Part shown: piece after piece, positions 1 to 64,000 of the stretch
Layout of the letters: each line of letters starts with the position of its first letter
How positions within the stretch are numbered: position 1 is the stretch's first letter
NCBI GenBank assembly: GCA_004123355.1
Contig: SCHM01000002.1
Coordinates: 7,165,569-7,229,568, forward strand
Direction: 5' to 3'
Source of the DNA: Amphirosellinia nigrospora
Taxonomy: Eukaryota > Ascomycota > Sordariomycetes > Xylariales > Xylariaceae
Length of the DNA stretch: 64,000 nucleotides
Notes under the pieces: generated by a model
The model's input: the letters and a program-made list of their open reading frames with translations, nothing else
Databases searched by the model: none
Told to the model about the DNA's origin: nothing
Position numbers and translations under genes: made by a program

Positions 1-1962
1 AGGTCGCGTGCTCTCACTGGCTAAAATGGTACAAGAGGGAGCACGAAATTCATATTCCCAGGTTGTAGAGAACCTCTTTATTCAAGGTATGCCTGTGACT
101 ACACTGCATTTCAATTTAGCTCATTTGTTCTAGACTACAACACAATCATCTGGTTACTTCTAGCCTCGGCGAAATGCAGTAGGAGAGTGACAGCCAGCAT
201 TCTCGATATAGAGGGCTGCGCACAGTATGATCATCGGATAGACATTGTCGCAAAACCCTAGAGAATCCGTTTCTCCTCCTTTGGAGGTGTGTAACTAAGT
301 CATTGTAGTTGCGCAATCGAAAATTATGTGACGATGTCAAGCATCACCGTAGAATGCGGGAAATTTATGGTCACGTGGTTTCGAGTCTCGTTCGTGACTA
401 ACCTTCTCGAACCAATCGCGTGTCAAGGTTTCAATCTATAGTGAATCAATATTCATACACGACAAGAGTAGAATAAGTCACCCATAGTTTAATTATATCT
501 ACTATTAATCGAAACTTTGTAGGGCAACCTTTTCTTGTCTCCATTATAAGATGGCAACCGTAGATGTTAGATGAAGTGAAATTATGTTGATTCGATGCTT
601 CGACGGAAGACGCGATTGATTATCCTGAGCTACGTCATTAACGACGTGTCTCGGGTATGTGGGCGGGCTGACGAAGAAGTGGCTTTATACTGTGGCCGTG
701 CAGTTGTCCAAGGCTGATACCTCGGTATGGGATAAGAGTGGTTATCGGTCTTATCGTCGCTGATCTACTAATACCGTCTTAGGTAAGCTACCCCTGAATA
801 CGTCCACTTTTTGAGTACTAGTGAACACTGAGCGCATTTGTGGTCTTGGTCTCCTTAGGTACATTAAAACGCTACAAAATAAGCAGACTCGATAATTGAG
901 TGTGGTTCTGCAATGCTGTATATCATGTATGAGGTATCTCCATCGTCTGCATTGCCTGCCTCTTTGTAGTATAGTTACTTTATGTACAGCATTTATTTAG
1001 TATCGACATAAGGTACCTAGGTACTAACCTAGACCAGAATTGCCAAAGGGGTTGCACGAGATATGTGGGCTGGGCGACAATTGACAGGGATTAACCAGCC
1101 AATTCTCTTCAGCTAATTGTTTACTTGCTTTCCTGAATGGGCACTCTTACCCCATTTAGAAATTCCTTAGCACAATTTGCGCGAGCGCACAGACCAGTTA
1201 GTTCGCGCCGAAGCTAGAGCTTGGTAAAATCGATTGGCCTACGTTCCCCCAAAATACCTCGGTGGATACATAACTGGGAGGCCCTGACAACGGCCATCAA
1301 CAAGCTCAATTACCTGCATCTCTAGAGCAGCAGGGTAGTTCAAAACAACGTTCGAGGTACCCGTTCCGCCCAATATCGCACACATCCTCTTCCACTTCGC
1401 AACCACCAGTTTCCTATCTACGACCAAACTTCTATACTGTGGATTGGAAACGCGGTCTATCTGCTTCTACGCGATCGCATTGCTGAGGCATACCTTAGCT
1501 AACAAGTGTCATAACTACAAATTCGGTACGTACCTCTCCCATTACGACTTGCTCCATCAGGTATTTCCAGATCTCCTAGAGCCTAAAGTGGCACTCTTGT
1601 TAAATTAGCTTCCAATGCAACAAGCAAACCAGCAAATTAATCATGACATTCAGGAAGCGTAGTGTGTAATCTCTTACATACCTACATCCATCTTTTCCTG
1701 CCCATGATTTCACAGACGCAATAGCGCACATCGGGTGCTGAATATCGCTGTCGCCATTGCAAGCTTGCCTATATTGTTTTCAACCTCGACTTAGCATCAT
1801 CACCAACCTCCTCCTACCTTCATTCGGCGCGACTTGGTCATTCACCCGCCCTACTCTTCTCTTCCTACCCCGATCCATTGCGCGTCTAGCAATAGCAGCA
1901 GTACCTCCTAGTTAAGCATCGGTATCCTGCATCGGAACATCTTCAGCTCAGACGTGGGTAAG
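1..1962. other. Intergenic region upstream of cyclin B
   Basis: I see no supported gene here. The short open frames lack recognisable domains and codon character. A cluster of GATA-type motifs lies at 731-755. The last about 250 bases before the cyclin start are pyrimidine-rich, as is common for ascomycete promoters and 5' leaders. Confidence 0.6.
731..755. promoter_or_regulatory. Cluster of three GATA-factor-type motifs
   Basis: GATAAG occurs at 731-736, TTATC (the reverse orientation) at 742-746, and CTTATC at 750-755. Three core sites within 25 bases is denser than expected by chance. The cluster lies about 1.2 kb upstream of the cyclin start, so its target is uncertain. Binding by a fungal GATA factor is inference from the motif only. 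Confidence 0.3.
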
Positions 1963-4453
1963 ATGGACGCCAAAGTAAGTATCAGAACTATCTGATCTAC
2001 CCTATCATTATCGTCTCCCGTGTCCCCTGCACCGCGGCTCTCTGGAGCTATCTCAATCGGGCTGCATTGCATTTCATCAGACTTTTCTGCCCCAGCGCGA
2101 GCATCAACCCTTTCTACCCACACCAACTTTTTTTATAATTCTGCCCACTCCCACTCCCACTACCACACCGACCTGGGTATTCACTCATTCACTCATCTCG
2201 ACGCGTATCTCGTACACGCGATTATATCTCGCGCCACCCGGCAACTGCTAACTTCCCATTGCTTGCAACAGCCCTACAGACCAAATCGTCATCTCCCCAA
2301 CCTCGGAGACGAAAACCGCGCCCTTCCCATTACAAAAACACTCCACCAGCGCCACAAGTCCACTGGAAATCTCGCGAACATGGCCGCGACCGGCAAGTTC
2401 AATGTTGCGGCAAGACGCACGGCGCTGCTAGATCGAAACGGAGCTTCCAGAGAAGCAGACGACGCGCCGCATGACGACAAACCAAAACCCACACAAAACT
2501 TCACAGCATCGAGTATCGCCGCCTCCAAGGCGCAGGAGAACCGATATCAGATCAAGCCCCAAAACCCGCTCCACGGAGCTTTCATCCAGCCACCACAGCG
2601 CCGACCAAAAGCCAAGGCCATTGCTCCTTCTATCTCGATGGGCCACATCTCAACTACCGCCAACAAAACCCGCAAAGATCGCAGCAAGTCCAGCCTCCTA
2701 GCGGTGTATGACGAACGGGGGGAAGAATCTAACTCTGCACTTGCAGAGCCGGCCAGAGCTACACGAAAAAACCCGCCAGTTACGCAAGCTTCTCAGGTGC
2801 AACCTTCCACTGCAAACCTAAACCCCAAGCAGGAGCCAGTAATCGATATGGCCTGCGTGGTCCCGGCAGGTGTACAGCCAAAACTCCGCAAACCCAAAAA
2901 TGAGCACTCAAACTACTCGATCACAGAGCCCTCGCTTCCCATTCCTCCTAGCGAACCCTCTCCCAACTCCCCTCGTGCCAGTGACGAGTCTCCCTACATA
3001 GATGCCTGCGAGCACCTCGCTCAGGAGCAGCACCGATCCATGACAAATGCACCAGCCCAGTTTGTAGATGCACCCGAACAACCACCGGTCCGTTCCCAGC
3101 ACGAGCCGCTTCACGAGCGTATCGACTCATCCCGAACCTCGAGCAACCAGCCTGAAGTCAGTTCAGGCAACGACAACAACCACACTCTACCCTCGTCCTT
3201 GGTTGATGACCAAGCCTACCCACCCTACCTATCTGATAGTGACGAGGAAGAAGACCACTACGACGATCGTGGCTTCACCACTGCTCATTCATACCCATCT
3301 CACGGCGATAATACCACCGGCGGCGTGACAACCGTCATGTTCCCTCCGAAGATCACTAAAAAAGGCCAGGCTGAGCTCGAAGCCGCCAAACAAATTGTTG
3401 AAAGCAGACGAACTGCCGAGGAGATACAGGAGGATGCCTGGGATGTCAGCATGGTTGCGGAATACGGCGATGACATTTTTTCCTACATGAAGGAGCAAGA
3501 GGTGAGTTTCACGAGCACACTAAAATAATATGGCATTCACTAACCTACCCTAACTAGATGGCTCTTCTACCTAATCCCCACTACATGGACAATCAGGGCG
3601 AGATCCAATGGTCCATGCGGTCTGTCCTAATGGACTGGGTAGTTCAGGTCCACACTCGTTTTGGACTACTTCCCGAGACACTGTTCTTGACCGTCAACTA
3701 TATTGACCGGTTTCTCTCTCATAAAATCGTGTCCCTGGGTAAGCTGCAGCTTGTAGGCGCTACGGCTATCTTTATTGCGGCCAAATATGAAGAAATCAAC
3801 TGCCCCTCCGTCCAGGAGATCGTCTATATGGTAGATGGCGGCTACACCACTGAGGAGATTCTGAAAGCTGAGCGCTTCATGTTGAGTATGCTCGATTTCG
3901 AGCTTGGCTGGCCTGGCCCGATGAGTTTCTTGCGACGTATTAGCAAAGCAGACGACTACGACCTCGAGACTCGCACTCTAGCCAAGTATTTCCTCGAGGT
4001 AGTGATCATGGATGAGAGATTTGTGGCAAGCCCTCCTAGCTATATCGCAGCTGGTGCCCACTGTCTCTCTCGTCTCATATTAGGCAAAGGCGAATGGGTA
4101 AGCATTGGTGTTTGTTGATACATGCTTCTCATGCTGACTTGTGATTATAGACCCCTGGCCATGTCCATTATTCTGATTACACCTATGACCAGCTGAAGCC
4201 TCTGGTAACGATGCTGCTGGACTGTTGCCGACATGCTCGCAAGCATCATAGCGCCGTCTTCGAAAAATATTCCGACAAAAGATACAGGCACGCATCTACC
4301 TATGTTGAAGAGGCCATCATCGTGAGAAACTATACTCTTCCGTTTGAACAGCGCGTCTCCATGCCGTTCGCGGTTGATTTTTTCGGCAGTGGGACTATCG
4401 CCTCCTATGCTGGGTCCCACGCTCCGAAGTTACCCATTCCGACTCGTGGCTGA
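1963..4453 (+). CDS. nimE: G2/mitotic-specific cyclin B (NimE type)
   Basis: Mitotic cyclin that should activate the Cdk1 kinase in the nucleus for entry into mitosis. I read exons 1963-1974, 2272-3501, 3558-4097 and 4151-4453, all joining in frame with GT-AG introns, giving 694 residues. The first exon encodes only MDAK; joined to the second it gives MDAKPYRPNRHL, a typical fungal cyclin B start. A destruction-box-like RTALLDRNG lies near residue 53. A long low-complexity, acidic and Ser/Pro-rich N-terminal half precedes the cyclin core. The core begins at the exon 3 junction with MRSVLMDWVVQVH near residue 430 and continues through the second cyclin fold to the C-terminus. The stop at 4451-4453 follows a basic tail. 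The frame is clean throughout, unlike many genes further right. The family assignment is secure; the exact first exon is inferred from splice consensus and N-terminal similarity. Confidence 0.93.
2201..2206. promoter_or_regulatory. MCB-like ACGCGT inside cyclin intron 1
   Basis: ACGCGT, the core of the MluI cell-cycle box bound by MBF-type factors in yeasts, lies within the 297-base first intron of the cyclin gene. A GC-rich TCTCGCGCC follows at 2228-2236. The match is exact, but a role as an intronic cell-cycle element is only inference; a six-base motif can occur by chance. Confidence 0.3.
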
Positions 4454-7363
4454 ACCACACCTACTCAGTTTGATGCACACTCTAGTCGGGTTTGCATCCC
4501 AATTACGTTTCCAACACCAACCCTAAAGCATTGAAAACTAGCCCGGGACTAGTTTCTCACGGCATCGCGAAAACACTACAACCAGCCGCGGAGTGTTCTA
4601 CAGGCCAGCTAGCGTTCTCAGCAACACCAGCGATTTGGACTCGCGGTCCTCTCATTAATATCCACAACATACCTAATTTGGCATACGTATGCCAATTGAT
4701 GAGGTGTCACGAGAACCACGACTGAAACGACCCTAATTTCCCTTTTCTTTCTTGCGACACCTTCCTGGAGGGTTTAGCATTCATTTCCCACGGCGTTCCG
4801 GAAAATCTTGTGGTATAGAGGTGGCATTACAGGTAATTCAGGCAAGGAATAGGGCGTTTGAGGGTGGACAGGGAGGCAATCCAGAATTGCACGTAGCGAT
4901 CAGTATTTCCACTTCTGGCATGCTAGGTGGGACATGAATTCTTGATATTTGTCAAGCTACTGGCCCGCTACGAAAGAGACATAGCTAATGTTGTGTATGT
5001 ATATAATTCTGGGGTGTGACTAAAGCCAACTGCATGTGTGTGGTTTTTAGTCTGTTTACAAGCATTTGAAGGCAGACAAATGCAGCTTGTACATAAAGCT
5101 TTAGACAAAAAGCTTCTTCTTGATTCATGTAATGTATTGTGTATATGTATGTGTGTCTTTCTTTGCACGTGTTAACGCCGTCCGTGACTGTAAATGTATA
5201 TAATTATTTGCCTCATACCATAACCCTCACTCTTCACGTCACATGGGCACGAATAGCATCTTCGGAGGCTATGGATGCTTTCTTACACTAACGGTTATGT
5301 CCACACCACAAATTTCAACCCAAACCAAAACTAGGCATTCTCCTACATGACCATCGGCCCAACATGGGCCTTCATATATATATGTGGCCGCTGATTCTTG
5401 GACATCAAATATGGCACAAACCAGTGAATAGTTGATGAGAAGGAATCATTGATGGTTCTATGGAGAGCTGCTTGGTTCGTGTTTCTCCTTGTCAATGGTC
5501 GATCTGGGGGTTAATGACACTTTAGTGTAGCTATCGTAAAGTATATGATAGAACATCATATAACCAAAATCAGAATCCGCAATTAGCAATAAGATAGCTC
5601 GAATGGTGACACTTTCAAGTCACACTATATAAACATGAAGTCAACATGTAGAGAATATGGAAATGGAGTCATGGAGTCACGTCGACACTCTCCGATAACA
5701 TGTTTATCTTGTAGATATAGCGTCCGGAGATTTTATACAGTATGAGTAACGTTAAAACATCCGACCTCCCGTCATGAAGGGTTAAGCTTGGTTATTATTA
5801 AAGAACTAAACAAATCTAATATCTCCATGTAATAATATCTTGATTAGATAATTCTCCAGATACTCTTTGTTTATTGCCTGTGTATAGTTCGACACTAGAG
5901 GAACTTGTATGTCACTGATCTTTGTCCTCTCTCCTCAGGTAGTAACACCGTCATACTGCCTCATGTGAAGCTACAATAAGTTACATAGTGAATGATTAAC
6001 ATACCATCAGGCGGAACTCGTACGAGTGAGTGGTGCGACGGTAGGCATAATTTGGCGGCTATTATGCTCTTTCTCCAAGGGCGGCTGGGGTATCGGGAAC
6101 AACCGGTCTCCACTGGACAGACTTTCGTCGGGCGTTTGGAGAAGAGTTTATATTCTAAGCCTATGTTCCGCTGTGCCTTTTAGCCATTTCCTCTCGCAAT
6201 TAATACTTTTACGTTCCTTCAGAAATCTCAGAGAGAAGTCTAACTTGGAGAACAAAACCGATTTCCAACATCGTCAGAGTCCTTCTGGCCGTTCATAGCC
6301 ATACGAGACGAGCATGTCGCCTCTGACTACTATGGCGTCCACTAGAAGACCCAAAAATCCATACAGGGGCAGCGGTGCTCTCGACGTTCTTGGCAATCTT
6401 TGGTGACAGCAAGCACATCATCCTCCATGATGCAGTGGAACATGTTCAAGGCGCGCCTTGACTCCTTTGCCGCCATGTCGCTGCAAATACTTGGTAGCCA
6501 GTTTTTAGCATTCCTGATGGCTCCAAACGCCTTCAGGGGAAGATGTGTGAACCGCCTCCCTCCAATTCTGGCGAAGCGTCATGAGTTAAGGATCATCAGG
6601 AACGCCGAACTCAGTTTTGCGGGGGCCGTTAACTAGCGCCGGCTTTCCATTCGTCCTTTCCCCAGTATTTACTCCCAACTCAGCAGTCGCTCTGGGGACC
6701 TGGGGGCGATAAGATCCGATAAGGGGCGATAAGCGATGGCGACTTATCAATCTCTCGGATTAATGTAGATACCGCTACCATGCGCCGCGCGATTATCGAT
6801 AGCTGATGGGTCCAGCTGGCGGCCGGCTTTCCCGATTGGTCGCGCTACTTCATTGAGCATGCTTTCAGCTGCAGTATCGCCTTAGCGCATCTCAGAAAAT
6901 TCGGGTGACAGGAACTACAAAAAATTTGGAAGTCTTACTACTGTACGACGGTCTCTCAAATATTGCACGTCGCCATCTCCCTCAGCGGCATCAAGCCTTT
7001 GTGAAATTCCCCAATCGCCACCACTGTCGCCGCCATCGTTCCCCTCCTTCTCTTCTGCTATTTCCTTCTAATTCCTTTAGGGTTTGAATTCCGGAGCTCT
7101 CCGAGTTCAGAATCCAATCTCGGCACATCGAGACTAGCACAACGCCAACAACCCACTCCTGTCATCGGAGCTCCACCGGCTCCCTATGTATCGGGTCTCC
7201 CAACCGTCCTCATCGTTGTACTTAGCCCCGCGAGCCCGTCATTTCTAGTCGTCGGCGATCAGCTGGGCGCTCGAACCACGTGTCTAACCCTTTCTAATCA
7301 TCTACCCTCCGATACACACCTGTTGCGCAAATCGCCAAGTCACAGTGCACAAATTGCGCGAAT
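4454..7363. other. Long intergenic region between cyclin B and the carrier gene
   Basis: About 2.9 kb with no supported gene. The first part holds the cyclin 3' flank. AT-rich, TG-rich stretches lie around 4980-5200. The right part contains a phased GATAAG array at 6708-6748. The final 400 bases, before the carrier start, are pyrimidine-rich, as in a 5' leader. The short open frames at 5992-6636 look non-coding. Confidence 0.55.
6708..6748. promoter_or_regulatory. Phased GATAAG array upstream of the carrier gene
   Basis: GATAAG occurs at 6708-6713, 6718-6723 and 6728-6733, exactly 10 bases apart, so all three face the same side of the helix. An inverted copy, CTTATC, sits at 6743-6748. GATAAG is the preferred core of AreA/NIT2-type nitrogen GATA factors. 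The array lies about 620 bases upstream of the aspartate/glutamate carrier start, a plausible nitrogen-responsive target. The motif and spacing are directly visible; regulation is inferred. Confidence 0.5.
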
Positions 7364-9612
7364 ATGGCGAGCACTACAACAGTGAAGGAAGCGGTGAAGA
7401 GTAGCCTTTTAGGCTCAGAGGAACCCGTCAACCTTTCTGCTTCCTATCGCGCCACATTCCTCAACAATGCGACCAAGGACGACAAGACCGGTGAGCCGGT
7501 GATGGGCCCTGAGGAATTCGTCACCGCTATCGCGCCCGAGAGTGAAGACTATGTAGGTGGTCATTGCCGACTTCTATTTACTTAACTTAAATCACTTACT
7601 GACAATGCGGCTTCGCATAGTCTAAAATTCACCGTGACCAGTATGGCATCCTTTTCCGTGTCGCCGACCGCTCTGGAAGTGGTCGAGTCACTTTGGGTGA
7701 CTGGGCCGCCTTCTTGAATCTACTCAACAAGTCCGATGCCGAGTACGAGATAGCATTCCGTCTATTTGATGTCGATCGCACCGGCACCGTCAAGTATGAA
7801 GACTTCCGAAGCTTGTACGAGCTCAACAAGGGCGAAGGTAGCATTCCCTTCGACTGGGACTGTGAGTGGGCGAAGCTGTACATTGGCGACAAGTCTAAGC
7901 GACACAACCTCACGTACCCAGAGTTCTCGCAGATGCTGCGTGGTCTTCAAGGAGAGCGTATTCGACAGGCATTCCAGCGTTTTGATAAGAACAAGGATGG
8001 GTACATTGAGCCTGAACAATTCGCCAAGATCATCATTGAGACAGCCAGACACAAGCTTTCCGACCATCTGCTCGAGAATCTGTCCACCCTCTGCAATATC
8101 TCGACAAGCAGCAAAATATCCTACGCCAATGTCCGTGCCTTCCAGAACATGATCAAGGAGATGGATCTTGTCGAACTCATCATTCGCAAGGCGATTAGCC
8201 AGAGCACTGATGGAAAGATCACGCGCAACGAATTCCTTAACGAGGCTGCCAAAATCACCCGATTCTCGCTGTTTACACCCATGGAAGCCGATATTCTGTT
8301 CCACTTTGCTAGTCTCGATGAACCCTCCGGCAGACTCGGCTTGCAGGACTTTGCGAAAGTACTTGATCCTCAGTGGGTTAGCCGAGGCGTCTCAGAAGTT
8401 TCACAGAAACACGCTGAGGCTTTCCAACATGGCAAGTCCGCCACGCAGTCAGCTCTACTGCAGGTTGCCGCGTCTGCATACAGCTTCCTTCTTGGTAGTG
8501 TAGCAGGTGCCTTCGGTGCCTTCATGGTGTATCCCATCGATTTGGTCAAGACACGTATGCAGAACCAACGTGGCGCTGATCCGGGACAGCGACTGTACAA
8601 GAATTCCATCGACTGCTTTAGAAAAGTAGTGGCCAACGAGGGTTTCCGCGGCCTATACTCTGGCGTCTTACCCCAGCTGGTTGGTGTTGCTCCAGAGAAA
8701 GCTATTAAGCTTACCGTGAACGACATTGTTCGCGGCACCTTCACTGATAAGAAATCCGGACATATTGAGCTGCCATTCGAGATTTTGGCAGGTGGTACTG
8801 CTGGAGCTTGCCAAGTTGTAAGTTGATTCATGGCTCTTCTATGCATGTTATGATGTATATTGTTCTGGCTTACTCATTGATATTGTGTCTAGGTTTTTAC
8901 GAATCCTCTGGAAATTGTCAAGATTCGACTACAAGTTCAGGGTGAGATGTTTAAGGCTACCGAGGGTGCCCAGAAACGGTCGGCTATGTGGATTGTGAAG
9001 AACTTAGGTCTTAAGGGTCTCTATAAGGGCGCTTCTGCATGTCTTCTTCGTGATGTCCCGTTCTCTGCCATCTATTTCCCGACGTACAGCCATTTGAAGA
9101 AGGACCTGTTCGGAGAGTCCCCTACCAAGAAGCTCGGTGTTGTGCAGTTGCTCACCGCGGGTGCCATCGCTGGTATGCCTGCTGCTTATTTAACCACACC
9201 GTGCGATGTTATCAAGACACGCCTACAAGTCGAGGCCCGCAAGGGCGACACGAATTATACCGGTCTGCGTCATGCGGCCCAGACCATCTTGAAAGAAGAA
9301 GGATTCAAGGCGTTTTTCAAGGGCGGTCCCGCACGTATTCTCCGATCTTCTCCTCAGTTCGGTTTTACTCTTGCAGCTTACGAAGTGCTCCAAAGCGTGC
9401 TACCATTCCCAGGCAAAGCCAAGTCGGAACAGGTGCATACTGGTGTTGCTGAGGTAGTCTCAACTATGCGAGAGAAGGACGTCGCGTCACCGCACGCCCG
9501 CAGCCGTAACGCTCTGAAGATCATCCTTGACATCGACGAGAACTTCGGACGTGTCCAGGCCGGAAATGCGAAGAGCTGGAATGCTCTCCCGCGAGTCATG
9601 GGCGGTAATTAA
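7364..9612 (+). CDS. AGC1: Mitochondrial aspartate/glutamate carrier with EF-hands
   Basis: Inner-membrane antiporter of the SLC25A12/13 (aralar/citrin) type. It exchanges mitochondrial aspartate for cytosolic glutamate in the malate-aspartate shuttle. Exons are 7364-7552, 7621-8817 and 8893-9612, all joining in phase 0, giving 701 residues, a normal length for the family. The N-terminal half carries EF-hand-like loops, including [26 protein letters not shown] and a canonical [12 protein letters not shown] near residue 185. The C-terminal half has three mitochondrial-carrier repeats with signatures PIDLVKTR (about residue 367), PLEIVKIR (about 467) and PCDVIKTR (about 565). The start follows an in-frame leader and begins [15 protein letters not shown] long Ca-regulatory N-terminus separates it from shorter carriers without EF-hands. 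The frame is intact. The phased GATAAG array upstream suggests, but does not show, nitrogen control. Confidence 0.95.
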
Positions 9613-10470
9613 TGAGATGCTTACCGATTTCCTCTGTCTTTATAGACTTGAAGGAGGGATAAGACCTGCATAAGACTGGCGTTCGAGATTTGGCAAGCGA
9701 ATTAAAAAAGACTTGTGTGTTGGGCTTCTTTTGTAGATTAAATGACGAGGTTAGGATTTCGCTATTTGGTTTGTTCATACCCCTAGATTCGTTGATACGA
9801 TGGGTTCGATAAACCCTGTATAAGCTCTTGTTTCATTTTCAGACAAGCTCTTGCTGCGATTTGCTTAGGATTCGCATATGCAGAAGATAGACCCTATCAT
9901 AGGGAAATCAGTTACCGTCCTTTCTTCCCGGTACTTGAAATTACTGTTTTGACTTGCAGCTCAAGCTCAAGAGAAGCCTAACATCTTCTACTTATAAGAG
10001 AAAGGCATTAGGGGCGAAGGATCAACTATCGAAGGTTCCCACTCGTGTGTGGGCGATGTGGACTATATGTCATCGGTACCAGGGTGTAACTAGTCAGCCA
10101 CTCAGCCTAATGTTATGCAAAGCTTGACGTTTATGGTGCTTAGCAGAGGTTAAAAGCTAATCGAATCTAGTGATCTGGTATCAGAAAAATAGCTGAAGGA
10201 AAATATAACAAACGTGAGGAAGTCGATCTAGATAGGGATGGATTTGTAGAAATGACGTTGTATTGCCTGAGTCTATCTCTGCTATTTAATGGATTTATGC
10301 TATATATATCTTCATGAGCCGCTGCTGTTATTGTTGTCGGATGAAAAACGCCCGAGGATAACTTTCCTCTCATAGTCATCATTATCATAAAATCATATAT
10401 CCAGATACCTCACCACCTCTCCCCAACAATGGCTTCTGAGCCCCGTGATTGAAGAGTCCAGTACATGGTA
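9613..10470. other. Intergenic region, convergent 3' ends
   Basis: The region lies between the carrier stop and the end of the minus-strand 2EXR-type gene, so both flanking genes end here. It is AT-rich with no supported gene. I see no element or strong repeat. Confidence 0.5.
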
Positions 10471-11398
10471 TTATTCAAACCGACCACTTCCTTGCCCATC
10501 CTCCCAACCGAAAGGTTCAACATAGTCTCCGACCCCCGCCATCATCGCATGCTCGAGCCAGCGCGCGTACGCTTCGAACCCGCTCGTGCCCCGTGACCCT
10601 GGCCGTCCTGACACCCCTCACGCCCTCGAAGAGGCGTAGCGCGTCGGGGCCGGCGCCCCGCCACTCGGCCTGCCACACCTCGACGACGACCTCGCTCTTG
10701 CCTGAGAATTGGGCCGTCACGGCCTCGCGCCCGAACTGCGGCTCCGGTCCAGGCGCAGGCGCACGCGGTACCGCGTCACGAGCGACGCGAGCGAGGCGCT
10801 GCGGATCGGCGCGTACGCCTTCCGCGGATCGCTGGGGCTGAAGAATGACGGAATGTGGTCAGGAGGGAGGTGTGGGCCACGAAGGTGTTGCTCCTGTAGA
10901 GGACCCGGGTGCATTCGGCGTGGAGCTGTCGACACGCGCGGAGGATGTTGGGGTGGAGGGGTAGAAGGGGACTTGTTGGACGAAGAAAGGGGCGGGCGAT
11001 GGGGATGAAGAGGAGGAAGGGGTGGGACCTCCGCTCAATGGGTGTGGCGCTGGTGGTCTTGGGGTGTATCGTGGCGTGGTGAGAAGATGTGCGTATATCT
11101 CGAGCCGAATCTCGAGAGGAAGACTTAAGAACGTAGGCGATTGGCGTTGCGATGATGATCCAATGGATACCGGCAGCACTACGTCATCTCCCTCGTCCTC
11201 AACTAATCCGGATTTCACATCTTGTCCCGAAGGACAGGATGCCATTAGCCCGGTGGTACCGGTGACTTGGCCCTGGATTGCGAAGAGTGGTTGCGAAGCG
11301 GGATCAGTGGGTTCGACCGAAGGTGTGGAGAATCCGGTCCCGAAATACGGCGTGTCTCCCCTTTGGTCTAAGATATCTTGGCCCTGCAGCTCTGTCAT
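10471..11398 (-). pseudogene. 2EXR/F-box-like fungal protein, frame-broken
   Basis: The minus strand starts MTELQGQDILDQ and carries FLSLPLEIRLEIYAHLL, the N-terminal helix-turn signature of fungal 2EXR-type proteins of unknown function. The homologous blocks then continue in successively different frames: ILRACRQLHAECTRVLYRSN, then PIRSASLASLVTRYRVRLRL, then VVVEVWQAEWRGAG, then YARWLEHAMM and a stop at 10471-10473. That is about four frame changes in 0.9 kb, with no in-block stop codon. The region is very GC-rich with Ser/Pro tracts. Either the gene is decaying or the assembly carries single-base indels. The family call is reasonably sure from the order of the conserved blocks; the function is unknown. 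Confidence 0.7.
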
Positions 11399-11971
11399 CG
11401 AGCCGCTGCGTTCCCGGGTCTTATACTACTCGAAAAAACACAGCTACCAGCCTAGAACAGCCGAGCCACGTTGGAGGGATATCTTTTCGTTGTTGATTTG
11501 TGTCGAACTCCTCCATATAGGTATTGCAGCTAGTAAGACCGGATGGAACTAGGCCCGGCCCCGTATCTTAGGTTCTCCGATTTAGTGAATCTCCTCGTCT
11601 GTGTTGACAAGGTATAAAATCTCAGGGTGAAACCAGCGGCCTGATTTCGTTTTAATATGTAGATCAAAGGAGTTTAGATGCTCAGCTGGCGGCATTAGTA
11701 CCTACCTGGCGTCTTATACGGCCGAACGGAGGTACCAGTGGAGCTATCGGGAAATTCCGTTATCATAAGTGGTGAGATCAACAACCACAGGAACAAAGCC
11801 TGTGAGATCGTTCTTTCAACACAAGTACTTCATAAGTGAGCTATAATTCTATCTTAATCCCTATTTAGAACCAAGTTTCTGCCCGACAACTGCCTCAAGT
11901 CGTTCGTCAACCCGTTCACGTTGAAAGAATCGGCATAGAACAACAACTCTATATTAATAGTACTTAAGTAC
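11399..11971. other. Intergenic region
   Basis: It lies between the start of the 2EXR-type gene and the end of the hydrolase gene, both on the minus strand. I see no supported gene or repeat. The part next to 11399 should hold the promoter of the 2EXR-type gene. Confidence 0.45.
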
Positions 11972-13148
11972 TCATCCCATCACAACCCGTGTTGCCATAT
12001 CAGGTACTCGTCCCGTGGAATTGGTGGCAAAATCGAGGAGTATCTGGCTGATCTCATCAGGCCTCTCCAGCATCAGCCAGTGTCCAGCCTCCACAACCCG
12101 CTCTTCGTATCCAGCGACAGCCCAGGGCTTAGTCGTTAGCGTCACAACGTTCGCGAGCGTCACAACATCGTCTGAGCCGGCAATTCCTAGCACCGGAACT
12201 TTCAGTTTACGATCCTCGTCCGTAACCGATGCCTCGCCTGCTGCCTGCACGCCCCGCATCTGCGCCTTGTAGTAGTTGAGCGTGGCAGCCACCGTGTCTG
12301 GCTGGCTGTACGTTCGCAAGAAAGTAGCCTTGTCCTCGGTCGATAGCCATGACGGGAGTTCGGTTGTCTTGTTAGCTGCCAGCCAGGACCGCGCAGCCGT
12401 AATTTGAGCAAAGTCCGTACTCCATTGGGTTGAATTGGTGTGGTAGACGAGATGGAAGAACGACTCAAGCTATGGCGTCTGCTTGTTAGGTTCCTTTGTC
12501 CACGCTCGATGTAGAGTTGTTGGAATGTTACTTGTGAAAGGGGATACTTACATTCTGACTGATTATACCAGCAGAGTCATATGAATTGAAGAAGTACCAG
12601 TACCCGAACGGTGTGTATCCGTAGTTCTTCAACCCTCCGCCATTAACTCCGTCAACGTCGAGGAACATCCCAGGCGCCGCGAACCCGACGGCCATGAAAA
12701 CCAATTTGCTGAAACGCTTGGGGTGAAATACCGCACATCTGGAAAGGATTCCTGATCCCCAGTCGTGCCCTACACCTATGACGTCTGGCAATTCTTCAGC
12801 GTCGAGGATCTGGACTATGTGACCCGCTATATTCTTGAAACTGTATTCTTCGACTGCCGTCGGCTTGGAGCTGTCTCCATAGCCTAGGCTGTCAGGGGCT
12901 ATGATACCGTAGCCAGCCTCAGTCAGGGGCTGGATCTGATGGTGCCAATAGTATCGCGAAGCTGGGTATCCGTGAAGGAGAAGAAACGTAGGCATCGAAG
13001 CATTGTGAGGAGCGACGTGGTCATAAACATAGGTATATCCATCGGTGGTGACGATTGATTTCGTCGTCAAGGGGCTGGGCTTTGAGCATGCCGCCACGGC
13101 AAGTGAAAGCAACGTGGCTCGAGAGAGTAGGTGATATAAGCTGTGCAT
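11972..13148 (-). CDS. Secreted-type alpha/beta hydrolase (epoxide-hydrolase-like)
   Basis: Alpha/beta-hydrolase-fold enzyme of the epoxide hydrolase/haloalkane dehalogenase group; its substrate is not evident. Exon 1 is 13148-12552 and exon 2 is 12469-11972. The 82-base intron starts GTAAGT and ends TAG, and the two exons join in phase 0 to give 364 residues. I chose the internal ATG at 13148 because it opens a hydrophobic signal-like segment, MHSLYHLLSRATLLSLAVAA. Visible motifs are the oxyanion-loop LLHGYPAS, the nucleophile elbow GHDWGS (Asp nucleophile, as in epoxide hydrolases) and the catalytic His in EAGHW near the C-terminus. The likely acid is in the GSDD segment before it. The frame is intact. 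The signal peptide suggests secretion, but it could be a membrane anchor. Confidence 0.88.
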
Positions 13149-13764
13149 TTTGATGTACTGGTTACAAACTAGTACACCACCTGGAACAAGCAGCGGTCTT
13201 GGGCATTTTATATAGAACTTACGTGAAGTCAACTAGCAATCCTACTTACTAGTCTCATGGCGGTGAGGAGCAGCCTTGCTGCCCTGAAGGCTTACAATGT
13301 TGCTATTTTTAATTAGATGAACTCACTTAAGTGTTTGAGTGTACGAATATCATGAGCTAGATGCTGGAATACACAATGCGCAGCTGCGCATTATCACAAC
13401 AACAATATGGTGATACGTCACTTTTGATAACTTAGTGGGAAGTCAAGATTACTCACTGTAAGGATTCGGTTTCCCCGGAACGCTAGGGGAGTCACAGCTC
13501 TTACTTGGCTCGCATATTTGCCAATCTATATCCTTCGTTTATACGATAGGATTCGGACTCGGTGTTATGAGCACACCCGGTAGCTTGGCGATGAGTCATA
13601 CGATGAAGTCACATACTGTAGTACACTGCCATTATAGAGATGGTAAATATGATTCATGAAATTATTAGGTGAAGGGGCGTAGTTTAAATGTGGATATTTC
13701 TAAAAATAGTATAGTATATCTCGCATTCGTCTATATCTCGATCCTCCCCGCATCTAGTATGCGC
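13149..13764. other. Intergenic region
   Basis: It lies between the hydrolase start and the 3' end of the flavin oxidoreductase gene. It is AT-rich and should hold the hydrolase promoter. I see no gene or repeat. Confidence 0.45.
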
Positions 13765-15327
13765 TTAGTGCTGCTCCGCCATACTCGCTTGTATTTTCTC
13801 CACAACTTTCGGATCAGTTAAGTCGGCGGGCTCTTCGCCGCGAGCTATCTGCTGTAGTACACTGTAACAAGGGCAATTAGTGATTGCTTCCTTAGAGAAG
13901 GACACGATGAAGTCCGGGAGTACCAATCACTCCGAATGTTGAGGTATAGATGTAACTAGTACGGGCGGTCTATTCCCCTAACGGTGGCTAAGTCAAGAAA
14001 AGGGGATCGTGGCGGTACTTACTAGCTACTCGTCACCAGTAGGTCGACGAAGTTATTTTCTGCAATTGACGACTTCATCGCGCCTGTGATTTTACCCGAC
14101 AGGATGTCGGCTGCGAGAGAGGGCTCTTGTAAGGCGGCGCGCCCAATACCCAGACCATCAATGCCCTCAAGAGTCGAATTCACTGCAGCAATTGGAGTTA
14201 GTGGTCACGAGTTTGGGACTATTCGGTAACTGCCTGCGAAGAGTAGAAATTTTTTGAGACGGGCTGAACGGAGGAACTTGTGCGCCCCCCAAGAGACTGA
14301 GCAAGAGAAAAGAGGAGCACCTACTTCCGCCTACAGTTTTGAGGCCACCGGTGGTATACACCTTAAGCTTATCAACAGCCTTTGCAATCTGCTCTGCGAA
14401 TTCGACAAAGTAGTTCTCGCGCACCACAGTGCTCTCCTTTTTATGTTCGAACCCTAGACTTTCGTATGTGCCGCCACTGGTCTCGACGTAGTCGAAGCCG
14501 GCTTTCTCCAGCGCTTGACAAAGTACAACGGCCTCCTCAGGAGTGAACCCCTTCTCTTGAAATTCGACTGAGTTGATCTTAATGCCCAAGATGAAGCGCT
14601 CGCTGACACGTTTCTTAATAGCGGCCGCGATTTCTAGGACAAGCCTCATCCGGTTCTCGAGGCTACCTCCATATTCATCCGTTCTCTGGTTCGTTACTAA
14701 ACTTAGGAATTGTGCGATAAGATAGCCGTGGGCACCGTGGAGTTCTATTCCATCGAATCCAGCGCGCTCGAGGTACTCTGCTGTATGGGCAAAGCCTTCG
14801 ATGACGTTGTCGATATCCTCTCGAGTTGCCGCTCGGGGCACGCCGAATTTGCCCATCCCTTCTACAACTAGCTGAACCGCGCTGGCGCTGATAGGATGAG
14901 GCTGTAGAGCCGCTGGTGCCTGTCTGCCAGCGTGACTGACTTGGCCCACGATCAGGCTCCCGTGGCTCTTCCCTGCAGCTGCAAGTGCGGCGAAGGCCTC
15001 GAAACGTGGTCCGGAGAACTCGGACCCAATGGGAACGATCGCATTGCCGGCTGCCTCGAGGTCGGTGTAGGTGAACTGGATGTTTCCAGTAAGGATCTGG
15101 CCCCAGCCGCCTCGAGCAAAGCGGGCGTAGAAATTAATCAGCTGCGGCAACGGGATTCCACGGGCCTCGAGGTTCTCTTCGTCAAAACTCGCCAAACGTT
15201 CAGACGTCGCGGCCTTGAGGAATCGGTTTGGCGCCGTACGTTTCGAGAAAGGGAAGACCAGAGGCTCAGCCAGGCGCCCTACGTCGGTGCTTGTAGAAGG
15301 CCAACGGGGAATGACACGTTCTGACAT
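13765..15327 (-). CDS. NADH:flavin oxidoreductase, old yellow enzyme family
   Basis: FMN-dependent ene-reductase-type enzyme with a TIM-barrel fold; physiological substrate unknown. Exons are 15327-14325, 14182-14023 and 13861-13765. The joins restore GG-M-NSTLEGIDGLGIGRA at the first junction and TSSYVLQQIARG at the second, giving 419 residues. Diagnostic segments include PFSKRTAPNRFLKAATSE at the N-terminus, VGQVSHAGRQ, the GIELHGAHGYLIAQFLS active-site stretch, NQRTDEYGGSLENRMR, and the FMN-phosphate GGLKTVGG and GLGIGRA region. The second donor overlaps an apparent TAG stop, so a model ending at 14022 would miss the last 33 residues. The frame is intact. The upstream neighbour, a short-chain dehydrogenase relic, may once have been part of a redox gene pair, but that is speculation. 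Confidence 0.92.
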
Positions 15328-15954
15328 ATTTGCTGTTATTGAACTTGTGGTGATATGGATGGAATGGGACAGGATGAGGAGCTGATTCTGCTGTTCTCAT
15401 TTTTTTTTCCATCTCTGACGTCCATTCCATCCATTTTATATACATGCAGGATGGATGATCTGACGTCGGGTCTTCTCGTCTCAAGTGCCGCCATACTACC
15501 TCCTTTGTGTTATTCCGATTACCATGGCATCGCGTGTTTTGACGTGATGGAACATTATCGACCCGGCTCCTGACAAATGAACGAGTGCCTTGTGGATAAT
15601 TGAAGATAGTCTCCTCACCTTGTCGGCGATCGAGGTTATTGGCCCACTGGCAAACTCCGGCCGGGCGGCTCCCGGACTACTCGAGCGAACGCGGTTAGGC
15701 TGAATTTAGCTGTACCAATTCGGAGAGATATTAGACCGGTCTGGACACCCAAGGACGGAGAACTGGATTATATGTATTTTCCACGGAACTCCTTGAAATA
15801 CGGAGATGCAGTCAGGTCTGACTCACCACATCAGAGCCTTACATAACCTACAATCTGAAACTGCAAGGCCTGCCGTTCTGGTCCCTTGCCTACATAGTAG
15901 TAGCACATCGAGACTGGAAACATACCACCTTAAGCCTACTCGGCTTTATGTTAC
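15328..15954. other. Intergenic region upstream of the flavin oxidoreductase
   Basis: It holds the presumed promoter of the minus-strand flavin oxidoreductase gene, including a T-rich tract near 15400. No other feature is supported. Confidence 0.4.
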
Positions 15955-16490
15955 ATCTTCGCTGACTCGCTTAAATAAGGCGTATTCGCTCCGTATTAAC
16001 GATTGCATCCTCCAACTCCTTTGATGGCGCACCGTAACGCTGATCTTGTTTCTGATGGCTTGCATCGCATCGCATCGCATTGCTACTTGGCACAAGACGA
16101 ATACGAATTTCGTGACCCGAACAGACACCTGCTCGTGTTAATATGCCGACGATAACGCGGGCGCCTTTATTCACGTCCCCGAGTTGGCTGTTGTCCATCT
16201 GGGTGATAGCATTTTCCTGTGCTGTGAGCCCGGCATCCACGTACTCATCGAGCAACTGCTTTCGTGTGGCAAGGCGATGGCCACCGCCTTCGCTTGCCGC
16301 GGAAACCTGATCAAGCAATCCTTGAACTGATTTCAGAAGCGGAAAAAAGCAGGATCAACTATGAACAAACTTCGGCCCGGAAGTGATTTGGCTCGATTAC
16401 CACCGCGATCCCTAGCGGCCGACACCGACACCCTTCATTCAGCAATTCGGCAAACCCGGATACAGCCCACTTCGTAGCCCACTTCACAAT
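15955..16490 (-). pseudogene. Short-chain dehydrogenase/reductase relic (C-terminal part)
   Basis: On the minus strand, scattered frames give the C-terminal half of a fungal SDR. Around 16475-16390 I read AVSGFAELLNEG and PLGIAVVIEPNHFRAE, the region after the catalytic YxxxK. The open frame 16318-15971 then reads LDQVSAASEGGGHRLATRK and ARVIVGILTRAGVCSG. At 16062-16081 the frame changes inside a GCATC pentanucleotide repeat: NAMRCDASHQ in one frame matches DAMQAIRNK in another. No Rossmann N-terminus or YxxxK is visible. It is therefore a truncated, frame-broken relic. The SDR family call rests on the order of these segments. Confidence 0.65.
16062..16081. repeat. GCATC pentanucleotide repeat in the SDR relic
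   Basis: About four copies of a GCATC unit stand in tandem, and the reading frame of the SDR relic changes exactly here. Replication slippage in this repeat is the natural cause of that frame change. Confidence 0.7.
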
Positions 16491-18018
16491 GGGGGTTAGC
16501 AGTGTAGCTACAATCAGCGATTCAGTTCGATGAATAAGAACGGAAAGGCTGATAGGATGTCTCTGAATGCAATAGCTATATGCTAACCCACCCTACTAGC
16601 CCGCAAGACTACCAAAGTTTGCAATTACCCCTGATCCCGACGGACGCAGAAGCCGTAGCACGCAACAGCACATGTGGATAGTACCTAGGACATTTGTTGC
16701 TATTATACGTTCGGCTTCATCCTGTCTAGTAGGCACGCTGTTGGTTCACAACGCTTATTGTTTCGCAGACTGTATTCGAGGAAGGAGTTTATAGAGGAAA
16801 GATCAAGTATGCGTATGAAATCAAGCGGAAGCGACCAAAGAAACGAATTTGAATGGACAGGTATCTTATAAAGCAGCTTCTATGACACTCTCTAACAGAG
16901 ACTCGGTGGTATTAACACAATGGGTGATCCCGCTATAGACATCGATGACCTTTTGCATTGTGCTTAGAATTGCCGTGTCGTCGCTCGTGACACCAAGTCA
17001 GGTATAATAACCCCGGTATCTTTGAAGTTTGCTATCTTCGGCGAATCTCGCGGTACTGCTGAGACCTTGTTGCTACGTGGTAAAGCCTTAGGGGAGATGG
17101 GTGCACCGAAGCCCACTGCTTGCGCCAGCGATGAGTTACACGTTTCCTGACATGATGGCAGGAAGAGCTCGAAGACTCTTTAAATAGGTAGGCCAATCCC
17201 TAAAAGCCAATTGTGCTGCAACGCAATCTCACAAAAGCGTGTTCGATTCCGGCCCACGTTCTAGGTTTTCGCATCATTTACCCAGCAACAGAAGCCAGGT
17301 AGTGCAAGTAATAAGAGGGTTTTTATTTGATAAAATATAAAAAAAATTAAAAATTAAAAATTAATTATATATTGCTTTGTAGTTCGAGAAAAAAAAGGCA
17401 ATTCCCGTTCTCACCAGTATTCCCGTTTCGGGTGTACTGGCGGTACAAGACATTAAACCCGAAAAACCCTCCAATGAGTTTTCTCTAACCATTGAGTCAT
17501 CCATTACCTGCAAAGTGCCGAAGTACCTGCAGAGCGGAGTAGGCTGAAGGGGTACGCTGATAACTACAACTCCTTAAAGGGTATTGCGGTGGCAAGTCGA
17601 ATAAGAACGAATTGCTTATGACGCTATTACATACTGACCATTCAAAAATATATAAACTTCCCTGACTCTGTGGCCTACCTCTGAAGAGTTATCGTACTCT
17701 CCAACTCGTATTTCGCGTTCCTGACCTTTCCATGTAGGATATTAGCTTAACTCGAGTAATAAAGCGATGGTGCCTCACGTGCTTTACGAAGGATTACGAA
17801 GGAGCTTTGCCAGCCTGTGCCTCCCTATGTAATATAATGGAAAGAAACCGATAAATCATCCCATTCAAAGAAGATAACGATAAAATTGGTCTAAGTTGAT
17901 TCTGGTTGATTTATCGGTTCGAGTTGAAATTAGAAATTTGAAATTGTGAACATGCTGTCTTGGGTATATACAGTGAGTGAGAGCTATCTAATTACGTATA
18001 CGAAGTCAATCCAATTTA
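16491..18018. other. Intergenic region with an AT-rich low-complexity tract
   Basis: I see no supported gene in about 1.5 kb. An extreme AT tract of A-runs and TTAAAAA units lies at about 17322-17375. A tRNA-T-arm-like stretch near 17243 has no matching acceptor stem. The remainder is featureless to my eye. Confidence 0.5.
17322..17375. repeat. AT-rich low-complexity tract
   Basis: Nearly pure A/T sequence with three AAAATTA-type units. It could be a poly-A-tailed retro-relic or simple low complexity. No flanking duplication was identified. Confidence 0.5.
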
Positions 18019-19665
18019 TTAAACTCCCACGTTCACGGGTCCGACTTTTTCCCAGTTCAAATAAGTGCTCGTATCGCTTGGGTCGCCCTGCCATGCCCAC
18101 TCTATGATTTGAACGCCAGCGTCGCCACCGGAATCGACTACGCAGTATATTCTCCGACCTGTGTTTACCGCCATCGTGGTCCTCGCCTCGCAATCCGCTA
18201 GATCTTTCACCTGGTCTGTCCCCGTCGTCCAGGTGGTGCCTTTGAGGTACGTCAGTTGGACGCCGTCGCCGGCGTCTGGGTCGATGCTGAGTACTTGGAA
18301 GCCCAAGGGGGTCGGGTTGTCCGAGTAGCTCTCGTTCCAACCTGTCGAGAAGGCCGCAAAGCCGGTGCGTGGCCCGATATCCCGGCCCACGTACGTCGGA
18401 ATGGTCATGCTGTTGCCGAGCCGCAGTTGGGTCAGCCCGCTTGTCTTCGATCGGTAAAAGAGATTGAGGCTGCGGCGTAAAATGGCACCGCTATCCCCAA
18501 TAAGCGTCCCGAGTACGTGAGCGTGATTGATGTGTTGGTCGATGGCGCCATCTCCACGTCGATTAAGTTGGCGGTCTTGAACCCACTTCCGTCATTTTCG
18601 GCCATGAATAGGCCTTGCTGCCCTTGCCAGAAGAAGTATGTGAACTGGTTACAAAAATTGCATTGCTTGCCATAGGAGATGAGGGAGGATCCTGGCAGAG
18701 AGTTGAAACCGCTGGCGGCAGCCACTGACGCCCAGCTATCAGATGGTACTTTTGATGTTGTGGATATTTGTTGGCTGCTGCTGTAAGCCAGGACATGATG
18801 GTTGATGCTGACCCATTGCCCTGATAGTAGAGGTGCACATCGGGACTCTGTAATACATAAGACCGTATTAGCATGCACCGCTTTCTCTCAAAACTTAACC
18901 AATTGGTTGAGGGATAAAAAGAGAATAGGCTCCTTACATTAGTACCTTCCCAGAAGGTGTCGAGCGCAAGAGAAGACCCAAGCTTTATGCCTTCTTCCGT
19001 CCCATTGACAATAGTCGACACAGTCCACTTATTCTTCGATGAATTGAAAGCAGACAGGGAGATTGAGGCGTCGCTTAGCTGGTATACGACTAGGAAATTA
19101 TTGTTTCCATACGCGTCGGTGAAATTCGCGGAAGCGAGTCGCGTGTTATTATATAATGTTAGCTTCGCTGCTCCAGTCCCATTATTCGTGTTTTCTTGCC
19201 CGTCGTTCCCGCTATTCCCGCTATTCCCGCTACCATTGCTGTTGCTGTTGTTGATGCTGTTGGAAGAAGTAGAAGCATGACCGCTCTTCGAGCCCACCAC
19301 AGCACCGACGACGACGGCGATAACGACCACGATAGCAACTCCAAGTGCTATCCAGAAATATCTCCGCCGAAGTCCGCATATCTTCGCCCCTTTCGAACCG
19401 CCCGCGACGCCATTATTATCGACTACTTCCGGTATGTCGAATAGTGTTCCGTTGGTGCTACTTGAGAATATCCCGCGATGGGTAGTGATTTTGCATTCTC
19501 CTGGCCAAGTTCGGCCGGCTGGTCGGTTTTTTGAGGGCCATAGTAGCCGTAGGCCTCAGGTATTGAGGGCGGCACTACCTCCGGATATTTGCCCTGTCTG
19601 AGAACATCCGCATCTGTAGCCACCTCGAGTGTACTATATTGATCTCTGTCGGATGGAGCACTCAT
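18019..19665 (-). pseudogene. Membrane-anchored fucose-specific-lectin-like gene, degraded
   Basis: The predicted product has a cytosolic N-terminal region (MSAPSDRDQYSTLEVATDAD) and one strong membrane segment (IALGVAIVVVIAVVVGAVVG). A Ser/Asn/Gly linker follows, then an extracellular beta-propeller-like domain. The blades show motifs such as DTFWEGTN, LNLFYRSKTSGL and TGFAAFSTGWNESY. This architecture and these repeats match fungal fucose-specific-lectin-like (AAL-type) proteins. One intron, about 18844-18937, is visible with GTAAGG and TTACAG ends. The reading frame is interrupted about three times, so it is either a decayed gene or affected by assembly errors. The fold call is good; sugar binding is inferred from the family. 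Confidence 0.72.
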
Positions 19666-21174
19666 CCTGCCAGCGTGCCGTTTATCAAACGTCACGGGTT
19701 GAAGTTGGGCATAATACCAGGCAAGCACAAAAAATGAAGGAGTGAAGTTGAGCGTAAGCACAGCAGGACAAAAACCTGATCATGATATCCGCAAAAGACA
19801 TCTGATCGTCGTATAGGGTACCATAATCGACCCAGGCCCCCAGGCGACCTAGTGTACACACTAAGCCTTCATTGCGGTGCAGAAATCCTTCGAGCGTTGC
19901 TAAGGGGGAATCACGTTCCAGAATCACCGAATTGGAAACCTAGACTAGCGTAGGCCGAGGGCGCAGGGTTCAATTTCCACGATTTCCAATCACATTGGCG
20001 GTATAACTGGGCCGAGCTGGAGTCGATCTTGCTGCGCTTACGTTATCTATGTCCGAGACTTTAACTAGTTAGTGTAGCCTAGGAGCCCATCTGGTTAGGA
20101 TGATGCACTACTATGGTGTAGGGCTTAAATCCTTCATCACGCGACGTGGCTAGTCTGAAAGACGGTTTACCTCTTCTAGGCAAGACTCGCGAAAACATAT
20201 ACGACAATGTTTCTAAAATAATTGACAGCCCGTCCCTATGCACGCCACATTACCCTATAGGGGTGAGGTAGCTTGGTCTAGCCTCAACTGCCGATTGTGG
20301 TTGACATTAGTAGAGCTATTTTGGGCCGTGGCGCGAGGCAACCGGCCGACATTTTTAAGGTTAACATATAACTTGCGTCGCAACAGATTGGTTAACCTCC
20401 GAACGAGTTCTCCTCCGAACCCCCAAGATAGGCCTAAGAACATACAAAGTATGTAAGAACTAGAATGCATACTACTCTGTATATGTATAAACAGAACTAT
20501 CGGCCGGCGCGTTCCCAGGTTCCGGTTAGGGGCTGTCAGAAAGATCGTCACCTAACCTCCCAAAGTGAACTAGTGGTGGATGCTAATCAAACATGGGTCT
20601 GACACGTTCCATTTATGCGCAGATTGAACGGTCTGGCATAGTCTCGGCAGGTTCCGTCAACGGACACCAGCAAGCTTCGAGTCTCAACACGGCTCAAGCG
20701 GCGAGAAGGAATAGCTGCGCGTCTCGGTTCAGGCCATACGGCTAGGAATACGGCTACGATCCCGTCCTATCGACTTGGCACTAATATCTACCTACTTTAC
20801 AATACTTAGATATATGGCACCCAGTACAGAGTAGACAATTCATTCATCTTGGTAGTCTCTCCTAACTTGATAGCAATAAGGTTTGGGCTTGGTACTGTAC
20901 TAAACTCCGGGGTCCAGAAACAGTGAAACACTGTCAATTGACCGTTTGAATCATTTAGCGCGTTGATTGAAATAAAATACTTGAACGACTAATTCGAAAG
21001 TTTTAAGGCGGTAAAAACTTCAAAAGTTGAAAATCGTGATGAATACAACACAGGGAAAAGGTGTAGGCACCTGATCTGCTGTATATTGGAAGCTAATATT
21101 GTCCTTGAGGAAAGGAAGTAAAGTCTGGGTATGTTCACTTCACACAAAATAGAAGACGAAGCTCTAAAAACAAG
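19666..21174. other. Gene-free region left of the MITE
   Basis: It holds the upstream flank of the lectin-like gene, then AT-rich sequence without a supported gene. The open frames are short and unrelated to anything I recognise. Confidence 0.45.
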
Positions 21175-21176
21175 TA

Positions 21177-21535
21177 CGGAGGTTTGTGTCACTATTAATC
21201 ATTATCCTTGGCAATGGTGTAAAGTGCAAATGGGGGAGCTCACACACGGTGTGACGGCTTAGCAACCAGTTCATCGGGCCGCTTGCAGCCCGACAGTCTC
21301 AGCAGAAAGTTAGCTAGGTATCTACTCTACTAGGCTAAGCCCTGAACTCCGCTCTAGCTAACGATTGATATGTCCCATCTGCACTAACGGTATAGCGCAG
21401 TTAGTGGTCTATGACTTTATAGACTACTGCCGGCCCGAAACACTAGTTGCCAAGCCGTCACACCGTGTGTGAGCTCCCCCATTTGCACTTTACACCATTG
21501 CCAAGGATAATGATCAATAGTGACACAAACCTCCG
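21177..21535. mobile_element. Foldback MITE, TA target site, Tc1/mariner-like
   Basis: Terminal inverted repeats begin CGGAGGTTTGTGTCACT on the left and end with the reverse complement on the right. Over the outer 85 bases the arms differ at one position (A versus G near 21197). Similarity continues with mismatches to about 115 bases. TA flanks both ends at 21175-21176 and 21536-21537, as expected for Tc1/mariner-superfamily insertion. The 359-base element has a short unique centre and no coding capacity. The near identity of the arms argues for a young insertion. Superfamily assignment rests only on the TA duplication and the size. Confidence 0.85.
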
Positions 21536-21573
21536 TAAACCCCAGCTAAATATTATATGGTTTGGCGCCAGAT

Positions 21574-21624
21574 AGCCACACAGCCACGCAGCCACACGCA
21601 GCCACGCAGCCACGCGCAGCCACA
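21574..21624. repeat. CAGCCAC short tandem repeat
   Basis: About six imperfect copies of CAGCCAC(G/A) stand in tandem, with CGCAG interruptions. It lies 37 bases right of the MITE. It looks like a minisatellite produced by slippage. Confidence 0.75.
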
Positions 21625-21759
21625 GCTACAGGCTTTGACTGAATTTTCAAACCGCTATACCCCACTAAAATAAATACGAAGGCAGCTTACGACCTGCTGT
21701 TCGAGTGGTCGTACGGTCGTGGTTGATTTTACTACCTAGGTATGTAGTTGTTTTATTTT

Positions 21760-22140
21760 ACGTTCGATAGTTTTATATATGCTAATTGATCATAATTGAA
21801 AATTATAGTGTAATATCAATTGAACTAGATAAGATCTATTATCAACACAACTTGACTATTCCATTGACAGTAGAATTTGTTGTATTATTTTCGTTGAAAC
21901 AGCCCGCACGAAGGCATCGTGCTTTTGGGCTGTTTGGGGCTGTAGGCTGGGAGTGTAAACAACTGCGTTTATCAAACGTCTTTCAGACGTTTAAAGAATC
22001 TAAACGTTTCAACTATATAAACTGTTTAAATATATTAACGTTGAAGAATCTAAACGCTTCAATAACATATACTATCAATTCAGCATAAAAAACATGTTCG
22101 CTGTTGATAAACAGTTTCAAACCCAGGCGGTTTTGGCACA
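21760..22140. repeat. AT-rich hairpin island
   Basis: Three structures stand close together. AACAGCCCGCACGA (21898-21911) pairs with TCGTGC (21917-21922) and GGGCTGTT (21927-21934). AAACGTCT and AGACGTTT (21974-21992) form a perfect small hairpin. GAATCTAAACG(T/C)TTCAA is repeated directly at 21996-22012 and 22046-22062. Such packing resembles the subterminal part of a DNA transposon, perhaps a hAT-type relic, but I could not find two matching ends. Confidence 0.45.
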
Positions 22141-23034
22141 GTAGGGTCGTGGGTGCCGCGAGGCGGACAGGATCACGATGTTTTTAAACAGTAAAAGAGT
22201 ACCTAGTAGATTCAAAATAAAACACTTGTGATAGCGCTATTGTTCATGGATAAAATCCACTTGGAGAAGAGATTTTAGGTTGCTGCCTCTTGTTCGTGAA
22301 GGCCCAGCTGAAGGAGAAGTGGTACGCAGGCAGATGCAGCTCTGATGGACATTACTTTAAGACAATCTAAGTTAAAATTTAAGGGGTTTCAGTATTATTG
22401 GCCAAGGGGAATTCTGACCTGAGATTCATTGCAGCCCGTGGATTTAGGCAGTTTATAGGTCCTCTGTGTCGACGATGCGGGGCACCTGTGCTATGGTACA
22501 TTGCACTAATCTAGGTAGCGCTATGCAGCCTATGAGATGCTACCGCACGATCTCTAGACAGCTGAAAATGTACCTACAAGGCGAGCGCCACAAGGCCCAC
22601 GCCCTTCTAGCACGCCCCTTGCAGACATCCTTTATTTTACTTTTTGAGGCGGTTGAATGGTCGAAGTCGATTAGATTTTCCTTGTGCAAGCTGGGAGCAA
22701 AGTTGACATGACATGAATATGTTTACAATTGGACCATCACGTCAGACCCGGCGGGCTCTATCTGGATTAGACTTTCACCAGTGTTAATATTGGCTTCAAT
22801 TCTTCGACTATTTCCATACTCACATTGATCTTGGGTGGAGATAGTCCGTAAAACGTCACCCCATCGATTCCCATTCAACGAACACCCGATCTCATTGACG
22901 AAGACTACCAATTGAGTCTATCCAATCTTGCGTGAGGGAGGAGCTTTGTCTATTCGAATTCATAGCATAGCTCGTCTCCTCCCCTCATCAGTCCTGGACT
23001 CTATTGAAACAGTGCCGGGGTTCGGGTCGTAGAC
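22141..23034. other. Intergenic region upstream of the RA-PH gene
   Basis: No supported gene. The last 100 bases should hold the promoter and leader of the RA-PH gene starting at 23035. Confidence 0.4.
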
Positions 23035-25753
23035 ATGTCGGAAGATGAGCACGCCTCGAGACCTTCAAGGTATCGCAGCTTGCGAAAACAGGCCAGCTCT
23101 TCATCCGGCCCTCCTAACACAATAAGTGCTAGTAGTGGCAATCATGGTTCTGATCAGCAACATGGAAAGACAGCCGCGAATTCCATATCGCGATCCATGT
23201 CTCGCTATCGACGCCGCGCTGCCAGCGTTAGTGCTGACTCGGACACTCATGCAGCCCAGACAATGAACTCTGGCCTTAATAACCCTCCACCGGTTCCAGC
23301 CATCCCGCTCTCATTAAAGCCTGCTATAGCAGGTGGCCACACTGAGCACGGGGTCAAACCCTCCGCGCAGTCTCAATCACAGCGCAGCGAAATACAACGC
23401 AGGAATACAGTCCAAACGACGGGGGGAATGAGAGACGCGACAATGGCTCCAAGGTAACATATCGCAACAATCGCAGCCAAATGGTCACGTCTAGCCGAAA
23501 CATACAAAATGAGCCGATTGCGTCCCGCGACACCAGCTGGGAGGAGGAAAGGGATCGGTTACTTGAGGAGCAGAAGAGAAAGGATTTGCAAAGATTGGAG
23601 GAGGAACTCGAAAGCAGCCAGAGAGTCAAGGCCAAAGCGCTCAAGCTCAGAAGCCCAGTTGTTGAGAAATTTGTGGCCCTGGCGAAGGGTCATAAGAGTA
23701 ATAAGGATGAGATGTTGCTTGCATCCCCAATGACAACTTCTGCTAGATCCAGCACCCGGAGACCTGATCAAGAACCCGCAAAACCCTGCCAGCCCATATC
23801 GAACCCGGTGGGAAGGGTGTTGTGCCCCAGAAGGATGCTCCAACGTCGGCTATTAATGCAGGAGATCGCGTAAGTAGTATATACCAGGCAATTTGTCATA
23901 AAATCTGACAGCTGACTGTGGGTACAGAGCGTGGTGGTCCGTTACCGACATCGTAACTTTAGCTTAAACGTAAACCCTGAAACTACAGCTGTTGATATCA
24001 TTACGCAGACATCGGATAAAACGACACACAACGAGGTCAACACTGAGAAGTGTCTTGTGGTTGAACAGTATGGCATACTAGGGCTCGAGCGTCGATTACG
24101 TCGTTACGAACGCATCCGGGATGTCCTGAATTCATGGGATAGCGATGCACAAAATCACCTGGCAATTGTATTGACAGATCCGCAGGAAACTCATGAAGAT
24201 TTGCATGCTAGTACGGTTATTGAGAGCGAAGATCCCCCCTCAGGATGCCAGTTTTATATGTATCACTCAAACCGCCCGGGAAATGGAATAAGAGATGGAT
24301 CACACTTCTCCAGAGCGGCCAGATTGTCTGTGCAAAGAAGCCCAATGCAAAGACGACAGATAAAGACACAGCTAGCCTATGTCATCTTTCCGACTATGAC
24401 ATTTACACACCCACCGAGTCACAAATGAGGAGGCATATAAACCGCCCAAGCGCTTCTGTTTTGCGATTAAATCTCAGCACAAGACAACACTCTTCCTGAA
24501 CACAGACAATTATGTGCAGTATTTCAGTACCGAGGATCCCTCAGTAGCTCGCGAGTTTAAGCAGAAAGCCCATGGCTGGCGGAGTTGGTATTTAGTTGGC
24601 CGTAATCCTGAAGCCCGAAAAAAGCAAACCGGCGCGAGGGCAAGAACAGACAATGACACTGCTCCAGGATCGCCTCCTACTAAATATACGCCACCACACA
24701 AGTCAGACAACATAGCTGCTGCGGATGGACAGCGCTTGCCACTATCTATCGACGAATCAATCCATTCTGATGCGCAATTCGAGCCGTTGATTGACATGAA
24801 ACGCTTTGATAGGCGGTTGTCACAAGCCGGCAGAGAATTTCCAACACAATCAGACCCTTCATCAAAACCAGTCTCCGACCAGAAAATACGCCGTCGCCTT
24901 TCTAAAAGGGAAAAACCTGGTAGCAAACATGCCCCGCCTTCAAACAAGAAAGTGAGGAGGGTTTTACTGGCGGTTTACTTGGAGAAGAATACGATAATCG
25001 AAAGCAGGTGCTCGCCAACTTGGAAGAAAAAAAGAAACGACCTCAGGAGTTAACGTTCACTGACGGACCGTCGCTACTTAACGGTCAGCAAGACTCAGAA
25101 TCGGCAACGGAGAAGCCTCAATCACCCTCATGGTTTCCTTCTGCACAAGAACACACCGCCAAGCAGCGCACTGATCATCAGACTACCACCATCCGGCCTC
25201 CGACTTCGGGCAATGTTACCAGTGGGCGCCATCTTTCTCTAAATGCAGCAACTCACCGACCAACCGGACTTGTTTCATCAACTACTCGGTCAACTCCCCA
25301 ACACCCTTCACAGTATACGCACCCACGCACTCACGCGCAACCTCACCCTAATCCTCTTGGATCACAACCTACTGGTTTACCCCATTCTGACCGGAATGCA
25401 CCTTCTAAGCCCTAGTTGATCTCACGCCCACGTTTCAGGAACCGCCCCAATGGTCAAAGGATAAGAGAGGTCATGGAGTCAAACCACCAGAAGGTATCGG
25501 CCACCTCGTCGACTTTATCACTGGTGGAAATGGGACCGATAGCACCTCTAATCGTAGTGTAATACGTCGGCCAACCACGTCAGGGTCCGCCCCGCTAGGG
25601 CGAACGCGAAGTATGAGCGCAGCGACATCGTCCGCGAGACCGTTGTTACATGATATACCGCCTATGCCCCCCTTACCATCACGATCCGTCCTCGAGAGCG
25701 ATTCCAGTGGTAGCAAGTTGGCCAGTGCGCCAATCGCCCGCGACGGCAGGTAG
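23035..25753 (+). CDS. Ras-association plus PH-domain protein, frame-interrupted
   Basis: Probable Ras-family effector or membrane adaptor of the fungal RA-PH type, distantly like RIAM/lamellipodin. The order is a basic Ser-rich N-terminus (MSEDEHASRPSRYRSLRKQ), a coiled-coil segment (WEEERDRLLEEQKRKDLQRL), a Ras-association-like domain (VVRYRHRNFSLNVNPETTAV), a PH domain (RPGKWNKRWITLLQSGQIVC ... KRFCFAIKSQHKTTLFL ... YVQYFSTEDPSVAREF), and a Pro/Ser-rich tail ending at the stop at 25751-25753. An intron runs from 23872 (GTAAGT) to about 23928. The coding frame shifts near 23420, 23785, 24275, 24430, 24965 and 25400. Each block is open and conserved, so the breaks look like single-base indels rather than old decay. 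Start at 23035 is the first ATG of the open block. Confidence 0.78.
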
Positions 25754-26578
25754 AGCGTCGAGAGACGGTAAGCCATAGAGAACGAGAGCAAGAGAAAGCG
25801 AGATATAGAGAGAGGGAGGCGGCTTATAATGCCGTACCTGGCCGTACGGGCACACTCAAGGTCGTTTGATCTCGAGCCATCAGCACAGCAGCCTGATTGG
25901 CTAATAATGCTAGCGAGCGACCATATCCCCAACAGCTTTATGTCAAATTGCGTTGGAGGTTGTGATCATCTGCCTAGCTATAAAACCTCTACTCGTCTTT
26001 CACGGATGGGGCGTTACTGCGTTTTCGGGCAGTCGGGTGTATCTTGTTCAACCCGATTTCGAAATGGTTTCATAATCACTCAATCTTGCACGATATAACG
26101 ATAATAACGACAAAACTTCGGCCGCCAAAATTTATTGGATCATTTATTATTCCTTTTGTGTATTAACATTCTTGTATATGGATTTATAGATGTCGGGCAC
26201 GGCCGGTGAGCGATGTGGGGGACTTCTGCGATTCCGGGGAAAGAGTTAGCGTTTTGTTGATGTACCTACCTTATGTTTGATACCTTGATTTTATGTTTTT
26301 TTTCATTAGTTACGATATGGCGATACATTTTAGGACATTGAACTTAGTTGATTAGCCGAGGAACTTCTTCTACTATGAGTCTGTCTTGGGTTTTGTCAAC
26401 TTGATAGGGCGAATACTTGGGCGACCCTACTGTCACTGTACAAATATGATCGGCAGAGTTGTATTTCATGTCAAATGTTAAATCGAAACCTTGTATACAC
26501 AATAATCCATTCGCTCTATCTTTCGTCTACCAAGACTTGAACCACTCATTAACTAGCGACTACTTCAGGTCTTAAATA
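25754..26578. other. Intergenic region, convergent 3' ends
   Basis: It separates the ends of the RA-PH gene and the minus-strand membrane-protein gene. It includes a purine-rich GAGA stretch at about 25780-25820. I see no gene. Confidence 0.45.
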
Positions 26579-27738
26579 TCAGGGTAATGACGGGCGACGA
26601 GTATTGGTCTTCGGCTCTACCTCGTCAGTATCCGGCTTGTCAGCATGATCACGCTTATCCTTCTCGTCATCAACCGGGGCGGGCTCGGCGGCATCAGATT
26701 TCTGCGTCTCGGGCTCATCCTCCACTTGTTGCCGCCGCCGCCTGCTCCGTACCAGACGCCAAATTAGCGCCACGACAAGCATCACTCCGACGACGGCGCC
26801 GATGACAATCCCCGCAGTAGCACCACCGGTCAGCTTCTTAGACTTGGAACTGCCGCTGTGGTGCGACGATGCCTTTGTTGTGGTAGTTTTTGCTCCGGCT
26901 TGTGTTTGGGACTTGGTGGACTTGGTCTGTTCATCTCGTAAGTGCTCGTCCATTCGTTTACGGAACGATGGGGAAGGGACATGGAAGCTCAGGTATATTT
27001 GAACTCGAATAATATAAACCTGGTAGAAAACGGAAGCGGGTAATACTCACGGTTTTTGATTTTGTTTTTGATTTTGAGGTGCTCGACGCGAAATCCGTCG
27101 ATTGGAACCCGACTTGTACCTGGTACGCATTCACGCCACCGACGACGCCCGTGTATGTTGCGAGCGCCGTTCGCCCACCCGACACCTGGCTAACGGTCCA
27201 CGCCGTCGTAGTCGCCGAGGTCTGTGGACGACGCAGCCGAGCGTCTGTTCCCAGTCAGCAGACGCTTTCGTCTGGCATACGAACTCCGATTGTCTAGTCC
27301 CGTTAACGCCGTGTTAGTTAGCAGTTTCAGCTCACGGAGTTAAAGATATCCCCCAGCATGAGAAGTATCCCAGCAGCAAATGTGATGTGCCCGGCTTTCG
27401 GACGCTGCTGTCTGTTGATGAAAGCTAATTACGTACGTGGGACAACATCTCAGGACCGTCTCCGTCGTCGTTCCCGCAGAGTTGAACGATTCACACGCCG
27501 ACGTGAAGCCCGTCGGGCAGCGCGCCGGGGAGTAGTACTGCTTTGGATCCGCGGTGTACGAACTAGGGTAGCAGCTCGTCTGCTCGATTGGGCCCTGGAG
27601 CAAGTAGAACAGGCCCTCGGACGAGGTGTAGTACTTGTAGACGTCGTCTAGATCTTTCGAGCAATCCGAGTTCACCGCGAAGTTGGTCGGAAGCGGCCCC
27701 AGGTTGGTCAGCGCTACGGTCGTACTTCTGTCGCCCAT
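26579..27738 (-). CDS. Cys-rich single-pass membrane protein
   Basis: Unknown function; of the kind common in filamentous fungi, with a Cys-rich outer domain, a Ser/Thr stalk, one membrane helix and a charged tail. Exon 1 is 27738-27437. It joins at 27293 to give CCPTQSEFVCQTKASADWEQ, so Cys pairs span the intron. A second intron lies before the ACCAAGTCC segment near 26900. The membrane helix is GGATAGIVIGAVVGVMLVVA, followed by WRLVRSRRRRQQ and an acidic tail. There is no clear signal peptide at MGDRSTTVALTNLG. One frame change occurs near 27220, between the Cys-rich domain and the TTSATTTAWTVSQVSGG segment. The architecture resembles sensor-like or wall-associated proteins, but this is not evidence of function. 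Confidence 0.7.
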
Positions 27739-28997
27739 ATTTCCAACTCTTAAGATCGCCGAGGAAAGACTGGTAGACTTAGGTTATTTAGCGTTAATGG
27801 AATTATGAACACTGTGGGATGCTACGAAGAAAGGAGAAGATAGTGATGAGAAAAGACCACACGGGCCTAGGCTATATACGACGAAGTACTCTTTGAGCTT
27901 TATTTCTAGATATTGAGGGTTCAGCCTTACGAACTCCCCTTGCTTGGAATTTGGGGTATTACAATCAAATTGTATAAACTTATAGTAGTATCGTGCCACA
28001 CCTCTGCGTTCGACCCCCTGCATGCTGGAATGGCAGACCCCTTGCCTAATTGAAAAAGGTGCCGTATGTTTACCTATCATAGCCTATCTCGCTTCTTCGA
28101 ACAGTTCAGCTTGTCTTGGTAAAGAGTCCTAGGGAAATTACCCCATGTTTCTCAAGACTCCCCAAAGCCATCAACCCAACAAAACACCCATAGCCGCATT
28201 CATTGTATGCCTCTTTTAATCTCGATCTAGCACCTGGCTAGAAATACTGTAAGCTGCTCATCAGAGAATCATGTGCTTTAGAAGAACAATCGAACCCCCA
28301 AACTTAAAGAGTTGACCACGGCACAGGCCGTAGCTTGGCGGTCTCAGCCGCAGTGGGTTTGGAGTCCTCTGACTTGCGGACTAATCTCCACCCATCACGA
28401 CAATGGGACATGGGAAAGTAAAACATATGCAGGGCATCAGTACTCAAGACGTGCATACCAAGATTATCCACGTGTCGTCGCACGTCGTCCTGTAGACAGC
28501 AGGCGTTGCATACATGTATGCAGGGAGTTCGCGTCAAGCCACTCCTGATTGTTATATTACAACCTCGATTACCCAATAGCTCGTACACACAACTACCGAT
28601 ATCTTCACAGCCACACACAGCCTGTGAGCTTGGAGAAGTGCAGTAGTTGTTGGTTGTGATACATCAACATTGCAAAAGTGCGTCTTCTCGCTATTGTGGG
28701 GTTTCACATAGCCTCTCAACGCTTCACGTGGAGGCCTCGTGATTATTGGTCTTGTCCTAAGCTCCAAAGGCCGCAAGTGGTCTAGTCGTTAAGGGATCGA
28801 CTAAAGGGTAGAATGGAAAAGTTTAAGAGAGGCTGGCAAACTGTTTATTCTTCTCCTCAATACCTAGTACGCAATACCGCGGGTTGTCTATGTCACTAGA
28901 GCTCCTACTGTTCTGATTTGCACGACTTATGTGAGGTGTCAATTGGCTGCGCAGGCTTAAGCCACAGTGTGTAACGTCCTTCGAAGGATATTCCGCC
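27739..28997. other. Intergenic region
   Basis: About 1.26 kb without a supported gene. A tRNA-like GCAAGTGGTCTAGTCGTTAAG at 28765-28786 lacks the rest of a cloverleaf. The left end should carry the promoter of the membrane-protein gene. Confidence 0.5.
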
Positions 28998-30148
28998 TTA
29001 CTTCCTAAAAGCACGAACTTGCCACCGCCACCACGCGACGAAATCTTGCGTTGAGACATCGACGCCTATCTGCTTCAAAGCTGCCGTACTAAGATGACAG
29101 TCATAGGGCCTTTGAACTGCGGCATTCGGATCATTCCCCTCGGTATTGGGCTCGATGGATGTGATTGGTAAACCCATGATCTCGCTAAAAGTCTGACAGA
29201 TCTCATATTTCGTGAACTTGTCTTCGGAAGAGAACTGGAGGACCCGCGGGAGCTTAGCGCGGTCTTGGGCACCGAGATACTTTGCGGCTACATCTTTAGA
29301 GACGTCAGTAGATGCAGGAATAATAATTAGGAGCTGGCAGCCAAATACCGTGACACACTCGCCCTACGTCCTCTGTGTTCGTCGGATACCGAAGTGCCCA
29401 GTGATCCATATTGATCTTGACGTCAGGCTCTTGGGCCTTCCAGACACTATCCATGAGGACATTGACCGCGCTCTCAGCAGGCACTTCCGCGTCGCCGTAG
29501 AGGACCGGAACCCTAAGCACAACGCCAAGCCCGGGTTTGCTCTCGGTATCAAACACGCGCAATACAGCATGCTCACCATCTAGTTTCGTTTGTCCGTAGA
29601 GGTTCGTCGGCTGTGGAGTCGCATCTGCTTCATATGGAGCATCGCCTGGCTTCCCGGGGAAGACGTAATCAGTCGAGATGTAGATGAGGAGGATGTCGCG
29701 CATGGCGCAGAGGGAGGCAAGGTTCTCAGTAGCCGTGACATTTAGAGCTCGCGTGCCTTCGGGGTCTTTGTCGCACTTGTCCGGGAATCGATTCGCGCGC
29801 CTAAGCACCCAGCCGATATTAGCTATGCGCGGTTCACGGGGTGCTACGCATTTCGGTGGTGGTCATTCTCACAATGAATAACAACGTTTGGCCTGGCGTA
29901 GCTGAATTAGCTTGTCGAATTCCAACTATCGCATCGCGTGCGTGAATGGGAGATGCGACGAACTCGACTCTGCCTATCGCGGCCTCAATCTCATCTCGCC
30001 TGGCCAAGTCGACCTTGAGTATTGCTGAACCGTCTGCGCGAGAATGTCCCGTGCCTTTCACATCCCAATCTGCCCTCTCAAAGGCCTTCACGACCTGTCT
30101 GCCAAGCAACCCGGTTGCGCCGGTGACAAGTGCCTTCTTCGTCGACAT
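28998..30148 (-). CDS. RmlD/MAT2B-like NAD(P)-binding reductase
   Basis: Extended short-chain dehydrogenase of the RmlD (dTDP-4-dehydrorhamnose reductase) superfamily. It is most similar in flavour to the beta regulatory subunit of methionine adenosyltransferase. The N-terminus MSTKKALVTGATGLLGRQVV holds the GxxGxxG Rossmann motif. Next come RVEPNVVIHC across a first intron (about 29963-29893), then ANRFPDKCDKDPEGTRALNV, IYISTDYVFPGK and the active-site-type Y in NLYGQTKLDGE. The last exon starts at 29293 (DVAAKYLGAQDRAK) after an intron from 29348 to 29294 and ends QVRAFRK at 28998. The second intron, between IHC and ANRF, does not join in frame with any good donor/acceptor pair. A one-base indel near 29810-29870 is likely. 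Catalytic role versus regulatory-subunit role cannot be told from sequence. Confidence 0.82.
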
Positions 30149-30502
30149 GTCTTAGTGCCAATAGCCTGTAAGCATAGGGCTAGCGGCAGCTGAAATATTG
30201 TAGATGGGAAAAAGAGGTTTCTGCCTAGGTCGAACTTGTGACGTACGAAGACAAGGAGGGGTGTCCAACCCGGCTGGTGGGGTTGCACCGGGCTAGCGTG
30301 GAACACCGCAAAAGCCGGTGCCTAGTAGGTAGCCAAGGCCTGTAGATCGGGGGAGCTACTGTTTCAGCCCCTCCCCTAATGGCTGCCGTTACCGAACGAA
30401 TCCGTGCATCGCAACAACGAGCTAAACAGGTATCTATATAGAAAAAAGAGCGAGCCGAGACTTTAGACTTTTTTTTCATATCTTATTCATTCATTCATTC
30501 AT
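30149..30502. other. Short intergenic region
   Basis: It separates two minus-strand genes: the RmlD/MAT2B-like start at 30148 and the Aim6-like stop at 30503. It should contain the promoter of the former. A TTCA repeat sits next to the right edge. Confidence 0.4.
30481..30501. repeat. ATTC tetranucleotide repeat
   Basis: Five tandem copies of a four-base unit (TCAT/ATTC) just downstream of the Aim6-like stop codon. Confidence 0.7.
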
Positions 30503-31716
30503 CTACCATCGTTTTCTCGTAGCCGCTCTCAGATCATCCACATTCAAGATGTCGGCACCTTCGGCGACCAGGGTGCGCCAGATCCTATTTCTTAGGCTCA
30601 CTGGCCATGCTGGCGTGTTCCAATACCTGACCTTCAGTCCTCTCTTGTGTGCACCCTTTATCTGTCCCCGGATGAGGCGAAGTTGCTTGTCATCGAGGCT
30701 GGACCAGACGGATCCTATGGATCGCCTGAAATTGACACTAGCATAGAACGAATTGGTGTCGTTGTAGACGAATGGCTTGCTTTCGTCGACCGTGTCGGGG
30801 ATGTCTGGATCTTCGTAAAATTCGCCCAATGGGGCGTCGAAAAAAATGTCTCGATACGTCGAGTTCTGCGTGAGCATGTCGAATGGCGTGCGGCCAGTTC
30901 CCACAACCGTGACTTGGCGCTTATAGACAACGCCGTCTTCCACATATGACAGCCAGTTTCCGGCTCGAAGGGGCTCTAGTTGAGCCTCAACCTGCGCGAA
31001 CGTTTCGACTCCATCCGTCTTCAGGTCAACTAAAAGGACGATGGTTTGGTCGGGGTCGGTGTCATATACGCCGCGACGAGTTTCGTTATATAAAGGGGTT
31101 TGAGGGTTGTTTTGGGTTAAAATCTCCAGGATGGGGTTGACGTAGAGAGATTGAAAAGTGCGGTACGGCGTTAAAGCCGCTCTGTCATGTCCAACGTAAA
31201 GTTCCGAGTCATTGTCGAATAACCACACATCTGCCTCGACTCCGGTACAACCCGCGTGGAGAGCAGAGAAAACTGGGACTTTGCGCCAATAGTCGTTATG
31301 TGAGTGACATGGCACAGGTATCACGTCGCGGAGGAAATCGGTAGGGTACCAGGCCAACGTCTCTGTTCCGGTACCGGGTCGACCCCAATCCGCGAATATG
31401 AGGTCGGGGTCATCTTCTATACCCCAAACACTCCTTGCAATGGATAGCGCTATACTTGTAAGTAATAAAGCAGCTCTGGGATTATCTAGTTAGCCAAAAA
31501 GAACAGCATATCGCCCGGAGACTCAGGCACTCACAGTATTGTTGAGGCCCATAATGTGCTGCATGAAAGATATTTAGTAAGATGACTGCTACTCCGTGGT
31601 ATCCGAAAAGCTCTTTCTTCTGCCTTCTCCAGTTCCTTGGCCGCAAGAAATGGATCATAACAATCGTCCGGTTCGTCAATGGTTGGACGATTCCGACTTC
31701 TCCTTAGAAACCACAT
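30503..31716 (-). CDS. AIM6: Aim6-like PLC-type phosphodiesterase-fold protein
   Basis: Homologue of yeast altered-inheritance-of-mitochondria protein 6, a member of the glycerophosphodiester phosphodiesterase/PLC-like TIM-barrel group whose activity is unproven. Exon 2 (31485-30503) opens with a hydrophobic segment (NPRAALLLTSIALSIARSVW). It then carries the His-rich motif PVPCHSHNDYWRKVPVF, GVEADVWLF, ELYVGHDRAAL and a C-terminal DILNVDDLRAA. Exon 1 runs 31716-31535; its intron (GTGAGT ... CTAG) joins QQYYNPRAA in phase 1. Within exon 1 the frame changes between KAEERAF and FGYHGVAVILLNIFHAA at a CTTTT run near 31605, a probable indel. The N-terminal hydrophobic stretches suggest a membrane anchor. 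Confidence 0.85.
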
Positions 31717-33264
31717 CTTTTTTAAAAGTCGTAAAGTTTACAGTACAATGGTAGTGTAGGCGGTAACCAGACAGAGATGTATCGGGTATATGGAAAGTTG
31801 GATCTTCACTCGGGCCAGACGGTCTACGATTACTCTTGAGCGGCCGTAAGCATTTATAATAACGAGGAGTCGGGCGGAAGATATATGTTTAGATAGGTGA
31901 GATGATCCTTTTGAGCGGCGTAACTCACGGTATATTCAAATTACGAGAGTAAAGAGTAAAGTAGGGGTTGGCGTGTTTTTTTTGCCAGAGGGGTTCGGAA
32001 GGGATGGTTAGGGAGTGAAGGGAGATTTGACCAACAAGCAAACAGTTTCGATGGGTTTGTGAGTATATATGGTAGGTCAGATTGATTTGATGCATGAACT
32101 CCATCGCGATCTCATGACCAGAGCTGGTGTTACTAATATAACAAGACACTGGTCTGGTGCTGACTCCCGAACGACCATTCCTGCGTATGTGGCATAGTTA
32201 CTATCTAAGGTACCTACTTGACAAAGACCAACAGTCGAGACCCGCGGCAGCAAGGCACCCTTATCATCAGCGCTGATCGGCACCGGCACTAACAGCGTGA
32301 GATGCAAGCCCGTGAAAGCCGCTGCGGCGCTTATTGGCCAGTTGCGTTGCAGAGGGTTGGGCGACCACCGTCGCAGCAGTGCTCTAGTCGTGCTCTAGCC
32401 GTGCTCTAGTCAGACCAGAGCAGACCAGAGGTCTAGATCGTGCAGACTTGGCAGGTCCCTGCAGGAGCAGCTTGACAGATCACTTGGTGGATCTCAATCA
32501 CGTCAATCACCGTCAGCAACACGAACACGCTGCCCTTTCGAGCGGATGCGGCTATTACCCGGAGTCGGCCCGCTGCTTGGCCAATTGGTCGGATGCAGGA
32601 AGGTACACTATTTGCGACCAGCCGCTTCGCAGTTTTGGGTGTGGTGCACAGATGGTGCAGGCGAGATAACAGCCCCGAAGGGCAACCTAATCCATTTAGC
32701 CATTTAGTAGGTAAGCTAGGAGCCTACACTCCTGAACTAGTGTAGAGTAGGACTTGAAATCTCAAAATATCGTTACCTAATTCTAAAGAATACAGCTGCC
32801 TACTTTTAGTGTGGTCGATCTTGAGTGTATTACAGTACAAGTACTTAGTTAACCTGTTTCAGTAAGATTGTTTGAGAACAGCATCTAAAATTAAATTCAC
32901 CAGCCGTGAATTTAGGCGAGGAAAAGCCGGCTACTGCAAGAATAATCGGGCTAATTAATGGGCTAGTGGTATTACCCACACCCCACCTACCTAATACCTA
33001 GGTAGTCAGCTCAGCTAGCATAAAGTTTGACCGCCTACCCAAATAGGTATTGTGCATCAGTTCTACCTCATGCAAATTATTCCCTGGCACTATTGATCCA
33101 TTCAAGGTTTGTTGTCAGAGTCCCAATTTTCAAACGTATCCAGGTCTGTTCAACGTAAACTTGGGTACGGCCATTTGCGCAGCAAGGAATCGGGCCAGTC
33201 GACTACATCAGACAAAACATTCGGAATCAAGGACCCACCAGCGCTCTTTATACAATTTGGCACT
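31717..33264. other. Intergenic region between divergent genes
   Basis: It separates the Aim6-like gene (-) from the basic-protein gene (+), so promoters lie at both ends. It holds a short tandem repeat at 32379-32432 and several TACCTAGGTA-type motifs near 33000. No gene is supported. Confidence 0.5.
32379..32432. repeat. GTGCTCTAGTC and AGACCAGAGC tandem units
   Basis: Three copies of GTGCTCTAG(T/C)C (32379-32411) are followed directly by two copies of AGACCAGAGC. The two units are partly reverse-complementary in their CTCT/AGAG cores, so the tract could fold. Confidence 0.65.
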
Positions 33265-34279
33265 ATGCCGCACAAACACACGCGCAGGCTGCAGGATGAA
33301 TCAACGCAAGTTACTTCCCCTTCCGTCCCAAGCTCTGGTATCTGTGCTAATTTAGTGCTTATATCAGGTTTGATTTACCTCCAACACAGATTGCCAAATC
33401 ACTACCGGTGAAGCAGCCTGGCCCCAAGGACAATGGTCAACGCGGCGCGAAGGGAAAGGAGAAGGGGACAACTGTGCAGCCAACCAGCAATCTAAAGAGG
33501 AAGCGCGCGGCCAGACCAAAGGATGATGCACCGAGGGCGTTCAAGAGGTTGATGGCTTATGCGGCGGCAAGAAGCCACGGTCTGGTCTGGATAATGGCGA
33601 TGAGCCACGAGGCGCCAAGAGCAAAAGCGAAGTGCGGCCGAGGAACCGAAGTCTACCGAAGCGAAAACGGAAACGAAATCCGCTGCTACTAACATCCCTA
33701 CCATCCGCCCTGGAGAACGCATGTCCGAATTCTCAGCCCGGGTTGACGCCGCATTGCCCTTGCGGGTCTAGTTGGCAAATCCACGAAAGGGAACAAGGAC
33801 CCCTTGGGATTGAAAGTTTGGCGGACGCATAAGGAGATAAAGATGCACAAGTTGTACGATGAGTGGCGGGAAGAAGAACGCAAGATCAAAGAAAAGCGAG
33901 AGGATGAGCTGGAGTTAGAGGCGGAGAGAGAGCTCGAAGACGAAGAGAGTGGTGTTTCCTGGAAGCTCAATCTCGAGACTCAAGGGCCCGGTAAACGCAA
34001 GAAGAGGGCTAAAGATGATGAAGATCCGTGGGACATCCTGAGAAAGAAGCGCGGAGAATCTCGCCCGGGTCTCCACGATGTCGTTCTGGCGCCGCCTGAG
34101 CTGACAGTAAAGCCGTCGAAGCAGTTATTTGTTCCGGGCACAGCAGTAAAAGTGAATAACATTCCAAAATCAGCGGCAGTCTAAAGCGGAGAGAAGAACT
34201 TCAGGCGGCCAGAAATGATATTGTTGAAGCTTATCGAAAGAGAATGGGTAAAAAGCGACCGTCCTTGCACGTGCTTTGA
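33265..34279 (+). CDS. Conserved basic fungal protein, probably nucleolar, frame-interrupted
   Basis: I recognise the conserved ascomycete pattern but not a proven function. It starts MPHKHTRRLQDEST at 33265 and an intron of about 58 bases follows. Next come FDLPPTQIAKSLPVKQPGPK, a Lys-rich stretch with NLKRKRAARPKDDAPRAFKR, KKPRSGLDNGDEPR, and NIPTIRPGERMSEFSARVDA. Then come a coiled, highly charged block (EEERKIKEKREDELELEAER), DPWDILRKKRGESRPGLHDV, and the C-terminus REELQAARNDIVEAYRKRMG to a stop at 34277. The Lys/Arg/Glu content suggests an rRNA-processing or nucleolar role, which is inference. The frame shifts about four or five times (near 33310-33360, 33565, 33640, 33765 and 34175), each block remaining open. 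Confidence 0.65.
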
Positions 34280-34730
34280 TTGGCGCAAAGTATCCAATAG
34301 CAGCCCTATTTAGTGATACCCTTAGAATAAAGCATTTGGCAGCTATGAGTTTGTAGTATTAGATAAGATGCCTACGCGTGACAAGGTGAATGACCTAAGG
34401 TATTTGAAACCCAGCAGGCCGGCATCATTGTGAAATCTACACAGTCCTTACCTTTTAGGAGCTCATTTATAAGTACCGATAGGTAGGTAATACGGTGTTG
34501 GTAAGACTCAGCATCCCAATTGTACGCAAACCTTTTTTTTAGGCACCACCCCACCTCCCCACTAGCCACTACCCACTAGCCCAGTCGAGGTTTCTTTCCT
34601 CCTACTTCCTCATCCACCTCGATTCTGCTGCGCACCGACATCACCGAAGCACCACCATTCGAGTCCTGATAGTGACAATCACAAAATCATCTTTTCCATC
34701 ATCCCCCATGCATTCAAAACCATCATCAAT
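34280..34730. other. Intergenic region upstream of TFC3
   Basis: It holds the 3' flank of the basic-protein gene and the presumed promoter of the TFC3-like gene. The stretch 34540-34720 is C/T-rich, typical of ascomycete leaders. No gene is supported. Confidence 0.45.
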
Positions 34731-37700
34731 ATGGCTGCAGGACTCGATGAGTTAATCGAGTCGCTCCTGACTGAGATCGCCTTCTCTGGCGTTCGGGGTA
34801 AGTCTCTAGACAGTTTCGCAAAGCTCTGATCGATTCGCACCATATGATTGGCTGTCCTGGAGCATCAAGACTCGCCTTCAGGATATGCAGCTAACAAAAT
34901 ATTAGGTTGTTCGGTACCTAACCTGCTTATTGCAATTGACGCTTTCTACAAATCGCCAGGTGTCGGAAATCGGCATGGGGACGCTGACTTTCCTCAAGTA
35001 ACCACGACTTACGATGACACCGTCAAGTCTCAACATATTGGCGAGAAGCATGACTTTGCAGTTGCATCCAAGGTATGGAAATGGCTAGCCGACAGGTCAG
35101 ATGTGTCAATTGGCGTCAACAGAGTGTGCAATCATTTGTCCCTGGAAGAAGTATTGGCCTTGCCTGAAGAAGAATCTCCATCTGAAGCAGCGGTCGGATC
35201 CGCGGGTAGGCCCGGTGCGAAAACACAAGCTCTGGCCCGTTCAGGGCTAAATCCGCGTGTGTCCAAAGATGAGCCTCCGACAGTGAGACCAAGACTTTTC
35301 GTATCTGAAGAGCGTCAATGGAGAACGATTACTGGCCACGGGCCGGACTTGAAGCGAGTGCCACTCTTCGAATGGCGAGCACTTGTTGATATTGCTTCCG
35401 TCAAGGAAAAGGGGATCCTCCAAGGTGACCTTGTTCGGCTTACTGGCCAAGACAAGAGGTCTCTACCAACCCGGACTGATGCGTTGACAAGGAAAGGATA
35501 TATCATTAACAGCCCATAGTACTCCGCGGCGGAAAATCTAGTAAGCTCTGGCTTGCTCAATTCTCCGAGCATGCGAAAGAGCACCAAGAACAGGAAGGCC
35601 TAGATTACGATAAGATCGACCTCTCCAAAGCAGCTCTTACCAGTGACCTGCATCCAGTTCCCTTTTGCGATAAGTGGAATGGGGAGACAATCGATTACCT
35701 TGCCCTCGCCCAAGCCTTTGTAGCTATTGTGAAGGCATGGGTTCTGATCCGTTACTGCGATGCTCGTGCAAAGCTGGGTGTTGAGGAACGTGTGCGCCAA
35801 ATGCGGGCTTTGGCAAAGACGTGCCGTTGGCTGACTAACATTGGTGCCTTGTCTTTCGTTGGTGCTAAGTTTGCTGGAAGTAACAGACTTTTCAAAGACT
35901 GTGTCAAATTCATTCGCGATCCCTCTCCAGCAGAATGGTCTCATTTTCGGGCCACTCCCAAGACTCGGATGGTGGTCCCATCCGGTCGCATTGGGAAGCG
36001 CGGGGAGGCATCTCGTGCTGTTCACGCATCTCAAATAGGTGGGTCTAGAGGTAAGCCTGCAGTGAAGAAACCTCAAGGAACGAAATCTCGAGGCGATCCT
36101 ACGCCTTTTGCTAGCATTATTCCCCTACCATGGAAGCCGCAGAAGCCCGTACCAAACACCGCTTTCGAAATCATCAAAAGGGCAGGTTCCAAAGGCACTT
36201 CAAACGCAGCTATATGTCGACAAACCTTAGGCTATAACTATCGTAGGCTTACAGCAGCGATGACGGGATCAATTTCCATGCCTACCAATTCCCAACCCCA
36301 ACACCTAAAACATCTGAGCTCATCCTCACAACTAAGTCGAATCGGTAAAACTATGACATACACATTTTATGCGAACAGCGAAATTGCTGGAAACAGGCCG
36401 GCTGAACAACAGATACAAGCCTCCGGCGTTGAGGCAGATACGTTGGGTTCAACGAACGAAGCAAACGATATAGCCATAGGTCAAAATAGTGGACTATTTC
36501 CACAGCCTGACTTGAATAGGTTCACAGCCAATCCTAGTTCGCCGCTCACGGAGCTCACCCGAACCAAACAAGCGGCCCGAATATCTTCGAAAAGCTTGAA
36601 GCGCAAATGGCCGACAGATGAAGAGTCAGATGATCACCCCCAGTCAAACTGCCGAGACGTCTAGGGCGTCGACCTACGAAACGGATAATAGAGGAGCCAT
36701 CGCCCAAGCTAGCTGAGGAGCATCCACATCCCGAAGGCGACGATTTTTCTTTCACCACTCAACAGCAAATCATCACAGATCAGCGGCCACAGCCTGAGAC
36801 GTCTCAATCAACGCTCAGACCCCCTGGCGTTTATCGCGGTGTTCCAAATTCCTTAGATCCAGTGACAAAAAGAAAGGGTAGACGGCGAAAGTCTTTAGTT
36901 CTCATATTCAGATCCGATAAACTTAAAAGCCCGTCGTTCTTGGGGGCACCTCTGTTACAACTGGAGTAGACGGCCCGGATACCTCGAGCCGTGAGGTTGC
37001 TACTGAAAATACTCAAAAGAAGCCCTCAATTCCCACTCAAGACGCGCACCCAACAGATACTTTAAGTACCACAGTAGCAACGCCAAGGGTTGCCAGCAAA
37101 GGTCCGTATAAACAATACAGGACACCAAGATCCGGCAAAAACGGATCGTTTCGGTGCCAGAAATGCGGAAACAGTTGGAAGAACTCGAACGGGCTGGAAT
37201 ACCATCTCACTAAGTCTAGGAGTGTTTGCAATCCAGACTTTGTCCCACCTTCGTCAGAACTTTTTCATCACCGCAAACGTAAGACCGCACAGCCTCAAGT
37301 ATTAGAGCGTTCTTTTGTACCACGCCTAGCATCTAAAGTGAATGGGAAGTCTCAGCCGCCTTCGACTCCGAAAGAACAAATGCAGTCTCGGATCAGAAGG
37401 AGGACACCCCCTCAATCGCCTACTTCACACAACATATCCCATTCGATGGCTTCTTCGTTAAATAAATATACACCTTCCAGCTTACACATCAGAGATACGC
37501 TTCAGTCTCAAGCCCTTCCTAGCAGCATCGTGCTGAAAGATCTAGAGGTGTATGATGCAACTAACCATCGACCTCTCCGGCGTCAGCGAAAGTCCGGCCC
37601 TAACAGGGAAGCGTCCACGAATGACGCCAACGATGCAGTGGCGGGCGCTCAATCATCCTCTATAAACGCCCGTCCATCAGTCGACGCCAATCCCGCTCTC

Positions 37701-40700
37701 AACGGTCGGGCCCGCCATGTTGATACTGATAGTTGGGGAACAATACCAGCCTATTAACCAATTGCCCAACGTGGACAGAGGGAAAATAAATTCTAACGGC
37801 AAGAACCCAACGTTTCCCGCGGCGAATAATGGCTTCGCCATTGAGCAAGCTGAGGTGTCTGGAGACAGCTTACCCGTTACAATATCTACAGACCGTTCTA
37901 TTACCCGTAAACCGCTTCCAAGCTTCCCGCCTAATAAGCCCGGCGTTTCTGGCTGTTCGACAGAAACTGGAAACACAGTCAAGAAATTTGGCGTTTCTAT
38001 GCTACCGGTACAGCCCCCCATGATGTCACAGTTCAGCAGTCGGCACATAAGTCACTCGCCTCTTTCGCAAGGCCGACGCGACCAAAGGCATCGTTTGGCG
38101 CCCGCCGGCGAGACCGCACTATACAGATTATAGAGTATCTCTTGGAGCAGAGCGAGGGCGTTTTTCCTGGGCTCCGGTCCTTATTTATGGCAGTTATCTC
38201 CGTGTGGGTTAAGGAGTTTACGGATCTTGCGCCTCCCGACCGAAGAATTTGTCAAAACGTTGTTAACCAAATGGAAAGAGATGGTCTACTGAAGCAACTG
38301 CACTTTTTCTTCTTCGATGATCAAGCTAAGATGCAAGAATGCGTCGTGTTGGCGAACGCCGATACGAGCAGCGGATCAACTGTAGACTTAACAGATGACC
38401 CTCGGGTTATAGCTGTCAAGGGGAAAATAAGGGAGATGTTTCCTGAAGCCTATGTCCCAGATGCTTTCTCTCTCTCACCGGACGAAGCTAAGTTGTTTGA
38501 CGAACTTGCATCCCAAGGCAAAGAGCACAGCCAGACACGAAGCTTAAGAGCACCCAAAGATCTGAAAATGGTCCAGGACATCGAGGTTCTCAGGTACGAC
38601 GATTCCGTGATGGATGATATTTCAATCCATAAGAGCAACGGGAAGCGACAAGCGGATGAGGTGCAGATCGAAACCCAACCCCTATTGAAAAAGGCCCGCA
38701 TCGAGGTTGACCAACCAGATTTCCTCGAAAGAACCCGAAAGCAGCGTAGGAGACCTGATAAACATGAAATGTGGGACAGTGGCAAGTTAGCTGTCTACAT
38801 TTGGAGTCAGAGGCAAAAGCCCGGAGTGATGTGGGATCAACACCATTCCTGTCTTCAAGATCCCATGACCGGAACTTGGTCCTGGACGCCAGACACTGAT
38901 TCTTCTCAATTGGGTGATATAACCACGATCCTGTCTTCCGTTAAAAGTGCGAGGCATGTTGATGCATCTCTCAAACGATTGGGCCGCAGAACGAGTAATA
39001 AGAAGCATCGGCATAGTAGGCGAAACAACCAAGCCCTGGCTAATACAACTGATATTCCAATGGCTCATGAAGATGAGTATAACAGTTTGATTGATCCCGC
39101 TCTCAGGGCATATACTTCTATTCCATTCACAGCTGATGGCCGAGCATCCGGCGAAGGTACCGACATGTATGACGACAGTAGCGAAACATCCGATGACGAA
39201 AATGCTCGTTCCGACATTTCTATCGCAGGCAATTCGGCAACAGAAATTATCCATGACAATAACCAAGGAAGCATGGCCGAACGTCCCGGGTTCTCTATTT
39301 GGTGCTGAAACAAACCCCGCCATTATTAGTTCAAATCCAACCGCTTTTCGGCTTTCAAAAGACGGCCTACCACACGATTTCCATGATATTATAAATACAA
39401 CACGTCGTGTCTACTCATTCAAGAAATGGGCTGATCCGGCGTACGGCAAATTCTTACGGGACCTGAAGACCATTAGGAGGTGGGAGCAATCAGTAGATGG
39501 ACCTCAAGCTGTCATGCATGGAACGATAGCATCAAACCACGCATATATATCCCTTACGCTCGAAGAAACCGAAGCAAAATCAAAGCCTATGGAACTAGAG
39601 TGGCTAGCCCTAATCAACTAACCGCGGACAACATACCCGATGAAGTCAAGAATGTATCACCGGAAGAGAATTATGGCCTAGCATACCTCATTACGGAAGG
39701 CCAGAAGACCAAAGATAAAAAACGTCATAGTAGAAATTTGGGATACAAGACAAGAGGACGCCGGGCCAACAACCATCCGAAGTTGAAAATAGCCTCTGAG
39801 AGACGCTCTGGTCAGGCTCAACCCGCTGCACCTCAATCTTCAGTATCGCCTACACAGCCTGAAGGATTCATTGAATACAAGACCCGAGACCTCACTATCA
39901 TACCTAGACAGCCCAGGGGCCGTTTCAATAAACCCACAGCACACGATGAGAAACTAGGCTCGAAAAGAGAAGATGAGCTTCTTGCTGCCTGCGTTGTCTT
40001 CAGGACACTTCTCGGTGGTCTTGATAGAAATTTGGATCTGGGCTTACTACTTAAACACTTTCCAGGGATGTCTCTATCTGCCATCAGGAAGTTCTGGCCC
40101 AGAATCAGTCGGGAGCGAAAATCCTATGTCCAGGCCTTGACTACAAAGTTCCAGTCGGCATTTTTAGTAGCTTACGAGAGTGGTAAGCTACCACCACTTG
40201 ATTACGATGATATCGAGAACTACGATTGGCCAAGACTAATCCTGTGGGCGACTCAACTCGAAACGCACGAGGAGGTAGATCTACCAGAATCGCGAGCGAC
40301 ACTATTACAAGAACACCTGGTCGAGGATATAGCCAATGAGGCTGCTGATTGGAGAGAAACTTGGTTTTCTACTACTTCAACATACAATCGAATCGAAGCA
40401 GTCGCAAGTGAAACGATGTCTATCCCTCTGCCGCCAAAGAATATACAAGACAGAGTGGTACTAGACCGTGCTCGAACGTGGGTTCGCTCAATTTGTTGCA
40501 CTTCACTAAAGGGTGTGAATGTGAGAGAAATGCTCGTTCCCAAGCTTCTTGAATTGGGCGACGGAGATGCGGCCGAGACAAATCAAATACTCGAGAAGGC
40601 AGTCGCAGAGCTTAACAGAGAAAAGGTTATCACAAGAACTAAAGGAAAAGATCTAGGGGGCAACTTCAGGATACATGGCATGTTTTCCAAACAGCTTGAG

Positions 40701-41364
40701 AAAATGGCTGCCGCACCCAAGTTCAGGCAAGCCATTGCTTTCAAAGCCCAGCTCGACGAGGTTTTCCGCCGAAGCAATGAACACATGATGCCATATGCTT
40801 CTGATGACGGGTCAATTATGGCTGTGTTAAACCTACAAGCCTATGGTCGAATACGCATCGACGCAATCGATATGCCTAACATCCCTTTTGGCTTCGAGCC
40901 TGGTAACTACGAGGGTAGAACTTTCCCTAAGAGCTACTACCACTTCAAGGTCCGGCTTGTGCCAACCGAGACCTACCTATTCAATGACGATATGGCGCTC
41001 CTCAAGCAGGCTCAAGGGATGGAGCCACCAACTCAGGGCCGGGAGGGAAAATACCCATCTGGGTCGACTTTTTCGGGAATGTGAATGCTGCTCGTTGGGC
41101 CGACTATGTCAGCATGGTGATTTTACACTTGCAATCAAAGGCCCCATAATACCTAAGATGTGTGTCACTCTACTAAAACCTATGATCGAAGAATTCGAGG
41201 TTCAGTTGATTGTAGACTGGCTCGATAGGCTTGGTCTTATACATCAAGCTGTGGAGGACTGTGGCGCCACAGGAGCGGAGTGGTGGTGGCTTGTTGCTGG
41301 ATACATCGTCCAGGCCAATGATGATAGCACAGAGAAGAATAAGGCGTCCGAAATCACTGCCTAG
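34731..41364 (+). CDS. TFC3: TFIIIC largest subunit (tau138/Tfc3-like), frame-interrupted
   Basis: Subunit of RNA polymerase III factor TFIIIC that reads the B-block of tRNA promoters in the nucleus. Exon 1 (34731-34797) encodes MAAGLDELIESLLTEIAFSG; the intron ends at 34905. The B-block-binding winged-helix region is visible as FEWRALVDIASVKEKGILQG and TRTDALTRKGYI near 35370-35500. A Zn-finger-like FRCQKCGNSWKNSNGLEYH lies near 37150. Large conserved blocks follow, including IIEYLLEQSEGVFPGLRSLF (38120-38180), PGVMWDQHHSCLQDP (38820) and IPLPPKNIQDRVVLDRAR (40425). The stop is at 41362 after an EWWWLVAGYIV block. The frame changes near 35515, 36660, 36930, 37730, 38120, 39300, 39600 and 41080, with intact blocks between. 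TFC3 is essential in yeast, so these are probably sequence errors unless a second copy exists. Confidence 0.82.
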
Positions 41365-42451
41365 TGATGTAATATTTCCCCTAGGTGGCTTTGCTATGGC
41401 GTTGTACGGAATTACAACTAGTAAGGGGCTACCCAAAGAATTTGAGGACCATGAGAGCTGAACGCAAATGATGTGTTGTGATAATGTACATATGTATTAA
41501 TTACACTTGCCGTTCATACATGGCCACCTGCGTGTCTAAGCTATCGGTAACATCTTATTAAGTGACTAAAATTCTCAAAGATTGTTTATCCCCTTCAACT
41601 CGGGCGATAACCTATCAACTACAACGTACACAGCCAACATACCTCTATTAACATTTGCCAATATAAGTCCTACTGCCTTCCAAAATACAAATATGTAATT
41701 AGTTTGGTAGCCTTTAGTTACAATTCCACTTTGTATTAGGATTCGCACTTAGAGCACGCCAGGTTGAATCGTAAATTCTAATCAGAGTCTATTAGGGGAC
41801 ATAGTGATTGGGCAAGGCCGTGTCACACGAATCCAATCAAACAGACTTAGAATACGAGGCTGACGAAGTCGCACAAATCTCACAAGTTTCAGACCTTATT
41901 GGAATATAAAAGGTATAAAATTCTCTGCCTTGAAATACTGAAAGATAGATATTCATGGCGCCTTTAGCACTATAGTTGTTTATAGTTAAATTGACTCTAT
42001 CCCGAGCCCTCTACTTAGGCCCTTGTTACGTGCCGGCTATGTGGAGCAATCAATTAATGATAAGATTATTCTACGAATTACAAAACTGGATCTTTCGATG
42101 CCACTTCTAATTTAGATGACATTCGATTAGCACTATTCCCAATCATGAATTGAGTTAAAATATAAGGTTTCCCATTCCCTTATTATTAAACTTGCTATAC
42201 ATGTGAGTCTAGAGATAGTTACTTGAATAAATAGGAGGCTTCTTGATCCAAGGCAACGCAATTAAATTCATCGTAGATCTACGAAGACTGAAAAATAAAA
42301 CAAAAAGTAAGGGAAGCCGACCGGCTTTCAAATCAAGGGCCTGTAGTTCCGAACTCCTCGAAAGAAAACTCCGAAATCCTTATCTCTAAAGCCCAAATTA
42401 CATGAAGCAAACCCCTTATTAGTTTCCCTCCGACACTAAGCGCCAACCTCA
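41365..42451. other. Intergenic region, convergent 3' ends
   Basis: AT-rich sequence between the TFC3-like stop and the end of the minus-strand Cys-motif gene. I see no gene and no clear repeat. Confidence 0.5.
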
Positions 42452-43544
42452 CTACTTCGTCACCCTTCTATACTTATCTAATTTTTTGCCCTCGTTCTTC
42501 TTCTTGTGCTTTCTGATCGCGTTCCTGTAGCTAGGGCTCTTCTTAAGCCAGGCTCGATAGCTGGCACTTTCCGGGTGCTGACTGTCTTCGTCGTCGTCAT
42601 CATCATCGTCACCTTCTGGCTCAGGCTCGGGCGGAGGGGGAGGAGGGAGGAGGAGCGTCTGGCTCTCGTGGCAGTAATGGTCTTAGGGGTTTAAACTTAG
42701 GAGCAGAAGGTCCAGCTCGGTTTGGATTAATCCATTCGTTAGTTTGTTGGTGGGCTACTAAATGACGACGTTGAGGCGCCTCCCTGGTAGTAGTTCTGGT
42801 TCTGGTGTACCCCCCTGGAAGGCTGGTAGACTGCCATAAGAGAATGGTGATACGATGCCATGTTGAGGTTTTGCTCATATTGAGTTGGCTCGTTAAAGAT
42901 GGCTAGGTCGGGCGACGTAACGTATCCTGGCATGTTTGTATGACCCGGCATATAGCCTCCCACGGGGTCAGACATTGTAAAGTCGGATGAACCATATGAT
43001 ACGTCATAGTCCATTGGCCACATCTGACTCGTTGTGTTCTGCCATTCGGGAAGCCCGGGCAGTGTCTCCGGGGAAAATGCCGGATTCGAGGTTGCCCCGA
43101 ATCCCTGCCCGTACGCCGGGTACTGCTGCGTGTTGCCCAATTGTGTGTCCTCCACTCCCGACATGTCGAACAGGTCTATCATCGCTTGTGGAACCTCGCT
43201 TTGCTGTCCAGCTGTAGTTGGCATCGAGGCGTTGGCCTAGCAGATTCATGTTAGACATATACGTAAGTGTGTGTAGCAGCATGGATCTCCCCCCATTAGA
43301 TGACACGTACAGATGGTGTCTGCTGTGGGTTTTGTTCCAGGCATAAGTTGCACAGCTTGCGCTCCATGTCGAAAGAGTCAAACCACCACTTGCAAATAGG
43401 GCACTGCTTCTCTATCTCATAGCCCCCTCGCCGTCGACGCCACCTCATTTCCGGATTATCGCTCCTCTCTTTACCCTTAGAAACAGGGCTTACTGATAAT
43501 GACGAAGAGGAAAATGATCCTGACATTTCAGTATCCGAGCACAT
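42452..43544 (-). CDS. Uncharacterised Cys-motif protein with basic C-terminus
   Basis: I do not recognise a named family. It starts MCSDTEMSGSFSSSSLSVSP at 43544. A Cys cluster CPICKWWFDSFDMERKLCNLC follows, a CxxC...CxxC arrangement that could bind zinc. An intron (GTACGT near 43310 to the TAG at about 43238) leads to a Gln/Pro/Tyr-rich, low-complexity middle (SEVPQAMIDLFDMSGVED). The frame changes at a C/T-rich proline-codon tract near 42640. It then continues as an acidic run (EPEPEGDDDDDDEDSQ) and a well-formed tail ASYRAWLKKSPSYRNAIRKH to a stop at 42452. The pattern (zinc-like head, disordered activation-like middle, basic end) hints at a nuclear regulator, but nothing proves it. Confidence 0.6.
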
Positions 43545-45726
43545 CTGATAGGTTAGTATGGGTGTTGCTGTTGTGAGATTCGTGCAGGGGTTGGGTGACT
43601 TACAAATTAAGATGATAGTGGCTATCCTTCTTCAGGTATATATAGCCACAAACCCCAGGAGGCGGGGGAATAGATCAAGTTTGAAGAGCCAAACAGACGT
43701 AGTGTTATGAAACTCAATACTAGTATCATAAAGACAACTCCCTTACCTCACGAGAGAATACACCATCGCCAGTGCAAGCGAATTCAGGATACTATCTAGT
43801 TATATACTGCCTACCACTTACAGCTGAAGAGATTCGATAGTGACCTTTAAACCGGACTCCGTGTTCGGAATCTCTCTAGCCTCAATGAATGGGTTCGTAC
43901 CACGAGCCGGCGTGTAAGTATCATAACTAGGGACAACCACGTGGTGCCTATAGCCGGGCTACATCCAGACGATCGGGTACAGAGATGCTTTGTTTGCTCG
44001 TGGACGTAGCACACAAATCTGCTGGAGCCTATGACGGGACTTGGTACCTCGCCGGCAATTGTACCCTTCCCTCCCAGGCCGCATCTTATCCGCATGCCAG
44101 CGCTAAAGGTTATAACGATGACCGGGATTTGCTGGTAACATGCTCGAATACCATCGGACTGTTTCTGGACTTGGGTGGTACAGAGAAGGAATGTTGCCCG
44201 ACTCGATGGCTATTCATCAGGTTTCAGATAACTGTTATAGTTATTTTGTTGAGGAGAATAGTATCACGTTACCCACTGGGGTTTGTCGTGACTCATGATT
44301 CTTTTTCAAGGGATCGGTATGGCCAACACTGTAGATTACACCCTACTGTTTAACATAAAGAGATGAAAGAAAAGGAAAGCAAAATTGGCAACGTGTATCC
44401 AGAATACCAACTGTGTCTTTGACATCTACCCGGATGCACATGGGGGGAGTCCCGAGGGGATTTTATCGAGGGATGGTTTCGGGAAGCTGAACGAGGCATC
44501 CGAAATTGGCCAGTAACAAAAGAACATGAAACCGCATGTAGAAGGAGGACCATAACTAAAAGCTTATCGATCCTTAGTATTACACACCCCTTAAGCTAGG
44601 TAGCTCTACAGCAAGGGACTCTATTTGCCAGTTTGGCATCTACTCACGACGAGTACCGAGTACAACTTCATTCGAACTGTATTACCAGGAGACTGGTCAG
44701 TATATAAAATGACGTAAGGGATATCTCGGTTATCTTTCTCCCGCGCAAGGTTTTTAATGGGTTTCATGGTGACTACACCTTGGGCACGTGTGTGTTTGCC
44801 AGCAAATCGTCGCGGGACGCCTTTTGGAATTTGCAAGGCGCCACAAAATCGTGGTGACACGGACAATCACTTCCCACGCCGCCTTGACTATATCCACAAC
44901 ACAAACAGTACTACTCATTGGAGAGATTTGGACTGCAAAGGACTGCAAATAAATAAATAAAATATAGACGAGAAGGGTCTTAGGATTAGATAATGTTAGA
45001 AAGAATCGAGGTGGCTAGGAGAGCAATTTCTCTCCCGTCTAACAGCCAATCTATATGAAGTTCTTCCCTATTTCGTAGTCTGTACCATGGTAAGTTACAG
45101 TATGATGTGTATATGTAGCTGCAGAGAACAAGGATTAAGGGCCTATATAACAGGCCAATCAAACTTGATAGTTTTTGCCCCGCATTTTTCGATTCGATGC
45201 TGGCCGGTTTAAGGCCTCCGGCTAAAATTTACATGCATATGTGCTGTATCACACGATTAGGTAGGTTAGGTAGGCAAAGACGTACCTATGTCTTAATATT
45301 TGCAATTTGTTATTATGTGCCCGTTTCAGCTATTTAGCACATGCGCCGTTGAGTGTAACAGATGTGGCGCATGTGGCTTTACAGTGCGGGCTGCAACGGC
45401 ACCATCAGCTTGTTTCGATTTGATTAGTACCTTGAGTAGACAGCGAAACAGTTGAGGTGTTGAGCTACCGGAGAGATGAACGGTCATATGTCATAACCTA
45501 TTTTGCGCGAAGTTCCCGTCTCTCCTTAAGCAGGGGAGTAAGTACGGAGGATCCACATAAACACCCAAGGGTGCGATATCAATTATTGGTACTTCGCAAG
45601 CTGGTTCGGTTGATAAATCCACACACAAAAGTATACCATGTTGTCAATCCAAAAACGCCAGGCTCCATGCATCCATGCCCTCATCTGTGTCATTAAAGAT
45701 ACATCAAGACTCGTACAATCCGTAGT
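43545..45726. other. Intergenic region
   Basis: About 2.2 kb with no supported gene. Several short open frames (for example 43985-44353) have no domain I recognise. The left end should hold the promoter of the Cys-motif gene. TAGGTAGG repeats occur near 45260. Confidence 0.5.
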
Positions 45727-46699
45727 TTACCGTAGCATAATCTTGAGGATAATGGCTACTAGCATCATCACCAATGACATAATGGCGTAGTCGAGCCATG
45801 GTGGCACGCCACCGTTTGGATCGATATGTATCGGATGCTGAACCCTAATAGCAGCTGGTCCCATTGAATCTGGCAGTGGCACCCTCATCGTCGGTGTCGG
45901 CAGTACTTGCGGAGGCGGCGCTGCCGGTGGCGCGGGAGCAACAGGCGCATGCTGTATCCGCTCCGGGACAGTTTGCACGAAGCCTTCAGCCAACTCTGCG
46001 CTCTCGGCGTCTTCTTGGGTGCCCTCGTTCGTGCTAGCCTTTGCCTGCTCCATCTCGTCACGAAATGCCATTCTGAGCTCGGCGGGAACCTCAACCTCTT
46101 GCGCCGCGGAGGATTCGCCAGCCTCGCGACATCGCTCCTCGCATTCGGCGATGATCTCCTCATTGGTTCGCGCACATACTCCGCAGCGCCAGGAGCGGCT
46201 CGACGCGGCAAGCCGTGTTCTCACTGCGTCGCTGGTGTCGAGGCCGCCGATCTGTCCGCTCGCGCCGGTCTCCATGAAGGTGCGCAGGGCAACAAGCGCG
46301 GTACGGACACCCCAGGCCGGCTGCCATGTCTCCTCGTGGTGCCCGGATATGCTGAGGCAGATCTCACGGTTCGGCTCGAAGCGACCGCTGGGCGTCGTGA
46401 AGCGGAAAGAGGCGGGCTCAATGGATACGTGGGCGGGAGCACGATGCGCCCGTGGTAGATACCTTCGGCGAAGGCGGATTTAGGGGGCCTCTTAATGTGA
46501 AGTGCCATTCGAAGAGGTCGGAGTCCAGAGGTGCTGCGGTATACTCAGGAGACGGTGAATTAGAGAGTTCGGCCGCTTCGCGCACTATCAACACCAATTA
46601 GCTTAAAAGTAGTCGCAAGGAGAGGAGGAGGGGTAAACATAAAAGCATACGTATGCGCTTAATAGTAGGCGACTTGGTATTGAACTTGGGAGTGGCCAT
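45727..46699 (-). CDS. UBC6: Ubiquitin-conjugating enzyme E2, Ubc6/UBE2J type
   Basis: Tail-anchored E2 of the endoplasmic-reticulum membrane that works in ER-associated degradation. Exon 1 (46699-46651, MATPKFNTKSPTIKRI) joins exon 2 at 46584. The UBC fold follows: EWHFTLRGPPKSAFAEGIYH, then FRFTTPSGRFEPNREICLSI with the catalytic Cys in NREICLS, and SGHHEETWQPAWGVRTALVA. The long linker contains PVAPAPPAAPPPQ, and the C-terminal anchor is WLDYAIMSLVMMLVAIILKI followed by MLR. A short Asp/Glu-containing region replaces the usual HPN motif, as in other Ubc6 enzymes. The frame changes once near 46425 (YPLSPP versus SFRFTTPSG), a likely one-base deletion, because the enzyme is otherwise complete. 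Confidence 0.88.
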
Positions 46700-48187
46700 C
46701 GTGTATCGCTTGCAAAGAAGACTCCAGTCGTGTGAAGGAGGCGCTCACATTCACCTTCGGTCAGGGATAGCAGGGGATCGAGCAGTAGGTGTACACTTGG
46801 GATGAGGCGAGATGGGTTTACTTAGTTGGGATAGACCTGTATATTCGATACCTTATGATTATAGGGGACTACTCTTTGGGTAGTGCATGCTGCAATGCGG
46901 GCTGGCCTGGGACTTGATAGTGTGTCATTGGTGATGCTCCGTATGCCATTTGGCCAAGCTGGCTAGACAGAGATGCGGAATACGGCGGGAGCCAGTCGGA
47001 GATAAGAAGACACTAGGCCACAGTAGGTTAGAACGCAGCAGGGATGCATTACAGCTGCATAATCTAGCCTTGAATGCACAGCCTCATCTATTCGTGACGC
47101 CACGTATTGGATGAGAACATGATATTGGAAGTCGCAAAACACATTTTATTAAGGTTATGTCCCATTATCTACCTAGATAGCACTTATAGGTATTTGAAAG
47201 CATTATAAACTGTCATTCAGCCATGTTGATTTATGCGAGAATTTACATCTCATACACTTGCCCTTGGAGCATGATTTAAACGCCAAAGTGTTCGTTTAAA
47301 TTCGTAATAGATAGTCAAGTATCATGATTATCATGTTGTTTATAGTGCCACAGGCTATCTTAAACTGTGTAGATTAATAACCAACCAAAAAGTCTACCTT
47401 TACCGCTTTTGAAAATGGATTCATTAAGACATTGTAAGCTACCAATATCTCCGAGCCCAACGATTTGGTTGCCTGCTAGGCAACTTATACGCCTTAGAAG
47501 GCTCCTAGTACGCAGTGTATAGTGTTCCCTTTGCTTCCATTCATAGCTACAGGTATGGCCGAGATCCTAAAAGAAATGCAATATAAGATCATCATGCAGT
47601 TTCGATTTACTACTATCAAGGTACATAAGTTCTATGGCTCTTGGAAGTCTTAGATGTACCTACAAAAACATATATGTCACTTGTAACACCGATTGTTTAT
47701 AACGAGGAAGGCACCTGCTTGCCTATCTACCTATCTACTTAACCTAGGTAGCCACCTCCTGCCTATATTCATTCCTGCCTGGGCATCTCTTTACAACAAT
47801 GCCCTTCCCAGTCCGCTCTTGATTTTATCTGTGCCCCAATCTTTATTTCTCAGTGTGCCCCGATAGGTACTCCGTACTCGATTGCCCTACCTCCACGTAC
47901 TCTGCATTCGTATAGTACGCCCTAGACTTTCTAGCAGATCATATCAGACTGCCTCGAACACACTTTGCCTACCTAGGTATCATTTCTGTATTGTCCTTCT
48001 TATCTATACCGGTGCGTATGGAATCCTAACAGCTGCTTCTATGCTTGTCATCTGAAAAGCACTCTCATCATCATTCATCCACGTCCCATCGTATTCAGCT
48101 ATCAAGCAATAGATACCCTTGCAGCATCTACACAATTGGCCCAACTTGGATCAGCTGAATTGAGCCCTCAACGATCTATATCATACG
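46700..48187. other. Intergenic region between divergent genes
   Basis: It separates UBC6 (-) and the C2H2 gene (+), so promoters of both probably lie here. CTACCTA/TACCTAGGTA motifs recur between 47160 and 47980. No gene is supported. Confidence 0.5.
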
Positions 48188-49753
48188 ATGGATACTGATC
48201 TGTTGAGTACGGGGAGCAATGACTCCAATACGAAAGAGTCTCTCCAACTACTCCTTTGTCCTAAATGCAATGTGAGATACCCTAATATCCATGAGCTGCT
48301 TACGCATCAGCAATCTGCAATGCATTTCGCCTGCAACCAATGCAGCTCGTGTTTTTGGTCCGAGTATGGCCTTCAGGATCACAAGCGAAAGGTATGTACC
48401 GCGACCCTATTATCTAGCCGTACCTAACTTCCGGGACTTTGCAGGATCATCGCCCTGATCTGGATCTGGAATGCTTCGGCTGCCATTCGCACTTCAATAG
48501 TGCCGGTAGATTTTGGCAACACCTTGAGAGCAGCGAGTGCAAGGTCATCTTCCCCAGTGACCTAACTAGACTACGAGAGCAGAACCTCAAGTTCGCGAAG
48601 CAGCTTGAGCTTCGGAAACTGACCATAGACGACAGTGAGTGACCTCAGGAGCCCATTTGTTTCTTTCCCTGTCCATAGAGAGAATATTTCTATTCAGCAG
48701 GATATATCATGGGGGATTCTGCAACCTTCATATCTAACCATGAATCCCTCTGGAGAATTTACTAACTTGTGTTGAAGTAATGCAAAGTGAGAAGCCATAA
48801 AGGAGATGATACTTGGCCCCACAATCTGAGGGATGTGGGATCTTGGGAGAAACTACCCACTGAATCAGTGGTGACCCCGGACTACGCTTCTCGATCTGCC
48901 CCTATCGCGACGGCAAATGCCCACCGTTACACTATCGGAGCGAGGATTTCCCAGTACTCTCCGTTAAACCAGAGTCAATCCCTGCTTCTATGGACAGCGA
49001 AAAGAGAACATTTGGTCAAACCGCAGAACGGTTGTTCCTCAGACCTCTAACAGCAATCCCACTTTTTACAATGCTGTCCCTCCTCCCACTTCTTATGATA
49101 GCCCGCCAGGCACTTTTCCGAACCATAAAATTCAGAAACCCGCCCCCAATAGTGAGATACGAATAGTCCAGGCTACCGCAGCCCCCACAGAGGGAGGACC
49201 TCATGTTATCACTTCCAGTGGGCGAGTCATCGATCCTGACAGCCCCGATTACAACCCAGCCGTGTTCTACAACAATGCTCTTGAAAAGTTTGTATGCCCA
49301 TATAAAATTTGTAGGTGAGTTGATTCCTTTTCCTTGTCGATATTTCATAAGTAATCAATACTCATTGACCGTTCCAGCAAGAAGTTCAACAACGCATTCT
49401 CTCTGACCAGCCATCTCAAATCTCCCGCGCACGGCGGAGGACGGATCCCTTGTATTCGTTGCCGAAAGAACTTTGCAACTGTAGCGTCTCTAATTTACCA
49501 TATGGAGACAGCAAAAAACTGTCCGATTCGCGAAACTGACGGCTTCCAACGCGCTCTTGGCCAAATTACCGGCGGCATCATGGACTTCCACACTCGCTCA
49601 GGCACGTTTTTCATCGATAAGAGCTCGGTCCAGCAACTTTTTGCTCTTCGATCTCAATCATTGATCAAACCAGAGAAGAAAAAGCTACAGCACTTCGATG
49701 CATATGCTCATAAAGGATTGAAGGAGTGGGAAGACGCTGGCGCTTCCTGGTAG
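48188..49753 (+). CDS. C2H2 zinc-finger protein
   Basis: Likely nucleic-acid-binding protein with several C2H2-type fingers; target unknown. Exon 1 (48188-48391) encodes MDTDLLSTGSNDSN, then LLCPKCNVRYPNIHELLTHQ and FACNQCSSCFWSEYGLQDHK. Exon 2 starts at 48445 (DHRPDLDLECFGCHSHFNSA). After another intron with a GTGAGT donor near 48635, a less certain middle segment (48790-49050) changes frame at least once before PPPTSYDSPPGTFPNHK. The intron 49315-49377 joins VCPYKICSKKFNNAFSLTSH, the clearest finger. IPCIRCRKNFATVASLIYHM and the C-terminus HKGLKEWEDAGASW follow, with a stop at 49751. The exon boundaries in 48640-48790 are unresolved. The protein resembles fungal multi-finger proteins found near heterokaryon or stress loci, but no role can be assigned. 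Confidence 0.75.
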
Positions 49754-50738
49754 TCAGCTCGCGCGACTAATTCTATGTGATTTGGCTGTACATCTTGCTA
49801 GTTCGCATAACTATTGAGGAATGACCTAGTAGGAACTGTTGAAAGAAGAGCTTCCATGTAGAGGATCGACCCGGGAATAGGAACAACAGTCATGTAAATA
49901 TGATAGTGTGATAAGCAATGACGAGAAGTCTTACAAGATCTGCATGTGGCAATGCCACGGAACAGCGCAGACTTCTAATCAAAGGAACGAGATAACCAGC
50001 TCAACTAGATTCAGCCAAGATATCCAGTTTTGTTGGTAATCATAGCGTACATCCTGTTCGTGCGTGGCTAGTAATTGGTATGGTGTTTAATAACTTAAAT
50101 TAGAAAGACTTACCTTACTGCCTGTTCCTAAATTCTAGGGAAAACAGTTGAAAAGATAAGGAAAATCCAACGAGGCTTTATATATTTAATTCTGTTTAAT
50201 ATGAAAATAAACCCATACTTACAATAGCTATGGACGAGAGGAACTTTGTTGTTTAACTCTTGCCCTATAGCTTCACCCTTACTAAGGCTTGGTAACGGTA
50301 CCTACGGTAGAACAGCATGTTTGATACACAAGCTTTCTAAAGTTTGTCCGATATCCAGATATGATTATGAATCACTTCTGCGTTGCTATTAAGCCCGGAT
50401 ATGAATTACTCCGCCGAATAGCAAGGTCTCTCGTGAGCCCATACCACCCTTGCTAAAATAGTGAATGCATCGTACGGACATAGCACACCTAGTAGCCGGT
50501 GGGTGAGCTTGGTGAGATCGTAAAAGGGGTTAAGCTAAACTCCGATTAATTGATTCTGATAACTTGAACGCCGTACCACTTGCCCTGTGTGCTATGTACC
50601 TAAGTATTTAAACAGCTATAAAGTATGTTGAAGGCTATTCAGTTGTGTGAAATCGGTTGCATTGCACAGTTAATGTCTGTATCATTCTAACTGGAAAGTC
50701 CGACGAGTTCTTATATCACGGTAGCTACCTCTAGAACC
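49754..50738. other. Intergenic region
   Basis: AT-rich sequence without a supported gene. The right end should hold the promoter of the epimerase-like gene. Confidence 0.45.
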
Positions 50739-52352
50739 ATGCCTGCCTCCACCTCGTTATCCTCGCCGCCCCGGGTCCTCCTTACCGGGGCTACCGGGTA
50801 TATTGGCGGCTCGGTTTTGACGCAATTGCTGGGCTCGGCGTCAACGAGTCTGCGGACCGCGCCCATCACCTGTCTGGTGCGCGGCGCCGACCGTGCCGCT
50901 AAGCTCACGGGCTGCGTATGGTGATCGGGTGAAGCCCGTGCTTTATAGTAAGTTTACCGCTGTCGTCCGTTGGCTTTTTTCGGTTTTTCGTTATATATAC
51001 ATATAGATGCATGCACACATTGGTATGATGGTTGTTTACTTATTTGGATGCTTCGCACTGTTGAAGCCAAGGGGTAACCGTTTGGTTTGAGTTGTTCGCT
51101 GATTGCACCGTGCTCTGCCCTCTGAGTAGAAGACCTAGACGACCTCGAAACCGCAACTGCGGTCGCAGCACAGCATGACGTGGTCATAAGCACCACGGTT
51201 GGCTACCACACGGCCTCGGTGCGCGCTCTCTTGGAAGGCCTGGCGCAGCGGAAGCGCGCACATCCTAGCAGCGACCCTGTAAGAGATTCTCATAATCATT
51301 TTCTTCCTGTTTCAGCAACTTTTAGAGCACGAGGTTTCCTGTTTGGGACAAGAAAGTGCCTAGAAGCTTCTGAAACACTCACAAATCAGGTCCAAATGGC
51401 GATAACTGACTCTAAGTATTGCAGTGGCTCATTCACACATCAGGCGCGGCTAACGTGTGCTCGCGGCCCATATCAGGCACATGGTTGGACAATAACTCCC
51501 TGAAGGGCCGCGCCTTTGACGATGCCGTGGACGATGTCTATGGCTACGAGGTTGCTCGCAATGCCGTGGACCCGTTCATGCAACGGACTACGGAACTGAG
51601 CGTCGTGGATGCGGGACTGGAGTTGGATGTGCGCACGCGTAAGTGTTTCTTACTGTCATCACACCATCCATCCTCGGAGATCGAGTGCCTCTATTGCCAC
51701 TGGAGTCGTCTTTATAGCTTTACACACCTGAAACCCCGAGGACTATTATGCGCTTAGTATGGTAAAATAACTACTGACATTGGTTGTCATAGTCGTCGTC
51801 ATGCCACCGACCATCTATGGCATCGGTTCGGGCCAATTCAACCAGCGCAGCATGCAGATCCCGGCATACGTATCCATGGCGCTAGACCACGGCCGCGCCG
51901 TCATGATCGGCGACGGCGAAGGCGTGTGGGATCACGTGCACGTGCAGGATCTGGCGGCGCTGTACGAGATGCTCGCAGTGCGCATCCTCGACCAGAAGGG
52001 GGCGGACCTACCATGGGGGAAGAAGGGCATCATCTTCGCCAGCGAGGGACGTCATTCCTGGGGCGACGTTGTCCGTAACGTCGCGCGGGCGTGCCACGAG
52101 GCTGGCGCCCTCCCCGATACCAAGGTTGATAGTAAAGGACTGCCCGAAGCGACGAAGCTCTTTGGCGAGTCGTTCCTGGCAAACGCCGATGAGACGTTGA
52201 TCGAGATGGGCATGGCGAGTAGTGAGCAGACGATCCCCACGGTCGCGCGGCGCCTGGGCTGGAAGCCTGTCAGGGGTGATGAGGCGTGGCTGAGAGGCTT
52301 TCGCGATGATGTGGACGTCGTGCTGAAGCAAAGGGTGGGGAAGGGCCAGTAA
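50739..52352 (+). CDS. NAD-dependent epimerase/dehydratase-like oxidoreductase
   Basis: Extended SDR-type Rossmann protein; substrate unknown. It starts MPASTSLSSPPRVLLTGATG, with GATGYIGG as the nucleotide-binding glycine motif, and LVRGADRAAKL follows. The frame shifts by one base at a GGG run near 50908, after which AAYGDRVKPVLY leads to a GTAAGT donor at 50950. Further exons give LDDLETATAVAAQHDVVIST (about 51130), LIHTSGAANVCSRPISGTWL (about 51425), and the last from 51791 with VVVMPPTIYGIGSGQFNQRS, AVMIGDGEGVWDHVHVQDLA and a stop at 52350. There are thus at least three introns (about 50950-51130, 51279-51420 and 51640-51790). The organisation fits atypical fungal epimerase-like proteins of about 370 residues. 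Confidence 0.82.
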
Positions 52353-53161
52353 AGGCAAGTGATGCTTCTGTATATATTAAAGTAAATAGGGATATAGGGT
52401 TCTATGATTGATCGTGTAAATAGCATCTTCTTCGACACCTTTCGGTCCAATTCAAGAACTATCCTCCCCGATTCTGTTCTTGTTCATTTTACTCTGACGT
52501 GGTATTATGGCAGGACGGATACTGGGCCCTCTAGCACTGTCTGTTTCTTATTTAGAAATACTCGAGATATCCATGGATTTTAATCATTTGTGAGCATCGG
52601 GTCCGAATTGCTTCCTTGCTTGGTTGTTGCGCCAATAACGGCATTACCATGGCAGTGAGCAGCAATATAACATTAACATCCAATGTTTGCCTCGTAGTAT
52701 TCTTCAATTTCAATTAGATTAGGGTGAAACAGTTTGGCTACACCAGAAGCGCAAGCCACAGACGGATAGCTCGGGAAGCAGAACTGCTGCTGCGCCACAT
52801 TACTGGTACGTGGTCTAGATTTCGGTAGGGCGCGTCGCAGTATATGTACATGGCATGCCTAGCGTGTTGGACCAATGTCAGACGGGTAAGGGGCGTAGAT
52901 TACGATTTTCACGATTCTTCCATCGCTCGTCCGTCCATCCGCCCATTCGCCCGTCCATTCCCAACACACTCACTTGTGCTTCGGCCTCTGTTCTCTCATC
53001 GTAGCCGGATCGACTCATGATGTAACGTTTCCGGCTCATCGACACAAACCGACGAAAACAAGCCTCACATTCCTTCACCAGTTGCCTCGCCTCGCCTCGT
53101 CTCGAATCAGCTCTCCCAGCGCATGCACACGCCCATGCTCGTGTGCCTAGAGTAATTGCCC
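52353..53161. other. Intergenic region upstream of the palmitoyltransferase gene
   Basis: It contains CGTCCGTCCATC-type and CTCGCCTCGC-type short repeats at 52925-52960 and 53085-53105, probably in the promoter or leader of the next gene. No other gene is supported. Confidence 0.45.
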
Positions 53162-54900
53162 ATGGATAGAGCCTTGTCGCCGTCGCTAGCAGCATCCAGC
53201 ATGTCGCGACGGTGGGCGCGTCGGGTCGAGCGTTATTGTTGTGGTTGCCTGACATACTTCCCACTCGCTTTCGTTTATGGGCTCACCACCTGGGCCGTGT
53301 GGGTTGTCGTGAGCATCGGTTCCTTTCCCGCTTCCGAGCAGGGGGGGCCGACATGGACCGGTAAGGAAGCCTTCTCTTCTCTTCTAGATCGTCTCTATCC
53401 TCCCGCCCGCTTCCTACCGGTTGCATTTCGGGGTTGGGAGAGGTGGTAGACGTGCTATTGACTGCGTGACTGACCCGGCCATAGGAACCGGCTCATCTGT
53501 CGGCGGCCTCGTCCTCTACGCCATGTTGAACTGGTGCTACACCACGGCCGTCTTCACTGACCCCGGCAGCACCACCAACAGTATGGGCTACTCGACCTTG
53601 CCGACCGTCACCACGCCGAGCGCATCCTCCTTCACCGTCAAGTCGAATGGCGAGCTGCGGTTCTGTAAGAAATGCCAGGCGCGGAAGCCTGATCGCGCCC
53701 ACCACTGCTCGACCTGCCAGCGCTGCGTCCTGAAGATGGACCACCACTGCCCCTGGCTGGCCACCTGCATCGGGCTCCGAAACCACAAGGCCTTCTTGTT
53801 GTTCCTGATATATACCACCCTCTTCAGCTTGTACTGCTTCGCCGTATCTGGGACATGGGTCTACGACGAGCTGTTGAGCCAGACACAGTATACGAACACC
53901 GTCATGCCCGTCAATTTTATTCTACTTGCCGTTATCTCGGGCATCATCGGCCCTTGTGGTCGGTGCTTTCACTGGTTGGCATATTCTGTTAGCCTCCCGC
54001 GGGCAGACCACAATCGAATGCCTCGAAAAGACACGATATCTGAGCCCGCTACGGAGGACTTTACAGCACCAATTTGTAGCACAACACAATGGTGACGGCA
54101 TACCGCTGCCCAAGTACGGGCAACAACTCCTGGACATGCACGCAAACGCGCTGCCTGGAGTCACCCGTCCAGAAGAAGGCGAAGTCATGTTATCCAGAGA
54201 CGATCGAATGCCTACTCATGCCTCATACGAAGAAATGGAACGGCACCGTGCCCGCAAGCGTTATGAGGAGTACATGGATGAAAAAGATTCGGAGAAGCTA
54301 CCAAACGCTTTCGATGTAGGGGCTAAAAAGAATTTGCTACACCTATTTGGTCCCGTGCCTTTGCTTTGGGCCTTGCCCATAATGAACACCACTTGGGATG
54401 GTTGGATGTGGGAGCCAAATCCTAAGTGGGTAGAAGCCCGGGAACGGCTTGCAAACGAGCGTCAAGCTCAGCAACAACGAGAACGCGCCGCTGGATGGGG
54501 ATTGCCCGAAACACCCGTGACTCCGTCTTACCCAGATCAACCTAAGGGGGCTGGTAGACATTATTTGGCATCGCCGATATCATCTACCGGTCGACGGACT
54601 CCCTCCAAAGCAGACCGCATTCTCGGCCGAGATCCTAATCTATACGCCGACGAGCCAACGAATTCTGTATCAATGAAAACATTAGATCGAAACGGCCGCA
54701 CTCTCAGAAGCGACCTGGATACGATTAGTGATGATGACGAGGACGACGTCAAAGTAAATGCGGAGCACAAGGCCATGGACGTCGTGACGAACGGCGCCTG
54801 GGCTCGGAATGGAGCTAGTGGCTTGTTGAGGAAGCCGACTAGACAAATTAATAAGAGCCCGCCGAAACATGTCCCTCAAGATGATGACGAGGTAGATTAA
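53162..54900 (+). CDS. PFA3: DHHC palmitoyltransferase (Pfa3-like)
   Basis: Integral-membrane protein S-acyltransferase; Pfa3 in yeast acts at the vacuole on Vac8. Exon 1 (53162-53360) encodes MDRALSPSLAASSMSRRWAR and the first membrane segment (YFPLAFVYGLTTWAVWVVVS). Exon 2 begins at 53485. The zinc-binding DHHC cysteine-rich domain reads RFCKKCQARKPDRAHHCSTC and CVLKMDHHCPWLATCIG. The catalytic DHHC is near residue 152. Two more membrane segments follow (AFLLFLIYTTLFSLYCFAVS and NFILLAVISGII). The frame then changes near 53950, where SGIIG should continue as LVVGAFTGWHILLASRGQTT; a one-base indel is likely. TTxE appears as TTIECLEKTRYLSPLR. The long acidic C-terminal tail ends VPQDDDEVD at 54900. 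Confidence 0.88.
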
Positions 54901-56404
54901 CCGGTTAGGCTATCGTTTCTCTTTAAAACGGAGGGTTACGTACATGTAGGAATCAGATGTGTGTATAGGGATTACCACTCGTTAATGTTGATAAACGAAA
55001 CTGCATGGCCACGGCGTTGGGACAATTTGTACTTTATCATAGCGCTTTATAGGACCTAGGCAACATTTTGAATGTAAATGATGATTTACCATGGCGCACT
55101 TTACTACTCACTTTCTCCTACTCGGCATCGTTCATCAACCTTAGCTGTAATCCTGTGCTCATGAGGAGTATCACAAAATTAAGATGAGGGACCGATACTG
55201 TCGCCGGCTCGACAATAAGACATTGAGCCACTATGCCATTCGCCTCATCTTCGTTGGGCGCGCGGTCGTTCATGCCATTAGCACCTTTTGCTATCGAGGA
55301 AACGTTCGAGTTGAGTGAGTGGCATCGTAGGGCCACGTGGAGGGGAGTTACTATAACACATCAGAGGTCCGAAGGCTACTTCTAAGGCCCTCAAGTTCTC
55401 TGTCTCCTTTGCTTGTATGTATTATATATTCATAAATGGCTGACGTACGGGCATTGAGCTGTATATCTACATCTATTTAGAGGATGAACATCATCCTGTA
55501 GTCGCACGCATTTATTTAGGTTTAGTAACTTCTATCTATCTGTCTTGCTTGAGGTCTGTTATTATCTCGGTGTTTCTGTTGGTTGTTGAGTTGATGTCTT
55601 ATCCTTGTGACGAGCCTAACGTTACGAATTTCGCCAAAATCGCTATGTATACTAAGTATCTATCGCGGCTTGGGTAATTAGATCATCATTTGGCATCCCT
55701 ACGGTACGACTATACTATTCGAGTATTTTCCTGTATAGGCGGTGCGGGTTTCTTGATGATGTGTCTGAATTTCGTTATATGAGATTATGTCCGTAATCCA
55801 CAATTACCCTACCTACGCACTGCGCCGTAAACTCATCGCGTATGCGCTTATTAAATTCCTTCTTGGCGTGTAATGTCGTTCAGCGACTATCTAACATCCG
55901 TAGGGCAGCTCTATTCCTCTTTGCCCGTGCACCATGTCTTAAACCACGGGGACATAACACACCAAAGCCTGGGTGTGGCCAAAATACACGCACATGGCTC
56001 AGTACCAACCAACTCAGCTTTAGTCGGAGTACGAACTCCGATTGAGTCGTGATTTATTAGGCTGATATCGATTGTCTCACAATAACGTCTTCTCTCTCCG
56101 GGCTCGAGGCGCTAGATCTGCTGTGTATCCTTCGCAACCGGCATGTGAGCAACTCTATAGATCTCGACCTGGCGAGTGAATCGAAATAACTACAAGAGTA
56201 AGGACAGCTGTGATAGCTTCACTCCCCCCTCCTCTTCCTCCTCCTCGTAGATATTCCCCGGATTCGTACCTCTTGGCCTTCGGATCATCGATACGAAGTC
56301 CTATTCACCGCTTATTTCCCTCCCATGGTGTAAAACGAAGGCGGTATGTGATTTGCTCGAGGCGAGGCCTGGGGAGCAAGGCGGCCAAAGTACCACAACA
56401 GTAT

Positions 56405-56447
56405 GCACATACATACATACACACACACATACATACATACATACATG
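56405..56447. repeat. CATA/CACA microsatellite
   Basis: Tandem CATA units interrupted by a CACACACA run. This explains the repetitive Tyr/His or Cys/Val open frames across it. Confidence 0.85.
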
Positions 56448-56483
56448 GTAGACCGATGCTGCAGTGCGAGCGATGAGTTTAGT

Positions 56484-56508
56484 CGCTCACTCACTCACTC
56501 ACTCACTC
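56484..56508. repeat. CTCA microsatellite
   Basis: Six or so CTCA units in tandem. Confidence 0.8.
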
Positions 56509-57976
56509 AGTAGCCCGCGCGCACATCATAGAACACCACATGAAGCTATTTACGCCCTGCATGGGTAGGAGATTGAGGGATTCCAAATCCACACCCCTGG
56601 ACATCAATAGCGCGGCGTGGTAATATGGTTTACGGGATGATCAATCCATGTGTAAGTGTCAATAATCTGACTCGAGGGAACCCAAAAAGCTCCGGAGGGT
56701 AGACACGAACCTCAGCAACGGCGGGAAACCTGGCTTGAACCACCTACTACCTCCACGTTCTCTCGCTCCACGGTACTGATAGGCCAGGCCAACCGCGAGA
56801 GCTTCACGTCCCATCGTAGGCATCTAATCTTTCCATTCTTTCCTTACCGGGACCCTTGCCCCTGATGGGCGTTCGAGTTATCTTAGATGACGAGGAACCT
56901 CTTCAAGAGGAGCCGGCGTAACTCGGCGCCCTCGCGCCACGTTCTGGGGTGAGAGAGTGAAGATAGGTGGAAAGGTTGAGCCCAAGTATCGTTGACCTTC
57001 CACATACCTGCTTCCTTCTTTTCGTATCGCCGTATTACCACCAGCCGGCCCAGCCAGCCACGAAAGCGGCAATAGAACCGCCTTCAAACCAGATATTGAA
57101 AGGCAACCGCCCGTTATGCGAGATATGCGGACAGGCGACGGGAGCAGGCATGGCGCTTGTTTTGACCCGTGCATACGGGGGGTGGGCAAGCAAGCACTAC
57201 GGGTGGCAGATTGCAGGATCACTTGGGTATTTGGGCGCGCGGGCGGTCGCATGGTGCTACTTCGATTGCGTGATATATCCTCCGTCTCTCGTTGCCGGTC
57301 GATGGATTTATTCGGATGCTTCGCGGGACTAGGGATGGTGCATCTTTTTTTTCGGGTATATGTACATGCGACGGAGGGTGCTCTCTATCTACCTAACTGC
57401 CCGTTGTTGTCTTTGCTACAATAACGGCGCCCAATTTATGTCACACTTACTGGCAAGGGGACGTTAACATTTTTAGAATGTATTATTATGGTTAAACTGG
57501 CTCGTCGCTCGTCATCTAGTGAGAGAGTAAGGGAAGAACATAGCCACAATCAATATACCTACCCCTAATACCGATCCGCGAAAGACTTCCCAGTGACGCA
57601 GTATGACCTGGGGAGAATTATTGTGAGGTCCGATAGTTAGGTTTCCTCTAGTGAGACACGTTACACTGCGCCATGGACGTGAGAGACATGACTAGGAACG
57701 AAAGGCGCCACCAAGGGTTCGGTATGTGAGACATTCGCGGCAGCGACTTCGCTATAGATAAATTCAGCCTCAAGTGGCAGGGTCTAGACATGGCCATGGG
57801 ACGCCATAACGCACATTTGATACGCTATCATAGACTAGTTTCATGTCATTGTGACATAGAAACATCGTCACATACCGTCAGTGGCCATCACCGTGGTGAA
57901 AAGCTAAGCTAAGCCACGACTACGACTGACCATCAAATACAAACTTAGCCTGAAACACATGCAGTCAAGCATGCAG

Positions 57977-57990
57977 CGCGCGCGCGCGCG
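57977..57990. repeat. GC dinucleotide repeat
   Basis: Seven tandem GC units; alternating purine-pyrimidine sequence that could adopt Z-form DNA. Confidence 0.75.
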
Positions 57991-59400
57991 TCGCCCGGCA
58001 ATGCTAAGAGACGTATGTATGTGGGATTGGGGCTACGTGATCAAGAGGAAAATCCCCTCATTTCGATGTGTGCACCATCATGCAAGCTCCGTCGCCTCTG
58101 TCCTACACAGACGGGGAGAGGCCTACAGATTGGCAAGCCATCGTCCGCCCCTCCTCCACATTCGCGTTCGGTTACCGGATAGGCGCTTATAGCTGGCAAA
58201 AAAGGTGTGTATCTCGTTGGTGGCTGTGAGCTCATCATCTTCAGCAAGTTAGACCGCCCAGCTTCTGCGCGCCAAGAGACGAGTATACTTAAGACAGCAT
58301 CAGATTTTGGGGGCGCGTGCTACCCAACCCATAGACTACATAGAAGGAAAGAAAAAAAGTGGTCTTTGTCATACGGTAGTGGCAATGGGTGAATTTGCTA
58401 TACTTTCTAACTGGCTTAATTAGGGCCGGGACTTATGTGAGGGTAAGACTACAGAGTGGGATGCAGCAGCTAGACTAGTGATGTGGTGATATTCGGGCCG
58501 GATGCTATGCGTGGTTAAGGTATCAGAAAGAAAAGCTTTATTTTTATTTTATATCCGTCTGTTATTAATTTATTTATATTTTCCCCCCCTTTTTACTCTC
58601 TCTCTCTTGGCATCCCGTCCTGCGGGCACCGGGATCATGGAATGTGGCAGACTTTCAATAATTTTCCCCCATTGCGACCTACCATTTTCGAACAAACCGC
58701 TTATCGCTTGCTCGCTTGCTCGGTTCCCTATACACAGGCGGACAGAGCAGACCTCGGCAGAAGAAATGGGGCTGCTGATATCATCAATCCGTATATACGG
58801 GAGCCCGTGATTACCGTGATACGATTCGTCGCTGCGGGATTTCTACGTATTGGTTTTGCAGCCAACATTTTATAGAGCATGCCTATTATAATATTTGGCC
58901 CTATTGCCAAGTGCCGTTCTGAAGGTCAGCCGACACTCGATAGCCGAAACGCGCGATCTGACTTACAGCATGGCGTACCAGATATAGACATGACTGCAGT
59001 GCAGCACGGGTCTAAAAAAACCACTTCTTTCTGGCCACATTGCGCGGTGATTTAGGCATAATCCCGAATCAGAGCTTGCCAGCTAGATACATGCACACAC
59101 ATCCTCATATAACATGATCATTTCAGATACTATGGAGAGCCAAAAGCGGCATTGTGGCTGCGCACGCTGAGTCAGATAGACTATTCGGAGGCGGCTCTGC
59201 GCGCGCGCGAGCGCGCCGCGTTGGCTATATCTAAGCGAACGCGGCGTATACTCCGGCTCCAATAAGCGGATAGATAGAGGGGGAAATACGTCCGCAATTG
59301 GTTCGAGTCTTAGTTTCGTGCCCGATTTTCATTCACTCTTAATTCCGCACCAGCATGTGACAGTCATATGTTATCTGTCTAACGACTAGCTTCTAATCTA

Positions 59401-62400
59401 GTGACGGCTCCCGGGTAGATCGAGGTGAACAGAATGATAATAATACCGAGTGCATGGGTCGCGGGGATATCATTTGTAGGGCTGAGCATATATACCTAAT
59501 CGATTCTGCAGGTGGCCATATTTGGCGTGTGCCGAATCCTATTCTGGCATGAATAAGTCCCACGTGAGGTGAGCTCGACACTATATTGAGGACGGCGTTG
59601 TAGTGCGGAATGAATGGGGTGTGGGTTGTCGATACCTCTACCCACGCTGACCGCCCAACCACACCTTATAACGAGCGCATCAGGTAAACAGGTTGTTCCA
59701 AGTATCTCGAGTTCATGCACATCAGCGAGTCTCGTCTTCGAAGTACCTCTACGGATTAGATACCTTGGTTCTGGAGAGTGCTGTCCCAATAGTTCGCATA
59801 TTTTAATTCCCGACCTGGGGCAATTTGCAGAGATGAGTAAGTCGAAACATGCTATAAAATATGACCTGTCGCCTGTGTTGGTATCAACAAGGTACATATC
59901 ATCCCAAATCAGGCGATTGTTGTCCAAATACGGCTCATATGATCCGGGCAACTATAGAACAGAAAAGTATGGCTCTGCCACCCATCCAGAGCGGTGGTCT
60001 GGCCGTGTGTAGCGATGGATGTGCGGAAGAACGGGAAGAGTACGGCCTCCTGGTAGGTGAACGTCGCTATCATTTGATGATGCGATTGTCAATTTGGGGT
60101 CAACCCCATGCAAACACGGTTCAGTCGGGGTGCCGGTGACCCTTTCACAAGTGGTGAGAGAGCGACTGGTCAGGTAGCACCAATAGCACCAATAGTACCT
60201 CCACGACTCCGCAGGAGCAAAGTGAGGCTGTCCGCGGTGAGGATTGGTGCAATTCACCGAGCAACTCCTACCAGACCTTGCCCCTTATAGCGGTGTGTCA
60301 AAAAAAGAAAGGATGCAGCCAGCATATAGGATTGATTGGCCGTGATGATGCCGTAGGCATGGAAGAGGCGCCGCAATCCAACGTCAATGACGGCAGACGT
60401 TGGACACTAAAGCAGCAAGCCCCGAATAGGAGTAGGTTGGCTGGCAGGCAGGTAAATACTTAGACGTAACCGTCCATGCAATATCACGCTTTCGGAGCGT
60501 GCCATTAATTCTTTCGACTCGGCTCGTTTCACCCCGAGTATTGACCCGAGCTGAATGCTGCCGGCCAGGTGCTTCTCGGCGAACTTGGACAGAAAGTGAT
60601 AGACCTTTCATGCAGCGTTCGAAAGAGAGAAATAGACTACATGTGTCAGCTCATAGTAATATGCGTCATAATGCTTGTAGTTCATGACTTAAGATATCGT
60701 TGTACGCGTGTCCCTTGACGAAGTCGGTTGATGCCTATTCAGCTTGGATGCCCATGCCAGGTCCCGGACGAACACCAAAAGCATACTGTAATGCTGCCCT
60801 GGAGCATTGCTGCGGCTTCGGCCAGTCTCAGCACACTTCTCTCTGACGACGTGGGTGATGCGACGCCACGGGCACGGCGGCGTCGCGATGCATATTGCAT
60901 TGCAGCTTGCTCGTGCTGCTGCTGTTGCTGCTGCTGCTGTTGCTACTGCTGCTGCACACACTCCTGCCAATTGCTGGCCATTTCGAGTCGTACATTCAAT
61001 CCTACGGCAGCTGAAGATGCCACAATGCGAGTCATGGCGGTTCATCACGAACGCCTTTTCTGGTACTCTCTGCAGGACCTGAACGGTTGTGGAACGTGGA
61101 TACTGCACTCCTCGTTCTTCCTTGCAGATCATGCAGGCCGTTTACTGGACTGAAGCTGCTCGCCGATCTACGTTGGTACTCTGTGGGTAACATGCTGCGA
61201 GACATCCTCTACGAGGCAACATTGGCTCGAGTAAGTATTGATTGTGAGACCATTTCGCTTTAATTCAACATCTGTCTGTCGGTGTACATATATTGTCTTC
61301 GGACATGAGGGAGGTCGCGGGTGTTGGGCCAGTGAGAAGAGCACGCAATGGAACATGATAATTGGATGAGACGTTGACTACATGAAAAGAAGCATCATCA
61401 CCAGGGGTAGGCAAGCTAGCGTACAAGGGAGACGACCAGGGAACTATACTGCAATATGGTGACAATACTCTTCGTTTCGATTGATAGCCTTGCCGGCCAT
61501 CGTAGCATCGACTGTGGCTGGCTGGATGATATGCGTGCCGTCATTCTCTCTCATCTCATCTTGGATCATGAACAAGGTCGCGTTTGTCTACGGTTCGGCG
61601 TAGACGCACTAATCAATCGCTAGAGCTGCAACACCAGTCCCTATCACAAGTACAGCCAACGACGTTTCCCAGAACCAGCCCGACGGATCCGATGGCTGGG
61701 CTGAGACCCATATATATTTTCCTCCCTTGCTTGCCTGCTTGGAGATCTGCTGGGATGCGTGCCGAAAATAGCGAAATGGTGGGTGGGATGTCTTGTCCTT
61801 CAGAGCCCTGGACGGTTTTATTTTCCCGACCCCCCTTGGAAAACTTCTAGAAGCCTGTCAAGCCTGCGTTCATGAACGATCACCACCCCCCCTTGCTGCC
61901 CTTGTCGACCTGACCTGGCCGGGCTGCGCTGTCGCCCCAGCGGATATCTCCGGGCGCCTCTACCAGGGGCCGACATGCATGGTTATGGTTGCTGGCCGCC
62001 TCTAGGTCAGGTTTAAGGTTTCCTCAGCACTGAATAATCGCAGGGTTTTGCAGTCGCGAACTTTTGCATCCAAGGGACCGACGATCTCTGGCTTCGGCCC
62101 AATCGTATATCACCGAGCCTTGGCTGCGCTGTCGGTACGGGGCGTAGTGGCGATGCGGGGTGCGATGCAACGACAACATGCGCAAAAGAGAGATACGAGG
62201 TCGTCGTTATGTAGGTAGTCGTGCTAACACTGCCTTAGGGCCAGCGACATTGTGGAGGTGACAACTCATCGCGTGGGAACTCTTCTCATGTGATCTGCGA
62301 CCTCCTGCAAGAACCAAACCACACCACATGAGGTGGGTCCGGCCTGCCGTGTTGATAGGCGGCCGTCTGGATAGCTTCATTTTGACTTCTACCGGTAGTT

Positions 62401-64000
62401 TCAAAGTATGAGTAAATCCATGTTTTGTTGGGGGCGCCTCACGAAAGGAGTTTGGCCCTATCGTGACCATGTCGATAAGCCGCAGTTCTTTCTCCAATCC
62501 TCCTCTCACGTGTTGTCTTCAGTGGAGACGGCATTTCATTGCCAACTTTTCCATCGCACAAGATGATGGCGGGGGGTGTGCCTTGGATCAAGCCTTTGTC
62601 CCAAATAGGCGTCGGCGCCATCGTCATTGCTGATTGAACCTACAGGGGATATGGCGGGTTTTAACCCCCTATCTCTTGCGCTAGAACAGTTCTGTGGATT
62701 AGCTCGGTGGCTCTTCAGTGGAAGTGAGACGGTTGTTTACTTGTAGGCGGACCCAAGGGCTCGGAAAATTGGAATGCCATCTTCTCCACAAATACTCCGT
62801 TCTGAATGATACCAAAGTAAACTACGTTATTAAGCATGGTGACTAGTGTAGAAGGTGTTTCATTTTTCTCCGAGAGCATCGGGTGAACGGGATTGACTGT
62901 CACGTAGGGCATGAGACTCGAACGTCATTGTGTACCGGATTGCACCTGGCCGAGTGAGCGACACTTTTGCCACGGTAGCCCGCTGTTGTAAGTAGAGGGA
63001 AGGCCACTGAGTGTGTAGTGTTGGTCGGTCGTGGTATTTTGAAGATCAATTAGATCAACTAATTCCTTGAATACCCGCACTGTCATGATGAGGACTCCAT
63101 GTAGCCACCAGGCAGCCTTCTTTTTTTCTTCTTTTCCCTTTCCAGTTATTGTTAGGGTTCTTGTCTGTGGCGACAAGCATTGATGCGGTAGAATGCTGCC
63201 TCCGAACCCACATATAATATAGAATAGCTAGGTGACCTCGTATGATTGGGTTTTATCGGAAACTGTTTGTCCAAGACGTGGAATGATGCCATACTTTCTA
63301 GAAACACAGGTTTCCTTCACTATACGTTTGCGCATACGTAGATAACATTTAGCTGTCGCTCTTTCGCAAAAGGCTACGAGTCGCCTATAGTTGTAGCAGG
63401 GGGTGCGTATCGAGAGCGCTATTTCTCGCTTGACCCTGTCTTAGGTACTGTGTGTAAGTTACCAACATGTTCGGCTTCTTTACAACCAAAATAGCAAGGC
63501 ATGACACGACTGACATTGGCTCTGAACGACCTTGGGTCCAATTTCACTCGGGATAAGACTGCATCAAGTGGTAATCTTTACTAGCCTGCCTTTTCCTTTC
63601 TTCTTTTTTTTCTCTTGCATCGCAACGACGACATACGTGCACCTACTACGCAGGCAGCATGTATCGTATCTTCCGAAATTGTCTTGGATAAAAGGAACTA
63701 AGGTAATGCTGGAGCCGAGGGACTTTTTCGCGTTGTCCTCGAAGGTGTCAACTGGTGGATTTGAGCTCTCCCATTGGCCAATCGAGCTCAAATGGTCCGC
63801 TTGTGGTAATCTTTCGTGTTGGCTGCATCGATCTCCAAGTACCTTTCTCCACTAAATACCTTGCTACAGATGATCATAATGTAATAATGTCAGATAGGTG
63901 GCCCCGTCGTCGAGTTCGTGGACGTAGTGGGAAGAAGCGAGAAACCCCTCTCGCTAATTGAGCTCGAAGTAGAGGGAAGACGTAAGCAATGGGCTAAAAG
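59401..64000. other. Gene-poor right flank, second half
   Basis: No supported gene. Overlapping open frames at 59496-60012 on both strands have no recognisable domain. A GCT/CTG repeat lies at 60914-60957. The tail to 64000 holds only ordinary-looking sequence. Confidence 0.45.
60914..60957. repeat. GCT/CTG trinucleotide repeat
   Basis: About 14 GCT/CTG units with GTT and ACT interruptions. In one frame it encodes a poly-Cys run, in others poly-Ala or poly-Leu. This looks like a microsatellite rather than a coding homopolymer. Confidence 0.85.

Follow-up and report, generated by a model that had tools for sequence, protein, structure and literature searches.

Frame changes in a TFC3/tau138-like gene of a fungal assembly are very probably consensus errors

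At 34731-41364 on the forward strand of the DNA analyzed here (the window; 64,000 nucleotides, C4:7165569-7229568, part of a 48.1-Mb assembly in 11 contigs), a TFC3/tau138-like gene is laid out as consecutive open blocks, with the reading frame changing from one to the next. We conclude with high confidence that it is a single gene with one normal intron and nine single-base consensus errors of what is probably an under-polished long-read assembly, and the phenomenon is almost certainly an artifact of a known kind and biologically ordinary. The decisive evidence for the consensus-error reading lies outside this gene, in essential genes elsewhere in this assembly that are broken alike. Judging by gene content and introns, the source of the DNA is probably a filamentous fungus.

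The gene comprises about 2,170 codons (6,526 coding bases) and has ten frame boundaries, of which one is an ordinary intron and nine lack a convincing one. Its parts are as follows.

34731..34797, + strand: exon 1 of the TFC3/tau138-like gene, with an ATG start (from the sequence; its end is the scored splice site)
34798..34905, + strand: spliceosomal intron of 108 bases (GTAAGT, branch GCTAAC, TAG), which accounts for the first frame change
34906..35519, + strand: block with the B-block_TFIIIC domain (PF04182, E = 2.9e-13); frame change within 35510-35519
35510..36664, + strand: open block of 384 codons (open frame); frame change within 36634-36664
36634..36969, + strand: open block (open frame); frame change within 36927-36969
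36927..37757, + strand: open block (open frame); frame change within 37666-37757
37666..38133, + strand: open block (open frame); frame change within 37938-38133
37938..39308, + strand: open block of 456 codons (open frame); frame change within 39091-39308
39091..39621, + strand: open block (open frame); frame change within 39477-39621
39477..41084, + strand: open block of 535 codons with most of DUF6581 (PF20222, E = 1.5e-99); frame change within 40988-41084
40988..41149, + strand: short block continuing DUF6581 (Pfam match, profile 357-390); another frame change before 41149
40831..41364, + strand: final open block, in use from about 41.11 kb up to the stop codon at 41362-41364

The blocks of 384, 456, and 535 codons, counted from stop to stop, are probably much longer than random openings would be. 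Neighboring blocks overlap at all nine intronless boundaries, and hence there is no stop-rich gap anywhere between them, as a preliminary description of this DNA had stated. That description had also recognized a TFC3-type gene split over changing frames on this strand, which the open blocks and the Pfam matches confirm; it had put the shifts at about eight and the blocks at about nine, and while the multiplicity of shifts stands, the actual figures are nine shifts, ten blocks, and one intron.

Two family matches identify the product. The Pfam domain DUF6581 (PF20222), which we take to be the conserved C-terminal region linked to tau138, covers profile positions 3-360 in the block 39477-41081 (E = 1.5e-99, 334 bits) and resumes in a different frame at 40988-41146 (E = 2.4e-7, profile 357-390). 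Within the block 34848-35516, B-block_TFIIIC (PF04182) matches 35367-35510 with an E value of 2.9e-13 (50.1 bits against a cut-off of 22); the domain falls in the N-terminal third of the product, as expected of a tau138 protein, and the account of tau138 in PMC3945056 describes the B-block as region II of four. Comparison of the B-block piece with solved structures gave two weak matches (E = 0.027 and 0.029), both to yeast tau138 (8ffz_B and 9gc3_A), and three other pieces gave no meaningful match to solved structures. The B-block domain is N-terminal in yeast tau138 as it is here, where a single gene was found, but the yeast chains in the PDB have 1,160-1,201 residues against the approximately 2,170 codons here, and the sequence match is weak. 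A Pfam scan of those remaining blocks that were submitted recovered nothing above the cut-off; thus, the earlier proposal that every block carries conserved tau138 sequence holds for the B-block and DUF6581 blocks and finds no Pfam match over the cut-off in the others scanned.

A second TFC3 locus, which would have favored a decayed duplicate, was sought in four ways. No further copy was recovered from the 11 contigs with the PF04182 profile, from the assembly with PF20222 (both of whose matches belong to this gene), or from the whole assembly with either the 384-aa piece encoded by 35510-36661 or the 3,144-base DNA piece 37938-41081 as the query. The locus at 34731-41364 is therefore the only TFC3/tau138 copy found by these searches in the 48.1 Mb. 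In yeast, all six TFIIIC subunits are essential, as stated in PMC4490372.

Unrelated essential genes carry breaks of this kind as well, with 21 in the CCT/chaperonin, HSP70, and Rpb2-like families and one more in the Tau95 subunit of TFIIIC. The CCT complex is likewise essential, as are RNA polymerases I and III. A break was defined as two adjacent matches to the same family that abut in both the DNA and the profile yet are read in different frames, whereas intron-like pairs show extra bases between the matches. In CCT/chaperonin genes (PF00118), eight breaks fall in 5 of 10 gene places over 14.2 kb of matched sequence; two of the eight, both in one gene, rest on wide intervals. HSP70 (PF00012) has 10 gene places, distant and weak matches among them; six breaks fall in 4 of these, over 11.7 kb matched, and three HSP70 genes (L028, L029, and L030) all change frame in one conserved stretch, at profile positions 457-461, where there is a run of five to six C's. 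Seven breaks were found in two of the three Rpb2-like genes (PF00562): the RNA polymerase I subunit RPA2 has five intronless breaks in 1,057 bases, and the RNA polymerase III subunit RPC2 has two in 1,069 bases. Tau95 (PF09734) has its one break in its single gene. Neither PF00133 nor PF04998 yielded a clear break, and in these two families two matches contain 12 and 6 stop codons and another contains 4. The DNA at the 21 CCT, HSP70, RPA2, and RPC2 junctions was viewed in three frames, and three pairs were excluded from the counts: a CCT pair at C4:2608698-2610112 (excess of -31 bases), an HSP70 pair at C4:3144026-3145311 (excess of 38), and a weak PF00133 pair at C4:6327664-6328373 (excess of 2).

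The break rate in TFC3 is 9 in 6,526 coding bases (1.38 per kb), against 21 in 29,126 bases (0.72 per kb; P = 0.08 for the TFC3 excess) in the CCT, HSP70, and Rpb2-like families and 22 in 42,745 bases (0.51 per kb; P = 0.016) in all six control families pooled. TFC3 is thus worse than the average, with RPA2 being denser still. The direction of the changes is shared: 7 of the 9 TFC3 breaks correspond to one missing base (or two extra), as do 17 of the 21 in the CCT, HSP70, and Rpb2-like families (Fisher P = 1.0) and 18 of 22 once Tau95 is included. Of 28 junction intervals, 8 are touched by a run of at least five equal bases where 1.98 were expected, a number that none of 4,000 random placements reached, whereas runs of at least four touch 11 intervals against 8.2 expected (P = 0.14), which is not above chance. 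For this test the TFC3 intervals were taken from a weak coding model and the control intervals from match edges, and 2 of 30 junctions with overly wide intervals were dropped. Many of the breaks sit at runs of just two to four bases. Across 224 kb of sequence, A/T runs are not shortened, and G/C runs of at least five are mildly scarce relative to a simple model used with no control genome (for G runs of at least six, 14 against about 30 expected).

Could the frame changes be introns overlooked by a simple reading? One of the ten boundaries is indeed an intron, and introns are usual in these genes, as the control genes have 10 intron-like gaps, 8 of them with an excess of 52-68 bases (the other two have 152 and 38). 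At each of the ten boundaries, we listed frame-keeping GT..AG candidates 42-260 bases long whose donor lay no more than 400 bases from the end of the upstream block, and scored donor, branch site, and acceptor by simple ad hoc rules of our own. The intron at the first boundary scored 6.6, the best of 25 candidates. The best candidate at the second (35283-35512) scored 4.4 but would delete the entire matched B-block stretch, and the best scores at the other eight boundaries were from -0.2 to 2.4, which leaves nine frame changes without a convincing intron. In DUF6581, moreover, the family match runs across its boundary without a gap. Missed introns are therefore a very unlikely account of the whole set, although one or two might conceivably hide among the middle blocks, which lack homology support. 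A home-made coding-potential model allowing for both introns and frameshifts exchanged most of the known shifts for poor introns, placing two shifts inside TFC3 and missing 36662-37445 as coding; it was judged unreliable, and the family matches were used in its place. True decay, with a second intact copy or another factor standing in for TFC3, might be suggested by the higher break rate of TFC3 relative to the pooled controls, but no such copy was recovered from the 11 contigs, the blocks overlap with no stop-rich gap, DUF6581 still scores 334 bits, and genes indispensable to any fungus are broken in the same way. With no second copy found and other essential genes broken, we reject decay as highly improbable, and the earlier preference for assembly indels over decay is upheld by the same two observations.

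The involvement of several unrelated genes and the preference for one direction would also suit programmed ribosomal frameshifting used throughout the genome, as in Euplotes. Nonetheless, an in-frame slippery heptamer, as looked for under minus-one frameshifting, is present in only one of the nine TFC3 intervals, and the DUF6581 homology departs from the upstream frame near position 41030, about 50 bases ahead of that frame's stop at 41082; on these two grounds we reject this explanation as exceedingly unlikely. The account of Euplotes in PMC10235951 has frameshifts occurring at stop codons, and most of the changes here would seem to need a backward step and not the plus-one step of Euplotes. 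Were the indels real and decoded by the fungus across RNA polymerases I and III, CCT, HSP70, and TFIIIC, its genome would have to be read in a non-triplet fashion throughout with no stop-codon signal, to which we attach a vanishingly small probability.

According to the consensus-error reading, TFC3, the B-box-binding subunit of TFIIIC, would presumably be intact in the living fungus, and its nine frame changes would be single-base consensus errors, mostly lost bases. Such errors would be spread over the assembly and probably stem from insufficient polishing of long reads. As a fungus could not live without all of these proteins, the fault would lie in the sequence and not in the genes. Long-read-only assemblies, as described in PMC7500977 for Drechmeria coniospora and in PMC12007338 (the Kastor study), are similarly contiguous, with short indels that split conserved genes and are enriched at base runs. 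In the nanopore-only Drechmeria assemblies, fewer than one-sixth of 305 conserved genes were reported as full-length, and in the bacterial long-read example of the Kastor study false deletions made up the majority of the indels, comparable to the dominance of the missing-base direction here. In contrast, the polishing reported for Drechmeria added more insertions than deletions. The position of many of the present breaks at short runs is a further difference from these long-read-only assemblies. In the genes examined, coding sequence is interrupted by 0.5 to 1.4 frame breaks per kb, and at that rate it is unsafe, without read support, to claim gene loss, pseudogenes, or split genes on the basis of this assembly.

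Several other loci in the window and the assembly were noted. The DHHC palmitoyltransferase gene at 53388-54897 (+ strand) matches PF01529 up to profile position 105 of 133, and a second open frame overlaps it at 53878-54092; it looks to be broken in the same manner as TFC3. At 10779-11425 (- strand), a DUF7730/2EXR-like gene is in two pieces in different frames, covering DUF7730 profile positions 2-26 and 81-109, with all matches below the cut-off. The match of an FMN oxidoreductase (PF00724) at 13768-15396 (- strand) ends at profile position 300 of 342 and is followed in another frame by a peptide that, by eye and with no Pfam match, is a plausible C terminus, reached through either an intron or a break. 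The region 18022-19698 (- strand), with open blocks overlapping in three frames and no Pfam match in the three pieces scanned, is possibly another broken gene. Neither a tRNA scan of the window, run with bacterial settings, nor an Rfam scan gave any match. Beginning 10 kb past the window end, the stretch C4:7239569-7249568 has 30% G+C, compared with 46-53% in 15 other sampled 10-kb stretches, and fits an AT-rich isochore. Finally, small contigs of 1.4-1.5 Mb hold the core genes RPC2 and HSP70 (loci L021 and L028 on contig C8 and L027 on contig C7), indicating that these contigs are not simply dispensable chromosomes.
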